This document shows positions 1 to 64,000 of a DNA stretch of 64,000 bases, in pieces (positions within the stretch are counted from its first letter, which is position 1; every line of letters begins with the position of its first letter). The stretch is taken from the NCBI RefSeq assembly GCF_040954645.1, contig NC_092811.1, forward strand, positions 119,981,343-120,045,342, read 5' to 3'. The stretch is from Diabrotica undecimpunctata. Lineage: Eukaryota > Arthropoda > Insecta > Coleoptera > Chrysomelidae. Below the pieces are notes generated by a model that saw only the letters and a list, made by a program, of their open reading frames with translations, ran no database searches and was not told the DNA's origin. Made by a program: the position numbers and the translations under genes.

Positions 1-424
1 CCCAAAAAGCAAAGATAGCTACAACACAGTTTTTGTACCTATCTTAACATTTGGATGTGAAAGCTGGACGCTCACCACCAGACTAAAAAATAAACTGCAA
101 AGTATTTCAATGAAGTATCTAAGAAGAGTACTAGGGGTGACCAGAATGGACAGGATACGGAACGATGAAATAAGAGAACGCCTTAAAGTCCAATCAATAG
201 AGAAGAAAATCGAAGAAGCCCAACTGAGATGGTACGGCCACATGGTAAGGATGGATAAAAAAAGCCAAGTGAAACAAGTGTAGGAAGCGAGAAGAACCTT
301 GAAAAGACCGAGTGGCAGACCCATGAAGACCTGGGACGATGAAATTGCCGCCATCCTAGACAGGAGAGGAGCCACCAAGGAGCAAGCGAAGAAATTGGCA
401 AGCAACAAGAAGAATTGGAGGAAG
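1..424 (+). pseudogene. LINE 3' end (RTE-like reverse transcriptase C-terminus)
   Basis: One frame encodes the C-terminal part of a non-LTR reverse transcriptase: a GCESWTLT block near base 50-75, RRVLGVTRMDRIRNDEIRERL-like sequence, a RWYGH block, then GRPMKTWDDEI. These follow the usual order of the region after the RT active site in RTE/BovB-like elements. A single TAG (281-283) breaks the frame; the frame resumes directly. The 5' part lies outside the window. The coding part runs straight into a TA microsatellite, as LINE tails often do. Family assignment is from motif order only. Confidence 0.8.
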
Positions 425-426
425 TT

Positions 427-428
<2 letters not shown>

Positions 429-479
<51 letters not shown>
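429..479. repeat. (TA)n microsatellite
   Basis: About 25 uninterrupted TA units lie immediately after the LINE 3' end and probably represent its simple-repeat tail after expansion. Confidence 0.95.
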
Positions 480-483
<4 letters not shown>

Positions 484-511
484 ACTTACTGAATAGCACT
501 AGCACCACTAA

Positions 512-1440
512 CATTTTTATCATCATCATTGGCTCCACAACCCATGGTGGGTCTTGGCCTGCTCAAGGATAAGTCTCCATTCTCTCCTATTCTTCGCCTT
601 GGCTTTCCAGTTTCGTACTCTCAACATTCTCAAGTCTTCCTCCACTTGATCCTTAAATCGTGCTCTGGGTCTGCCTCTCCTTCTCACTCCATCTATTCTT
701 TGGTTATAAATATGTTTTAGCGACTCCATCTTCATTCTCTCTATGTGACCTAACCACCGCAGCCGGTTTATTTTGATGGACCTAATAATATCAGGTTTGT
801 CATACAGGCGGTAAAGTTCGAAATTATAGCGTCTACGCCATAATCCGCCCTCCTCTACTACTCCATAGATATGTCGGAGGATTTTACGTTCAAAGCATCT
901 TAAACGTTCTTCATCGCTCTTTGTCATCGTCCATGTTTCCGACGCGTAGGTGAGGATGGGCTTGATAAGAGTTCTGTGTATCAGTAGTTTCGTTCTTTTT
1001 GTAACTAGGCTTTGTTGTTAAAAGTTTTTTTTAATCCATAATAGGCTCTATTTGCCAGATATATCCGTCCGTTAATTTCTGCACTTACTGCATTATTCTG
1101 ATTAATTTGTGAGCCTAGGTATATAAACTCTCTTACTCCTTCGAAAGTATATGTTCCGATCGTTAGATCTTCGGGTTGTGCTGCTTGTATATAATTTGAT
1201 ACTTTCATATACTTCGTCTTACTAGTGTTAACCTTTAGTCTCTTTCTTTTTGTTGCTGCCTCAAGCGCCTTGAATGATTCGACCACGTCTGCCTTTCTTC
1301 TTTCAATAATGTCGATGTCATCGGCGTACGCTGGTAATTGTACGCTGCGATTAATAATAGTTCTTGTGGTTGTTATTCCAGATTCTCTTATCGCTTTCTC
1401 TAGTGCAATATTGAATAGAAGGCATGATAGGCTGTAACAC
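512..1440 (-). pseudogene. LINE reverse transcriptase, C-terminal half
   Basis: Read on the minus strand from 1440, the sequence gives LLFNIALEKAIRES, then AYADDIDII with the RT catalytic YADD at 1317-1328, then NTSKTKYM, YLGSQI and NGRIYLANRAYYGLKK. After a frame break near 1005-927 it continues with CFERKILRHIYG, LRWLGHIERM and RRRGRPRARF, ending near 526. A short GAT-rich run (512-530) looks like the 3' tail. The first half (endonuclease, palm start) is missing, as expected for 5' truncation. The RT assignment is firm; the clade (RTE or related) is inferred. Confidence 0.85.
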
Positions 1441-3168
1441 TAACATTATACACTTGGTATACCCCGAAAACACTCGTATTTAGCTGATTACAATCTACTT
1501 CTTTAACTTCAGCGACTCTCATAACTTGGTCCAAAATTTTCCGCTTTTTTTGCAAGAGATTGCTCTACATACTCTTCAGCGATATTCTTAGACTTCTAAC
1601 CTCTGTATTCTATAAATATACGTTTAAATGTATAGATACTTAGTTATTTCATCGATGACATACCATGACGTCACTTTTACTTTTACTTCCTATGGAGTAA
1701 AAGTACTCTGTCTCCCTAGGGAGAAAAAGTACGACTTTGCTTCCTACAATGGAAATGTATACATTGGGTAGAGGTAGGTGAAAAGGCAAAAAATGTTGGA
1801 AAGGTTTCATATATTAGGCTGTATTTCATAAAATAATAACTGTTATCGGCATGACTTACCTTAAAATTTAAAAAAAAAATGTTTTTTTTCTACCTTTTGT
1901 AGTTTTTGTGGTATAACCCTTTTTATAACTGCTTATTTGGGTTACCTATTGGATACGCGGGTACATAAAAAATGACACATTTTTGAATTAACTAATTTTT
2001 AATCAATAATTTGGGACAATTATCAAAGAAAAAAATTTACGAAAAGGCATAAACTGTATAAAAAAAACCTCAATTTAATATGAATGACACACAAAAATAA
2101 CCTTAAAAATTGTAAGAGTCCATGTTATTATGATACACATATAATACCTAGAGTTTGCGCTGCAATTTAAACCATTTTACGTTTGATGAAACAAATCGCA
2201 TGCTAGCGACGTGGTCTTGTTTTTCCTTTGGGACCTGGATAATGGGGATTCAATTTTGTTGTAGGCGGCACAAATCTCTTTGATACTTAGAAACATAGAA
2301 ATAGTGATTACTCTTCCAAAACTGACACTTTACATAGAGTATAATTCACTATTTCCAACAAATTTGCTGGCTTCTTGACCGACTAAACTAAACAACGTCT
2401 GCTTTCAATGAGCCATCTTCCAAACCTAACTTTCGACCTTCGATCGATCTGTGTCTTACCGGCCTCTACCGTCTCCCTACCTCTCCTCCGATCCTTGCAG
2501 TGGCCCAAAAATCGTGTCAAACCGCTTCAAATTATATCGCAAAACGACCTTAAATCAAACAAATTTGAAAATTGTAGAAATACACAAGTATTATATGGAT
2601 TATTTAACTTCGTAGCCGAATTCTTTCTTGGGGAGTGTGGGATGTGTACACAGACACCAAAATTTATACCTAACCAGGAGCGTACCAGAAAATTTTTATT
2701 ACTTGAATATTAGATATTTAAGGAATTTTCTGCATGCTACAACGTCAGGGGAAATACCTTCAAGAAGACAATTTTGATTGTAATTTGTAGCAGAAGTTAG
2801 GTACTTTTGAAAAACGTACTCGTCTGATTGAAAAAGAGTAGTTTTAAACGTTTTAGATCATATACGCGATTTTCGATCGTATAAACATATATATGTGCAG
2901 AAAAGCTGCATTCTTTTCCTTTCAAGTGCATCTTAGTTTTTGTCGATAAGACACTCGGATCAAAATATATCAAATTTTTACCGTCCAGCTGATATAAACT
3001 TTATTGTACATTGATTTCGCGCGCTTAACTGACATTTAAAATCGCCGATCGATTTAAACCTTGTTTCTGTTGGCAAAATTTATCTTGTTCATATGATTTT
3101 TAGAGGTTCAGTGGCATTTTCGTCTCTGGCACATCGTACATATTTGGCAAAATTTTGTGTTCATTGGC
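1441..3168. other. No recognisable gene
   Basis: AT-rich, with short low-complexity stretches. The open frame at 2408-2713 has no recognisable motif and I do not treat it as a gene. Confidence 0.5.
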
Positions 3169-3220
3169 CGGGCTATTTTCTGTTTAACAAACAATTTATT
3201 GTAATCGATTAATAAATATA

Positions 3221-3278
<58 letters not shown>

Positions 3279-3328
3279 GTATTTATTGATCGATTACTAG
3301 CATAGTTTGTTAAACAGAAAATAGCCCG
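3169..3328. repeat. Fold-back palindrome around (TA)n
   Basis: A perfect 24-bp inverted repeat (3169-3192 and 3305-3328, outer end CGGGCTATTTTC) continues inward imperfectly through GTAATCGATTAATAAAT-like sequence and closes on a TA run. The whole unit folds into one long hairpin and resembles a small fold-back MITE. I did not find a convincing target-site duplication. Confidence 0.75.
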
Positions 3329-3539
3329 AAATAGAGTTATCTACTAATTGCTCACATATATCATACATTTATACATGATAGCAAGAATAATGAGATAATA
3401 GGATAGATCACTAATCCAGATTATGGATTCAGCTAATACAGATTATTAAGTAAATAAGTGACGATAAATAATTAAAATTGGAACATTTGTTAATTTAATT
3501 TTAATTATCTCATGAAACTACAATATATACGGTATGTAT

Positions 3540-3552
<13 letters not shown>

Positions 3553-3620
<68 letters not shown>
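3553..3620. repeat. (TA)n microsatellite
   Basis: A TA run of about 34 units preceded by a short CA run; it encodes only a spurious Ile-Tyr repeat. Confidence 0.95.
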
Positions 3621-3621
<1 letters not shown>

Positions 3622-3622
<1 letters not shown>

Positions 3623-3790
3623 AATTAAATGGTCAAATGAGGATAAATTCGGTAAACATCCCTTGCTCGAATCGGTATCAGTAGGGTGTTATGACTTATT
3701 TCAGCATCCCTGCTTCATCAGACACTCGGGCTGATACAAATTCAAACTCGGAAAGTCCAACGAATGTCTCCTAATACTTGACCACTGCAG
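3622..3790 (+). repeat. Partial direct copy of the neighbouring fold-back repeat
   Basis: The stretch from CAATTAAATGGTCAAAT to AAACTCGGAAAGTCC matches 4920-5065 in direct orientation at roughly 80-85 percent by eye, including a shared CTTCATCAGACACTC block. It looks like a truncated copy of the family that forms the palindrome just downstream. Confidence 0.7.
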
Positions 3791-5285
3791 TGGTTAGCGT
3801 ACAGTTGTGCTACCTACTTTGGTGGCCATGAACGAAAACGATTTAATACTATCGTTTTCGCTGCTTTGGGATACAAGAAATGTGTAAAGGAATAAATCTT
3901 TTAGCAGAAGCTGCTATCGCTTTCGATAAAGTCAAATGGCAGCAGATGTGGTTCATACTAGCGGAAATGGGAACACCCCACCACTTAATTCAACTAATCA
4001 GAAGTCTATATGAAAATAATAAGTGCCCAGTAAAAATACACAATACCCATTCCGATCATTTCAGAATAGAGGCAGGTGTCAGGCAGGGATGCATAATCTC
4101 GCCAACTCTGTTTAATATCTACAGCGAACACATTATGCGAAAGGTAATAGACGGATGGAAGGGCGGAATATTAGTAGGAGGTTAAAAAATCAATAACTTG
4201 AGATATGCAGATGACACTTTAATAATCGCGGCAAATCAAAAAGAAATGGAAGACATAATGAGACGTCTGGAGGAAAAAAGCAAAACATATGGATTACAGC
4301 CAAATAGGAGTAAGAAAAAGATCATTATAGTAGACAGAGCTCGGAATAATTTTACATAAGGAATAATAACACATTAAAGAAATTGGGGGCTTTGAAGTAG
4401 TAAATAGTTTCATGTACCTGGGGTCCCTAATAACAAATGCCGGAGGGTGTGACAGAGAGATACGTAGAAGGTTGACTATTGCTAGAACAGCTATGATGAA
4501 ACTGGTAGCAACTTGGAAAAATTCTAGCATAACAATACAAACAAAACTAAGGCTGGTAAGGGCGCTCATTTTTCCCATAGCGACATCCGAAACGTGGACC
4601 TTAAAGAAAGCGGATAAAAATAAACTGGACGCTTTTGAAATGTGGGGATACCGCCGCATGTTGAGAATATCTTGGATTGATCATCGCACTAACGTATCGA
4701 TATTAGAAGAACTTAAAGTAAAGAATAGATTGGAGATATTTGCAGTATTTTGGACACATTGCTAGAAGAACAGGTACGATGGAAAAACTGATTGAAGGCG
4801 AACAACTAGGCAAGGACAGAGAAGGATGAAGAGAAATCATGCAAAAACTGTAAAAGCCTGATGGTGTCACCACATCCCAAAAAGGATTAGGACTGAGGAG
4901 GAGGAGGCTATCGCTTTGTTGAATTAAATGGCCAAATATAGGGCATAGGAGGACAAATTCATTAAACTTCCCGTGCTTGAATCGATATCAGTAGAGTAGT
5001 ATAACTCATTTCATCACTGTTTCATCAGACACTCAGGCTGATACAAATTCAAACTCGAAAAGTCCTATCGATTGTCTCCTAAAACTTGATTGATTGATAC
5101 CGATTTGAGCACGGGAAGTTAAACAAATTTGTCTTCCTAGGCCATATATTTAGTCATTTAATTCAAGAAAGTGATAGCAGCTTCTGCTAAAAGACTTAAT
5201 CTTTTTCATATTTCGTGGAGCCGATGAAAACGATGATTAAATCGTTTTCGTTCATGACCACCAAAATAGGTAGCACCTCTGTACT
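3791..5285. repeat. Long palindromic repeat, split by a LINE
   Basis: If the LINE at 3924-4906 is ignored, the left arm (3791-3923 joined to 4918-4990) is the inverted complement of the right arm (about 5093-5285). Paired landmarks are GTGCTACCTA near 3807 with TAGGTAGCAC near 5266, ACGAAAACGATTTAAT near 3832 with ATTAAATCGTTTTCGT near 5239, and the GCAGAAGCTGCTATC block with GATAGCAGCTTCTGC. The loop is about 100 bp. It behaves as a fold-back element with arms of roughly 200 bp. Confidence 0.75.
3924..4906 (+). pseudogene. 5'-truncated RTE-like LINE insertion with 11-bp TSD
   Basis: Encodes a reverse transcriptase from FDKVKWQQMW onward, through EAGVRQGCIISPTLFNIYSE, a catalytic YADD near 4205, YLGSLI, SETWTLKK, the MWGYRRMLRISW block and a degenerate tail. 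Breaks are a TAA after GGILVGG (about 4183), frame shifts around 4320-4400, and further shifts after 4760. The 11-mer gctatcgcttt occurs at 3913-3923 and again at 4907-4917, just outside the LINE, which marks a real insertion into the palindromic repeat. At the 5' junction the repeat and the LINE share gctttc, so codons reading AFDKV run across it. Confidence 0.85.
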
Positions 5286-6113
5286 CTAGTGTGATCTGAA
5301 TAGGAGTTTACGTGACGTTTGAGTTTGCTTTTAAAAATCCCGAAATAATCGTTAGAGGAAAACGTAGCAAATTCTCACACAAAACGTGAGGGTTGTGGTT
5401 TTATGTTGATATATGTTTGCATGTTTCTTTTAAAATAAGTTATTAAACATTACAAGAATATTGTTTCAGGAAATAAACGCTATTAATAGGCCATAAGACA
5501 TTATTACCTTTGTTTTAATATGTAGGGCGGTCAATAACAGATCCAATTTTTATTCAGTCGATACAGTTACTGGTAAAAATATAGTAACAAATGTTTATAT
5601 GGTATTCATTAATATTGCAAAAAGAATATAATAGACTATATCGAGAAGTTTTGTAGTGCCGTACTGCATAAGAAAGAACCATAGTCAATCTGTGAAAAAA
5701 TCATCGATTTCACGTACAAATCATATACAGATATTTGAAGGTTCTAAAACGTATATGACAGATAGCTAATAACAAATCCTTACAGTGTATAGCTGATTTT
5801 GCTTTGTTTTTTAAGCAATCCTAAAAAGTGAAAAAATTAATTTTTTGCCTATAAAACGTTTCCTATACATTTTGTAGCAAAAAGGCTCAAAATAGAAGTT
5901 GTGTTAATGTATCCTAATGGCGTTTATTGCCTAAACCAATGTTCTTGTAATGTTTAATAACTTACTTAAAAAAAACATGCACACTTATGTTAACATAGAA
6001 CCACAACCCTCACATTTTGTTCGAGAATTTGCTATTTTTCCCTCAAACGATAATTTCGGGATTTTTAAACGCAAACTCAAACGTCACATAAACTCCTATT
6101 CAGATCACGCTAG
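5286..6113. mobile_element. Non-autonomous TIR element with ~190-bp inverted repeats
   Basis: The left end (GTGATCTGAATAGGAGTTTA from about 5290) is the inverted complement of the right end (TAAACTCCTATTCAGATCAC ending near 6108). Similarity continues inward for about 190 bp on both sides, including ACCACAACCCTCAC and CAAACTCAAACGTCAC blocks. CTAG is present at both outer ends (5286-5289 and 6110-6113) and may be the TSD or part of the TIR. There is no coding capacity inside. Superfamily is undetermined. Confidence 0.75.
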
Positions 6114-7384
6114 GGCGTTATGAACGGTGTTATGTTGCCAATGCCCTTTCAGTGCGACCCTATTTTCACGAAACCGGCATACTTCCGCAATTAATCAAAT
6201 GCCTTTTTTGATAAGAAATCTGAAGTGTATTTCATACAATCTGATAAAAACTTTTTAAATAAGTATACTTATTTAACCAACCAAATTGCAGACTAACTAA
6301 GGTATAATGAAAGTCGAGATCGTGATCAATTCAACAACTAAGTAAAGAGTGTTTTACAATTTACGCCAGAAGTAATTTTGTGAAGAAAAAAAGAAAATAC
6401 TTTTTCACACTGTTTTAGTTATATTATGTAAATTTTAAATCGATTCACAAAGTAAAGTGTACTAATATATTGTTTATGAACTTACAGGCCGATAAATGAG
6501 CGGAAGCAGCTGTCCCATAAATAATTCCAGATCATAACTTCTAAGTGAGAAAACAATGTTTTATTACAAAATACTGTAACACTGCGTGCTACAATGATAT
6601 ATGCAAGGCCAGAATCGCTCACTGTCGAAGAGAATTGGGCGGGTTTTTTTAAACATATAGAAACTATATCGTATCTTAAATCCAAGCACAATTAGATAAT
6701 ATGAAATTATAATTTATTATTGGACGCCACCCCTGGTTTATCCTCGAAGGGGACGAGCAAAGAAAAATTAAGATTTATCAAACGTTTACAAGAAAACTAT
6801 ACTTTATTATTTCTTAGTAATAAACAAAAAGAAAACATTAAAAGTTATGTCATCCCAAGGGGATACCAAAATACCATTTTATGTTTACATTATCATAAAC
6901 AAAAAAGCTTTGTATCGTATTAAATTAAGATTTAGTTATAAAGTAAATGAATATATATATATTAACCCCAAATTTCGAAATTTGTTTACATTGAAAATAA
7001 TATAGTTATTTATCAACTAGGAATAATAGAGAAATTAAACCTTTAAATAAAATTAAAACACTTCACTATATTTTCATTCTTTGAGTTCATAATTATTTCC
7101 CGTTGTCTTGAAAGTAGGTATAATAAAAATTGGTACAACCTTAATCTGCTCTGTTTCTTTTCTTATTTAATCAGTCAACCAAATAAACCATTGATTCGGC
7201 TACATCCTATATCAATCCACCATCATCCTAGATAAGAGGGGTTAGGTATTCCATAAAAAGATTTTACGTGCCTTAGGTTGCTAAATAATCTACAATCTTC
7301 TTTTGAGCGATCTATTAGTTGTTCTTTCTTCCTTTAGACCATTGTGATCTTATTTACTATTTTTATTGGGAATTAAAATTAATC
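6114..7384. other. No recognisable gene
   Basis: AT-rich, with no convincing coding or repeat structure visible to me. Confidence 0.5.
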
Positions 7385-7600
7385 AACTGAAAGTCGGAGT
7401 CAGCCTATCATCCTGTATTTCTTCTGTTTCATAGAACATATTACAATGTTTAGTAAGCACACGTCTATTGTTTTCGTTTAACAACTGTGGTAGTTCAACA
7501 GGTATCTTGTCCGGACCAGGAGCCCCCCGTTTTTCATATTCTTGAGCTCATATGGTACCTCTTCATTTATTGTCAGTAGTCAGCGGTATCTCTCTCTTGT
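7385..7600 (-). pseudogene. LINE fragment, start of the reverse transcriptase domain
   Basis: The minus strand reads EEVPYELKNMKN, then GAPGPDKIPVELPQLLNENNRR and YETEEIQDD. This is the N-terminal RT motif (APGPD.IP.E) of many RTE/BovB-like LINEs. Only about 60 residues remain. It lies next to a LINE 3' end of the same orientation but in the wrong order to be the same copy. Confidence 0.7.
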
Positions 7601-7607
7601 CGTTTCC

Positions 7608-8092
7608 TCATTGCTGAGGATCGTGATTTCCTACAATGCGGGCTGTCAATTCTCTCCATCTCTTGCGATTTTGGGCTGCTCTCATGGACTCGGAAAACGT
7701 CTCTCCAGTGGCTTTCTGTACTTGATCTGACCATCGGATAGGTGAGCGTCCTCTGCCTCTACGTCCTTCTACGTTTCCGCACACAATTAGTCTTTCTAAG
7801 TTGTCATTGTCTCTTCTCGCAATGTGGCCAAAAAACTTTAAAACATTTGCAAAACACTGAGAGGAGAGTCTGGTCTGAATGTTTAGCTCTTCGAGAATCG
7901 ACTGATTGGATCTGTGCTCTGTCCACGAGATGCGTAGCATTCGTCTCCAGCACCACATTTCGAATGCGTCAATCCTTTTCCTATCCTCTGATTTTATTGT
8001 CCATGTTTCGGCGGTCCATCCAGTCAGCGGTATAGTTCTGCTGATATTGTTGGACCGAGCCTTTCGTCTTGAAAGAGGCCTTCTGTATATTC
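7608..8092 (-). pseudogene. LINE 3' end (BovB/RTE-like)
   Basis: From 8090 the minus strand encodes ISRTIPLTGWTAETWTIKSEDRKRIDAFEMWCWRRML in segments, then RISWTEHRSNQSILEEL, FFGHIARR and GRRGRGRSPIRWSDQV, and ends with NHDPQQ before a stop at 7608. This is the classic post-RT tail of RTE-type LINEs (ETWTIK, FEMWCWRRMLRISW, GHI.RR, GRGR..IRW). The start is truncated. Upstream RT domains are absent. Confidence 0.85.
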
Positions 8093-8600
8093 AATATTAA
8101 TATCAAACTCCAATTTTATATGTAAGACACTTTTAAGCGTAAATGATGTATTCTAGATATGTTATGGACTTACGAGTACTAACAGTGATATTTTCTTTCT
8201 ATTTACTTCCTATAAACAGATTCTACTGCATTCTGCAGAAGAATTTGCGACGCATTTGGTTGTATTTGATATAATAAAAACAGTTTTTTGGTTTTCCCCT
8301 TTTTTACCATTTCCATTTCCAAATACTTCCATCTTTTACTGGCCACTTCAATAAAATTTAGACTAAAAATAGGAGATAACTGTACTAAAAACTCCATACG
8401 CGTTTCGTCAGCGTATCTGATGCTGTTGATATTTACGTCATTCACATTGACTTCATCATTTTAACCTACAGTGTGTCTTTAAATAGAAACTCGAAATAAA
8501 GATCAAATACATACATATCATGTATGTTATATGTTTATTCAGTTTACTTGCTTTAATGCAGACTTGCAGAACTAGTCCTCTTGTTCTAAATGTTTATTTT

Positions 8601-9069
8601 AGGCGAGCGGTTTACCCCTATAAGCAGAGCATCAACCGACTAAAATTCTTTTTGCATTTCTAATGCACCAAACCTTTTTTATTCGATTCTATATATTTTT
8701 CCAAGATGAAATGTATTTTTTTTTTAATTTTTACAAGTGGGCCGGCAATTGTTATTAACAAATAACTAATACAAAAAAGCAATTTCACCGAATTGCTTCG
8801 GAATCAATTTTTTTAGGTGTATCTTATCAAAATAAACACTTTTTCTCTCTTGATAATTTTTCGAAAAATGCTTCCTTTTCGAGTTATTTGCATTTTTTGT
8901 TGAAAAAATGCCTTAATTAGTGATTTTTGGGATTTTTTTTCTAAAAAACTCTTGAATGAATTGCAATTTTACAAATAGCTTTATAATCTTTAAACCGTCG
9001 AGTACAAGTTAAAATATTTTAACAATGATAAATGGTTTCTATCTCGCTAAAAACGTGGACCCAAATTTC
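8601..9069 (+). repeat. Left terminal inverted repeat
   Basis: About 469 bp, the inverted complement of 10297-10776 with small indels. It is internally rich in A/T runs and contains a further hairpin, AAGCAATTTCACC paired with GAATTGCTTCGG. Confidence 0.85.
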
Positions 9070-9073
9070 TGGT

Positions 9074-9667
9074 GCTTTCTAACCTCGAAGTAAAGCATAT
9101 GTGATAGAAAATAATCAGTATTATGATTCAAATTTAGAATGTAATCACTTAGAAGCAGATACTAGGGTTATTTTTCACGCTTTTAAATTACAACAGCAGC
9201 ATTTGGATAAAAAAATTCAAATTATTGTTAAATCTCCACACACAGATATATTTATTTTACTTTTATCTCATTATCATGATTTCACAAGTGAACCACTTTT
9301 ATGGTTTCACACAGGAAATATTTTAAAAAATGTGGATCGTTCTCGATATATACCTGTACATCAAATTGCAAAAGAAATTGGAAAAATAATGTGCAACAGT
9401 ATCCTAATAATGCATTCTATAACAGGTTGTGATACCACAAGTTCATTTTATGATATGGGAAAAAAGAAGGCTTATAAAGCTTTGCAGAAATTAACTGATA
9501 GTCAATTGGAAAAATTAAGAAATTTGCCTACTTTACCTTTAGATGAAGGACTTACAGTTTTGACTCTATTTTTATCTAAACTGTATGACCCTCAAAATAA
9601 GTTTAAAAAATATCATGAATCCATAAATGAATTAAGATATAATATTGCATTAAAAAAATGCATCTAA
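9074..9667 (+). pseudogene. TE-encoded protein with FEN/PIN-like acidic motifs
   Basis: The longest open stretch starts at a non-ATG codon (9101 is GTG), so its true start is lost. Visible blocks, numbered from 9101, are NHLEADTR (E18, D20), SPHTDIFILLL (D49), YIPVHQIAKEIG, then ITGCDTTSSF (D111) followed by MGKKKAYKAL. I have seen the EADTR ... TD ... TGCDTTS order in large unnamed proteins of animal genomes. By spacing and context it resembles the EAEA ... TEDMD ... GCDY...GIG(P)KRA signature of FEN1/XPG nucleases; that equivalence is my inference. The 5' end abuts the TIR, consistent with an internal deletion. A frameshift near 9660 separates it from the cysteine-rich tail. Confidence 0.6.
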
Positions 9668-10024
9668 TGAAAAATTACCAAATGATGGATTCAAGCAAAA
9701 AACAATATTATTTCATCTCTTGATCCATTAATCCATGGTTGGACAATGGAAAATAATTGTTTCGATTTTAATTATTTTGAAGGCGAAACTAGTTTAGATA
9801 TGTTACAAAAGTATTTCTGCTCATGTACCGGAAATTGTTCTACGAAAAATTGTAATTGTATTTCCTATAATTTAGAATGCTGCGCAGTATGTGCATGTAC
9901 ACCAGAGAATTGTAAAAATGTTAAAGACAACTCTATTGAAGACAATGAAATCAGCTTATTAGATGAAAATCCTGTTGCTGTTGACGAAAATTTTCAAATT
10001 ATTGACAATGAAAACGATGTATAA
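9668..10024 (+). pseudogene. Cysteine-rich C-terminal tail of the same TE protein
   Basis: Reading resumes in another frame as NASNEKLPNDGFKQKT, shifts again to DPLIHGWTMENN, and continues to 10024. The core at 9818-9930 has closely spaced cysteines (C-x-C-x3-C-x4-C-x-C, then CC-x2-C-x-C-x4-C), similar to a CXC-type zinc-binding module. It ends in a highly acidic tail. The two small shifts mean this copy is not functional. The join to the upstream motifs is inferred from position and orientation. Confidence 0.6.
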
Positions 10025-10296
10025 TTAATATTATATTTTAATTTTATTATATTTTTCAATGAAAATTAATTATATATTGCTTAATGTATTTCACTGTAAT
10101 AAAACATTCAATAATATAGTCACCACGTATATTAAAAGAAAAATTCCATTATAGCATTGTAAAAAATTAATTTTAATTGTTTTAATTATATGTCTATATA
10201 AAAATAATTAAAAATATCTTTTTTTTTTAATAAATTGTACGTAATATTTGTATTGAATTAATTTTCTAAATTCGCCGCTCGAAAGGCATATTCGAA

Positions 10297-10776
10297 ATAT
10301 TTGGGTCCACGTTTTTAGCAAGATGGAAAAAAATTATCCTTGTCAAAATATTCTTACTTGTACTCGACGGTTTAAAGATTATAAAGCTATTTGTAGAATT
10401 GCAATACATTTAGTAGTTTTTTAGAAAAAAAAATCCCAAAAATCACTAATTAAGGCATTTTTTCAACAAAAAAATGCAAATAACTCGAAAAGGAAGCATT
10501 TTTCGAAAAGTTATCAAGAGAGAAAAAGTGTTTATTTTGATGAGATACACCTAAAAAAATTAATTCCGAAGCAATTCGGTGAAATTGCTTTTTTGTATAA
10601 GTTATTTGTTAATAACAATTGCCGGCCCACTTGTAAAAATTAAAAAAAAAATACATTTCATCTTGGAAAAATATATAGAATCGAATAAAAAAGGTTTGGT
10701 GCATTAGAAATGCAAAAAGAATTTTAGTCGGTATATTCTGTTTCTAAGCGTCTTTTGGGGGGTAAACCGCTCGCCT
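10297..10776 (-). repeat. Right terminal inverted repeat
   Basis: About 480 bp, the inverted complement of 8601-9069, ending in GGGGTAAACCGCTCGCCT. Confidence 0.85.
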
Positions 10777-13700
10777 ATTTATAGTAGTAAGTTGAATTAC
10801 AAGTTACACATTTCACAACAATTATTTGAATTTTAACCGGTGAATCAGTGAAAATAACGTACAATGTTACAGGAAAATAGCTTCACAACAACACTTCGAT
10901 TTTATATAATAAACTCTATACTATTTAGATACTAAACTATAAGTATACGTAATCTTCTGGTCTTACCAATAATCGGTTTTCACCTGTGCACCAGTTATAC
11001 TAGTTACACCTCTCTCTCTCCTCTTTCTACCCGATTGAAACTGACGAAGAGGTGATGCAAGTCCGTATTTAGTTCATATAATTTTCCTAGTGTTTTCTAT
11101 TTGTAGATGATCTTCCTTTTATGAATTCTTTCTGATACTCACCTATTTTGTAGCTTACTTTTAGCAACAGTATTCCTCAATAGATCATCCACATCACTCG
11201 TCCTGCTTCTTTGTATAGGGCATATCATTGCCGTTTTCAATTGTTTTGGTTTAATTTCTGTATCCCATATTTCTACGTTTCTTTTGCCAGTATAAGTTTC
11301 GTTTTATAACTACCAAACATCAAATAATAATTGAGTAAAAAGATATAAAATAAGTAACAACCTTTCGTTGTTATATAAAGAAACGTTTTTATTCCGAAAA
11401 CAATTATATTAAACAAATGGAATAAATTAATGCTTTGTACAACTATACATTCACGGGCAATAATAAGAGTTTTCCGAGAACAATAGTTTCTCCATTAATC
11501 TCCATTCTCCAAAATAAAACACCTTCAAAAACCCTTATACATTCCGAGTTTCCATTTTATTTGTTTTCTGGCTGGACTTATTGTTCTGTAGATGGATTTT
11601 ACTCCAAATATTTGTTCAGTTGGTATGATGGATGAATATTCCACAAGAGATTTACATAAATGTAACCGTGAATAATTTTCCAATAATAAAAGTGTTTTTG
11701 AAAAACACGAAATGCGACCAAAAGTAATAAATTAGAAAAATCACACGCGAGGTGGAAATATGACAGAAAGTCGTCATTAAAGAGGACGGAGAATTTACTG
11801 AAAAATGGGAGTTAAACCGTTTTTAAGTATTGTTCAAGTTTCAATTTGTTTGGGTAGAAATTTATAACATACTTAATAAAATTTATATCGTTTGAAAGAC
11901 TACAAGAAAGGGTGGAAAGCCAAAATCCTCGAGCTGACAGGAGTTGATGTTATGAAAATATCATTAATCTTGTTCGTCCGTTTAGTCTTCTTTCGTCAAT
12001 CTTTCAACGTGACCAGGGACAATAATTTCAGTTATTTTTAGATTTTAGTTTTAGAGTTTTAGAAATTTTATCAGTAAGAGCTACAACTAAATGATTTTCA
12101 GTGTTTTCAGACAGAATCATTCTCTCTCCTGCTGTCACCCAATATGTAGCTGCTTCAAATTTATAATAATTTTTAACCTTTTTGTTCTTTGTCTCGTGTT
12201 GTGTAAATGTATCAGTTAATGTTTATGACATTCACCAAATTGTTGGATAGCCTAATTTTGACGCTGCAGATGCTCTAGGAGCGAAAGTACTTATGCAAGA
12301 CTTAATAAAAATCTGTGCTTAATATCTGCCTTTTATTTGATTAAAGTTAATTCACAAATTAACTAATTGCATTTTTATAATTTATGCAACGAGATACTCC
12401 AAATTAAAAAAAAAACATAAAATTGGAGATATTGCAACTTTTATAAATTTGAAGTTATGAGTTCAGTTTTTGAAATAGTAAAATGTAGAGGATGCAAATC
12501 GCTTTGCTTTTAAAGCCTTTATCTTTGGCGCATCATGGCTAATTAAACTTGAATATTTTTTTTCTGTCTACGTACATAAATATGACACAAATATTTCTTT
12601 TATTTTTGAAAAGTTGCTTTCCGTAATGGTTTCTATTATTAATTATTTTAAGTTTTTTTAATCTCCTTTATGCAATGTACATTATTTTTATATTTGTTTT
12701 GTATGAAGGCTATTTAATTTTATTAAAATAAACCTTTGCTTTAATCACAACTGCCTATAGCTTAAGCAATTTCAGAAGACTCTGAGCCACGCTCATCCAA
12801 ACCCGTATCGTGGGCTGTTGGAGCTGTATCCGGGCTTCTTGCGCTGTTCGGGCATAAGCTAAGAGAAAAACCACTCCATGGTCTTCCAGGACACGGTTTT
12901 GAGTACATAGAGAACTATGTTGAGCAAGAAAACTTTCAGTGAGTATGATACACAACAATATGAATGTCAATTTTGACTTCTGTTTTACATATTCTTGAAA
13001 ATATGTTAAAACAATTTTGTAACTGCTCGGTATTTGGTTGCTTGGGTTTCTTACTGCTTGCATTGGGTATTGTCGCTTCTTTCTATTACTAATTTAGATC
13101 ATCAAGCATTCTTTCTAAAAAAATTTATTTATCACTTTTAGGAATTATGGCTCTTACATTATTTTATACTATATTGTTAACCCAACATGTTTTATTTCAA
13201 TATTTCAATTAACGTCCATTAACAATTGAAATTACTGTGTATAACATACGTTTCGAGTCTGGATCCAGCTATTGTAATGTTTTTTGCCAGTGCTGGACTA
13301 CGCTCTTTGCCGTTGAATTTGCAAGCCATAAATCATTAAGAGTACATTGTGATGGACAAACTTCTTATATCCGATTTAATGAGGGCAATGTCGTGCGTAT
13401 GTGGTTGAGCGTCCACCAGATCCTCCAATTTCTTTCACACTCCTAGTGGCGACTTCACGTGCTGGGAGAACAATTTTGGAGTTCGATGCTCCAACTATTC
13501 TTATAAGTTATTTCTTGATTTTAGTCAACTTGTTTGTTTCAGGTGATACTTTCATCTAAGTTTTGTCTGAGATTATCCGCATATTAAGCACCGTATCTTC
13601 TATATTCCGGTTTTTTAATGTTTAATTAGATATTAGGTTTTTTAAGTGTACCCGCCTTTCCGGTATGGATCTATCGAGGAGTAACACGAGTCGAACGCCC

Positions 13701-14429
13701 CTCTTCTCTTGACATACTACTCATCCATAGGTTTATCCGATTGACCAGTGTATTCCAGTTAGCCTTTTTGTTTTCTGACTAGGGCTTGAACCATCGTTCA
13801 GAAACATATATACGATCTTATAATCTTGTAAGGATGCAAAGCTAGATGCAGCTGGGTAGAGGGATGGTTTTCTTACAGCCAGTGGTGATTTGTTAAATGC
13901 ATCTAGGCCTACTCTATTCATATCATGCATATTCTCCTACAGAAAAATCCAAGGTTTCGGCTGTTGACTTTGGAACTGTTGAGTTGTGTTGTCAAGTATG
14001 TATCATCCACATTTTAACACTTTCTGAATATTGCATGGCTCCTCACATGCCATGGAGCTTTAGGGCCTCCAAAATAGTCATAGTTGCTAATGGAGCAGAG
14101 AGTATGAAGAAACCGGTTGGTCCCCGAAATGGTTTTTTAACTTGTAGTATACTTGAAAGATCTGGAACCGTATCTACAGATAACAGATATCATAATAGAT
14201 TTACAGATTTATTGTGCTTTCCTTTATCACTTAAAGTTCCTCATCCAAAGGTATTCTCTAGATGAGCTTCCTCAGCCTTAAGAGGGTCTTTTCATATATA
14301 TTAATACTTTTATATGCCTTTCATTAGTGGACTGTGAATTTAGCTGAACGTTCTTTAATGAACTGTTTAGTTTGTTCACAATTCCAAAGACTTTTCTTGT
14401 ACATATTTAACAATGGCTGCAGTTTTGTG
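10777..14429. other. No recognisable gene
   Basis: AT-rich with scattered short frames, including 12755-13063 and 13897-14265. None shows a motif I recognise. The last few hundred bases may be the decayed 3' part of the adjacent LINE. Confidence 0.45.
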
Positions 14430-15560
14430 TGTGTTAGCAACCGCAAAGCAAAGCCTCTGGGTCTCTTAATGACGCACACGCGCCTTCTTGGGCCAGTTTA
14501 TTAGCTTTCTCATTGCGTATTGCATACGTAACCGTTGTGTCCTGGAACTCAGGCTAGGGTCAGTCTATTTCGACTTCTAACCTGGGAGAGGGTACCTAAA
14601 AGTCCCACACAAGTTTTAGGCCAACCTGTGTAGAACTGAGCACTGCTTGCCTTTTTGAGTAGATCACGATTGAGTCGTTCTCCATTTGCCGACATATTAG
14701 TTTCATAGAACACATTTATATAGCGACAACTTCTGCTTGATTATGGAGGAATATGTTCCCGAGATTAACCGGATAATTGACCTTGCTCTTGTGATGTATA
14801 TACCTTTTATCTCCTTATTTAACCTTGTTTGATCGGCTCCTTTAGTTTAGGCTCCTACAGCAGCTTGACTCTCTATTAGCCTGTGTACTGTTTGCTTGGC
14901 TTCTCCCTGTATAATTATACCATTTTATACCAAAGAGAGCAATTTTAGGCCTTTTGCGCTACATTTTTTATGTGTGGATCATATATCACACCGAAGTACT
15001 TGGTCTGACTTACAAATGGAATCTCTACTACCCTGAGCACCGATGATGCAATCCTGGTAGTGCTCTCTTTCTGGTAAACGTAACAACTGCTGTTTTTTTG
15101 CAGGTTCACGCTTACGCTTTCAGCTTTTGACCAGTTATCCATCTCTCTCATAGCGATTTGCTTTCGTTCTAAGTGTCTTGGCAAAATCCGCATAGCGCAA
15201 GCAGTAAAACCCTTCTTTGGACAGTTTTGTTAATAGGTCCGTCTACTAATGTTGCCCCCATAGCAGTTGATATAATACCCCTTCCTGTGAGCAACCACTT
15301 CCTACCTTCGCCTTCGTCCACTCATATGTCGCAACAAAAGTCGCCACTGCTATTTCTCCGTCATACAATGACTCTGGATTAGTCCATTGAGATCATCCAG
15401 CGTGAAGTCTGTCTACTTTCCTGGGTGATATGCATACTGAAGATCTTTGAGTTGTTTATTCTTCAGTACTACATCTCTGATGTACCTATCTAGGAGCCTT
15501 TCTAAAAATGAAACAGGGTTATTGGTGTGTATAACTTTGGTGTTTAGCTCATTACCCTTA
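14430..15560 (-). pseudogene. Decayed I/LOA-like LINE: reverse transcriptase and RNase H remnants
   Basis: On the minus strand, across several frames, I read FLERLLDRYIRD and NKQLKDLQYAYHPGK near 15500 (RT entry region), GVLYQLLWG near 15290 (matching G.LSPLLW), and KLSKEGFYCLRYAD near 15200 (the YADD box, now degenerate). These are followed by MDNWSKAESVSVNLQK and FVSQTKYFGVIYDPHIK. Near 14520 is YAIRNEKANKLAQEGA, like the NE.AN.LA..GA block of LINE-type RNase H. An RT followed by an RNase H is typical of the I/LOA/R1 groups. Many stops and shifts; long dead. Confidence 0.7.
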
Positions 15561-15796
15561 TCCGATCTAAACAACACCTATTTAACGTTGGACATACCTA
15601 TACTTCAACCAAAAAGAATTCTGAGTTTTTGAGGCTTATCGACTGGATAGTAGGTTCCTCCAAAGAAAATTCCTACACCTGTAAGTGTTGACAAGGCAGA
15701 TTTTCGAGAGTTTGCGTTACCAAGAGCAACTATGAATCCTATACATTACGGAAGCGTCTACACGATGCATATAAAAATGTATTTATTAGAGGAAGT
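15561..15796. other. LINE-flanking spacer
   Basis: May contain further upstream RT sequence of the decayed LINE; I see no motif I can defend. Confidence 0.4.
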
Positions 15797-17726
15797 GTAG
15801 GTGTAACATCGACTTGCGGCAACGTGATGGAGCATACTCTAAGATAGTTTGGACGAGGAAAAGCCTAAGACCTTCCACCTGCTGGCAGACATATCTGTAA
15901 AGAGGATTAATATTGGTATGGCCCAAAATAGAAACTTGTGGAAACATAACGGGAAAGCCTCCGCCACATGGGAATAAAGGCAAATATAGTGATGGAGTTC
16001 TGTATGATAACACTGTATGTATATATTTATATTTGCTAAGTATTTTGGGAGATCTTTGTGAAAATTTGTCATTAATAGAAAAAACTTAATGTAATGTGAC
16101 TGTAAAATTTGTTATAGGTACTATTTGCTCATAGACATCTAGTTTTATTTTGGTCTTTCTTTTTGCCCAATTTTTTTTTAATCCACTTCAAAGAATTATA
16201 TGAAAGAAAATGTTTAAGCGCCCAGTTGTTTACTCAACATATTATAATAAAACAATTGTAAAAAACCTAAAGCACGTTTCATGCATACTCCAACTAACAC
16301 GTACTAAACCTCTATGTACTCAAATCAAAGTAGGCTTCGGCAACTAAGTAATACTAACGCTGAAAGCTTTTACACGATAGCTTTGTTGACATAATAAATA
16401 TAGAAATATATACATTTAATATTATTTAATTTTTTTGATTTTCTTTATATTGTTTTTATTACGTTTATTATATATAACTAATCGTTTTTTTTTAGAAGAC
16501 ACAAAGGTTCTGATAATTTTTATTACTAGATATATAACGCATTACTATGCTAATTGCCAATCGTTTGACCATTTATAATGAGTTTTAAAAAAATTGTGCC
16601 TGGCAATCTGAAAGCTGTAAATTTGTTTATATAATCACTTAATAAGGAAGGTTTTTTGCCTGTTATTTCGGTTTTCTTCTTTCTCTATCCTCGTCTCATC
16701 TAGCCAAAGGATTACTGTTACAGGTAGCATCCATAACTGGATGTTAGAAATGATGGAACCCTCTGAGAGCTGTATGACCATGTCGCCAGTGAGGAGGCTC
16801 TCGATCAAGAAACGAGTCGATCTACTGCTAAGCAGTAAGTTACCTTGACGAGGCCATGAAAGATACTGGGTATACAGTGCTAAACCCCATTGTATACAGC
16901 CCTAGTCCTTTATATGGGGCTCTGCCGAAGCGGATCACTCTTTCCCTAGCTACTCGTAGGAATTAAATGTACACGAAACAGAACAAAACCAATATAAGAG
17001 GGAGCCAGAGACCACTGACTCAGACTCTTCACCAATACAGAAGAGGGGAGAACGAGTAATCACTGATTTAGACTCATCGGCTTCAACAATCAGGGAGATG
17101 GAACCTATTGACCCTGAAGGTAAACAAGAAGTAGATGGAAGCCATGTCTCTGCTCAATTGTCTGAGCGGATTACCAAAATCAGATTTTCCGCGGGCTTTC
17201 GGGCGCTAGGAGGAAGCTCACCAGGGAGAGGAATGGCAGAAGTGATTTAAAAGAAAGAAAATCCTCACAAGAATACTAAGACTACCGAGAAGAAAGATAT
17301 GCCCAAGAAACAAAAGTAGAGCAGATGCATTGGGATAGAAGACCCCTCCCTGAGTTTCAGAGTCATAAAAGTAACAAGAACGAGACAATTGTGCAAAATT
17401 ATCTCGAAAGGCGGCAAATTTCATCAGGATGGCGCTGATACACAAACGACATACCGAATCTACATTGAGCCAAGAACAGGCATACTTGGCACTAAGTAAA
17501 TTGCTGGGAGTACTCTATACTGCCTTTTTAGACAGTGGCAGTATTCCTCAATTTAGAAGATCCTTATTTAACGCAGAATTAGTTCCAAAATTCAAAGAAT
17601 TAGCGAAGGTTTTGTTTATGGAGGAATTGTATCATTTCCCAAGTTTATATTTATGCTATATTGCAATGTACAAAGGGAAATCATATTGTCTGACAGTTAA
17701 GCGGCTCTGAAGGCACTGACGTATCA
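15797..17726 (+). repeat. Copy 1 of a ~1.93-kb tandem duplication
   Basis: Landmarks recur about 1930 bp downstream: GGACGAG at 15851 and 17781, CTGACAGTTAAGCGGCT at about 17690 and 19621, and the GATGGAACCCTCTGAG block at about 16752 and 18658. Within the unit a region after 16970 (YTKQNKTN) resembles the charged N-terminal half of a LINE ORF1. A short block near 17690 reads LSDS-stop-AALKAL, like the DSQAALKAL box of LINE RNase H. The unit therefore looks like an internally deleted LINE joined head to tail. Confidence 0.7.
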
Positions 17727-19735
17727 GGAAGTGACGTTCAGACTTACGGCAACGTAATGGAGCATACTTTAAGAAGGTTTGGACGAGTAAAAGCCTAAGA
17801 CCTTCCACCTGCTGTTAAACATATCTGTGAAGAGGATTAATAATGGTATGGCCCAAAATAGAAACTTGTGGAAACATATAACGGGAAAGCCTCCCCACAT
17901 GGGAATAAAGGCAATTATAGTGATGGAGTTCTGTATGATAATACTGTATGTATATATTTATGTGTGCTAAGTATCCTATTTTGGGAGATCTTTGTGAAAA
18001 TTTGTCAGTAATAGAAAAAACTTAATCTAATTATTTTAATAATTTATAATAATGATTAATGCTTTAGGCTTATGACTGTAAAATGTGTTATAGGTACTAT
18101 TTGCTCATAGACATCTAGTTTTATTTTGACCTTTCTTTTTGTCCAATTTGTCCAATAAGAAAATTTTTAAACGGCCATTTGTTTACTCAACATATTACAT
18201 ATAATAAAACAATTGTAAAAAACCTAAAGCACGATTCATGCATACGCCAACTAACACGTACTAAACCTTTATGTACTCAAATGAAAGTAGGCTACGGCAA
18301 CTAAGTAATACTAACGCTTTTACTAAGCTTTTTCACGATAGCTTTGTTGACACAATAAATATAGAAATATAAACATTTAATATTATTTAATTTTTTTGTT
18401 TTTCTTTATATTGTTTTTATTACATTTATTATATATAGTTAATCGTTGTTTTTTTAGATGATACGAAGGTTCTGAAAATTTTTATTACTAGATAAGGTAC
18501 TAGTTTTATCGCAATACTCTGCTAATTGACAATCGTTTTGTGCCTTACAATCTGAAAGCTGTAAATTTTTTCGTATAATCACCTAATAAGTAAGGTTTTA
18601 GCTTGTCCCAATACTTTTACTGTTAAAGCTGTCATCCATAACTTTCTGTTAGGAATGATGGAACCCTCTGAGGGCTGTATGACCTTGTCGCCAGTGAGGG
18701 CTCTCGACGAAGAAACGATTCGATTCTACTGCTAAGCAGTAAGTTACCCTGGCGAGGGCATGAAGATACTGGGGGTAACAGAATCACGAACTGTATCCTT
18801 GGGGAACAGTGCAAAACTCCATTATATACAGCCCTACTCCTGTATACGGAGATCTGCAGAAGCGGATCACTCTTTCCCTAGCTACTCGTAGGAATTAAAT
18901 GTACGCGAAACAACAAAAAAGAAACCAAAATAACAGGGAGTCCGAGACCACTGACTCAAACTCTTTACCAATACAGAGAAGGGGAGAAGCAGTAATCACT
19001 GACTCAGACTGGGAGATCGAACCCATTGACCCTGAAGGTAAAAAAGAAGCAGAAGAATGCCGGGTCTCTGCACAATTGGGTGAGGGAATTACCAAAACTG
19101 GACTCAAGATTTAGGGCGCTTAGAGGAGGAAGCCGAATATGGAGAGGAAAATGGTAGAAGGGACTTAAAAGGATGAAAGTGCTCACAAGAAGACCAAGAC
19201 CAACAGGAAGAAAAATATGCCTGAGAAACAGATTGGAACATTGAATGAAACAGAAACAGAAACAGAAAGAAAACAGAAAGAAAACATGAAACAGAAAAGG
19301 AGCATTGGGGATAAAAGACCCAGCTCTGAGGATGACGGTGATACACAAACGCCATCCCCATTCTACATTGAATCAAGAATAGGCATACTTGGCATTAACT
19401 TAAGTGCTGGGAGCACTCTATGCTGCCTTTTTAGGCAGTGGAAGTATTCCTCAGTTTAAAAGATCCTGGAAGCAAACGAGTGCGTTTGAATATACTTAAA
19501 AAAATCTAAGAATTAGCGAAAGTTTTGTTTTGGGAAGTTTTTTTAGATTTATGCAATACTGCAATGTGCAAAGGGAAACTGATGATAAAGCACTTGAAAA
19601 AGGACATATCCATATATTGTCTGACAGTTAAGCGGCTTTGAAGGAACTTACGTCCAGACTGGTATGAATGAACTAAAGAGCTGAAGAACAAAGAACTTAA
19701 TGAACTAGAAGACCGGAACAAGATTGTCAAAAATC
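17727..19735 (+). repeat. Copy 2 of the ~1.93-kb tandem duplication
   Basis: Diverged repeat of 15797-17726 with many small indels. It keeps a longer ORF1-like charged stretch (18899-19114, acidic and Ser/Thr-rich, and 19217-19459 with a Glu/Thr run). The RNase H-like block reads KGHIHILSDS-stop-AALKELTSRLV near 19600-19660. Neither copy has a continuous frame. Divergence between copies shows the duplication is old. Confidence 0.7.
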
Positions 19736-20942
19736 AAATCAGAAATCAAATCAACTTGCTAAAAGAGGATCGAACGAATAAAATGGACCAGCTGTGACTC
19801 TAACATCACCAAAAGCTGCAGTTAATAGGGCTATTCACAGATAATCTATAGTGGATTTACACGGTGGACCATGCAAAATAAACAAATGGAACTGCTACAT
19901 ATGGGGAGCAATTAACTAAGAACAGTAACAGGAATATTGTTAATACCCTTAAGAACCAGATATACAGCAAAAAGAGAATTCCTGAATAAAATAAACATTT
20001 GTAATGGAAATCTTAACTGCACACAATGGGGTACAAAAATTCTAGAATTAGAAGAACCAACGAAAAAATAATAAAACTATGGAAAATCCTTAATGAGAGC
20101 AGAGATAGCGGCACAAATAATCTGATAGTTGAACTATGGTAAAAAGATTGACGAAATACAGAGTGAAAATGGTAAGAAACAAGTGGCTATATTTAGTAGC
20201 GGTAGAACTGTAATTGTTAAAGATTGAGAACTGGCAGAGCAAAGCTCGAAACAGGAAAGACTGACCGAGTAATGCAACCAAAGTAAATCGAAATGTCCGG
20301 TAGCAGCCAAACAACCAAGCACTTATATCAAAATCTTTATCAGTACTTTTAAAGAAAATATATCAGATTCAAATGCTAAAAGAAAATACCGTTTAAAAGG
20401 TAGTCTATATATTCGCGTATTCAACAAGCTATTTATTTTAGTCGAGCGATTCAGTATTCCCAATTGGATACAAAATTGCCACTGGCACACATGGACTGAA
20501 ACCCACAAAAAGCTTTTTGCTAAATAATGTATCGTTCACAGGTTTATGAGGTATATAAAATGAAGCAAATTCAGCCTTCGGTTACCGTAATGCATTTGCA
20601 TCGAAAAGTAAATTACACCGAATATCATCAAGTATTAGATATTTATAGATCTGGAAATAATGAAATTATACAACTAGCCAACATAAGCGTAGATGTTATC
20701 TCTTTAAAGAGAATGTATTCATTGTATGCAAAGCACGTAATTTATACTTTAAGGTAGCTAATGAAAAAATACAAGAATAAATAAAACAAATTTATCTATG
20801 TGAAACCTATTGAACTTACATCTACACAGTACTTGAACTCCAAGAAATGGATATACAGTATAACATGACAAGTTAAGTCCACTACCACTTATCGCTTTGA
20901 CAAATTCACTGGAAGACTAGTTTACCTTCATCCATGAGTGCC
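19736..20942. other. No recognisable gene
   Basis: Probably further decayed LINE sequence at its left end. The 76-codon frame at 20527-20757 has no motif I recognise. Confidence 0.45.
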
Positions 20943-20946
20943 ATAG

Positions 20947-22344
20947 TGTTGCTGAGAGGGGGCATTTGGGCCTGTAGGACCCATCGCCGGCTCTTCGGAC
21001 TTTTTCCTGTCTCCGGAATTGGAACGGGTGTTTACCATCTTCGTTTGTCGCTAGTGAAATGGGTCAGTACTGTTGCCGTTACAGAATAACCGTTACAGCG
21101 ACAAGTATCTGTTACAGGTAACGGTTCCAAGGAACAGTTACAAAATAACAGATCAAAAATGGAAAACAGAACAGGTAAAATACTAAGTATTCCTTGACTT
21201 ACGGAAGGAATAACTTGGTAAACAATAAAATAAAATGGTATGATAAATGTAGTGCAAAGAATATGTTTCTAAGTGTTTCTTGACTTACGGAAGAAACAAC
21301 TTAGAATGAAAAGTAAAAATGTACAAGATCAAAGAATAGAAAAATGCAGAAATATGAGTAAAAATACACAAGGTAAAAGAATGCAGAAATGTTCTTAAGT
21401 GTTTCTTGACTTACGGAAGAAACAACTTAAGAGAGGAATATAAACAAATGAAATAAGTAAATATAAAACAATATGTGAAAATATGTCTGTGTTTCTTGAC
21501 TTACGGAAGAAACAACTTAGAACAGAAAAACAACAAGAGAATCAAATATGCAATAGAAGAATATAAATATTTACAAGTGTTTCTTGACTTACGGAAGAAA
21601 CGACTTGTAATATAGAATAGAAAAAAATAAAATGCAAAAATAAGAATACAAATATTTACAAGTGTTTCTTGACTTACAGAAGAAACAACTTGTAATAGAA
21701 AATAAGAAAATAAAATGCGGAAAAGATATAGAAATATAGCTAAGTGTTTCTTGACTTACGGAAGAAACGACTTAGCGTAAAAATGAAAATAACAGGGACA
21801 AGTATACGAAATATCAGAAATAAGAGTGCAAATATGGAAATACTTCTAAGTGTTCTTTTGACTTACCGGAAAAGAACGACTTAGACACACAGTGAAACAC
21901 AAGTGAAATATCAGAAAAATATTTCTAAGAGTTCTTTAACTTACCGGAAAGAACTACTTAGACACAAATACAAGAAATATAAACAATCAAAAATAATCAA
22001 ATAAAATAGTAAATAAATCAATACATGAACAATAGTAATATTCTAACCTGAAAAGGTCTGAATATACGACAAATGCTAAAATAAAAAGGTACACAGGAAA
22101 TCAGAAATAAAACAATAGCTCAAGTTGATACAATAAAGCACCGACTAGGTCTACAGTAAGAAGAGGCAAGCTCGACTGACCGATGAGAGAAAATCTACCT
22201 GCTTTTATGTAAAACAAATCCTTTGTTTTACGTAGCGAAAGTGGAATTTCCCTGCATCGAATCAATTAGAAATTTGGATTTGGCCAACCTTGGAATTCCC
22301 AAGTATTTTAACCGATATCCAAATTCCTTGATGCGTCGAGGACA
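20947..22344 (-). repeat. 3' LTR
   Basis: 1398 bp, matching 26354-27751 base for base wherever I compared them except 20953. It contains the hairpin array (21183-21962) and, near its end, the same short start of the gag frame (MVNTRSNSGDRKK) as the 5' LTR. Confidence 0.95.
21183..21962 (-). repeat. Array of nine hairpin-forming repeats inside the 3' LTR
   Basis: Nine units at 21183-21218, 21269-21304, 21394-21431, 21486-21520, 21571-21610, 21656-21695, 21739-21776, 21845-21885 and 21924-21962. Each is a stem with a one-base bulge and a loop around GACTTAC (plus strand). Stems vary but stay paired: ATTCCTT/AAGGAAT, GTTTCTT/AAGAAAC, GTTCTTTT/AAAAGAAC, GTTCTTT/AAAGAAC. Outer arms CTAAG/CTTAG, CTTAAG/CTTAAG and TTACAAG/CTTGTAA also covary. 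On the RNA-sense strand every loop contains GTAAGT. The spacers between units are unrelated A-rich sequence. Confidence 0.9.
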
Positions 22345-22360
22345 TCCCCCCTCCTCTGAA
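22345..22360 (-). other. Polypurine tract
   Basis: On the minus strand TTCAGAGGAGGGGGGA abuts the TG of the 3' LTR, the position and composition expected for the plus-strand primer. Confidence 0.85.
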
Positions 22361-22795
22361 AGACCTAACGGTGCTAAAAAAATTTATTAATAAAAAAAAA
22401 TCAAACAATACAATAATACAAAAAGTCCTTAACCTAAAAAAAAGAAATACAATACAAAGAAATACAAAGAAATACAATTCAAACTTACGCTAGCGACTAA
22501 GATATGTTACACTTAACTATTATAATATCCAGATGGCCCAGGTGGTCCCGGTGGTCCAGGTGGTCCAGGTGTTTCGGCCAGGCTACTTAATTCACCCGGC
22601 TGGGGCCTTACGACGTTTCAGAACACGTAGAGTTACTCGATTCACCCTGGTGTCTGTAACGTTTCGTAACAGGGCCCCGTTATCCTCAGCTGTTCTGGCA
22701 GGGCTACTTAATTCACCCTGAGGAAGGTCTTACGACGTCGTGAAGATATAAGGTTACTCAGTTCACCTTGATATCTACACGTGTCGTAATAAACC

Positions 22796-25588
22796 TTAAT
22801 CCTGCTCTGGAGGTTCGTCCCTAGGTGGTGGAGCAGCGCGGATGTCATCTACATGGATGGTCCTATTCACGTCCCGGTCGCGGTGTATCTCATAGGTATG
22901 ATCGCCTAGCACCTTCAGGATCGTGTGTGGTCCCGTCCATGTCGGTCCGAAGTTCCCTCGGACGTGGTTCCTCACCATGACCTGCTCTCCTTCGATGAAC
23001 CTCCTGGCGGGTGGAGCGTTAGGGTTGTCAGGAAACATGTTCCGCGCATATACAGTGGCCTTTTGAACCGCTCTGGCAACCCTTTCGTCTCGTCTGGCTG
23101 CGGTGTTTGCCAGACGATGCTCACGCTGTGTTTCTTCTGCGCGCCGTGGCAGATAGCCTAGCAGAAGTTCAGCGGGTGTTTCCTGGGTGGCCTCGTTATT
23201 TTTAATGGCCCGGATGGTCTCGTCTTGTCCTGGGTGGTTGGCCTCCGAGTCGTGATAGACCTTCATCACGTCCTTCCGGAGGGATGGGGGTACTATCAGC
23301 ATCCTGTGGTCTGGTCCAGCGTTGTAGTAAGCGGCGTTATCGACTAGTGTGAATTCACGGAGAAGGTTTTCTTCGACTTCGTTCCGTGGTCCACGTCCGG
23401 AGATCTCTAGGTAGCGTCTCCGAAACCGCTGCATACCGTGGTGTGTCTGGTGACTTCTCCGGATTTTATCCTGGAGTGGTAGGTCAACCAGATCATCTAG
23501 GATGGGGTTGATGTCTTCCTCCTCGTCGACGTCCTCCATCATACATAGTAGAGGAAAGGACTCGTCTTCCTCCACGTCCGTTGTAGGCCAGCTAAGTCGC
23601 ACCACTTCCTCGTCTTGGTCAGCTTCTTCTTCTCTCTCCGTGGTTGGGTTCCTGGACAAGTGGTCAGGGAGTTCGTTCTCCTTCCCTGGGATATGTATCA
23701 CGGTGAAGTTGAACTCCTGAAGTAGCAAGGCCCATCGGGATAGTTTGGCCTTGTCTTCCTTGAACCGATGGAGCCACAGGAGAGCCTGACTGTCGGTGTA
23801 CAGCGTGAAGTGCTGATCCTGGAGGAAGTGCTTGTACCTCTTGAGTGCCCAAACTAATGCGAGGCACTCTTTCTCGTTAATATGGTAACGGGTTTCTGCT
23901 GGTTTTAACTTCGTGGAGGCATATGCGATGACTCTCTTGTCGTCTTGGGTTCCTTGGAACAGGACTGCGCCCATGCCGACATCGGAGGCATCCGTCTGGA
24001 GGCAGAAGGGTTTGGACGCGTCTGGTCGGTGGAGTAGGAGATCTCCCTCGATTTCGATCTTGAGACGTTGGAAGGCGGCTTCTGCGGCGTCGTTCCAGTG
24101 CATCCGTCTCTTATTACCCTTGGTGAGGTCCGTCAAGGGTGTTATGATGTCCGAAAATCGAGGGATGAAATCCCTTAATCAGTTGGCTGTCCCGATGAAG
24201 CTTCGCAGTTGCTTCATCGTCCGTGGAGTGTCGAAGCCTTTGATTTTCTCCACATGCTTCTCCAGAGGTTGGGTGTTGGCAGAGGTGATTTTGTGTCCTA
24301 GGTACTCCAGTTCGTCTGCTGCGAATTTACACTTTTTTAGGGATGCCCATAGTCCGTGTGTCCGAAGTCTCTCTAGAACCAGGCGGAGGTGGTTCTGGTG
24401 TTGGGTCCAGTCTTCTGAATAGATGATAATATCATCCATGTATACCTTGATGAAAACATCGATGTATCCTGCGAAGACTGAAGTCACGAGCTTCTGGAAC
24501 ACAGCTGGTCCATTCTTGAGGCCGAAGGGCATCACCGTAAATTCGTATGAGGACCCGTCAGGCAGGCTGAACGCTGTCTTCGGGCTGGAGTCCTTGTGCA
24601 ATGGGACTTGCCAAAATCCACTCTTCAGATCTAAGGTGGTGAAGATCTGAGCCGTGCCAATCTCTTTGATGGAGTCGTGGATTGGTGGCATGCTGGAGGC
24701 TTCGTCGATGGTCACGTTGTTAAGCTTCCTATAGTCTACGCAGAAACGGGGGGTGCCATCCTTCTTGGTTACAATAACCACCGGGCTATTGTAAGGAGAT
24801 TTGCTGGGGCGGATGACTCCTGCGGCTAGCATCTCTCTCACCTCCTTGGCCATTATCTGCTTCTTCTCCGTAGAATATTTATAGGGCTTAACGTTGATAG
24901 GCGTGGCGTCGGTCACTTCGATTTTCATTTCGGTGGCCTTGGTGGTCGGCTGACGTAGACGGTCGTCGAAAACGTCATCGTACTCTTGAATCAACTTTTC
25001 AACTTGTTGCAAAGCGAAGGATGGAGCTTGATGGGGTTCCAGCCGCTGCGTCCTGGATTGCCTTTTTGCTGGGTTCTTCCAGTAAATGGTGGTTCTGCAG
25101 GTGGTACCGACGTGTAGACATTTACGTGGTATGTCTACATTGGCCTCTTCCTGTTCCAACCAAGGCATCCCTAACACAACGTCGTGGTTCAAGTCCTCCA
25201 TAACCACGCAGTTGACGGTTGAATCCAGAGTCTCGATGTTAATCTTGACTTCAGCAGTCCCTAGGGTGCGGGACGTGCTGCCCGTGCACGCCAGCTGAAC
25301 CAATCCTGATCCTCGTTGCAGGTCCCGTCTCTGGATCAATCTCTGGTGAATGAAGTTCCCAGATGCACCGGTGTCGACTAAGATCTTCACACGTTGTCCG
25401 TTGATCCTTCCATGGAGTTGGGGGAGGCCTGTCGTCGAGGGTCGTGTCTGAATCGGGTTCAGTTGGGGCACCATCTTCACAACAGGGTTTAGTTGGCGCC
25501 CCTGTTGGCGTTTCCCTGGTTCTGAGGTAGTGGAGGTGGTGGTTGGCTCATCGGTGGCATCCTGGACTGTCTGTTGGGGTTCCTCCAT
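22796..25588 (-). pseudogene. pol: pol: protease, reverse transcriptase, RNase H, deleted integrase
   Basis: Reading from 25588: protease with LVDTGASGNF (D-T-G active site) near residue 70; RT with SPVVIVTKKDG, FTTLDLKSGFWQ, MPFGLKN and catalytic YMDD near 24430; RNase H with LQTDASDVGMGAVLF, EKECLALVWALKR and YTDSQALLWL. A single TGA at 24181-24179 replaces the Trp of a GTANW motif; the same frame continues after it. The integrase part keeps VYHDSEANHPGQDETIRAI and then jumps to EATQETPAELLLGY and the C-terminal TWTGPHTILKVLGDH block, so the D,D-35-E core is missing. Pol overlaps gag by 100 nt in the -1 frame, implying ribosomal frameshifting. Confidence 0.93.
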
Positions 25589-26445
25589 TCCTCGATCGCT
25601 TCAGGGTGGCGTGCTGTGTTGTTTTGACGTGGGGGACGGTAGTGCTGTCGCTGTCGGGATTGTTGCTGGGATTGATGTTGGGGTTTGTTAGCGACGGTGT
25701 TCCGGCGGGTATCAGCTTCCATTCCTTGGGCTATTGTTAGGAGGTCCTCCTCGGTCTTTGGAATGTTCACTCGAAGGCAGATCGCGATGTCGGGTCTCAG
25801 TTGGTTTACGATGGTGATACACCTCTGGTCCTCAGGGGTGTATGGTGCGAGACGTCTGAATAAGGCTGCTTTACCGTTGATAAAGTCCTCCGTGGGTTCA
25901 TCCTTCCGTTGATGTTCTCCATGAAGTTTCAACGTGAGGGCTGAGAGCAAAGCGGGGTCGTTGTACTTCCTCAGGAGACGGTCTCGGAAGGTGTCGTACG
26001 GTAGGTCTGTGTGGGAAAACTTCTGGGCCCATTTCTTCGCGTCGCCGTGGAGTGAGTTGTCGATGAGGTAATCTATCCAATTGTCCTCGTCCACGTCGTA
26101 TTTTGTCAAGAAGGTCTCGGCTTTGGTTAGAAAGCTGAGAGGGTTTTCAGTGTCCCGGCCTGAGAACTGAGGGGGCTTCATATATGAAATCCTGGGCTTC
26201 GGTGGCTCAGGATGAGGCATCTGGGGTGTGGTGCCTTGAGTGGTCGATAGGGCCGTCATCGCTTGCATAAGGGCAGAGATGAAGTCAGCTGTGGAAGGCT
26301 GGCTCGAAGACGGTCCTGGGGTCGTGGATTCGGTTTTAGTGGGTTGGGCGCCATGTTGCCGAGAGGGGGCATTTGGGCCTGTAGGACCCATCGCCGGCTC
26401 TTCGGACTTTTTCCTGTCTCCGGAATTGGAACGGGTGTTTACCAT
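25489..26445 (-). CDS. gag: gag polyprotein
   Basis: 318 residues, intact. A Pro/Ser/Thr-rich N-terminus is followed by a retrotransposon-gag region (PPQFSGRDTENPLSFLTKAETF, WAQKFSHTDLPYDTFRDRLLRKY, LKLHGEHQRKDEPTEDFINGK) and a basic Gln/Arg/Pro-rich tail. No CCHC zinc knuckle is present, so nucleic-acid binding presumably depends on the basic tail. The start at 26445 lies inside the 5' LTR: residues 1 to about 31 are LTR-encoded, and the primer-binding site (minus strand TGGCGCCCAAC) is translated as part of HGAQP. The next ATGs downstream would remove only non-conserved residues, so the exact start is not proven. Confidence 0.9.
   Translation of the reverse strand: MVNTRSNSGDRKKSEEPAMGPTGPNAPSRQHGAQPTKTESTTPGPSSSQPSTADFISALMQAMTALSTTQGTTPQMPHPEPPKPRISYMKPPQFSGRDTENPLSFLTKAETFLTKYDVDEDNWIDYLIDNSLHGDAKKWAQKFSHTDLPYDTFRDRLLRKYNDPALLSALTLKLHGEHQRKDEPTEDFINGKAALFRRLAPYTPEDQRCITIVNQLRPDIAICLRVNIPKTEEDLLTIAQGMEADTRRNTVANKPQHQSQQQSRQRQHYRPPRQNNTARHPEAIEEWRNPNRQSRMPPMSQPPPPLPQNQGNANRGAN
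26336..26353 (-). promoter_or_regulatory. Primer-binding site
   Basis: Directly after the CA of the 5' LTR the minus strand reads TGGCGCCCAACCCACTAA. The first 11 bases match the complement of the 3' end of insect tRNA-Lys as I remember it. It lies within the gag coding sequence. Confidence 0.8.
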
Positions 26446-27751
26446 CTTCGTTTGTCGCTAGTGAAATGGGTCAGTACTGTTGCCGTTACAGAATAACCGT
26501 TACAGCGACAAGTATCTGTTACAGGTAACGGTTCCAAGGAACAGTTACAAAATAACAGATCAAAAATGGAAAACAGAACAGGTAAAATACTAAGTATTCC
26601 TTGACTTACGGAAGGAATAACTTGGTAAACAATAAAATAAAATGGTATGATAAATGTAGTGCAAAGAATATGTTTCTAAGTGTTTCTTGACTTACGGAAG
26701 AAACAACTTAGAATGAAAAGTAAAAATGTACAAGATCAAAGAATAGAAAAATGCAGAAATATGAGTAAAAATACACAAGGTAAAAGAATGCAGAAATGTT
26801 CTTAAGTGTTTCTTGACTTACGGAAGAAACAACTTAAGAGAGGAATATAAACAAATGAAATAAGTAAATATAAAACAATATGTGAAAATATGTCTGTGTT
26901 TCTTGACTTACGGAAGAAACAACTTAGAACAGAAAAACAACAAGAGAATCAAATATGCAATAGAAGAATATAAATATTTACAAGTGTTTCTTGACTTACG
27001 GAAGAAACGACTTGTAATATAGAATAGAAAAAAATAAAATGCAAAAATAAGAATACAAATATTTACAAGTGTTTCTTGACTTACAGAAGAAACAACTTGT
27101 AATAGAAAATAAGAAAATAAAATGCGGAAAAGATATAGAAATATAGCTAAGTGTTTCTTGACTTACGGAAGAAACGACTTAGCGTAAAAATGAAAATAAC
27201 AGGGACAAGTATACGAAATATCAGAAATAAGAGTGCAAATATGGAAATACTTCTAAGTGTTCTTTTGACTTACCGGAAAAGAACGACTTAGACACACAGT
27301 GAAACACAAGTGAAATATCAGAAAAATATTTCTAAGAGTTCTTTAACTTACCGGAAAGAACTACTTAGACACAAATACAAGAAATATAAACAATCAAAAA
27401 TAATCAAATAAAATAGTAAATAAATCAATACATGAACAATAGTAATATTCTAACCTGAAAAGGTCTGAATATACGACAAATGCTAAAATAAAAAGGTACA
27501 CAGGAAATCAGAAATAAAACAATAGCTCAAGTTGATACAATAAAGCACCGACTAGGTCTACAGTAAGAAGAGGCAAGCTCGACTGACCGATGAGAGAAAA
27601 TCTACCTGCTTTTATGTAAAACAAATCCTTTGTTTTACGTAGCGAAAGTGGAATTTCCCTGCATCGAATCAATTAGAAATTTGGATTTGGCCAACCTTGG
27701 AATTCCCAAGTATTTTAACCGATATCCAAATTCCTTGATGCGTCGAGGACA
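26354..27751 (-). repeat. 5' LTR
   Basis: 1398 bp, matching the 3' LTR except 26360. On the minus strand it begins TGTCCTCGACGC, contains the promoter by position, and ends CGGCAACA. It carries the first 31 or so codons of gag. Confidence 0.95.
26590..27369 (-). repeat. Array of nine hairpin-forming repeats inside the 5' LTR
   Basis: Same nine units as in the 3' LTR, offset by 5407 bases. In this LTR the array lies upstream of the gag start on the minus strand, so if transcription starts at or before 27369 it falls in the 5' leader. Confidence 0.9.
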
Positions 27752-27755
27752 ATAG

Positions 27756-28484
27756 GTGGTCCTTAAGTAATTGTACAAAGAGAAACCTAGATTCTGCACT
27801 TTAAAATAATACGATTTAAGCCAACTTGCTTTAATAAAATGTTGATATTAAGAAAGATACAGGGTGTATAAGTGAAAATTTAAAATTTTGTTTTTCGCTA
27901 TAACTTTTACGTTTGTAAATATTTTTGGACAAAAATGTACGGTTGGATGCTTTTGAGTAGGATAAATTATAATTTTATACAAACTTTAATGTAACTAATA
28001 GAGAGCATCACATATGCCACATGTGTGGCATAAATTTGCACTTACCTTTTTTGCTCTTTAAATTAGCTCTATTTTTGTTAAAAAATATTAAAGATACATT
28101 ATTTTTACAAAGAAAAGGTATACTTGTTAGTAACCTGAAAATTCAACCGTTTTCGAGATAATCGCATTTTATAGGTCAGCTGCATAATAATTCTTAGTTT
28201 GATATTTATGCGGTAAAGCACTGAATACCTGTAGATAAACATCATTCATAGTTTATTCTCATTAAAACAACTTAAAGATGATAACGTAACATCACAAAAT
28301 GCTTTGTTATGGGTGCTAAATGTCTTATTGGAGAAAAGATTGTTCATCTTCTTCTTTAGATGCCATGTCCGTATTCAGACGTTGGCCGTCATCATATTTA
28401 CAATTTCTCTTTTCTATCGCTTCTGCTTAAGTTTCTATAATGGTGTTGTATTACTATTTCTCTATTGTAAAATGCTGAAAACCC
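27756..28484. other. No recognisable gene
   Basis: AT-rich, with an ACAGGGTGTATAAG motif at about 27868 that recurs in related forms elsewhere in the window (52214, 52322, 51070) and marks short insect repeats. Confidence 0.5.
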
Positions 28485-28620
28485 AAAATATGTGGTTTAT
28501 GCAAGATGGTATATCACCAAATTCTAGAGAGAAGGCAGTTAGAACATACTTAAATACAACTTTTCTGAACGTTGGATTGGTTTGGATTGGTCGTGGTAGT
28601 CATATTCCTTGGCAATGTGG
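28485..28620 (+). pseudogene. Mariner-like transposase fragment
   Basis: About 45 residues read NMWFMQDGISPNSREKAVR, TYLNTTFLN and WIGRGSHIPWQ. This matches the second catalytic-Asp region (WF.QDGA.PH) followed by the YLN..F...WIGR...WP block of an insect mariner-like transposase family. A related, larger copy is at 57.5-59.6 kb. Nothing else of the element is recognisable here. Confidence 0.75.
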
Positions 28621-28639
28621 TGAGATATTGATATAATTA

Positions 28640-29440
28640 TTTAATCCATAAAAAATCCGAAAAGAATACTTATTATTTACTACGTAAATTGTGTTACGTC
28701 CCTCCACATATATACTCAGTTTTTATTATTAATTTTATTATTTTATTTTTATATTTTAATTCTTTACTTAACGTATGTGTATGCCTTGTCATCGTAAATT
28801 AATACGGACCTGTACAGTTCCCCTCCTAGTCTTAAGGGAGCAAGCTACGGGACGAGACGCATACTTCAATCTTAATCTTAGTTTAGAGATAGCCCTGTAT
28901 AAATCGTCGCGCTAAACACTCCAGTATTTGTGTAACTATAATAGTACCCTGACCACGTGACATTGTGAGAAGATTTTGTTCCCGAATCGCCCAGTGCACT
29001 GAGGAAGAAGAAGAAGTATCCATCAACATCACAGGTACCGTAATTTGATTGCATACACACATAGTATTTATATTAATTGATAAATTTACCTATAACTTAT
29101 TTTCATATTAAAACTAAACCAGCACCTATATAAAAACAATTATGAGTGAGTGCTTCTCTTATAGAACTTAACTTTCATTCAAATTGTTTACCCATTTTTA
29201 TTAGGACAAATAGAAACTGGAGCACAGGCATTGAATAACACATATGTGTCTTGTTTCATAATACTTTTGCTACAAATCTAACCTTAAAAACTCAGCATTT
29301 TTACAAAAACATCATCTTGGCCTAATAACCGATATTGTTATAAATATAGTAAACACACAGGCAATTTAGTTCATCATAATATTAGTTCGTTAGTAAATCA
29401 TAATAGTACATTTGTTCGAGATGTAATTATAGTTACTCGT
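28640..29440. other. No recognisable gene
   Basis: AT-rich; a GAA run at 29003-29016 may be a LINE tail remnant. Confidence 0.45.
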
Positions 29441-29449
29441 AAGCTCTAA

Positions 29450-30670
29450 CGTAATCAGGACGTAAGTGACACACAATTTGGATTTAGAAATGCACTGGGA
29501 ACGAGGGAAGCCCTATTCGCTGTGAATGTACTTGTGCAAAGGTGCATGGATGTTAATCAGCTAGTATATATGTGTTTCTTGGATTACAACAAAGCCTTCG
29601 ATAAGGTCAAACATAACCGTCTCATCGAATTACTTGAAAAGAAAAACTTGGATATGAGAGACATCAGGATCACTAGCGCTATCTACTATAATCAGATCGC
29701 TGTGGTAAAAGAGAACAACGTCTTTTCAAATGAAATACAGATTGAGACGGGCGTCAGACAGGGCTGTGTCCTGTCTCCTACTTTGTTCAATTTGTATTCA
29801 GAGGAAATAATCCAGGAAGCACTAGAAGAACTAACTATGGGAATAAAAGTAAATGGCCGACCAATCAATAATATACGGTTTGCCGACGACACTATTTTAT
29901 TAGCGGAATGTCTTGAGGATTTACAACAAATGGTTGACAGAGTGGTAGAAGTTAGTGAAGAAAACGGACTGTATTTAAACACAAAAAAGACACAGTTTAT
30001 GGTAATTACAAAAGCCCAACAGCGCCAAGAAAACATAACAATACATGGAGAACAAATTAAAAAAGTTGAAAAATATAACTATCTGGGTACAATAATTAAC
30101 GGAAATAATGAGTACACAGAAGAGATTAAGGCAAGAATAGGACAGGCAAGAAATTCTTTTAACAAACTAAAAAAAGTACTCTGCAGCAGAGACATTTCAA
30201 TTTCTTTAAAAATAAGACTTCTGAGATGCTACGTGTTCTCCGTATTATTTTATGGGTTGGAGGCTTGAACATTAAAGAAAGATGTTTCGGACAGATTAGA
30301 AGCCTTCGAGTTATGGGCCTACAGAAGGATATTGAGAATAAGTTGGGTGGATAGAGTCACGAATGTCGAGGTGTTGAGAAGAATGGGAAAAGATAAAGAG
30401 GTTTTGAATACAATTAAAGTCAGAAAACTGCAATATCTGGGACATGTCGTGAGGGGCGACCATTATAACTTGCTGCAATTAATAATACAAGGAAGAATAC
30501 AAGGTAGAAGGAGTCGCGGAAGAAGATGCATCTCCTGGTTAAACAATTTGAGAGCTTGGTTTAACTGCACTTCTGCTGACCTGTTTAGAGCAGCGGTATC
30601 GAAAGTGCGAATTGTCATGATGGTTGCCAACCTTTTTAGAGGAGATGGCACATGAAGAAGAAGAAGAGGT
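29450..30670 (+). pseudogene. RTE-like LINE, nearly intact RT half
   Basis: Frame opens with DTQFGFRNALGTREALFAV, then CFLDYNKAFDKVKHNRL, TGVRQGCVLSPTLFNLYSE, IRFADDTILLAE (catalytic FADD), NTKKTQFMV and YNYLGTIING. A single TGA (about 30266-30268) replaces the Trp of a EAWTLKK motif, and the same frame continues through FELWAYRRILRISW, LQYLGHVVRG and GRRSRGRRCISW to GDGT-stop at 30655. A GAAGAAGAAG tail follows. Only the 5' end (endonuclease) is truncated. It is the least decayed LINE of the window. Confidence 0.9.
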
Positions 30671-32094
30671 AGAAGATGAAACTACACCTTATTTTTTACG
30701 GATAATTAGAAAATGCAATAAAATACAGGGTATCCATAAGCAAACGTATAACTTTGATACTCCGCAATTTGTTGGGACACCCTGCAATATGCTTATATTT
30801 CAAAATAATTTAAAAACGTAGCTTTTATCAACTTACAAGATATTAATATAATAAAAATTTTTAAATCTTTTACCATTTTGCTGTAATCTTCCGTCCCGTT
30901 AGTGGTGGCTTACCCTTTGTATTATGTAAATATATCAGTCTTATCACATCACACCATAAAGAATATTCAAATATCATCCTCCGCAGTATTTGATGTCACA
31001 AATTCTCAAATAAACGGGTAACTAGTTTCCAAAGTTCGGAAATTACTCGTTTATACGAACTCTCCCTAGAGATATCGCGTGCTGAGGCCAGTTTGTTCGG
31101 TAGTTAGTGTCCCTGGACAAAACATCTTTGAGAGTAAAAACCCAGCTAACACGCCACGTTAATGTTAATTCCCTAACATCGTAATTTAAGAATAATTTAA
31201 TTATTTGGAGGAAGAATGGATTATCTCTCGACACACGCAGACGGACTGCAACATCAATATTTAATGGTGCATTGCGAAACGGAACAAATCAAACACATAA
31301 ACAACTCCCAACTGCGTGACGTTGTGCTGAGTTTTTGATGAAGTGTCTGTCAGAAGCTTAAGTTCAGGATAACTACCGTTTAATAATTTATAGATGTGCC
31401 ATATGTGTATCACACCCATTAGTACAGTGTTGCTTTAACATTGTTTATAAAACATGAACAAAATAAAACAAAACGGGATATCAAAATTGAAGTGTAAGAG
31501 CCAAAAAATTTATTTTAATTCTTATTTTAATGTAACTTTTTAATTCAGCGAACAATTTTAGAATTTTTTTAAGTTTTTAACATTGACAATTTATTTGGAC
31601 CTATTTACAATGGTGAACTAAGAGATTGATTCTATTCGTGGTATAATTCCTATCTGTAGAATATTGCCAAAGATTAGTGCTTTAAGTTCTCAAATTGCCA
31701 CAGGTCTGAAATTAATAAAGCATTCGGTTCCTTAAATTGTGTGACGAGTTAGCGAGCAGTATTTGTTGCCAGCTTATGGAGACCTGAGTAATACACATTG
31801 GCTTTAAGTAGCAAAACTTTTTTCCATTACAGCTCCTAGTGTATGTTTAATATGACCTTAGGTTCACGGAAAAAATATTTTAAAAATTTCGCGAATGATT
31901 TTTTCCCAAATTTACGCAAAAAATGACTGGTAAATATAGCTACCAGGGTTTCTTTAGGATGACAACAAAGTGCCGAAGAATCACTGGTAAATATAGATAC
32001 CATTATATCTTTCTTATGTTTTTTACAAAAATGGAAATATACAATTATATAAACTTATTTATTACTTAACAATTATAGAAATCAAAATATTACA
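30671..32094. other. No recognisable gene
   Basis: AT-rich. Two similar ACTGGTAAATATAG[C/A]TACCA motifs at about 31927 and 31985 may be subterminal repeats of the neighbouring piggyBac remnant. Confidence 0.45.
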
Positions 32095-32099
32095 TTACA

Positions 32100-32850
32100 T
32101 TACATTTTTTACAAATTGTATTTGACCTAGTTTATTTTTTATTTTGGCTACACCCGGCACATCTTCAGAGGTTCCCTTAATGTCAAAGTGTCCTGTACTG
32201 TCATATGGTTTGAATTTCTCTGGGCCCTGTGCATTCTCGACACGTAAATGTAGAAATAAGAGAATTTGCCAGATCACTTCTGAACTTCAAATGAGACATG
32301 GGCTTTTGATTATTTTTGTTGTTTCTCATATCTTCTTTGTATAAAATGTATTTATTCACAATTGCCGCATCAAGCAGGTAATACAAAATTTTCATCCACC
32401 ACCTACTGGACTTCTACTAAGTTATTATATACGTGGAATGTAATTGATCAAACTGATCCAAGCCGCCCATATATCTCTTGTAGTCCGCTATGGCCATAGG
32501 ACAAGGAACTTTTTCCGATTGCCCTCTTTTATTGGTACGTGATACTTCTGACATATCTTGAATATTATGCATGTCACACATTTCACACCCCTATCTTTTC
32601 ACTTGTATACGTAAATGAGGACACAGCGTCCGATTGACTCATTTTTAACTTTTTGTTGGAGCAAGTTTTTAGAAAATTGTTGTCTAGTTTGCCGGATTGT
32701 ACCACAAGCAAATAGTTTCTCCTAATGAGTTTCTCATATAGCGGAATTGTCGAAAAAAAGTTATCAAAGTGAAGGCAATAACCTTTTTCGGCAAATAGTT
32801 TGCTTAAATTTAGGATGACACTTTCTCCCAAGGAATCACTAGTATTCGTA
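32100..32850 (-). pseudogene. piggyBac-like transposase, C-terminal part
   Basis: Read from 32831: SVILNLSKLFAEKGYCLHFDNFFSTIPLYEKLIRRNY in segments, with the FDNFFS catalytic-Asp block, then RTNKRGQSEKVPCP and IADYKRYMGGLDQFDQ (MGG.D..D block with another catalytic Asp), then SSRWWMKILYYLLDAAIVN. Stops and shifts separate the pieces, including one just before SSRWW. A cysteine-containing tail (TFTCREC) follows. The N-terminal half is gone. The order DNFF, MGG.D..D, WW..I...L matches piggyBac transposases. Confidence 0.85.
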
Positions 32851-32904
32851 ACAACACAACATAACTAGAGAGCTATACCAAGTTACTAGACGACTAACAA
32901 AAAA

Positions 32905-33018
32905 TGGGCCCAACTGTTCAAACATTGTTTGATCCAAGCCAGGCGAATTACTTACTACAACAAATGACCAAGTAGAGAAATGGAAAGAGCAAAAATTGTC
33001 GAAACCCGCAGAATATAT
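32905..33018 (+). pseudogene. LINE part 1, left of a SINE insertion
   Basis: Encodes a short stretch with TTNDQVEKWKEQKLSKPAEY, like the linker before the RT domain (...RW.EHF...). It is separated from part 2 by the SINE. Confidence 0.55.
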
Positions 33019-33033
33019 AGATATATAGATATA

Positions 33034-33328
33034 TAATAATAGTCTCCCGTTTTATACCGCTGTCGCGGCTTTGGGAGTATAGCAGGGTAGTCTGCTATAT
33101 CTAGGGCCTACGGTATACAAGGAAGGTAACATGGTCAGTGCTACGCTTCAACCGTCTATTATTACCCCTGGTTTTACCCAAGGTACTCATTTTTATTCAG
33201 GCTGAGTCGACCTGGGGCCTATAGACATTTTTAAAATGTCTAGATGTTCTTGCCGGCGGTGGGATTCGAACCCCGGACCACCTGCTTGCGAGGCAAACAT
33301 CCTACCGCTTGCGCTACGCAGGCCAAGC
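33034..33328 (-). mobile_element. tRNA-derived SINE
   Basis: The minus strand starts with a tRNA-like head: an A box TAGCGCAAGCGG, an anticodon-like loop CTCGCAA (Ala-CGC type) and a B box GGTTCGAATCC. The acceptor stem does not pair properly, so it is not a working tRNA. A body of about 210 bp follows, ending in an AT tail. AGATATATAGATATA at 33019-33033 and 33329-33343 is a candidate 15-bp TSD, though the AT tail makes its exact limits uncertain. It sits inside a LINE. Confidence 0.85.
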
Positions 33329-33343
33329 AGATATATAGATATA

Positions 33344-34280
33344 CTTGCGTATATCTTTCGAGGCTACTTCCAAAGGGAGATCCGAGAGGTGTGGGAAACA
33401 AAACGCATACGAACGGGCTGGAAAAGGGATAACAGTATCAAGCTTCCAAAAAAGAGCAACCTCTCACTGTGCAAAAATTGGAGAGGAATAACCTTACTTA
33501 CCTCAATAAATAAAATCTTCACGACCATCATACTTAAAAGATTAACAAGATTGAATTTCGAGCTGGTCAAGCAGGCTTTAGACCAGAATCATCCTGCATA
33601 GACCACATTAATACTGTGAGGGTAATAATGGAACAATCGGTTGAATGGAAAACACCTCTGTACATGGTTTTTGTTGACTTCGAGCGTGCCTTTGACAGCT
33701 TATCTCATGCTGTTTTATGGAAAATTTTAGAGCTAAGAAACATCCCGCATAAAATAATTTCCATTATAAAGTCACTGTAGACTGAGACGAAATGCCGCGT
33801 GACACACAATGGAATCAACAGCGACGAATTTGGCATATTTACTGGAGTCAGACAGGGATGCGTGCTTTCTCCGTTTCTTTTTAACATATCAGTAGACTAT
33901 GTTCTCTATCTGCCTATAGGCCCTGTTAGGACAAAGGTTCCAAGATGTGGCTGATCAATTGGAAACACTTTCCACTGAAGCCAATAAAGTAGGTTTGAAA
34001 ATCAATATTAGTAAAACCAAATCCATGAGAGTAAATGCAAGAAACACGGTATTTACTATCAACGACATGCAGATTGAACATGTGTAAAACTTTACGTATC
34101 TTGGAAGTGTCATAACAGAAAGCGGAGGTACAGAGGACGATATTCTTATGAGGATACGAAAAGCTCAACAAGCATTCAGCATACTCAACCCTATTTGTAG
34201 ATCTGGTGTGTATACTATAAGGACAAAGATCCGCATATTCCAGTCAAATGTCATGTCTGTTCTACTCTACGGATGTGAAA
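33344..34280 (+). pseudogene. LINE part 2: reverse transcriptase
   Basis: Frames read IREVWETKRIRTGWKRD, LPKKSNLSLCKNWRGITLLTS, QAGFRPESSCIDHI, FVDFERAFDSLSHAVLW, FTGVRQGCVLSPFLFNISVDY, then after a break KINISKTKSMRVN and FTYLGSVITESGGTED, ending VLLYGCE at 34280. The box that should hold the catalytic Asp pair (near 33905-33925) is damaged. The gene continues after the MULE at 39664. Family resembles LINEs with the PKKGDLS.C.NWRGITLL signature. Confidence 0.85.
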
Positions 34281-34689
34281 AGACTACACTATAATGCACA
34301 GCCTAGGTTTGGCGTGATTGGTTGGTGGGTGGGTCCCAATTTAAAAATTGGCGGGTTTCATGTTTTTTAAAATGACAATTGAGGTATTGTGACACAGTAT
34401 ATCGCTAAAAAATTTATTAGCAGAGTAGCAATCTACTCCTACTGTGGTATTGGTACAAAGCGGATGCTATTCACATTTTAGGATTAAGCTGGCTATTATA
34501 GTTTTATTAGAAATGTAATTATTTTTTCTTTTGAGATTATGTAGGTAAAATTAATTTCTGACTTGTGTTTTTTTATTTTGATATGCTAGTGATGCTTTTT
34601 TATTAGATATATAGATATTGTTTTAATTTTTTTTGATTAGGTAATTTTTTTATTAAGATTTAGAGGTTCTTCTTATTATTTTTATTTCT

Positions 34690-35480
34690 AGAACATTCAT
34701 TAACATTATTATTCTCGTTAGCTTTCTCTATGTGGGCTCGGCTTCTCTAATTATTTTCCTGTAAACTTTTCTGTTCTCTTCCAGGGACTAAGTACCTCTC
34801 CGCTTTTTCTCTGAGATTATGGTTTTTCAAAAACATGCAATTTCTGTTCATCCCCTTTTTTACTGCCCTACATTCAGTACCATACATCATAGCTGGTCTA
34901 AAAGCAGTCCTATACAATTACCTTTTAGTTTCCTTCGTACCTTTTTTATCACACATCATTCAATTTGTCTCTTTCCTTTATCTTTAATTGAAGTATGATA
35001 AATAAAACGGTAATACCGATCCTAAAAGCCGAAAATTATCATCTTTTGTGAGTTCTTGTCTATTCAAGCCAACTACTCTATCTGGAATTGAAATATCATA
35101 TTTAAAAGAATATTCTAAATATTTTGTTTGTATCCAACTTAATTTTAATCATTTTTCATTAAGGACTTGTCTCCGCTACTCTATACCAAGGAGGTTCAGT
35201 TGTTATCTAATCCAGCACAAATGAGAATAAATATGGGCGAAACCCGGATGAAGCCCTATTTTCACACAAAATTGGCCAGTTTCACCTACAATTGTATAGT
35301 TCTAACACTATAATAGTTATTCTAACTATATATAGTAGTTCTAACACTATTATAGTTGTTACTTGCTCATACTCCACTCACACATTCAGCTGGCACTCCT
35401 TTCCTACTAAATCTCTGCCACAGTAGGTTTCTGATAACTTCATCATGTGCTTTCTCAAGATTAATAATACTATTCGCAAG
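34690..35480 (-). pseudogene. LINE fragment inside the MULE
   Basis: On the minus strand several frames show LEKAHDEVIRNLLWQ and KGVPAE (RT palm entry), then TKYLEYSFKYDI, FRLLGSV and TAFRPAMMYGTECRAVKK. The last resembles the AIRPAMLYGTECWAVK signature of one RTE subgroup. It is strongly decayed, and YADD is not visible. Confidence 0.65.
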
Positions 35481-36422
35481 TCTATCTCTTTCACTCTAAA
35501 TTGTTAAATTAGCTGTTTTATAATAAAAATTGCTGATGTAGACCTGCCTCCTTGCATAAATCCAAATTGACATTATTTATCCATTTTCATTTTTTTAGAA
35601 CACTGAATTATATTAGATTTCACCACAAATGTAGGATAATAAAAAGATATATATTGTGAATCGAGTACTATGAAAAATTGTCATTGTTAACAAAATGAAG
35701 CAGAGGTTTACTGGAAATAACTATTGCAAACCAAATAAAACACTAAACAGCTATGTTTAAAATGTCTTTATTCTTTATTAAAAATCTGGGAAATCAAAGA
35801 AGGGGGGGCCGTTATTGATGCAATGGCGAAGGAAAACCCCTCTAAACCTCGCCTAGGGCCCAGTACATCCCGATTTAAAAATGCAATTCTAATATAAAAG
35901 CATACAAATATAACATCATTATAACATCATTACTTAACACAGCTTTAAAATGCAGGCCTAAACTAAGCATTTATACATATATTTTATGAAATTTTACTAC
36001 ATATATTACTAATTGTCGCTGGATTTGACCCTCGGGAATGAGGGAAGGTGGTCCAGTCGCACTATCCATAGCTATGTTGGACCGGAGCATATAGGGATCA
36101 CGGTCCGTGGACAAAAAGGTTATATATGAACCCTAGCTAGCGGGAAAAATACCTTTATTAAAATACAATAACATGTTTATTACAAGTAAGAATCTGCAAT
36201 AAAAGTTGATTAGTATTATAACTAAGAATCTGCAAAGAAAGGGGTTAGATATCTTAATACTAAGAATCTGAAAATAAAGTGTTAATTAGTCTTAGAACTA
36301 AGAATCTGTAAAAGAAGGTCGTTAGTTATGACATCTAAGACTAATTAATGCAAAAGGCAATTTGCAATAGGTAAATAAGCCTATAAAGTGAGCTACAAGA
36401 ATGGTTCAAATTTAATTTTTAA
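35481..36422. other. MULE interior without recognisable gene
   Basis: AT-rich 3' region of the element. Four AACTAAGAATCTG-type repeats spaced about 60-70 bp occur at roughly 36185-36310. Confidence 0.5.
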
Positions 36423-39367
36423 TCAGTTTCTTTTTTTATTGGAAGGAAAATATTTCTGCTTTTCCATTTTTCGCTTCTTTGTAATATCCTTAGGGGTTTC
36501 CTGAAATTCTTTCTTCACCTTACGTCTTGCTTCTTGAACGTCTCTCATAAATTTGTCATGTAATTGTGTATAAGTTTCATCATCTAAGTCATGTAAGCTG
36601 TCTATGACATTTTTGAAGTTTTCATTTTGAAGACATCGTCTGGTGTTTTCCTGGATCACATTTGTCTGTTCTACCTTCCCTCTGACAAACTCATTAATTT
36701 CCTCTTGATGCCTTGATTTGATAATTGAAGTTTCTGCCAAACACCTTGCAGCATCATCTAAAACAGAGTTAGTTCCCTCGCGCTCCTCGTGCATTCTTAC
36801 CAAGTGCACATGCTTACACAAGATATTCCTCACCACATATTCAGCACACTCACACTGATAGCGATGAATACAAATTTTACATACTCTACAATACAATGTC
36901 TTACATTCATTTTCACATACTTGCCTTATATTTACATTATATAATTTATTAGGATCTCTAAATGACTTTACCTGAAATTGACCATATACCTTCTCATTTT
37001 TCTTAACCTCCACTTTGTTTTTCATCGTTTCTGCCATTTTGTGTGCTTTTGCTATAACCCTATCTTGATAATTGTTCGCATTTGGTCTTTCGATGTATAT
37101 AATCCTCTTCCACATTTTAATGTCAACTAGATCATCTATTGTGTCCAATAACTTTTCAATTGTTACCCCAGCACTTCTCCTAAGGTGGTTGGTCTTCAAT
37201 AGGTTGTTGAAAGATTCTATCGTATTGATTCCTGAATTTTTTCTGTAACAATGAGCCCACATTTTGATTCTCTCTTCATTCTGAAAGTAATTCCTACAAA
37301 AAAAAATAGACTTAAGGATGACTTAAAATGTATGATTTCATATACTTATTTACCATGCCAGATAATTAAAAAAATCTATCTCATTTGCCTCTTGTAATTT
37401 GATTATATATCTATTGCATAACTCCATAAATCTATCTTCATCCGTTTCATTAATAATTCTTTTCATCTCAGTTTTCATCTGTTTCTTCAAAATTGGATCT
37501 TTTATTTTCTTCTTCCCTTGAATGTTCCAATTTTTCACAACGTGCCATGTACATAAAAGCCTCTTTGGTTGGTTGCCCATAATCTTCACCCATGCATTAT
37601 AATATTTTTTATCGTCATCACTCATAAAATGTTCTGCATGAATTCCAATTTGCATTCTATTTTTGAGAGCACCTAAAAGTTTTTAAAAATTATTTTTACT
37701 TACCAGTCATAAATTGTCACTACTCATATAATACATTACGATTTCCGAAGTGGAAATTGAAACGTCATATAATACATACCTAAAAAAACTTCTTGAACTA
37801 CTTGGTCCAATCGGTTTGACAGTAAGAATGCAACTGGAAATCCTGTATTCCTGTCATCTTTAATAAGCACCACTGTTAAATCCATTCCCCTCTTGTTCGT
37901 GCCATGTGTACCATCCATACAAATTATGCTATGGAATTCTCTTAATTTATCTTCCATTACAGAATTCATGAATCCTAAGGCAAAATCTTCTTTTTTAAGT
38001 ACATCATGTTGTTCTCCTAATAAAAATAAAAAATTTATAGTTTAGAGATAATTAAAGATAATAAATTAATGGTAAGAGACTGAAATTTTATTGTATTTTT
38101 TAACAGGTAATCATTAGTCCTATTTTTTTTGTTGTGTTGACTTATTATTTAACATATCATATTTATCAAAAACTGGAAGAGCAAAGTGTGAAATAGATCA
38201 GAATGGAGAAGTATTCTTTAACAGACTAAGACCCAAAAATGGTTGTCTAGTAAAATAAAAAACTAGTAAGTTTGCCCAATAAATCAGCACCTCCATTACA
38301 AAATTAGTTTTAATGTAAAAAACCAATGACTACAATCTTACGAGATATATTATTTAAAAATGTATATTGTTGATTCTGCTAAGAGTAAGGTTTGTTACAT
38401 GAGTCAAGTGATAACAATTCACACAAGTCAAATTGGAATAGGATTAATTATAATTGTAGTAGGCATAAAAAAATGATAGGTCTTTACCTTCCTTCTTGAA
38501 TAAGAAAGCATAATTCTTGTTGTTAGCATTCCATTCCTGAACCTTTAAAGCCGTTGCTACTGTATCATTTTGATTTCGTTTCTTATATGTATTATACTTC
38601 CTGGACAAATTTGAGAGATCTTTACTTGTTAATAGGGCAAGTCTTTCTAGTTTTGGTGTTTCCAATTTTCTTGAATCTTCTAAAATTCTGCTGGATGGCA
38701 CCCCAGATATTAACTTCTCTACAATCATTTTTTCTTCTGCTTTTGCCAGATGCATGGTTCTTAATTCCTCTTTATGTCCAGCATGTGTTTTCCAATAACT
38801 GACTGAAACTTGTCCTTGATCTCTCAGTTTGCAAATCAGCCTGGAGGGACACACTCCTTTAATTTTAATTGATCCACCAGATTTCTCTGTTCTAATTTTA
38901 TAGTTGGGCTTATATCCTAAATATAGATTAGTATAAGTTTTAAATATTACAAGTAACAAAGTATTGTACCTACCTTTAATGTTACTTCTGTTACACTCAT
39001 AGTATAATGTCTTCTGTTCATTTCTATTAACAATTCTATTCATTGTATAACTTGTCTCAAATTTCTGCATGTCTTTCCATGTCTCATATTCTTGTAAACT
39101 AGAAAATTCAAAAGTTATTAATTCAATACTCACCTGGTGGTTCCCTTTAAGATGTTTTCGTAAGTTCTCATGGCTTTTGAAATTAGTTTCTTGTTCACAT
39201 AAGGGACAAATAATGTGATTAATTTTCTTAATCGACATATCTATGTTATGTATTCCTTTGATATGACGATTTCGTAATTCCACATTTTTAAATATTTTGC
39301 TGCAAAGATGGCAGGCTCCTGAGTTAATTTCACAGCTTGTTGAAGTAGATGGATAGACAGAATCCAT
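36423..39367 (-). CDS. MULE transposase (five exons)
   Basis: Predicted exons on the minus strand: 39367-38974, 38916-38488, 38016-37780, 37672-37354 and 37293-36423. All four introns are GT-AG and every join keeps frame. In order: two C2H2 fingers (CHLCSKIF...HIKGIH; CPLCEQET...HLKGNH), a DNA-binding-like middle part with CNRSN and SYWKTHAGHKEE, then a MULE DDE domain. That domain shows ICMDGTHGTN (first Asp), AEHFMSDDDKKYYNAW, LLCTWHVVKNW and NTIESFNNLLK (likely Glu). A SWIM finger (CECAEYVVRNILCKHVH) and a basic tail follow. No stop or shift is seen, so this copy may be intact. The 57-nt first intron is also readable in frame and is the least certain. Confidence 0.88.
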
Positions 39368-39663
39368 AATTGCTTGCTAAAACAAAGTCTTAGGTAATTA
39401 AATATGGTGTTCTAACGAACAGATTTTTAAAACAATTTAACAGATTTTTAAAAATAAATGAGAAAAATTTAAATTGAAATGTTCTGTGAAATGGTTGCTT
39501 ATTGGCAAATTGGTATAAAACCGCCTAATCACAGATGTTTAAGCGCCAAACAGAGAGATACATAACCTGAAAAATTCAAAATTCGATGAAGATGCTGACC
39601 AATCCACAGCTTTTATGCTGTGACCAATCACAGCCAAATAGGCTGTGCATTATAGTGTAGTCT

Positions 39664-39870
39664 GGATGTGAAACCTGGAAAGTGACAAAAACCCTTACAG
39701 ATAAACTGCAGGTCTTTATTAATAAATGTCTACGACGAATTGTTCGTATTTTCAGGCCTAACATAATCAGAAACGAATGGATGTTCTCCAAACAAGTAAA
39801 TACAGCGAGGAGTAGGACAAAGAGACACTGTATCTCCAAATTTATTCACGACGCTTTTAGAATGAACTTG
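39664..39870 (+). pseudogene. LINE part 3, after the MULE
   Basis: Continues the interrupted LINE: GCETWKVTKTLTDKLQVFINKCLRRIVRIF, then decay. The first ten bases are the MULE TSD. Confidence 0.75.
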
Positions 39871-39887
39871 TAAGATGGCAGATCTGA

Positions 39888-40650
39888 ACGAGCATGATTT
39901 CAACATAAATGGATAGAAGCTCAGTTATTTGATATTTGCAGATGACATCGTTCTTATAGCCAATCGCGGGGATGATGCAATAATAATGCTTGAAAAATTA
40001 TATCACGCTCCTTGAAGCTCGGACTAAGATTAATATAAACAAGATGCAAATAATGACTAATCTGATGCTAAATCGAAATATTGCTGTTGATGGAAGGGAT
40101 ATTGTGCAGACATGTGAGCTCCCACATCGCATAAGATTAGCCTGGGTAGCGTTTGGTAAATTAAATTATGTGTTTAAATCGGACCTAACCATATGTCTCA
40201 AAAGAGAAATCTTTAACCAATGTGTGTTACCTGTACTCACTTATGGAGCGAAATTTTTAACACTTACAAAAAAGGTAGTGAATAAGATTCGCGTAACTCA
40301 GAGGGATGTGAAGCGCCAGATGCTATGGAGCGCCAGATGTTGAGCGTCTCTCTAAGAGACCGAATCTCAAACCAAGAAATACGTTGTAGAACAAAAACAA
40401 CAGACGTTATCGAAAAAATCGCGTCGCTAAAATGTAATTGGACAGGACATGTCACCAGATTATTAGACAACCGATTGACAAAACGTATTGTTGAATGGAG
40501 GAGAAGACAAGAAGCGCTACGGATCAGAGGATACCCACCGACCAGATGGACTGGCGACGTAAAGCGATGATAAAAGGAATAAGTTTGTAAGATATAGTTG
40601 GAACCAAAAAGTAGAATGGAGAAAACTTCTGACAAAATATGGGATTGGAT
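39888..40650 (+). pseudogene. Second LINE fragment, RT end
   Basis: Reads LSYLIFADDIVLIANRG with a catalytic FADD near 39937, then (shifted) ALTYGAK-like TYGAKFLTLTKKV, RQMLSVSLRDRISNQEIRCRT, WTGHVTRLLDNR and GYPPTRWTGDV. This is a different family from the LINE just upstream; the SLRDRI.N.EIR.RT signature is shared by many endonuclease-RT LINEs. Frames shift at about 39990 and 40330. Confidence 0.8.
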
Positions 40651-41594
40651 AACGAGGATTTCTTCTGCACATTTATTGATTAGTATAGATCTAGTGATCT
40701 TAGGAGTGAACTCAGTTCAAATAATGAGATAATTAGGGACGAGTTCCTTACTACAAGTCCATAGAGAATTTTGGAAGATGAATAGAAGACTATGGAAAAA
40801 CAGTAAAAGTTACACCAACAATCACTAGCTCCGTGCGTATCTCTCAATATACTCTGACTCACACCATAATGGAGCTTTCTCCGAAAGAAACTTTTAGTAG
40901 TTAAATAAATTTGCTCATTTTGTTCTCCATGGCGTCGATATAGAATAAAGAAATTCGCATTAAAAACCGAGATAAAAAATATCTCCCCTTTAAGATACTC
41001 TTTGGTTAATTATAAATGTTCCTCAATAGTTCTACCGATCGTTAGTATCGGCGGAACCCCGTGGAAGCTAATTATAAAACACGACGTCATTGTGTATCAA
41101 ATTATCGGCCATTATATCATCCCTCTATCCTACAGATGTATTTAAAATTAAAGTCAAGAAGGCTGCTATTAAAAGGAAATTTCTTGGGGTATTGTGCGTT
41201 AATGAACTTCACAAATATTTTATTCAAAACGCTCGAAGTTGTCGAGTAGGCTTCTTAAGCTCCCTTTCTGGGAATTTTAACAAATTTTTGGAGATAGCAA
41301 AGATTTATAGTTAACGAGAATTACATTTCGAAGTTAAAGCGAAACGAGCCGAAATAAAAGGATTTTAGTGTTTTAATTTCAAACTGAAACGGTTTTGATT
41401 GTATAATTTGTTCTGAAGGTTCCAAAAAGGTTGAGCGTTTTGTATTTCATTAGGAAAAAGTGACGGTTTTTACCTTATTTAATGAACGTAAGTAATAAAA
41501 ATAAATTAACTAAATCGGTATAGGAAAATATTAGTAATAGACGAACATGAACCTGATAGAGCGAAATTGTACTGAATTTTACTTTTTTTTATTT
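40651..41594. other. No recognisable gene
   Basis: AT-rich, no motif or repeat recognised. Confidence 0.45.
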
Positions 41595-43120
41595 TGTCGT
41601 TTTTTAAACTTCTTCTCTTCTGTCTGTTTTTCAATGTGCCTCCAGTATGTTGACGTTCCATCGTTTTCGTGGTATTCCTACTGATCGTATTCTTATTGGG
41701 GTCCTCTTGCCGTCCTTACTACTCTATTGGTTGTCATTCGGCTTATATGATCGTTCCATTCTACTCTTCTATTTCTTAACCAGTCCTTGATGTTCTCCAC
41801 CTTGCATCTACGTCGTAAGTGTTTTCATCTCTGCTGTTCCTAACATCCTTTTTTCCTCTCTGTGTCAGGTCTTATTGCTGCCGCGTATGTTATTGGTCTG
41901 ATGACTGTTTTGTAAATTCTGCCTTTCGTTTCTTTCCCGATATTTTTATTTCTCCATATTGTTTCATTTAGGCAGCCTGCGGCTCTGTTTGCTCTATTCA
42001 CTTGATCTTCCACTTCGGTTTCGAGTTTTCCGTAGCTAGATAATGTGATGCCTAGATATTTAAACTCCATCACTTGTTCTATTATCTGACCTTCCAGCTC
42101 CAATTTACATCTTAGTAAATTTGCTGTTGCAACCATGCATTTTGTCTTTTTTGGGGAAATTAACATATTAAATTTTCTGGCGGTTATATTAAATTGGTGC
42201 AGCATACGTTGTAAATCATCTTCACTTTGAGAGAGTACTATTGCGTCGTCTGCATAGCAGATTATTTTAAGTTGTTTTTCTCCCATTTGGTATTCTTTTT
42301 TAGTTCTTACTTTTATTATTTCTTCCATAATTAGGTTGAACAATAGAGGACTCAGGGAATCTCTCTGTCTTATCCCATTGCCAGCTTCATTAGGGTCGGT
42401 TAGTTCTTCTTCTACTTTTACTTTTATTGTGTTGTTTTGGTAGATATTTTCGATCGTCTTGATTATTCCTAGAGGTATCTCTCTTGCATATAGTAAGTGG
42501 ATAAAGTCTTTTAATTTGACCCGGTCAAATGCCTTTGTAAGGTCCACAAAACATAGATGTGCCGGTTTGTTGTATTCTAATGATTTCTCTTACACTTGCC
42601 TCATTATAAATATAGCGTTGGTGCATGATCTTCCCGACCTAAAACCTTGTTGTTCTTCTGCTAGTGTTATAATTTTATTTAATTTATTTCTTTATTTGTT
42701 ATCGCTTTGGTTGTTAATTTTATTGTTGTGTTTAATAAATTAATTCCTCTGTAATTTTTCGGGTCCAATTTGTCTCCCTTTTTGAAGGGAGGTATTAGGA
42801 TGCTTGATCTCCATTCTTGAGGAATTCTGTTTTGTTTTATTATTTTTTGAATTAGTTTTATTATTTTTTGGATTAGTTTTAATAGTTCTTTGGTCAGATC
42901 TGGTCCTCCGTACTTTATGAGTTTGTTCGGTATTCTGTCCTCTCCTGGTGATTTTCTATTTTTTAATTTCCTTAATGCTTCCTTTACCTCTTCCTCCTCA
43001 ATATTTATTTCTTCGTTTGTCGTCACCTCGGTATTGGTGGTTCATTATCGTCAGCTTTAGCAAATAGGGATCGAAAGTAATCTACCCATGTGTCCTTGGT
43101 GGAAATGTGTTTCGTTTTAT
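41595..43120 (-). pseudogene. RTE-like LINE: RT domain and 3' end
   Basis: From 43120: WVDYFRSLFAKAD, then EVKEALRKLKNRKSPGEDRIPNKLI in segments, IPQEWRSSILIPPFKKGD, NYRGINLLN, MDLTKAFDRVKLKDF, GNGIRQRDSLSPLLFNLIMEE, IICYADDAIVLSQ (YADD), SPKKTKCMV and FKYLGITLSS. After a frame change near 41840 it continues to NRRVEWNDHISRMT. RT core motifs are complete; a few shifts break the frame. It is the 3' half of an element whose 5' half lies to the right (43481-46440). Confidence 0.88.
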
Positions 43121-43125
43121 TAGTT

Positions 43126-43480
43126 CGTTCATTAAGTGAGTTCCAGCGTCCGGAGAGTAAACCTCTTCAAACGGACTTCAGCTGGTAACTGGAAGCTGGT
43201 AGCTGGTAACTCACTTAAGGCATGGGTGTATGTTACCTGAAGTAAAATTTAATTAAATATTAAACATCAAATATTAATAACAACATTATGTACAATCTTT
43301 GTTAACCTTATATATTTTAAACGGTTTTTACCCTAATATTTTGGTGGCTCAGGCATGGTAACCTGTATTTTTAACCTGATGATGGAACTGTTGTTCCGAA
43401 AACGTTCGTGTTATTTGATGTAGCCCTTTTAAGAGTTTTTTAAATATACCCATTTACAAAGATTTAACCTCTTTTTTGTG
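43126..43480. repeat. Unidentified insertion splitting the LINE
   Basis: Coding similarity to the LINE stops at about 43120 and resumes near 43485. The intervening DNA contains a hairpin TAAGTGAGTTCCAGC ... GCTGGTAACTCACTTA (43133-43215) and a TGATGGAACTGTTGTTCCGAA motif near 43380 that recurs in many insect repeats. No TSD was recognised. Confidence 0.5.
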
Positions 43481-43640
43481 ATACGTGGTATACAGCCAGC
43501 TGCAAGAATTATTTTCCTTGTGGATTTCTTTTCTTTTTCCTCTGATCATTCTCCATATTTCTTTTTGTGTTCCGTAGAAATCGTGTTCCATCTGTTTTAA
43601 GAAACTCTGCCAGTGTTCCTTTTTTATTTGTCTAACTATG
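43481..43640 (-). pseudogene. LINE linker segment
   Basis: Minus strand reads LAEFLKQMEHDFYGTQKEIWRMIRGKRKEI in parts, the YGTQKEIW linker that precedes the RT domain in this LINE family. Confidence 0.65.
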
Positions 43641-44689
43641 TAACATTTGCATTTTCCTGGAAGGAAATTTGTATTTTAAATTGAATTTTGATTTTTACTT
43701 TGATTTGTATTTTGAAATCCCCTCGTATATGTATTATATTGAAATCCCATCGTATATATGTGAAATATCAAATAATAATCTTAGTGTATTTCATTTCCCA
43801 TTCGTACGTATTAAAACACCGAATTCTTCCAATTCATCTTAGCGTCACCCAGTAAAATAAACCATTTTTAGAGTTGTTTATATCACGGACGCAAATTCTT
43901 TAATATTTTTCTTTGATCGTTAAACCGCCCGATTCTGCGTTTCTAATAAATATTCCAGTTTATATGTTTTACTTAAGCTAAGTTAAGTGAATGAATTTAG
44001 AAGAATATGAGATCACTCTCGTTAGAGCCGCGAAGAGCGGTGGTCTTCAGCGTTATGTCTAAATTCACGTCGAATTTGTAAAGTTTTCTGTTTTTTCCCC
44101 TTTTCATAGAAAATATGTAGCAGTGTGAAGTTAATGGTTCAGTTAAATTTTTAAGTAAGGATTGGAAGAATAGTCGTTTCCATCCTCGTTTTGATTCTCC
44201 CTGGTTGTCACCCCAGGCTTTTTGGTAGTATGGAGATAAATTTGTTCGTGTGTTCGTTACACAGAGAGTGAAGCCCATGTCTATCCCCAGTTATAGTTCC
44301 AGTTATGGTTCCAGAAATTTTAGTCCAATTTTTTTGGTGAATTAAGGTAACTTTTTTGTGTTTAAATTTAATAATTATTTCGATAGTTACAACTAGCTGT
44401 TGTAATAGTTATAATTAGGTACCTCTAAGTGGCGTCCTTTTTAAATTACTAGAGGTGTTTCCTGTTTCCTTCCTGTGTTTTGTTTTATTTGTCCCAAGAG
44501 ATTCATGACCTTTTGTTTCATATTTTTGTAGTTGCCCCAATCCAAACTCCTTGTCATATACTTATCCACGACCCCAGCTCTCCTTACAAACCCTGAGTGC
44601 CGTTCGCACAAGTAGCGTTTATTTTGCTTGCCCTATCTCCACCCCCATAGTTTCTGTCCCCAATTTTCTACCCCTAATAGTAATACCCC
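43641..44689. other. Unassigned insertion within the LINE
   Basis: No LINE similarity; the 93-codon minus frame at 43997-44278 has no recognisable motif. Confidence 0.4.
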
Positions 44690-45180
44690 ATGTGGTAGGC
44701 AAAATATTTCGTTACAACTAAAGTATTCGTTTCATTTCTGATTCGTTTATAGTGGTTGTATGCCTGTTGTGTTTGTTGTGTTCTGTATTGTAAAAAGGCT
44801 TTCTTCTTTTCTTCACATTTTGTCTTCACTTCCTCTTGGTGTTAACCAAGGTCTGTGGTCTAAACCATGGTGTTTTCTTTTTTGATATGTTAGTGTTCGT
44901 TACTTTCCTATTTCCAAGTGATTCTGTTGCTGCGTTAATTATGTTATTTTTGAGTTTTTTACAGCTTTCATCGATGTTATTCTTTTCTAATATTTCATTC
45001 CCAGCGATCTTCTCTGATATTATTTTCCTGTATAAGTATTCCGTGGATTCCGTATTTAATCCTTCGACTTTGATTTTTGTTTGTGTTGGCCCCTCTCTCT
45101 TGGATGGGAAATATTTCAGGATGATTTTTATTTTACATAATACTAGGCTATGGTCACTACCTACATCTGCTGAGTGAAAT
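44690..45180 (-). pseudogene. LINE endonuclease C-terminus and linker
   Basis: Minus strand: SADVGSDHSLVLCKIKI, the SDH catalytic block closing an APE-type endonuclease, followed by a charged linker ending KKKTPWFRPQTL. It is fused in frame to the RT fragment on its right (FNITAENLTFH-SADVGSDH). Confidence 0.8.
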
Positions 45181-45790
45181 GTTAAATTTTCTGCGGTTAT
45201 ATTAAATTGGTGCAGCATACGTTTCAAATCATCTTCACTTTGAGAGAGTAGTATGCGTAAATTATTTTAATTTGTTTTTCTCCCATTCGGTATCCTTGTT
45301 TAGTTCTTACTTTTTTTATTATTTCGTCCGTAATCAGGTTGAACAATAGAGGACTCAGGAAATCTGCCTGTCTCATCCCATTGCCAGCTTCAATAGGCTC
45401 AGTTAGTTTTTCTTCTACCTTTACTTTTATTGTGTTGTTTTGGTAGATATTTTCAATGGTTTTGATTATTACCAAAGTTAACTCTCGTGCGTACAATAAG
45501 TGGATAACGTCCTTTAATTTGTCCCAGTCAAATGCCTTCTTAAGGTCCACGAAACATAGATATGCTGGTTTGTTGTATTCTAATGATTTCTCTTGCACTT
45601 ACCTCATTATAAATATAGCGTCGGTGCATGATCTTTCCCACCTTAAAACCTTGTTGTTTTTCTGCTAGTGTTATAATTTCCTTCAGTTTATTTGTTGTCA
45701 CTTTAGTTGTTAATTTTAGTGGTATTTAATTCCTCTGAAATTTTCCAAGGTCCGATTTGTCTCCTTTTTTAAAGAGAGGCATCTTACGTC
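45181..45790 (-). pseudogene. Displaced RT segment of the same LINE family
   Basis: Carries CFVDLKKAFDWDKLKDVIHLLYARE, GNGMRQADFLSPLLFNLI, the damaged catalytic box (YAYYS for YADDA) and LHQFNITAEN. Parallel to 42547-42140, about 80 percent similar by eye. It lies between the N- and C-terminal parts of the endonuclease, where no RT belongs, and lacks the LINE 3' end. Confidence 0.8.
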
Positions 45791-46440
45791 GACTATTTTT
45801 GATGGATGTATATCTCTGTTGGTTATAACGTAATCTATCATAGATATTTTTCCACGGGTGTTATGAGTGTATATTTGTGTTGGTCTCTGTGGTCAAAAAA
45901 TGTGTTGTTTATTTTAGTTCGTTATTCGTGAAGAAGTTTGTTATCAGTTCTCCATTTTCAGTTTTAATTATTAATCATTCTCGTTATGTTTTTTCTTAAT
46001 TCCAGGTATGACTTGATTACCTATTCGAGCGTTAAAATCCCCCAATATTATCCCCCATCTTCCTTTGATGTGATATTTGTACCTTTGATGTATTAGTAAG
46101 GCTACACCTTCTTTGGCCCTGTTTTCTTGTAGTACTCCACTATAGATTAGTATGTATTCACCCAATTTTGATTATCCTTTTTCTTTCTTTTCTGTTTCTT
46201 GTAGAGCGCAAATGTATATTTGTTTCTCTTTCAGCACTTGGGTTATTTCTTGTTCTCTTGAGTTGAGCGATCTGATATTCCATGTAGTAATTCTCATCTT
46301 GGTTTTGGATAGTTTTCGTTTGTCCTTATTTCTAGCCGTGGTCGTCTTCATAGTATCAGTTCTCTTCCAAGGCTGTACATTGTTTCTTTGAGCAATATTT
46401 AGATAGGTTTCTAACCTTGCCAATCACCCACCACATTTTA
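45791..46440 (-). pseudogene. LINE APE-type endonuclease, N-terminal part
   Basis: Minus strand: MRITTWNIRSLNSREQEITQVL and ICALQETEKK (the WNI and QE(T) catalytic blocks), then YILIYSGVLQENRAKEGVALLIH and ILGDFNARIGNQ (GDFN block). Frame shifts lie near 46165 and 45970. A preceding segment extends to about 46500. Confidence 0.82.
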
Positions 46441-46549
46441 TTCGGGCTTGGGACCGGCTGTGGTAATTGCAGAGCTATTCAATCACCCCTCAATTACCCC
46501 AGGCAGTGTTTTTTAAACTTATGAAATAAAATCATTTAAAAAGAGAAAC

Positions 46550-46660
46550 TAAAAGGTGTTATAAGCAACAATATAAGATCAGAATTTTTCACTACCAAAG
46601 AAGGACTGAGACAAGGAGGAGGTCGAAGTCCTTTGCTACTTATATAATTCATATTAAATA
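46550..46660 (+). pseudogene. Small LINE RT fragment
   Basis: Plus strand IRSEFFTTKEGLRQGGGRSPLLL resembles the GVRQGC.LSP.LF block. Confidence 0.5.
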
Positions 46661-47374
46661 AAAAGTTGTACATTTTACGAAATTAAGTGTATATAATTTA
46701 ATTTCTAATAGTTTCTCGTCTTGTCAGTGGGTAGTAATAAAAAACTTGGATACTGGAGGCAGGACTAACCGCCCGTTTTATTTTAGCGGTACTAGTAATT
46801 CAATTCGTTCGTGTAAACAAGTTTACTTACTAATTGAAATTTAAGATCCTCCTTTTTATTTTGCGATTTGTCATAAAGTATAAGAAATGCCCATCTTTAT
46901 GATTCATCATTCATTTATTGGGTATAAGTGTTTTGGAAGGTTTGGCCCGTATATTTCTACTTTTTGTAACAGTTTAATTACAATAAAGTGATAAAGTCAC
47001 ACCTTACTTTTTACTTCTATATTACTTGTAATTTTTACAGTTTTAATTTCTGAAATATAATAAATGTAGGGGAGAGTCGGACAAAACCGGGTACAAGTTA
47101 AAAAAATTGTCGTATTTGAAATAATTTTGGGAATCATGTTGTGTTTGTAGTAACTTGAAAAAATCTTCTTTAGTTTCATTTGGCATTTTGATATTTCAAA
47201 AAAATATTTTTTTACTATATCTAGGAATAAAATTTTAAAAAGTTAAAGTACCAGGTTTTCTCAAACCGATTTGCTAAAACCTGGTACATAACTAAAAAAT
47301 AGGGGGCTCTATTGCTTTCAACTAAATTTAGGGCCTCATGTGACTACATTTTACAATTTGAACGCTTTATCCAA
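46661..47374. other. No recognisable gene
   Basis: AT-rich; no motif recognised. Confidence 0.45.
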
Positions 47375-47967
47375 CCAATACCATAGAAGGGTTGCAAAAC
47401 TTAATGAACAAAATAACGGAAACAAGTAGAACATATGGACTGGATATAAACACCAGCAAAACCAAGCTAATGATCATCAGCAAGGAAAACATAACTGAAG
47501 TAAATCTGTATGTGAACTAAATGAGAATTGAACGTGTCTCACACTACAACTACTTGGCAACTATAATCAATAAGTCATGGGATAATACCCAAGCGATTAA
47601 ATGTCGCATCGGAAAGGAAGAAAGTTCATTCTTGACTATGAGCTCTGTATTCAAGAGCCATGACCTTACCCTATAAACAAAAATAAGGCTCCTTAAATGT
47701 TACGCGTACTCAGTGCTTCTGTACGGAGTAGAAACGTGAACATTGAAGGCGAAAACTCTATCAAAACTTCAGCTTGTGACCTATGGTTATACAGAAGGAT
47801 CATGAAGATACCGTGGACAAAGTCACCAATGAAGAAGTACTACGGAGGATGAACACAACTGCGAATTTGGTCAACATCGTAAAGGGCCGTAAGCTGCAGG
47901 ACTTCTTCTTCTTCTTAAATTGCCTATCCGTTCCGTATGTTGGCGATCATGCAGGACTTGGGACATA
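47375..47967 (+). pseudogene. RTE-like LINE, left of the mariner
   Basis: Reads NTIEGLQNLMNKITETSRTYGLDINTSKTKLM in parts, YNYLATIINKSWD, LLKCYAYSVLLYGVET then TGA for Trp, TLKAKTL, and KVTNEEVLRRM, ending GRKLQ. It is related to the copy at 29450-30670 and carries the same Trp-to-TGA change. Several other stops and shifts are present. Confidence 0.8.
47905..47949 (-). mobile_element. 45-bp LINE 3'-tail insertion
   Basis: TGCAGGACTT occurs at 47895-47904 and 47950-47959. The 45 bp between, on the minus strand, read MIANIRNG-like codons followed by a stop and a GAA run, matching the 3' end of the surrounding LINE family (compare MIANVRNG at about 49400). It is therefore an extremely 5'-truncated retrotransposed copy with a 10-bp TSD. 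Confidence 0.75.
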
Positions 47968-49215
47968 CGAGGCATGTTTTTTATGTAAGTACAGACGCCA
48001 TTACAGTCTGATTCTCCATTGTATACTTGTTTACTCCAGTGTTTAAGATGCCTCCAACAATCGTGAGTCACGCTGATTGTGAAGTACGGGCTGTTATACG
48101 ATTTCTTAGTGCTAAAGACGTAAAACCGATTGATATTCATCGTGAGATCGTTGAAGTTTACGGACAAAACATTATGAGTGATGGAATGGTAAGGAAATGG
48201 GTGAGAGCATTTAAAGATGGCCACACAAATATGCATGATGAAGAACGGAGTGGGCGTCCTTCGGTCGTTAATGAAAATTTGGTGCAGAAATTGGACGAAA
48301 AGGTGAGAGAAAACAGACGCTTTACAATTCCATCATTGTCCGACTGTTTTCCTCGGTATTCTCGTAGTGTTTTGTATCTCATTGTTATCGAGAACTTGAA
48401 TTACCGGAAATTGTGTTCACGTTGGGTTCCAAAAATGTTGACGGATTTGCACAAAGCCCAACGTTTAGGCAGTGCATTGCTTTCCTTGAGCGGTACCACA
48501 GTGAAGGTGAAGATTTTTTAGACTAAATTGTTACTGGTGACGAAACGTGGGTGGCCTACGTCACACCAGAATCGAAACAACAATCCATGGAATGGCGACA
48601 TTCATCATCACCCAAAAAAATGAAGTTTAAGCAAACAATTTCTGCCCGGAAAATCATGTGCACAGTTTTTTGGGACAGAAAAGGAGTATTGCTAGTGGAG
48701 TTTCTGCCTCCTAATGAGACAATCAATGCAGCGTCTTATTGTGAAACATTGAAAAATCTGCGTCGTGCAATCCAGAACAAAAGACGTGGCAAGTTGAGTA
48801 AGGGTATCGTTTTACTGCATGACAATGCCCGTCTACATGTGGCTAATCAGACCAAAGATCTCATCAAATCATTTAAATGGGAAACTCTAGATCATCCTCC
48901 ATACAACCCAGATCTGGCGTCCAGCGACTATAATTTGTTCCAGCACTTGAAAGAACACCTGGGCGGTCAGCGTCTTCAAGACGACAACGAAGTCAAAACA
49001 TTTGTGATGCAGTGGTTAACAAGTCAGGCGGCAGAATTTTATCAGGAGGGTATTCTAAAACTGGTGCCACGTTATGACAAGTGCCTCAATATTCACGGAA
49101 ATTATGTAGAAAAGTAGATTAAGGTACAGGCTTTCATGTAAAAATAAAATTATTGCCATATCTTTGCACGTCTTTTTTAATTCCAAAACGGTACTTACTT
49201 AAAAAACACGCCTCG
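47968..49215 (+). mobile_element. mariner transposon
   Basis: TIRs of about 27 bp (CGAGGCATGTTTTTTATG left, inverted CGAGGCGTGTTTTTTAAG right, few mismatches) flanked by TA at 47966-47967 and 49216-49217. The element is 1248 bp, near the 1.3 kb usual for mariner. It is inserted in a LINE. Confidence 0.93.
48048..49117 (+). pseudogene. mariner transposase, frameshifted
   Basis: Starts MPPTIVSHADCEVRAVIRFL. A helix-turn-helix region contains WVRAFKDGHTNMHDEERSGRPS, typical of mariner. Catalytic blocks are VTGDETWV (first Asp), LLHDNARLH (second Asp) and YNPDLASSDYNLF (third Asp), fitting the D,D34D pattern. A frameshift near 48480 and a TAA at about 48532 lie just before the first catalytic block, so the copy is inactive. 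Length without breaks would be about 356 residues, close to the family's 345. Confidence 0.93.
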
Positions 49216-49440
49216 TATAATAAGAAATCAAGACAGATATGATCTACTCCAATGCATTTTGCAAGGTAAAGTTAAAGGGAAAATGGCCCCAGGGCAAAGA
49301 AGAATATCATGGCTTGCTAACCTAAGAGCATGGTATAGAAAGACCCCAACACAGCTATTCCGTATAGCAACCAACAAAGTCATCATAGCCAGAATGATCG
49401 CCAACGTTCGGAACGGACAGGTAACCTAAAAAGAAGAAAT
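49216..49440 (+). pseudogene. RTE-like LINE, right of the mariner
   Basis: Continues the interrupted LINE: RNQDRYDLLQCILQGKVKGK, QRRISWLANLRAWYRKTP, IIARMIANVRNGQVT then stop and an AAGAAGAAA tail. Confidence 0.82.
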
Positions 49441-50440
49441 CCAACCTCTTTTCGATTTATAGTTTGAAAATAAATCGTTGCAATAGATGTAAGCCTCTTC
49501 CAAATCATCCTCTTTTGAACTATCTGAATCTACTTTTTACTTCTTTAGAAACTGCTTTACATTTTAAACTCTCAAACCATTAACTCAATAGATTAAAGAC
49601 TTCTGCCAGAGAATAGAAAGTAACTTTTTAAAAATGTCGGTTTGTTTAATTATTATTTCCGTCGACCATCCATTTATGATTAATTTTATCGCCCTCAAAA
49701 TCATTGATTAATGACCCCTATTAATGAATGATTTTCTATTAATGAACGATTTCATTATAGGCAACACAACATACATTGCTTGCATAAATCGATTAAACGC
49801 TCTGTGATTGGCAGTGACCTGTGGTGTAGGCAACCAAACATATACCTATTTATATTCCCACTAAAAAATTTAAAATGAAGTAGCCGCTGTTAGTACTATC
49901 TGTCATTGTATGTCATTATTTACTTTATTGTTTAAATTCTGTGTATTTGAAAAATCAAAAGATGGATATTGACGAAGAATTTAATTTAACTCCACCAGAA
50001 GTTTTGGTCGACGGAAAAGTTTTGTAACCAACTCGTGAATTAAAATGGCGATTAACAATGTCGAACAAATATCTCAATTGTTAATAGCCCTTATTAACAC
50101 ACTTGTTGGTTAAATAACTTAATAATGTAGTTGTAGTTGTTAATGTAGTTTTTATAAAATGGACTTTATAAGCTTTGCCACATATCGACGAACGAACGTC
50201 GGCATTTATAACAACGCCATCTACTGTTTATTTTGAGAACTTTTTTTCTCCAAGTTCTCATATTTGAATATTTTTGAATGTTTACTGTTATATAGTAACT
50301 CTGGTGTAAAACTTATTAAAAACCTATTTATTTAGGCAGCTTGTTCTAATTTACTACTAAATATTCAAATACTTCCCCTAATTTAATTTAACTTGTTGAA
50401 CATCTCTTTACATCTTCTTAAATGTTTGTTTTTGTTTCAG
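49441..50440 (+). other. Probable MCU intron, no recognised exon
   Basis: Ends in a pyrimidine tract and CAG acceptor at 50440. A 23-codon frame at 49962-50027 (MDIDEEFNLTPPEVL) looks protein-like but stops early and I cannot identify it. TTAAT/ATTAA-rich inverted bits near 49680-49745 may be a MITE end. Confidence 0.5.
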
Positions 50441-50744
50441 ACGTGACCGTGGAATACCACAAAGGACTGCCTCAAATTACAGTGCCGTTGCCGAGTCGAA
50501 AAGAAAGATGTAAATTCACATTAAAACCGATATCGAATACCGTGGGGGACTTTCTCGAAATGTTAAAGCGCGAAGATAAGGGAATCGACAGGGTGGTGTG
50601 CAAAAGCCGCGACGGTACTCGAATAGCGTCTTCCAATACGATAGAGACTTTATTAGACGACGATTTTAAGTTAGTTGTAAATGATTCTTGTTATAATGTT
50701 ATATCGCCGAAACACGAAAGGGTGACGGGAGAGGAAATTCAAAG
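50441..50744 (+). CDS. MCU: Mitochondrial calcium uniporter pore subunit, internal exon
   Basis: The translation (VTVEYHKGLPQITVPLPSR, ERCKFTLKPISNTVGDFL, EDKGIDRVVCKSRDGTRIASS, LLDDDFKLVVND, then ERVTGEE) closely follows the N-terminal domain of animal MCU. MCU forms the Ca2+-selective pore of the inner mitochondrial membrane; this matrix domain regulates it. The exon is bounded by TTTGTTTCAG and AAAG-GTGAGT and has no stop or shift. It starts with two bases of a codon (probably GAC) and ends after AG of a codon. Exons for the coiled coils, two membrane helices and DIME pore motif are not found downstream in the window. Confidence 0.92.
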
Positions 50745-51488
50745 GTGAGTTTTGTTCATATTATTATACTGTGGTATTTAGTGGATTATACATACTTTGA
50801 AAATGTGTGGAATTCTACAGGGTGATTAATAACTACGTGGTATAGCAAACATACAATTTTTTAAATGGGACACCCTATATATTTTTCATATTTATATTCC
50901 CCTCATAATTTTAACAAGTTATGACCATTTTATTTTGAAATCACTATGAAATCAACACCATGTATATAAAGAAGTAATGCATAAACATTTATTTTATATA
51001 ATAAGGTAAATAATATATTGTAGTTTTTAAATTAAGTTTAGTTGAAATCATTGGCTAAAATTTGTATACAGGGTGAACCACAAAACGAAATTACGATTTT
51101 CTCAATTTTTTAGATAGATCGACCTGTATTTTATTTTTTAGAAATATTGTATTTATGGTACTTTCATTTTTATCACTTTGACTCCTATGTGTATCATACA
51201 TAATACACAACAGGTATTCTCCCTGAGCCTATGTGTATGAATTTGATACACGAGATTAGAACACATTCAAACGACGGTGTATGTGGTCCGAACGCAGTTG
51301 TAGTGTATTTATACGTGTATTATCATTCCTTTAGACTGTGGTATCCAATGTCCAATGTTAGTTCGGTAATCCTAGCATACTAAAATCGGCAACAGTGCAG
51401 ACACGAAATTGTCGAGTGGCTGGAGTGGCATACCAATACCACAATACCAGTTACAGTTACTGTTAGACCTTCATTGTTGTCGGGTTTA
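50745..51488 (+). other. Start of MCU intron with MITE-like repeat
   Basis: Begins with the GTGAGT donor. The stretch at about 50918-51115 recurs inverted at 61545-61745, with ACAGGGTGAACCA / TTCACCCTGTAT at one end. Confidence 0.65.
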
Positions 51489-51496
51489 TTTATGTG

Positions 51497-54392
51497 TAGA
51501 CTTCGGCAAATATGCATATTGCATATTTTGCATATTTTGCATATTTTATGCAAATATTTCATATTTTGGCATATTTGTATAAAAGTTTGCATAAAGTGCA
51601 TAAAAGTTCAGATTTTTATACTGTATTTGAAAATTTTTAAACATACCAATTTATTTCAATTCTTGTATAAAATTTTGTAGTCATTATAATCAAGAAATGA
51701 TCTAAGTACGTAATCTCTACAGGTACAAAACATTTACAATTTCAAAAAAGATCAATTTAAGTAGCCCTCAACATTCTTAGAAAGTCTCGGTCACTGAGGC
51801 ATTCAGTTATTGGATAATCGCTAAGGGTTTGCTCATTTGCATTTTATGATCTAATCCCCAAATCTATCTACAATTTATTGTATCTTAACAGCAGGTAAAC
51901 GGCTAATAGTTTTGTTCCTAATTTAGGGATTTTCCAAAATCTCCCAGTTTATTGAATTAGGTACCTAAACATTTCTAATTTGATGCTCAGATTTGTAAAT
52001 CATTTTTGTTTTGATATTCAAAGCGTAAACACTCGTTGTGCGTAACAAAAAGGAAGATTGTGATTTTATAATGCCTAAAACAACCAGTGCTTCAACTTGG
52101 ATTAAACCTTATAAAGAGCTGTCTATGGATATGGGAAAAATCTACTGTTCAGTCTGTGGCAAAATTGTAAGTATCTAATATTTTCTATTAAATATCTAAT
52201 ATTTCATACATACAGGGTGTTTCCAAATGATACTTACAACGTTTGACTGTAGATACTTCTCGAAAAATTGAACAAAACGATATAGTTAATGAGGGGTCAA
52301 ACTTATTTACTTTTCGAGATACAGGGTGTTAAAATTAAAAAAAATTAAATTCTTTTAGTTAATAACAACAATAACTTTAAAACCAATAAACGTATTTACT
52401 TGAAATTTAGTACTCGTAGGTTGTTTTTAAATGAAAAATAGCTTCCTTTAGTGAGAAAAAATTGTCCATGGTACAATACAATGGTGTGTATTTAGAAAAA
52501 ATTTTCACCTTTACTTTTCAGCTTTACTTTACAGCTATTCTAAAACACAATTATTTTTATTGTAATTGAATTAACAAAAAAAAACTTTTGTTGAATTTTA
52601 AAATAAGTTATATGATGTACTAATGGTTAGTAACAAAAACTAATTTGTGGATTAATACTGCATTTAAAACACTTAGCGAGTGTTTTTTTTCCAAACCAGT
52701 TATTTGATTAACCAAAAACACCTTGTATATTTTTATATTTTAAAGGTTGGGTTAAAATAAAGGTTTTTATTTTTATTTATAGATAGCATGTGAGAAGAAA
52801 TTTCAGATAGACCAACTTGTGAGAACTGCTTCACACATTGCAAAAAAAGGAAAAATAGGAGGAAAACATCAAACTTCAATGGCTAAATGTTTCCAATCTA
52901 CTTCAAAAAAATTAGATGAGCAAGAAACTTTTAATGAAGACTTGTGTCGCGCATTAGTGTCTGCAAACATACCGCTTTCAAAATTAGCAAATGTAAATTT
53001 TAGTTCGTTTCTAAAAAAATATTGCAAACTTAATGTTCCAAGTGATCGGTCTCTAAGAAGAAATAATGTGAACGGGCTATACTCGTCGGTGTTAATTAAT
53101 ATTAAGGAAGAAATTGCAGATAATTATTTTTACATATCTGTAGACGAAACCACTGATTCCTCAGGAAAGTATATTGCTCATTTATTGATTGGTGTTCTTA
53201 AAGAAGATACCTTACCAAAATCTCATCTTATTTCATGCCAGCAACTTGAGAAAACAAATGCTTTAACAATTTCGCGTTTTATCCAAGAAACATTAGCCAC
53301 TTTTTTTCTTCCGACAACTATTCCTTCTAATAAATTACTGCTTATTTTATCGGATGCTGCTCCTTATATGGTGAAAGCAGGACAAAATTTAAAAATATTT
53401 TTCCCAGATTTAATACATGTTACTTGTGTAGCGCATGCATTAAACAGAGTTGCAGAGGAAATACGAAAAAAGTTTCCTCTTGTAAATACCATGATATCCA
53501 GTGTCAAAAAAGTATTTCTTAAATCTCCTATAAGAATTCAACTTTATAAAGAAATGCTACCTAACATTCCTCTTCCACCACAACCTATTTTAACGCGATG
53601 GGGAACATGGTTAGAAGCAGCTAATTTTTATGCAGATCATTTTGTTAAAATAAAGAACATAATTGATACGTTAACAGATGAAAGTTCCCAATCTCTTTTG
53701 GATTCTAAACAAACTTTTCAGAGTAACTTGCTTCAACAAGAACTTTCATTTATAAAATCAAATTTTAGTTTTGTTCAAAAAACAATTACTCAGTTAGAAT
53801 CACCAAAACTGTCATTGTTCGAAAGTACAGCATTAATAAAAGAATTTGCGTCATGTTGTCGGAACGTTAGAGGTAATATTGGAAAAGATATTTTAAAAAA
53901 ATTTGAAGCTACTATGGAAAAAAATAAAGGTTACCATATTCTTTCTGAAGTAGTCAGTGTTCTAGCTGGAAATATTTCGGAAACAATTAATTTAGAACCA
54001 AATGTTTTGGTTAGTTTGAAAAATGCTCCCGTTACATCAGTTGATGTTGAACGAAGTTTTTCCATATATAAATATATGTACTCAGACAGAAGCCACAAGT
54101 TTTTGTTAGAAAATTTTGAACACCACTTGGTCATTTATTGTTACCATAATTCTAAATAAGTTTATTCATACTTAAAAATGATGTAGTTACTTAAAATAAA
54201 TGTAAATCTTAATGAATAGTAGGAAATATTTAGTTATGTACACTTTTTTTTTAAATAAAATTGTTACTATTTTACGCTTTTTTTATTTATTTGTATGCAT
54301 ATTTTGTAAAATATTTGCATATTTTCGGGTAAACACGTGCATATTTATGCGCATATTTTCTACATTTTTATTTGCATATTTGCCGAAGTCTA
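51497..54392 (+). mobile_element. hAT transposon with 8-bp TSD
   Basis: Ends are inverted repeats TAGACTTCGGCAAATA and TATTTGCCGAAGTCTA (with slight differences further in). TTTATGTG at 51489-51496 and 54393-54400 is an 8-bp TSD, the hAT hallmark. Both subterminal regions are dense in GCATATTTT motifs. It is inserted 2 bp before the ATG of a piggyBac gene. Confidence 0.95.
52080..54159 (+). pseudogene. hAT transposase, two exons, frameshift at the start
   Basis: Exon 1 ends KIYCSVCGKI at 52166 (half of a BED-type zinc finger). A GT-AG intron (52167-52782) follows, then exon 2 from 52783 reads IACEKKFQID.LVRTASHIAKKGK and stays open for 446 codons to 54159. Blocks: FYISVDETTDSSGKY (first catalytic Asp), LILSDAAPYMVKAGQNL (second), CVAHALNRVAE, and a C-terminal dimerisation part APVTSVDVERSFS. 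The ATG at 52072 is one base out of frame with the finger, so a single-base loss probably killed the start unless translation begins at an inner Met. Otherwise it is well preserved; resembles CGGBP1-like hAT proteins. Confidence 0.88.
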
Positions 54393-54675
54393 TTTATGTG
54401 CAATGTCTAAAAATAACAAGAGATACCTTCCTTTACACGAACTCGAGCATCTGGCTGAAAATTTTAGCGAAGTAAGTCATTGTGAATTTGATGATTCAGA
54501 TGCCGATCCATTATACACTGATATTTCTAACAGTGAATACTCACAAACAAATCGGCAGAAAGTGGAAACACTTAAGGTAAGTTTATAGTTACGTATAAAT
54601 TTCAAATGTATCTAATTTTAGGATGATAATGTTACAAGTCAACCTAGACTGCAAGATGAACAGTTGAATTTGAAA

Positions 54676-55636
54676 TAGAGGTGTGCTTATTAGTTCTTTT
54701 AGACGAACTAGTTCAAGCGAACTATTTCACAAAAATGAACTAGTTCAGTGAACTAGTTCGCGAAAGAACTATTTGTAGGACCGAAATCGAAATCCAACCC
54801 TAACATAATTGGTTGCCAGATGTCTCGTCTTATCATCACACAAGCTCGGCGCCGGCCGCGCGTTTTCTTCGGTTTTCAGTCAGTCTTTCACTCTTTCACT
54901 ACCGTACAAGTAGTTCGCGTTCGGAACCATTTCTTTCGATCGTATGTTTAGGTTTAAATGTTTTAAATTTATTTCTTAAATGTTTTGCAAATAACATTTT
55001 TTTTATTTGCAAAAAATTATTAAGATTTGTTTTTTATTAACCGTTTTAAATATAAATATGGTTCACGTATGATTTATTTTTATATTTACGTATACTCATA
55101 GGTATCTATATTAGGTTATTTCTAAAAGAACCTTACAAAAAAATCAGTGAATTTTTTAGGAACATTAAATAACACATTTTCATTCTCACTTTTACATAAA
55201 ATTATATTTTATGTAGATGCATCAATCATTTTAACCACAACTTAAAATTGTTATTTCAAAATTACAATACGAGAAACAGTACAGCATGTCAACGTTCAAG
55301 CCAGTGCATGGGCATGGCATAAGATCCGAACCATTATGATATTAAGATAAAACTGTTTATGTTATTGTCACGTTCATAAGAATTATGATCTGTTATCTGA
55401 GACTAATCGGCACTTCTTTTTTTAAACTAGTCAGTCGGTCAGTCCATCCCATTCACAAAATAATAAATATATGATCTCATTCATTCATTATTTTCTTCTT
55501 TAAAAGTTGAGACACAATTTATAATGCAAATCGTTCGCAGTGAACTAGTTCTATGAAAATTAATGAACTAGTTCAATTAGTTCAGTTTAAAGAATCGTTC
55601 ATTTGAACTATTTCGATGGTGAACTACACATCTCTA
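54676..55636. mobile_element. 961-bp non-autonomous hAT-like element
   Basis: ATTTGAAA at 54668-54675 and 55637-55644 is an 8-bp TSD. Ends TAGAGGTGTGC and inverted ACACATCTCTA form short TIRs. Subterminal DNA at both ends is packed with GAACTAGTTC-type palindromes. No coding capacity. It lies inside the piggyBac coding region. Confidence 0.9.
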
Positions 55637-56862
55637 ATTTGAAAATAAGCGAAAGTGGATCTGAAATTGAATATCTAAATAATATAGATATGGTAAATCC
55701 TCTTACAGGGAATTTACATGTAAATGTTATATGGAACAATGTTGATGGAAATTTGAATACATTCGACGTTATAATATATGAAAATACTTCTTTTGGTACA
55801 GTTGTAGAAAGTTGGGAAAATGATACACCTATAACATTTTATAGACTGCTCCTAACAGACGAGATACTCGATATTTTAGTGCAGGAAACAAATCGATATG
55901 CCGAACAAAAAATTATTGATGCTATAAATCGTGAAAACGTTAAGACAAATTCATATCTCACTAACTGGAATGATACTAACAGAGAAGAAATATTAAAATT
56001 TTTGGAAATTTTGATATGGATGGATTTGAATACAAAACCACGACTAAGATATTACTATTACTAATTGTATCCATCATTGCTCAATATACAAGACGACAAA
56101 CATGTCGAGGTGTAGATTTGAGGCTCTTCTTGCTTGCTTCCATTTTTCAGATAATGAAGTCCTGAAGGAAGCAGATTGTTCAAAGTTGAACCATTGTTGC
56201 AGGCGTTCAATAGAATTTGTCAATCTGCTTTGGTACCAGGCAAATACGTTTGCATTGATGAATCGATGATTCCCTTTAGAGGACGTTTGTCATTTTTACA
56301 GTACATACCTGGCAAACGTAATAAATATGGCGTAAAAGTTTTCAAACTCTGCGGAAAAGGCGGCAACACATATCACGCAAAAATTTATGGTGGAAAGCAA
56401 AAAGGACCATCTCTAGTGGTCATGGAATTAATGCAACACTCAGGAAGAACTTTGGTTACGGACATTTTTACACTAGGTCAGTTTGGCACACGAACTAAAT
56501 GATAACAATATTCATCTAATTGGAACACTTCGTAAAAATAGGAAATACATTCCTAAGTCGGTGTTTGAAGCAAAGCTAAATAAAGGAGATATGATGGCGC
56601 TACAGAGCAACACAAAAGTTATTGTAGGAAAATGGATCGACAAAAGAGAGGTAACAATTTGACTACAAAATCTTGTCCAGAAATGGTCGACGTTCATGCA
56701 AAATCAGAAATAAAAAGAAAACCATCTACAATAATAAAATATAATTCTGCTAAATCTTACATTGACGTCTCTGATCAAAAAGCTTCCTACAATAATCCCA
56801 TCAGACGTTCTATAAAATGGTATCGGAAAGTGGGAATAGAGTTATTGACAAATACAGCCGTA

Positions 56863-56908
56863 GCACAGTATATTGCTTAAAAAGATTCTTTTTAAGCAAT
56901 ATACTGTG
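56863..56908. repeat. 46-bp near-perfect palindrome inserted in piggyBac
   Basis: GCACAGTATATTGCTTAAAAA ... mirrors to TTTTTAAGCAATATACTGTG around one central base. GCCGTA precedes (56857-56862) and follows it (56909-56914). Removing the palindrome and one GCCGTA restores the frame TAV-MNALILYN. Confidence 0.85.
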
Positions 56909-57278
56909 GCCGTAATGAATGCTTTAATTCTGTACAACAAAGCTTTGAACAAAAAAATTGATGTAACACAATTTCGCGAAAAATTAGTGACTGCCATTTG
57001 CAAAGACAATAATGTTACAAAACCTCAACAAACACACCATAGGCTGGAAGAATACGACAAAAGAGGACAATATGTCATATGTTACAGCACACTGACAAAA
57101 TTCTTTGGTCGCGCACATGCATCTAAGAATTCCAAACAGTGCAACACTAGGTGTACTGGACTGAATGTAGAGAACAAAAATTTATTTGTAACATTTGTTT
57201 TTTTAAAACAAATAATGTATATTTACAATAATTTGTTTAGATGTTTGCTTATGTTCTTTCTTAATAAAGTTTAATAAC

Positions 57279-57508
57279 TAATATGTATCAATTTCAATAC
57301 ATATAGGCTATGGGTAATGACATTATGAAAAGTCATCTAGGTGAACTGCGTGTATCAAAAATAAACACACCCTACAAAGCCCTTTTTAAACAAAAAAATG
57401 TCCTTATATGAATTAACACATACATATAGAGCATTTTATTAAAGAACATGCAAAAAAGTGGCCAGAATGTGACAATTTATGCGGATTTGCAATTTTTGCA
57501 AGTAGAAA
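57279..57508. other. piggyBac 3' flank, no gene
   Basis: AT-rich; a piggyBac TIR was not identified. Confidence 0.4.
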
Positions 57509-57562
57509 TAAGTATTGAGCATTGAGTGATAATATAACAAAATTATTTTTATTCAGTAAGTA

Positions 57563-57758
57563 TCCATCCAATGGCACTACAGCCCAAATCGGGCCTTGGC
57601 CTCCTTCAACAAGCTTCTCCAATCATTTCGATTTACCGCTGTTCTTTTCCATGAACGCGTTTCCAGGCAGTTCCTGGCATCCTCATCGACTTCGTCTTCC
57701 CATCTCTTTTTAGGTCTTCTAACAGGTCTTTTTCCCTACATTCTTGCATTTAGTAATT
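57563..57758 (-). pseudogene. LINE 3' fragment with 17-bp TSD
   Basis: TTTTTATTCAGTAAGTA occurs at 57546-57562 and 57759-57775. Between them the minus strand reads GKRPVRRPKKRWEDEVDEDA, then WKRTAVNRNDWRSLLKEAKARFGL, a LINE C-terminus (GRPR.RWEDDV type). It splits the TIR of the mariner-like element. Confidence 0.9.
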
Positions 57759-58034
57759 TTTTTATTCAGTAAGTAACTAACAAAAAATAGAAACCATAAT
57801 AATATTTAATGAATGTAACAATTAATGTGATATTAAGGAAATAAGTAAATGTTTAAAATATCCACCTTCAACGTCTATACAAGTTTGCAACCGATATTCA
57901 AATGACCGAGCCACATTTCTAACATTAGTAAGTAAATTTTATTAAAAGCTTCTCTTTAGTAGAGAGTATGTAGTCTCTTCTCTTCATGTAGTCCCACATG
58001 AAATTAAATTAAATTAATTAATTCAAATTAAATT

Positions 58035-58096
58035 AAAAATTATCTAAAAAGATAATTTTAGCTTGACAAGCTCATGTTATACTTTAATTAAATTTT
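58035..58096 (-). pseudogene. trnD: NUMT copy of mitochondrial tRNA-Asp
   Basis: AAAAATTTAATTAAAGTATAAC start, anticodon region CTTGTCAAG (GTC) and a terminal ATAATTTTT pairing with the start. Confidence 0.75.
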
Positions 58097-58097
58097 T

Positions 58098-58167
58098 CAT
58101 TAGAGATAGTTGTTATTTTATCGTCTTATGGTTTAAAATTCCATTGCTTACTTTCAGCCATCTAATG
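58098..58167 (-). pseudogene. trnK: NUMT copy of mitochondrial tRNA-Lys
   Basis: CATTAGATGGCTGAAAG start and TCTAATG end form the acceptor stem. The anticodon loop reads ATTTTAA (TTT). Confidence 0.75.
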
Positions 58168-59558
58168 AAATTTCAATTATTTTAATAATTTATTTAGAAA
58201 AATATTTAGGAGAAATTCTTTCTAATACAATAGGTATAAATCTATGATTTGTCCCACAAATTTCTGAACATTGTCCAAAAAAGATTACTGATCGTCTTAA
58301 AAAAAAACTAATTTGATTTAATCGTCCATCAATTGTTGCATCAATTTTTACTCCTCTCCAATTTTGGAGAATTTCGGTGAAAGTTATTATTTAGATGATT
58401 GTGAATAGGAGCAATGTGATGAACTGAAGCACCGTCGCGTCGTGTAAAAACCACATTCGTTGTTGAATATTAATCGGTACATTTTGCGGTAGTATTGGCA
58501 AATGATTATTTAGAAAATCCAAATATATGGCATCACTCACACGACTGTTAAAAAAAATGTGGGCCAATCACATAATCGCCAACAATACCATCCCAAACAT
58601 TTATATACCACCTAGTTTGACTATGAGTGTTAACAAATTAGATTGCTTGATGCATCGTAATAAAAACTATGCAGATTCACCGTTCCATTTTTATGAAATG
58701 TAGCCTCATCTCCAAAAAGTACATAATCGAAAAAAAAATCGGTCTCTTTGCACTTGCTGCTAAGAACATTGACAAAAAGCTAATCTGCGTTGATAACCAT
58801 TGACTGTCAATTCTTGATGGAACTGTATGCGGTAAGGATGAAGTTGATGAACATGAATATCATGTTGACGTGAAATTATAGGAGTCCTGATGTGGGGATC
58901 TTCAGTACTAGCTATCAGTACATCATAGGCCTTTTCTTCACTTAGAACAGTTTTGGTTCTCTAATTTTTTCATATACAACTGACCCAGTGCGAACAAATC
59001 GATGTATTAATTTTTTTAAAGTTTGCCTTCCTCCATTCAGGATATCGCTCGTGATATATTCTGGATGCAATCAAGCAATTTCTCGAACTTTTTCCTAATA
59101 CCTAGATCATATCTTCTACAGAAAAATTCATTTTTAACAATAAAGACAAGCAGCATAGACCGATTAAAAAGGTAATAATATAAAAAACTGTCATTTTTTT
59201 AAAGCCTACTATTTTAACTTTATAATTGACACAATGGTCTTTTACTTAATAATGACTGCGCATCACAATCGGCAGTTGTGCATCACAATCGGCAATCTAA
59301 AAATTGTTACATCAATTGTATATTCTTTTGCTTTCTGTTTTGTGTGAATTATTTATTGAATAAAAATAATCTTATGTTAGTATGCAAAACATATTACCTA
59401 TATTGTAAGAATTTTAGGAATCTTGTATTTCATTAAGGAAATATGATATTTCCATTTCCAATTCCATGGTAAACCATTTCGTTATGGTTTATATTTTTTG
59501 TTAGTTACTTCTTGAATAAAAATGTAATTTTGTTATATCACTCAATACTCAATACTTA

Positions 59559-62500
59559 TTTCTTCTTCGGAATACCTTCATATTTCTGAAGTTTGAAGGA
59601 AACTAAAAATATCTCAGAAAGTAATAAGTTTAGGTAGAGGGAATGCTATATAAACATGAAAGAGTATCATAAATAAAATTGTAACCTCGGAAACCTTTTT
59701 TGGATGGTTCTAGAAAGGTCACCAATGGCGACACTGCGGACGGCAGCCAGATGGTTGGTGGAGAGCGAGTCGTGGGTTCGAAACTAGCTTTTGGAACCAG
59801 GAATGGGTCCAACGGACGAAATAAGTAAAGATACGATAGGAGATATTAGAAAAGATATAGAAATAAACAAAAAGATAGATGGGTAAAATTACCAAAGATA
59901 AGATAAGATAGGGAACAGGGCGCCACTTAATTTTTTGGGGTTTAAGGAGAAGGTTTAAGAAACCTTAGAAAAGAAAAGAGATAAGGAAAGATATTTAGGT
60001 TCAGAGATCAATCCCAAGAAAAGATATCAACAGTTAATTATTAAATAAATTTGGTTAACACTCTGCATAAACAAATAATAAGTATATTAGGTATTATACC
60101 TACTTACCTACAAAACTTAATCAGCCTGATCTTTCTTCTGGTCAAAAGTATAATAATAATTTAAGATAATAAGTAAATATTCAGAGTTATGGTTATATCA
60201 GGAAACTTTGTTAGGAGTCGACAAATAAAATACATACATAAAACAATAACAATATATTCAACAACAAAATTATGACGCTGCTGAATGCAACACAAGTAAT
60301 AAAAATACACCATCAACTATGAAATGGGGGTATACATATAAAAATAAGCAGTAATATAATTAGAAAATACCTTTACAAAGATATATCATACAATCATGCA
60401 CAAATAAAGTTTGGGCGTATCTCGAGATATTACAGCAAAAAAATGAATAAAAATTATAACAAACACCAAAGATAACAAAAATTAATAAAATCTAAATTTA
60501 CAAAAATACAGAAAGGTTCCAGAAATGAAAACATAAAGAGTTAACCAAACCGCACTTGGTTAAGTCGATTAGCTATCTCGCACTATTATTTAATGATAAA
60601 CTGAGACTTAAATGTTCATAATTATTACTTATTGAAATTCCTTAGTAGCTGATGGAATTTGGTTCGTAACAAAATATTGACTGTTCTTTAAATTGAATGT
60701 AAAATTTAGTAGTTACTCTCAACTACATTTGAACACATGTATGAACTTTAGATACGCCCAGATAATGGAAGATGGTATGATACCATACCATATTACTCGC
60801 CCAGATAAGTGGAGATACTAATATTATGTTAACTTACAGTAATTCCTGACGACTGCTGCATTAAGTCACTGAAGTTAATACTATACTTGTATTAAACAAT
60901 GAATTTAATTAACATTAAAGGTGCTTTATGACTATATTTAATCTAATATAGTATAAGATCAAAAAAAAACTCAAATAAACAAGTGTATGCACACTTATAA
61001 AGAAAATGCACAGAGAACGGTACGATAATAGAGATACAGTAAGATCTAGTCCTTACGCAAGGACTGTCCCACCAGAAGTAACTTGGTTCCTCTAAAATTT
61101 TACCAAACTACCCAAGAAAAGGTGAGGGTACCTCCCCCTAAAAATGATAGGCCAGCTTAGATGGTAAAAAGTTCTAACTAACATCGAACATAACGGTACC
61201 CTTCTAGCTATAAACTTGATGAAATATAAAATCCCTTGCATTAGGATATTATAGAAAAACATTTCTACGTGCCCCGACGATATCTAACAACTTTATCATA
61301 AAGGACCCGCCTTCACCGAAAAGCATTAGTTCCTTTCATACTCCGGATTAAGACGGAAAGGATTAAAAACCTTTCGGACGCAGGGAAATTCCATGCATTC
61401 AATAAAATTTTGAAGATGGTAAACCGAACATGAGCGTATCATCACGGGGGTAAAAGGAATAAAAATAATTAATATTTTAATTATATAAAAAAATGTTACA
61501 AAATATTTCTAAAAAATAAAATATACGGTGATCCATTTAAAAAAATTGAGAAAATCGTAATTTCGTTCACCCTGTATACAAATTTTTGTCAATGATTTTA
61601 ATTAAGCTTAATTTAAAAACTACAATATATTGTTTACTTTATTATATAAAATAAATAATTGTTTATGCATTACTTCTTTATATACATGGTGTTGACTTAA
61701 TAGGGATTTCGAAATAAAAATGATCATAACTTGTTAAATACTCTGTATAGTAATGCAAAACCTAATACTATAAGAACAAGAATTATCTCTATACTATTAG
61801 AACAAGTCTAGAGATAATCATTGCCTATATTTTTTCTAAATAAGTTTTTTGAATATTCTATACCATAATGGAAACTGATCTACACTACCAAGACAGTTGT
61901 CAAACGTATATTCTTTCCTACCATCAATTATAAAGAACATTTATAGGTTACAGATCAATTTTTATATTTTATTTCAAAACTTTTTTAAAAACCATTTTAG
62001 ATTGAAAATCAAACCACAAAAATAAGATAAGAAAATGTAATTATGATTATATTTAATTGTGGTTTAACAATAATATGTAATAAATATATCAGAGTAATTT
62101 CTGATGATTTATACGAAGAACTCGATTTACTCTTTTACTCTACGATATGTATGGAAATTTTGTATCAGGCCTTCGTAGCTTGCGGAATTGTGGCATCATT
62201 CCCATTCACAAGCCCTGGTAAATTCGGTATACCCGTATTAACGTAGTTATCTCTGAGAAATCAATATCACTAAAGGCACTATACAACTGAGAAGTCTAAC
62301 CACTATATCCATCGCCTAAACCCACATTTTCCGACACGAAATGTGCATGTATAACGAAAAGACATATTCAACTCAGTGGTGTAAGTGTCTGGAAAGATAA
62401 TTCACCTGCAGGAGAAATGTAAATCTCTTGGGTTTACGTTTTGGCGTGAATTGTGTCTTTCTGCAATTGGGAAACTAGATATTAGAAATATGCTGCTGCC

Positions 62501-62627
62501 CAAAACGACGGACAATTTCATATTTTAACGATAATATTTAAATATAAAATTCAAATTATTATTTTAAAATTTAATAATTTAAAATATTCGTTCTATAAGA
62601 TATAAAACAGATGAATTGTTTTTGTTT
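59559..62627. other. Probable intronic DNA, no gene recognised
   Basis: AT-rich. The one repeat I can tie to another place is 61545-61745 (listed separately). GTGGGTTCGAAAC near 59771 is B-box-like but no tRNA or SINE structure could be completed. Confidence 0.5.
61545..61745 (-). repeat. MITE-like repeat, inverted copy of 50918-51115
   Basis: Shares AAAACTACAATATATTGTTTAC-like and ATACATGGTGTTGA blocks with the earlier copy in opposite orientation; one end is TTCACCCTGTAT. Confidence 0.75.
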
Positions 62628-63228
62628 CTAGAGGAATTAAGATTTCCCCCGATAGTTGCGGTTACCGAACATTGGCTTGAAGTTAACAAGCCTTTTTTGT
62701 AGACAAATATACTACAATTGCTAGGTATGATCGTCCAAGTTCAGCTCATGGTGACACCCTAATTCTTTCTACAAATAATGATTTCTCTCCTACAACAAAA
62801 TATGACTTTCTGTTGAATGAATTTTTATGTTTTTATTAGTTTATAACAAGATTCTTAATCTATATATTCTTTGTATTTATAGATAACCTGACTCTTCCAC
62901 GGAACTATTTTTTCAGAACCTGTTAGATTTGTTAGACGATCTGCCCAATAAAAGCAGAAAGATTCTATGCGGTGACTTGAATATTAATTACGCTGTTGCA
63001 TGTGCTACCCAAGTATCCTTTGTCAATATATTCGAATCGTATGGTTTTACAATGCACGTTAATTCTCCTACAAGAATTACTAAAACAACATTTACTATAA
63101 TTGATTATATTTTGTCAAATTTCTCACCCCTTGATGTACGCTCTACAATTATTAATGCAGGACTCTCTGACCATGAAGCAGTATGTACCAAGTTTAACCC
63201 TACAATGCATCATGTAGCATATCTGCTA
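62628..63228 (+). pseudogene. LINE APE-type endonuclease fragment
   Basis: Frames read PPIVAVTEHWLEVNKP (E block), HGDTLILSTNNDFSP, ITVYRSPDSSTELFFQNLLDLL, ILCGDLNINYAV (GD.N block), PTRITKTTFTIIDYILSN and SDHEAVCTKFN (SDH block). This is the CR1/Jockey-type endonuclease order. Frames change near 62700 and 62880, and the RT domain is absent. Confidence 0.85.
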
Positions 63229-63597
63229 CATATAAAATATTGAAGAGTTCCATTTTCATTAAATGATTTATGATACACCTACATACTATATACACACTTT
63301 AAATCGGGTTTCGCTTTGCTGGCAATAGATGGCGCAGCAAGTACAGAATTTTAATTCTAAATGTCAGCTGTTGTTTTGGTGGTTGATGTGTGTATCTGAC
63401 ATAGTAAATTTGTGTTTTTTTGAATATTTGGAGCGGTTTTGGCAGGCTAACTCGATAAATTTTAAAAATTAGGTAAGTATTTAAACTATTTGTTATACCA
63501 GTGCGTATCCAGAGTTCATAAAAATAAATTACCGGGTGTTCTAATAAAATGTAGCAAATATGCTACAACATGCATTTTATGCTTTTTTTTTAACTCA
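63229..63597 (+). other. Upstream region and candidate 5' UTR intron
   Basis: AAATTAG-GTAAGT at 63467-63478 and a long T tract ending AACTCAG at 63597 look like a donor and acceptor just before the next frame. A TTAA (63299-63302) could be a piggyBac target site but no TIR was confirmed. Confidence 0.45.
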
Positions 63598-64000
63598 GGG
63601 CGATGGACAAAAAAAAAGGATTTTCGAAAACCTTTGACAAACCAGGAGTTGGAAATGTTGGCAGAACGTTTTCTTGAAAGTGACGATGATCTGGAAGAAT
63701 TGGACGAAGATAATTTAAGTGAAAACGTTGATAATTGCTTAGAATGGGCTGCTCAAAAGTTTCAAGATCCTGTGGATTACGCCAATTTGGACATTGAAAA
63801 TACAATTATTTTTGAGCATGAACTAGATGATGTAGAACTAACCAATTCGAGCGTTGAAAATAATAATGAGGCAGATCTTGTCGACCAAATAATACCTGAG
63901 AATGAAGACGCGAACGGCTCAGAAGAAAATATATTTACACTGGATAAAGATTCATTCAAATCTATTTGCTGGAAGCAAGCATCTTTTGAACAAAATGTTC
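63598..64000 (+). pseudogene. piggyBac-like transposase, N-terminus (runs off window)
   Basis: Open to the window end: KKKDFRKPLTNQELEMLAERF, then a strongly acidic region (SDDDLEELDEDNLSENVDN, ENEDANGSEEN) and FKSICWKQASFEQNV. A basic LT..EL start, acidic linker and W-K..F motif are typical of piggyBac-like transposase N-termini; no catalytic part is in view. The ATG at 63603 is out of frame with this reading; a length change in the A9 run (63609-63617) may explain it, or the copy may be a domesticated or dead one. Confidence 0.55.

Follow-up and report, generated by a model that had tools for sequence, protein, structure and literature searches.

What is the function of nine hairpins that lie in tandem within the long terminal repeat (LTR) of a beetle Gypsy retrotransposon, each of which displays the sequence GTAAGT in its loop? 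The array was noticed in a preliminary description of a 64,000-nucleotide stretch of the Diabrotica undecimpunctata genome (hereafter 'the window'), which proposed that it might be a packaging or dimerization signal, a decoy for U1 or for splice donor recognition, or an array of DNA-binding sites. We have examined the element that carries these hairpins, its relatives in the same genome, and the evidence that bears on each of these possibilities.

The hairpin array resides in both LTRs of a young Ty3/Gypsy element

The minus strand of the window encodes a young LTR retrotransposon whose two LTRs, each 1398 bp in length, differ at a single base that falls outside the hairpin array (Table 1). 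Several features identify the element as a member of the Ty3/Gypsy group, including paired LTRs with TG...CA termini, a short target duplication (4 bp, CTAT), a primer-binding site that we presume to be complementary to tRNA-Lys, a polypurine tract, and the domain order protease, reverse transcriptase, RNase H (gag-asp_proteas, 49.6 bits; RVT_1, 130.5; RT_RNaseH, 132.7), followed in the same open reading frame (ORF) by a partial match to an integrase zinc-binding domain. This last match is to a portion of Integrase_H2C2 and falls short of the cutoff (23.1 bits versus 25.5), and a Pfam search of the window copy revealed no integrase core domain, which we take to be a loss in this copy. As a result, the window copy is unlikely to be autonomous. 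A search with the pol protein yielded 3485 matching proteins, and some among the best 120 listed are from beetles.

The gag product matches two D. undecimpunctata proteins at 89% and 77%, and scores 29.0 bits against Ty3_capsid, which is borderline relative to the cutoff of 29.1. Only two cysteines are present, and the CCHC zinc knuckle that we looked for in the Gag ORF is absent. With its start codon within the LTR, gag reads through the primer-binding site as coding sequence (window positions 26343-26445). The sense strand of the LTR (20947-22344) carries neither AATAAA nor ATTAAA, and a poly(A) signal is not evident. Elsewhere, the window includes ORFs that we presume, from their resemblance, to derive from other mobile elements: two of mariner transposase type (48027-49117), a 446-amino acid ORF of hAT transposase type (52819-54159), and non-LTR reverse transcriptases (29522-30268 and 41840-42547).

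Table 1. Features of the retrotransposon and its hairpin array (window coordinates)
Feature	Position	Strand	Remarks and basis
Hairpin u1 (first in sense order)	21922..21964	minus	loop CCGGTAAGTT
Hairpin u2	21843..21887	minus	loop CCGGTAAGTC
Hairpin u3	21737..21778	minus	loop CCGTAAGTC
Hairpin u4	21655..21696	minus	loop CTGTAAGTC; outer arms ACAAG/CTTGT
Hairpin u5	21570..21611	minus	loop CCGTAAGTC; outer arms ACAAG/CTTGT
Hairpin u6	21482..21523	minus	outer stem lost in window copy through 2-nt deletion
Hairpin u7	21392..21433	minus	outer arms CTTAAG/CTTAAG
Hairpin u8	21266..21307	minus	loop CCGTAAGTC
Hairpin u9	21180..21221	minus	inner arms ATTCCTT/AAGGAAT; one outer-stem C.A mismatch in sense RNA
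3' LTR	20947..22344	minus	holds the array first described; 1398 bp, TG...CA; 99.93% identical to 26354-27751, one mismatch
Polypurine tract	22345..22357	minus	adjoins 3' LTR; sequence
pol ORF, RNase H and partial integrase zinc-binding domain match	22796..24136	minus	Pfam domain matches
pol ORF, protease and reverse transcriptase	24179..25588	minus	Pfam domain matches
gag ORF	25489..26445	minus	318 aa; ATG (26445, LTR position 1307) within 5' LTR
Primer-binding site TGGCGCCCAAC	26343..26353	minus	inside gag ORF, directly adjoining 5' LTR; sequence
5' LTR	26354..27751	minus	second array copy at 26587-27371; LTR pair comparison
Predicted leader	26446..27584	minus	1139 nt, AUG-poor; contains 5' LTR array (26587-27371)
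Inr-like TCAGTC	27581..27586	minus	LTR 166-171; predicted RNA start 27584; sequence; also in five other leaders inspected
TATA-like CATAAAAG	27609..27616	minus	LTR 136-143; sequence; also in five other leaders inspected

The array itself is real. Nine hairpins of approximately 42 nt, all with GTAAGT in the loop, occupy positions 21180-21964 (LTR positions 381-1165), where the minus strand is the sense strand, and an identical array is present in the other LTR. Chance is excluded as the source of the repeats, given that the window contains 14 occurrences of the motif CTTYYGTAAGTCAAG with two or fewer mismatches, seven of them in each LTR, compared to an expected 0.52, and none of 100 shuffled sequences reaches this count. 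The array also folds more stably than dinucleotide-shuffled sequences (40 for each strand), with z-scores of -5.7 for the sense strand and -6.2 for the antisense strand. When the 5' leader is folded, the GUAAGU sequences are predicted to be unpaired with probabilities of 0.85-0.91.

Eight of the nine units fold as an inner stem, a bulge and an outer stem, and thus the singly-bulged stem that the preliminary description attributed to every unit holds with one exception. Unit u6 does not form the regular fold owing to the loss of two bases from its outer arm. This deleted form appears only three times among 30 loci, two of which are the LTRs of the window itself, compared to 26 appearances of the intact form. 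Loops are 9 nt long in seven units (six CCGTAAGTC and one CTGTAAGTC) and 10 nt long in the remaining two (CCGGTAAGT followed by C or T). The two bases that precede GTAAGT are CC in six of the nine loops and CT in one.

Units are spaced at 78-126 bp in AT-rich DNA. They share an identity of 0.778 with each other, compared to 0.497 when shuffled, and the 36 nt downstream of each unit are nearly, but not wholly, as unrelated as originally claimed (0.606 versus 0.565 shuffled, sd 0.048), and Tandem Repeats Finder (TRF) also detects a period of 85-90 nt across part of the array. A search of window positions 20900-28000 against Rfam yielded no family at the gathering threshold, and only two matches to astro_FSE (18.2 versus 70 bits), both of which lie outside the array.

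Related elements carry arrays of variable size

The genome of D. undecimpunctata (1.74 Gb) was searched for relatives with two main queries. The array query returned 41 matches (best 40 of 1127 candidates scored), and a gag query that is blind to the LTR returned 144 (144 of 3434 candidates scored). Among the 63 gag-query loci examined (L053-L115), 61 carry between five and 11 GTAAGT-type units located upstream of gag by position, although these loci were not chosen at random, but are the best matches plus hand-chosen rows. The two exceptions are L069, with one unit, and L081, with none. These two apart, unit numbers are mostly seven to ten, and range from five to 14 in the arrays seen.

Three individual loci deserve mention. 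L081 bears gag, and its 5' LTR matches the window LTR only at positions 1-86 and 1360-1398, while the start of its second LTR matches positions 1-97 as far as the sequence examined extends. L039, found with the array query, carries 14 units and is the largest array seen. L109 appears by eye to be a mosaic, wherein the first units belong to one subfamily and the last units to the subfamily of the window.

All nine loops of the array contain GTAAGT, as the preliminary description stated, but this uniformity is not complete among relatives. A search of 80 loci based on stems, without regard to the loop, recovered 596 hairpins that conform to the stem pattern of the window family, and 564 of these contain GTAAGT. 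Recurrent exceptions are CCGTAAGAC (15 hairpins) and CCGTAAGCC (eight hairpins), which end in GUAAGA or GUAAGC. These recurrent variants indicate that CCG(G)UAAG, and not GUAAGU, forms the core of the loop.

Viral contigs were also searched. The loop pattern matched 22 loci once each, and by eye none of these matches is surrounded by a long stem. Therefore, we consider them to be chance occurrences. The pol ORF, when used as a query, found no relative among these contigs.

A second family combines two classes of hairpins

The LTR of a second family adjoins copy L035 (L035:2525-3782, minus strand), and likewise includes a gag-like start inside the LTR. Used as a query, it matched 54 pieces with 70-100% identity (40 of 265 candidates scored), and five further copies (L117-L121) were examined. 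This family carries two GTAAGT hairpins whose stems are quite different from those of the window, and yet the loop CCGTAAGTY is kept. In its second GTAAGT hairpin, two diverged copies have GTGAGT and one has GTCAGT.

The same LTRs also harbor a distinct hairpin class in five or six units, which we call type B, with the core GCGAYAU...AUACGC and long outer stems that are unlike each other. When type-B units were picked by core motif alone (27 units in six copies, with 24 distinct flank pairs), their own flanks sum to a stability of -114.7, compared to -63.9 (sd 8.5) for exchanged flanks, and none of 20,000 permutations was as stable, even though four of the 27 units fold otherwise. An earlier version of this test, using units chosen by eye after folding, gave -73.6 versus -48.2, and the true order alone was this stable among 720. 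The first type-B unit carries a G-C pair in two copies and a U-A pair in three others.

Stem sequences change while base pairing is retained

The preliminary description noted compensatory changes at three stem positions. Compensation is indeed evident, and involves more positions than this: both sides change in six of the 14 base pairs when the nine units of the window are compared. Paired cells make up 95.2% of the total, compared to 85.2% for shuffled alignments, and this value falls from 95% to 36-55% if the partner is slid by one to three columns. For four of five covariation measures, none of 500 shuffles reaches the observed value. The fifth, which counts further pair types, is unexceptional (9 versus 7.5, reached by 116 of 500 shuffles). 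The alignment behind these nine-unit counts was made with MAFFT, which places the inner stem of u2 incorrectly.

Because these shuffles ignore relatedness among units, further tests were added. A total of 662 units were parsed from 80 loci (L023-L102), excluding loops without GTAAGT and hairpins under a pairing threshold. These comprise 147 distinct alleles, 46 of which are found in at least two loci. Six stem positions exhibit two or more Watson-Crick pair types, and as many as four, whereas the two outermost of the eight outer pairs allowed are paired in less than half of the 46 alleles. Using a null model that preserves the tree of the 46 alleles, structural pairs rank first through fourth among all 946 column pairs. 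None of these achieves E < 0.05 when all pairs are considered, but four do so among the 16 structural pairs alone. With the full set of 147 alleles, two pairs reach E < 0.05 over all pairs, and both are structural. Thus, the null that keeps relatedness is exceeded, but only mildly.

A separate test relies on stability rather than alignment. If the arms of the nine units and of two units of the second family are swapped among hairpins, the summed folding energy rises from -164.6 kcal/mol for the units' own arms to a mean of -94.7 kcal/mol, and none of 20,000 permutations is as stable as the natural combination. Moreover, the hairpins are the more constant portion of the array. Among 30 rows, which are the best matches of the window's family and include two that are identical, deviations from the commonest letter per 1000 cells number 2.7 in stems and 3.3 in loops, compared to 7.8 in spacers, with gaps at 0.4, 0 and 3.7, respectively. 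Taken together, these observations provide good support for the hairpin structure, and they make it probable that this structure is under selection, as had been proposed.

Which nucleic acid forms the structure is a separate matter. Over all alleles, 1598 cells are Watson-Crick pairs, 55 are G.U, 35 are A.C and 80 are other mispairs. The excess of G.U over A.C leans only weakly toward the sense RNA. The antisense strand folds slightly better, and cruciform DNA would be expected to covary as well, and so these data do not settle the choice between RNA and DNA or between sense and antisense.

The array falls within a putative leader that is depleted of AUG

Two motifs upstream of the array, CATAAAAG and TCAGTC, are situated at the usual distance from each other and presumably represent a TATA box and an initiator. 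If so, transcription would start near position 27584. The array lies between these promoter-like motifs and the gag ATG, all within the LTR, which makes its proposed place in an RNA leader probable, although the presence of the array in the transcript is predicted from motifs.

From position 27584 to the gag ATG, there is a single AUG where 12.3 are expected, and none of 500 shuffles has so few. The antisense counterpart of this triplet (CAT) serves as a control, and it is not depleted in the window leader (22 versus 19.7 expected). Each of 12 leaders examined, including that of the second family, contains zero to two AUGs compared to an expected eight to 18, and for none of these leaders was a count as low obtained in 200 shuffles. 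However, ATC, AAT and TAG are likewise scarce in most of the 12 leaders, and CAT is slightly low in the second family (17 versus 22.1), and the scarcity of these other triplets means that AUG depletion may partly reflect composition. The plain reading of an AUG-poor leader is that ribosomes scan through it, which suggests that it is retained in the mRNA rather than spliced out.

Candidate functions for the array

A nearly constant loop, presented on exchangeable stems and placed before gag, is what might be expected of a docking site that binds several protein molecules at once. We tentatively favor the hypothesis that the array acts in cis as a multivalent element within the genomic RNA's 5' leader, where Gag binds it and full-length RNA is thereby selected for packaging and/or dimerization. 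This is the leading candidate, with a likelihood that we place somewhat short of even. Each unit of approximately 42 nt folds into a bulged hairpin whose stem can be exchanged, but whose loop stays nearly the same (CCG(G)UAAG, extended by one or two bases), and the tandem units together would form the multivalent docking site. The likeliest partner would be the element's own Gag, and contact between Gag and the array would mark the full-length RNA. We infer that RNA, rather than DNA, is the active form. The lack of a CCHC knuckle suggests that this Gag would need another route by which to choose its RNA, and thus Gag is the first candidate for the role of binding partner. To our knowledge, little is known about how Ty3/Gypsy elements with such a Gag select their RNA. 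The packaging option listed in the preliminary description therefore becomes the leading one.

A broader version of this proposal is more doubtful. Perhaps a clade of beetle Gypsy elements carries a modular RNA leader encoded by repeats, in which arrays of two or more hairpin classes can replace one another (type A bearing the CCG(G)UAAG loop, and type B the GCGAYAU...AUACGC core). Such arrays would grow, contract and be exchanged by recombination from one family to another. A single unit would then serve as one docking site within a multivalent code for assembly or packaging, used by a Gag protein that lacks a zinc knuckle.

The main rival retains the same RNA hairpin array, but assigns it to a host RNA-binding protein that would act on the AUG-poor leader to control its translation, its export or its stability. 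All of the covariation and arm-swap evidence serves this explanation equally, a long leader with few AUGs is well suited to ribosome scanning, and the uniform loop may resemble the targets of host proteins. We nevertheless judge it unlikely, because no host motif was identified and, as noted above, nothing in the region reaches an Rfam threshold.

The GUAAGU core of the loop matches that of a 5' splice site, and this raises the possibility that the array recruits U1 snRNP to block premature polyadenylation or to act as a decoy. The prevalence of this sequence in the window and among the 596 hairpins is in keeping with such a role, as is the absence of AATAAA and ATTAAA from the sense strand of the LTR, and its best point is the GTGAGT that two diverged copies of the second family carry in their second hairpin. 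Units u1 and u2 can pair with U1 one base beyond the GUAAGU core, with a predicted energy of -9.3 kcal/mol. However, the other seven units reach only -5.7 kcal/mol (those with CC) or -5.4 kcal/mol (the one with CT), compared to -13.2 kcal/mol for the consensus. These preceding bases do not pair with U1, and CC is kept across both families. Recurrent loop alleles that end in GUAAGA or GUAAGC, the GTCAGT of one diverged copy, and the AUG depletion, which suggests that splicing does not remove the leader, all weigh against U1 as well. As a result, the decoy that the preliminary description put forward is not favored, and we regard it as quite improbable.

Also very unlikely is an array that operates as DNA, with double-stranded sites or cruciforms serving as an enhancer or insulator in the manner of the Su(Hw) sites of Drosophila gypsy. 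The placement of units at intervals of 78-126 bp along AT-rich DNA within an LTR and the palindromic symmetry of the units agree with this idea, and the strand comparison leaves RNA versus DNA unsettled. A protein that reads duplex DNA would be expected to fix the stem sequence, yet here both arms change together, and the conserved loop is asymmetric. Fixed duplex sites, as in the DNA-binding array first envisaged, fail to explain covarying arms, although cruciform DNA would explain them.

Finally, tandem duplication combined with template switching during reverse transcription, which can match both arms in one step, might repair hairpins without selection and would account for the tandem period in part of the array and for mosaic arrays such as that of L109, but a purely mutational origin is highly improbable when the asymmetric loop and bulge are preserved, when the loop recurs in two families whose stems differ, and when hairpins vary at roughly one third the rate of spacers and are almost gapless. 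Several other ideas were considered and set aside, including Smaug-type CNGG loops (CCGG is present in two of the nine loops), heat-shock elements, an ETS-like GGAA in the stem, a four-base pairing of the loop with the anticodon loop of tRNA-Lys, and kissing loops, for which GUAAGU is not self-complementary.

If the multivalent RNA element that we favor does exist, then its many copies of one covarying hairpin, whose number varies between elements, constitute a natural titration series, and unit number provides an axis along which binding, packaging and translation could be measured. The array is also an instance in which a likely RNA structure within an LTR would be classed by repeat annotation as a plain tandem repeat.

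Comparison with known systems

No LTR leader of matching build was found in our literature searches, which covered open-licence PubMed Central, where absence is weak evidence. Three known systems share some of its features. The insulator of Drosophila gypsy is composed of about a dozen similar Su(Hw) sites with AT-rich spacers in the 5' UTR, and therefore resembles the beetle array in that a Gypsy leader contains a series of similar sites. However, Su(Hw) sites are motifs of duplex DNA, whereas the arms of the beetle hairpins covary.

Retroviral packaging signals (psi) are formed by a few unlike hairpins in the leader and are bound by Gag. The likeness is that of structured hairpins in the 5' leader of a genomic RNA just upstream of gag. 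For the beetle element, the hairpin structure and its place upstream of gag are observed, and its inclusion in the transcript is predicted from motifs. The difference is that one kind of hairpin is repeated five to 14 times at a spacing of approximately 85 nt within an LTR, and would be recognized by a Ty3/Gypsy Gag that has no zinc knuckle.

The preliminary description knew of no LTR with this architecture. Although this precise build did not surface in our literature searches, the LTRs of plant Sireviruses carry arrays of palindromic repeats, and thus likewise contain a high-copy palindromic motif (PMC2829016, PMC5311732). Sireviruses are Ty1/copia elements whose palindromes are short and symmetric, almost always built on a CGG-CCG core, and located upstream of the TATA box (PMC2829016, PMC5311732). 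In the beetle Ty3/Gypsy element, RNase H precedes the integrase remnant, the array is downstream of the TATA-like box, the paired stems vary, and the near-constant loop is asymmetric. The Sirevirus palindromic array is the nearest analogue known to us of the beetle hairpins, from which it differs in element, place and structure.
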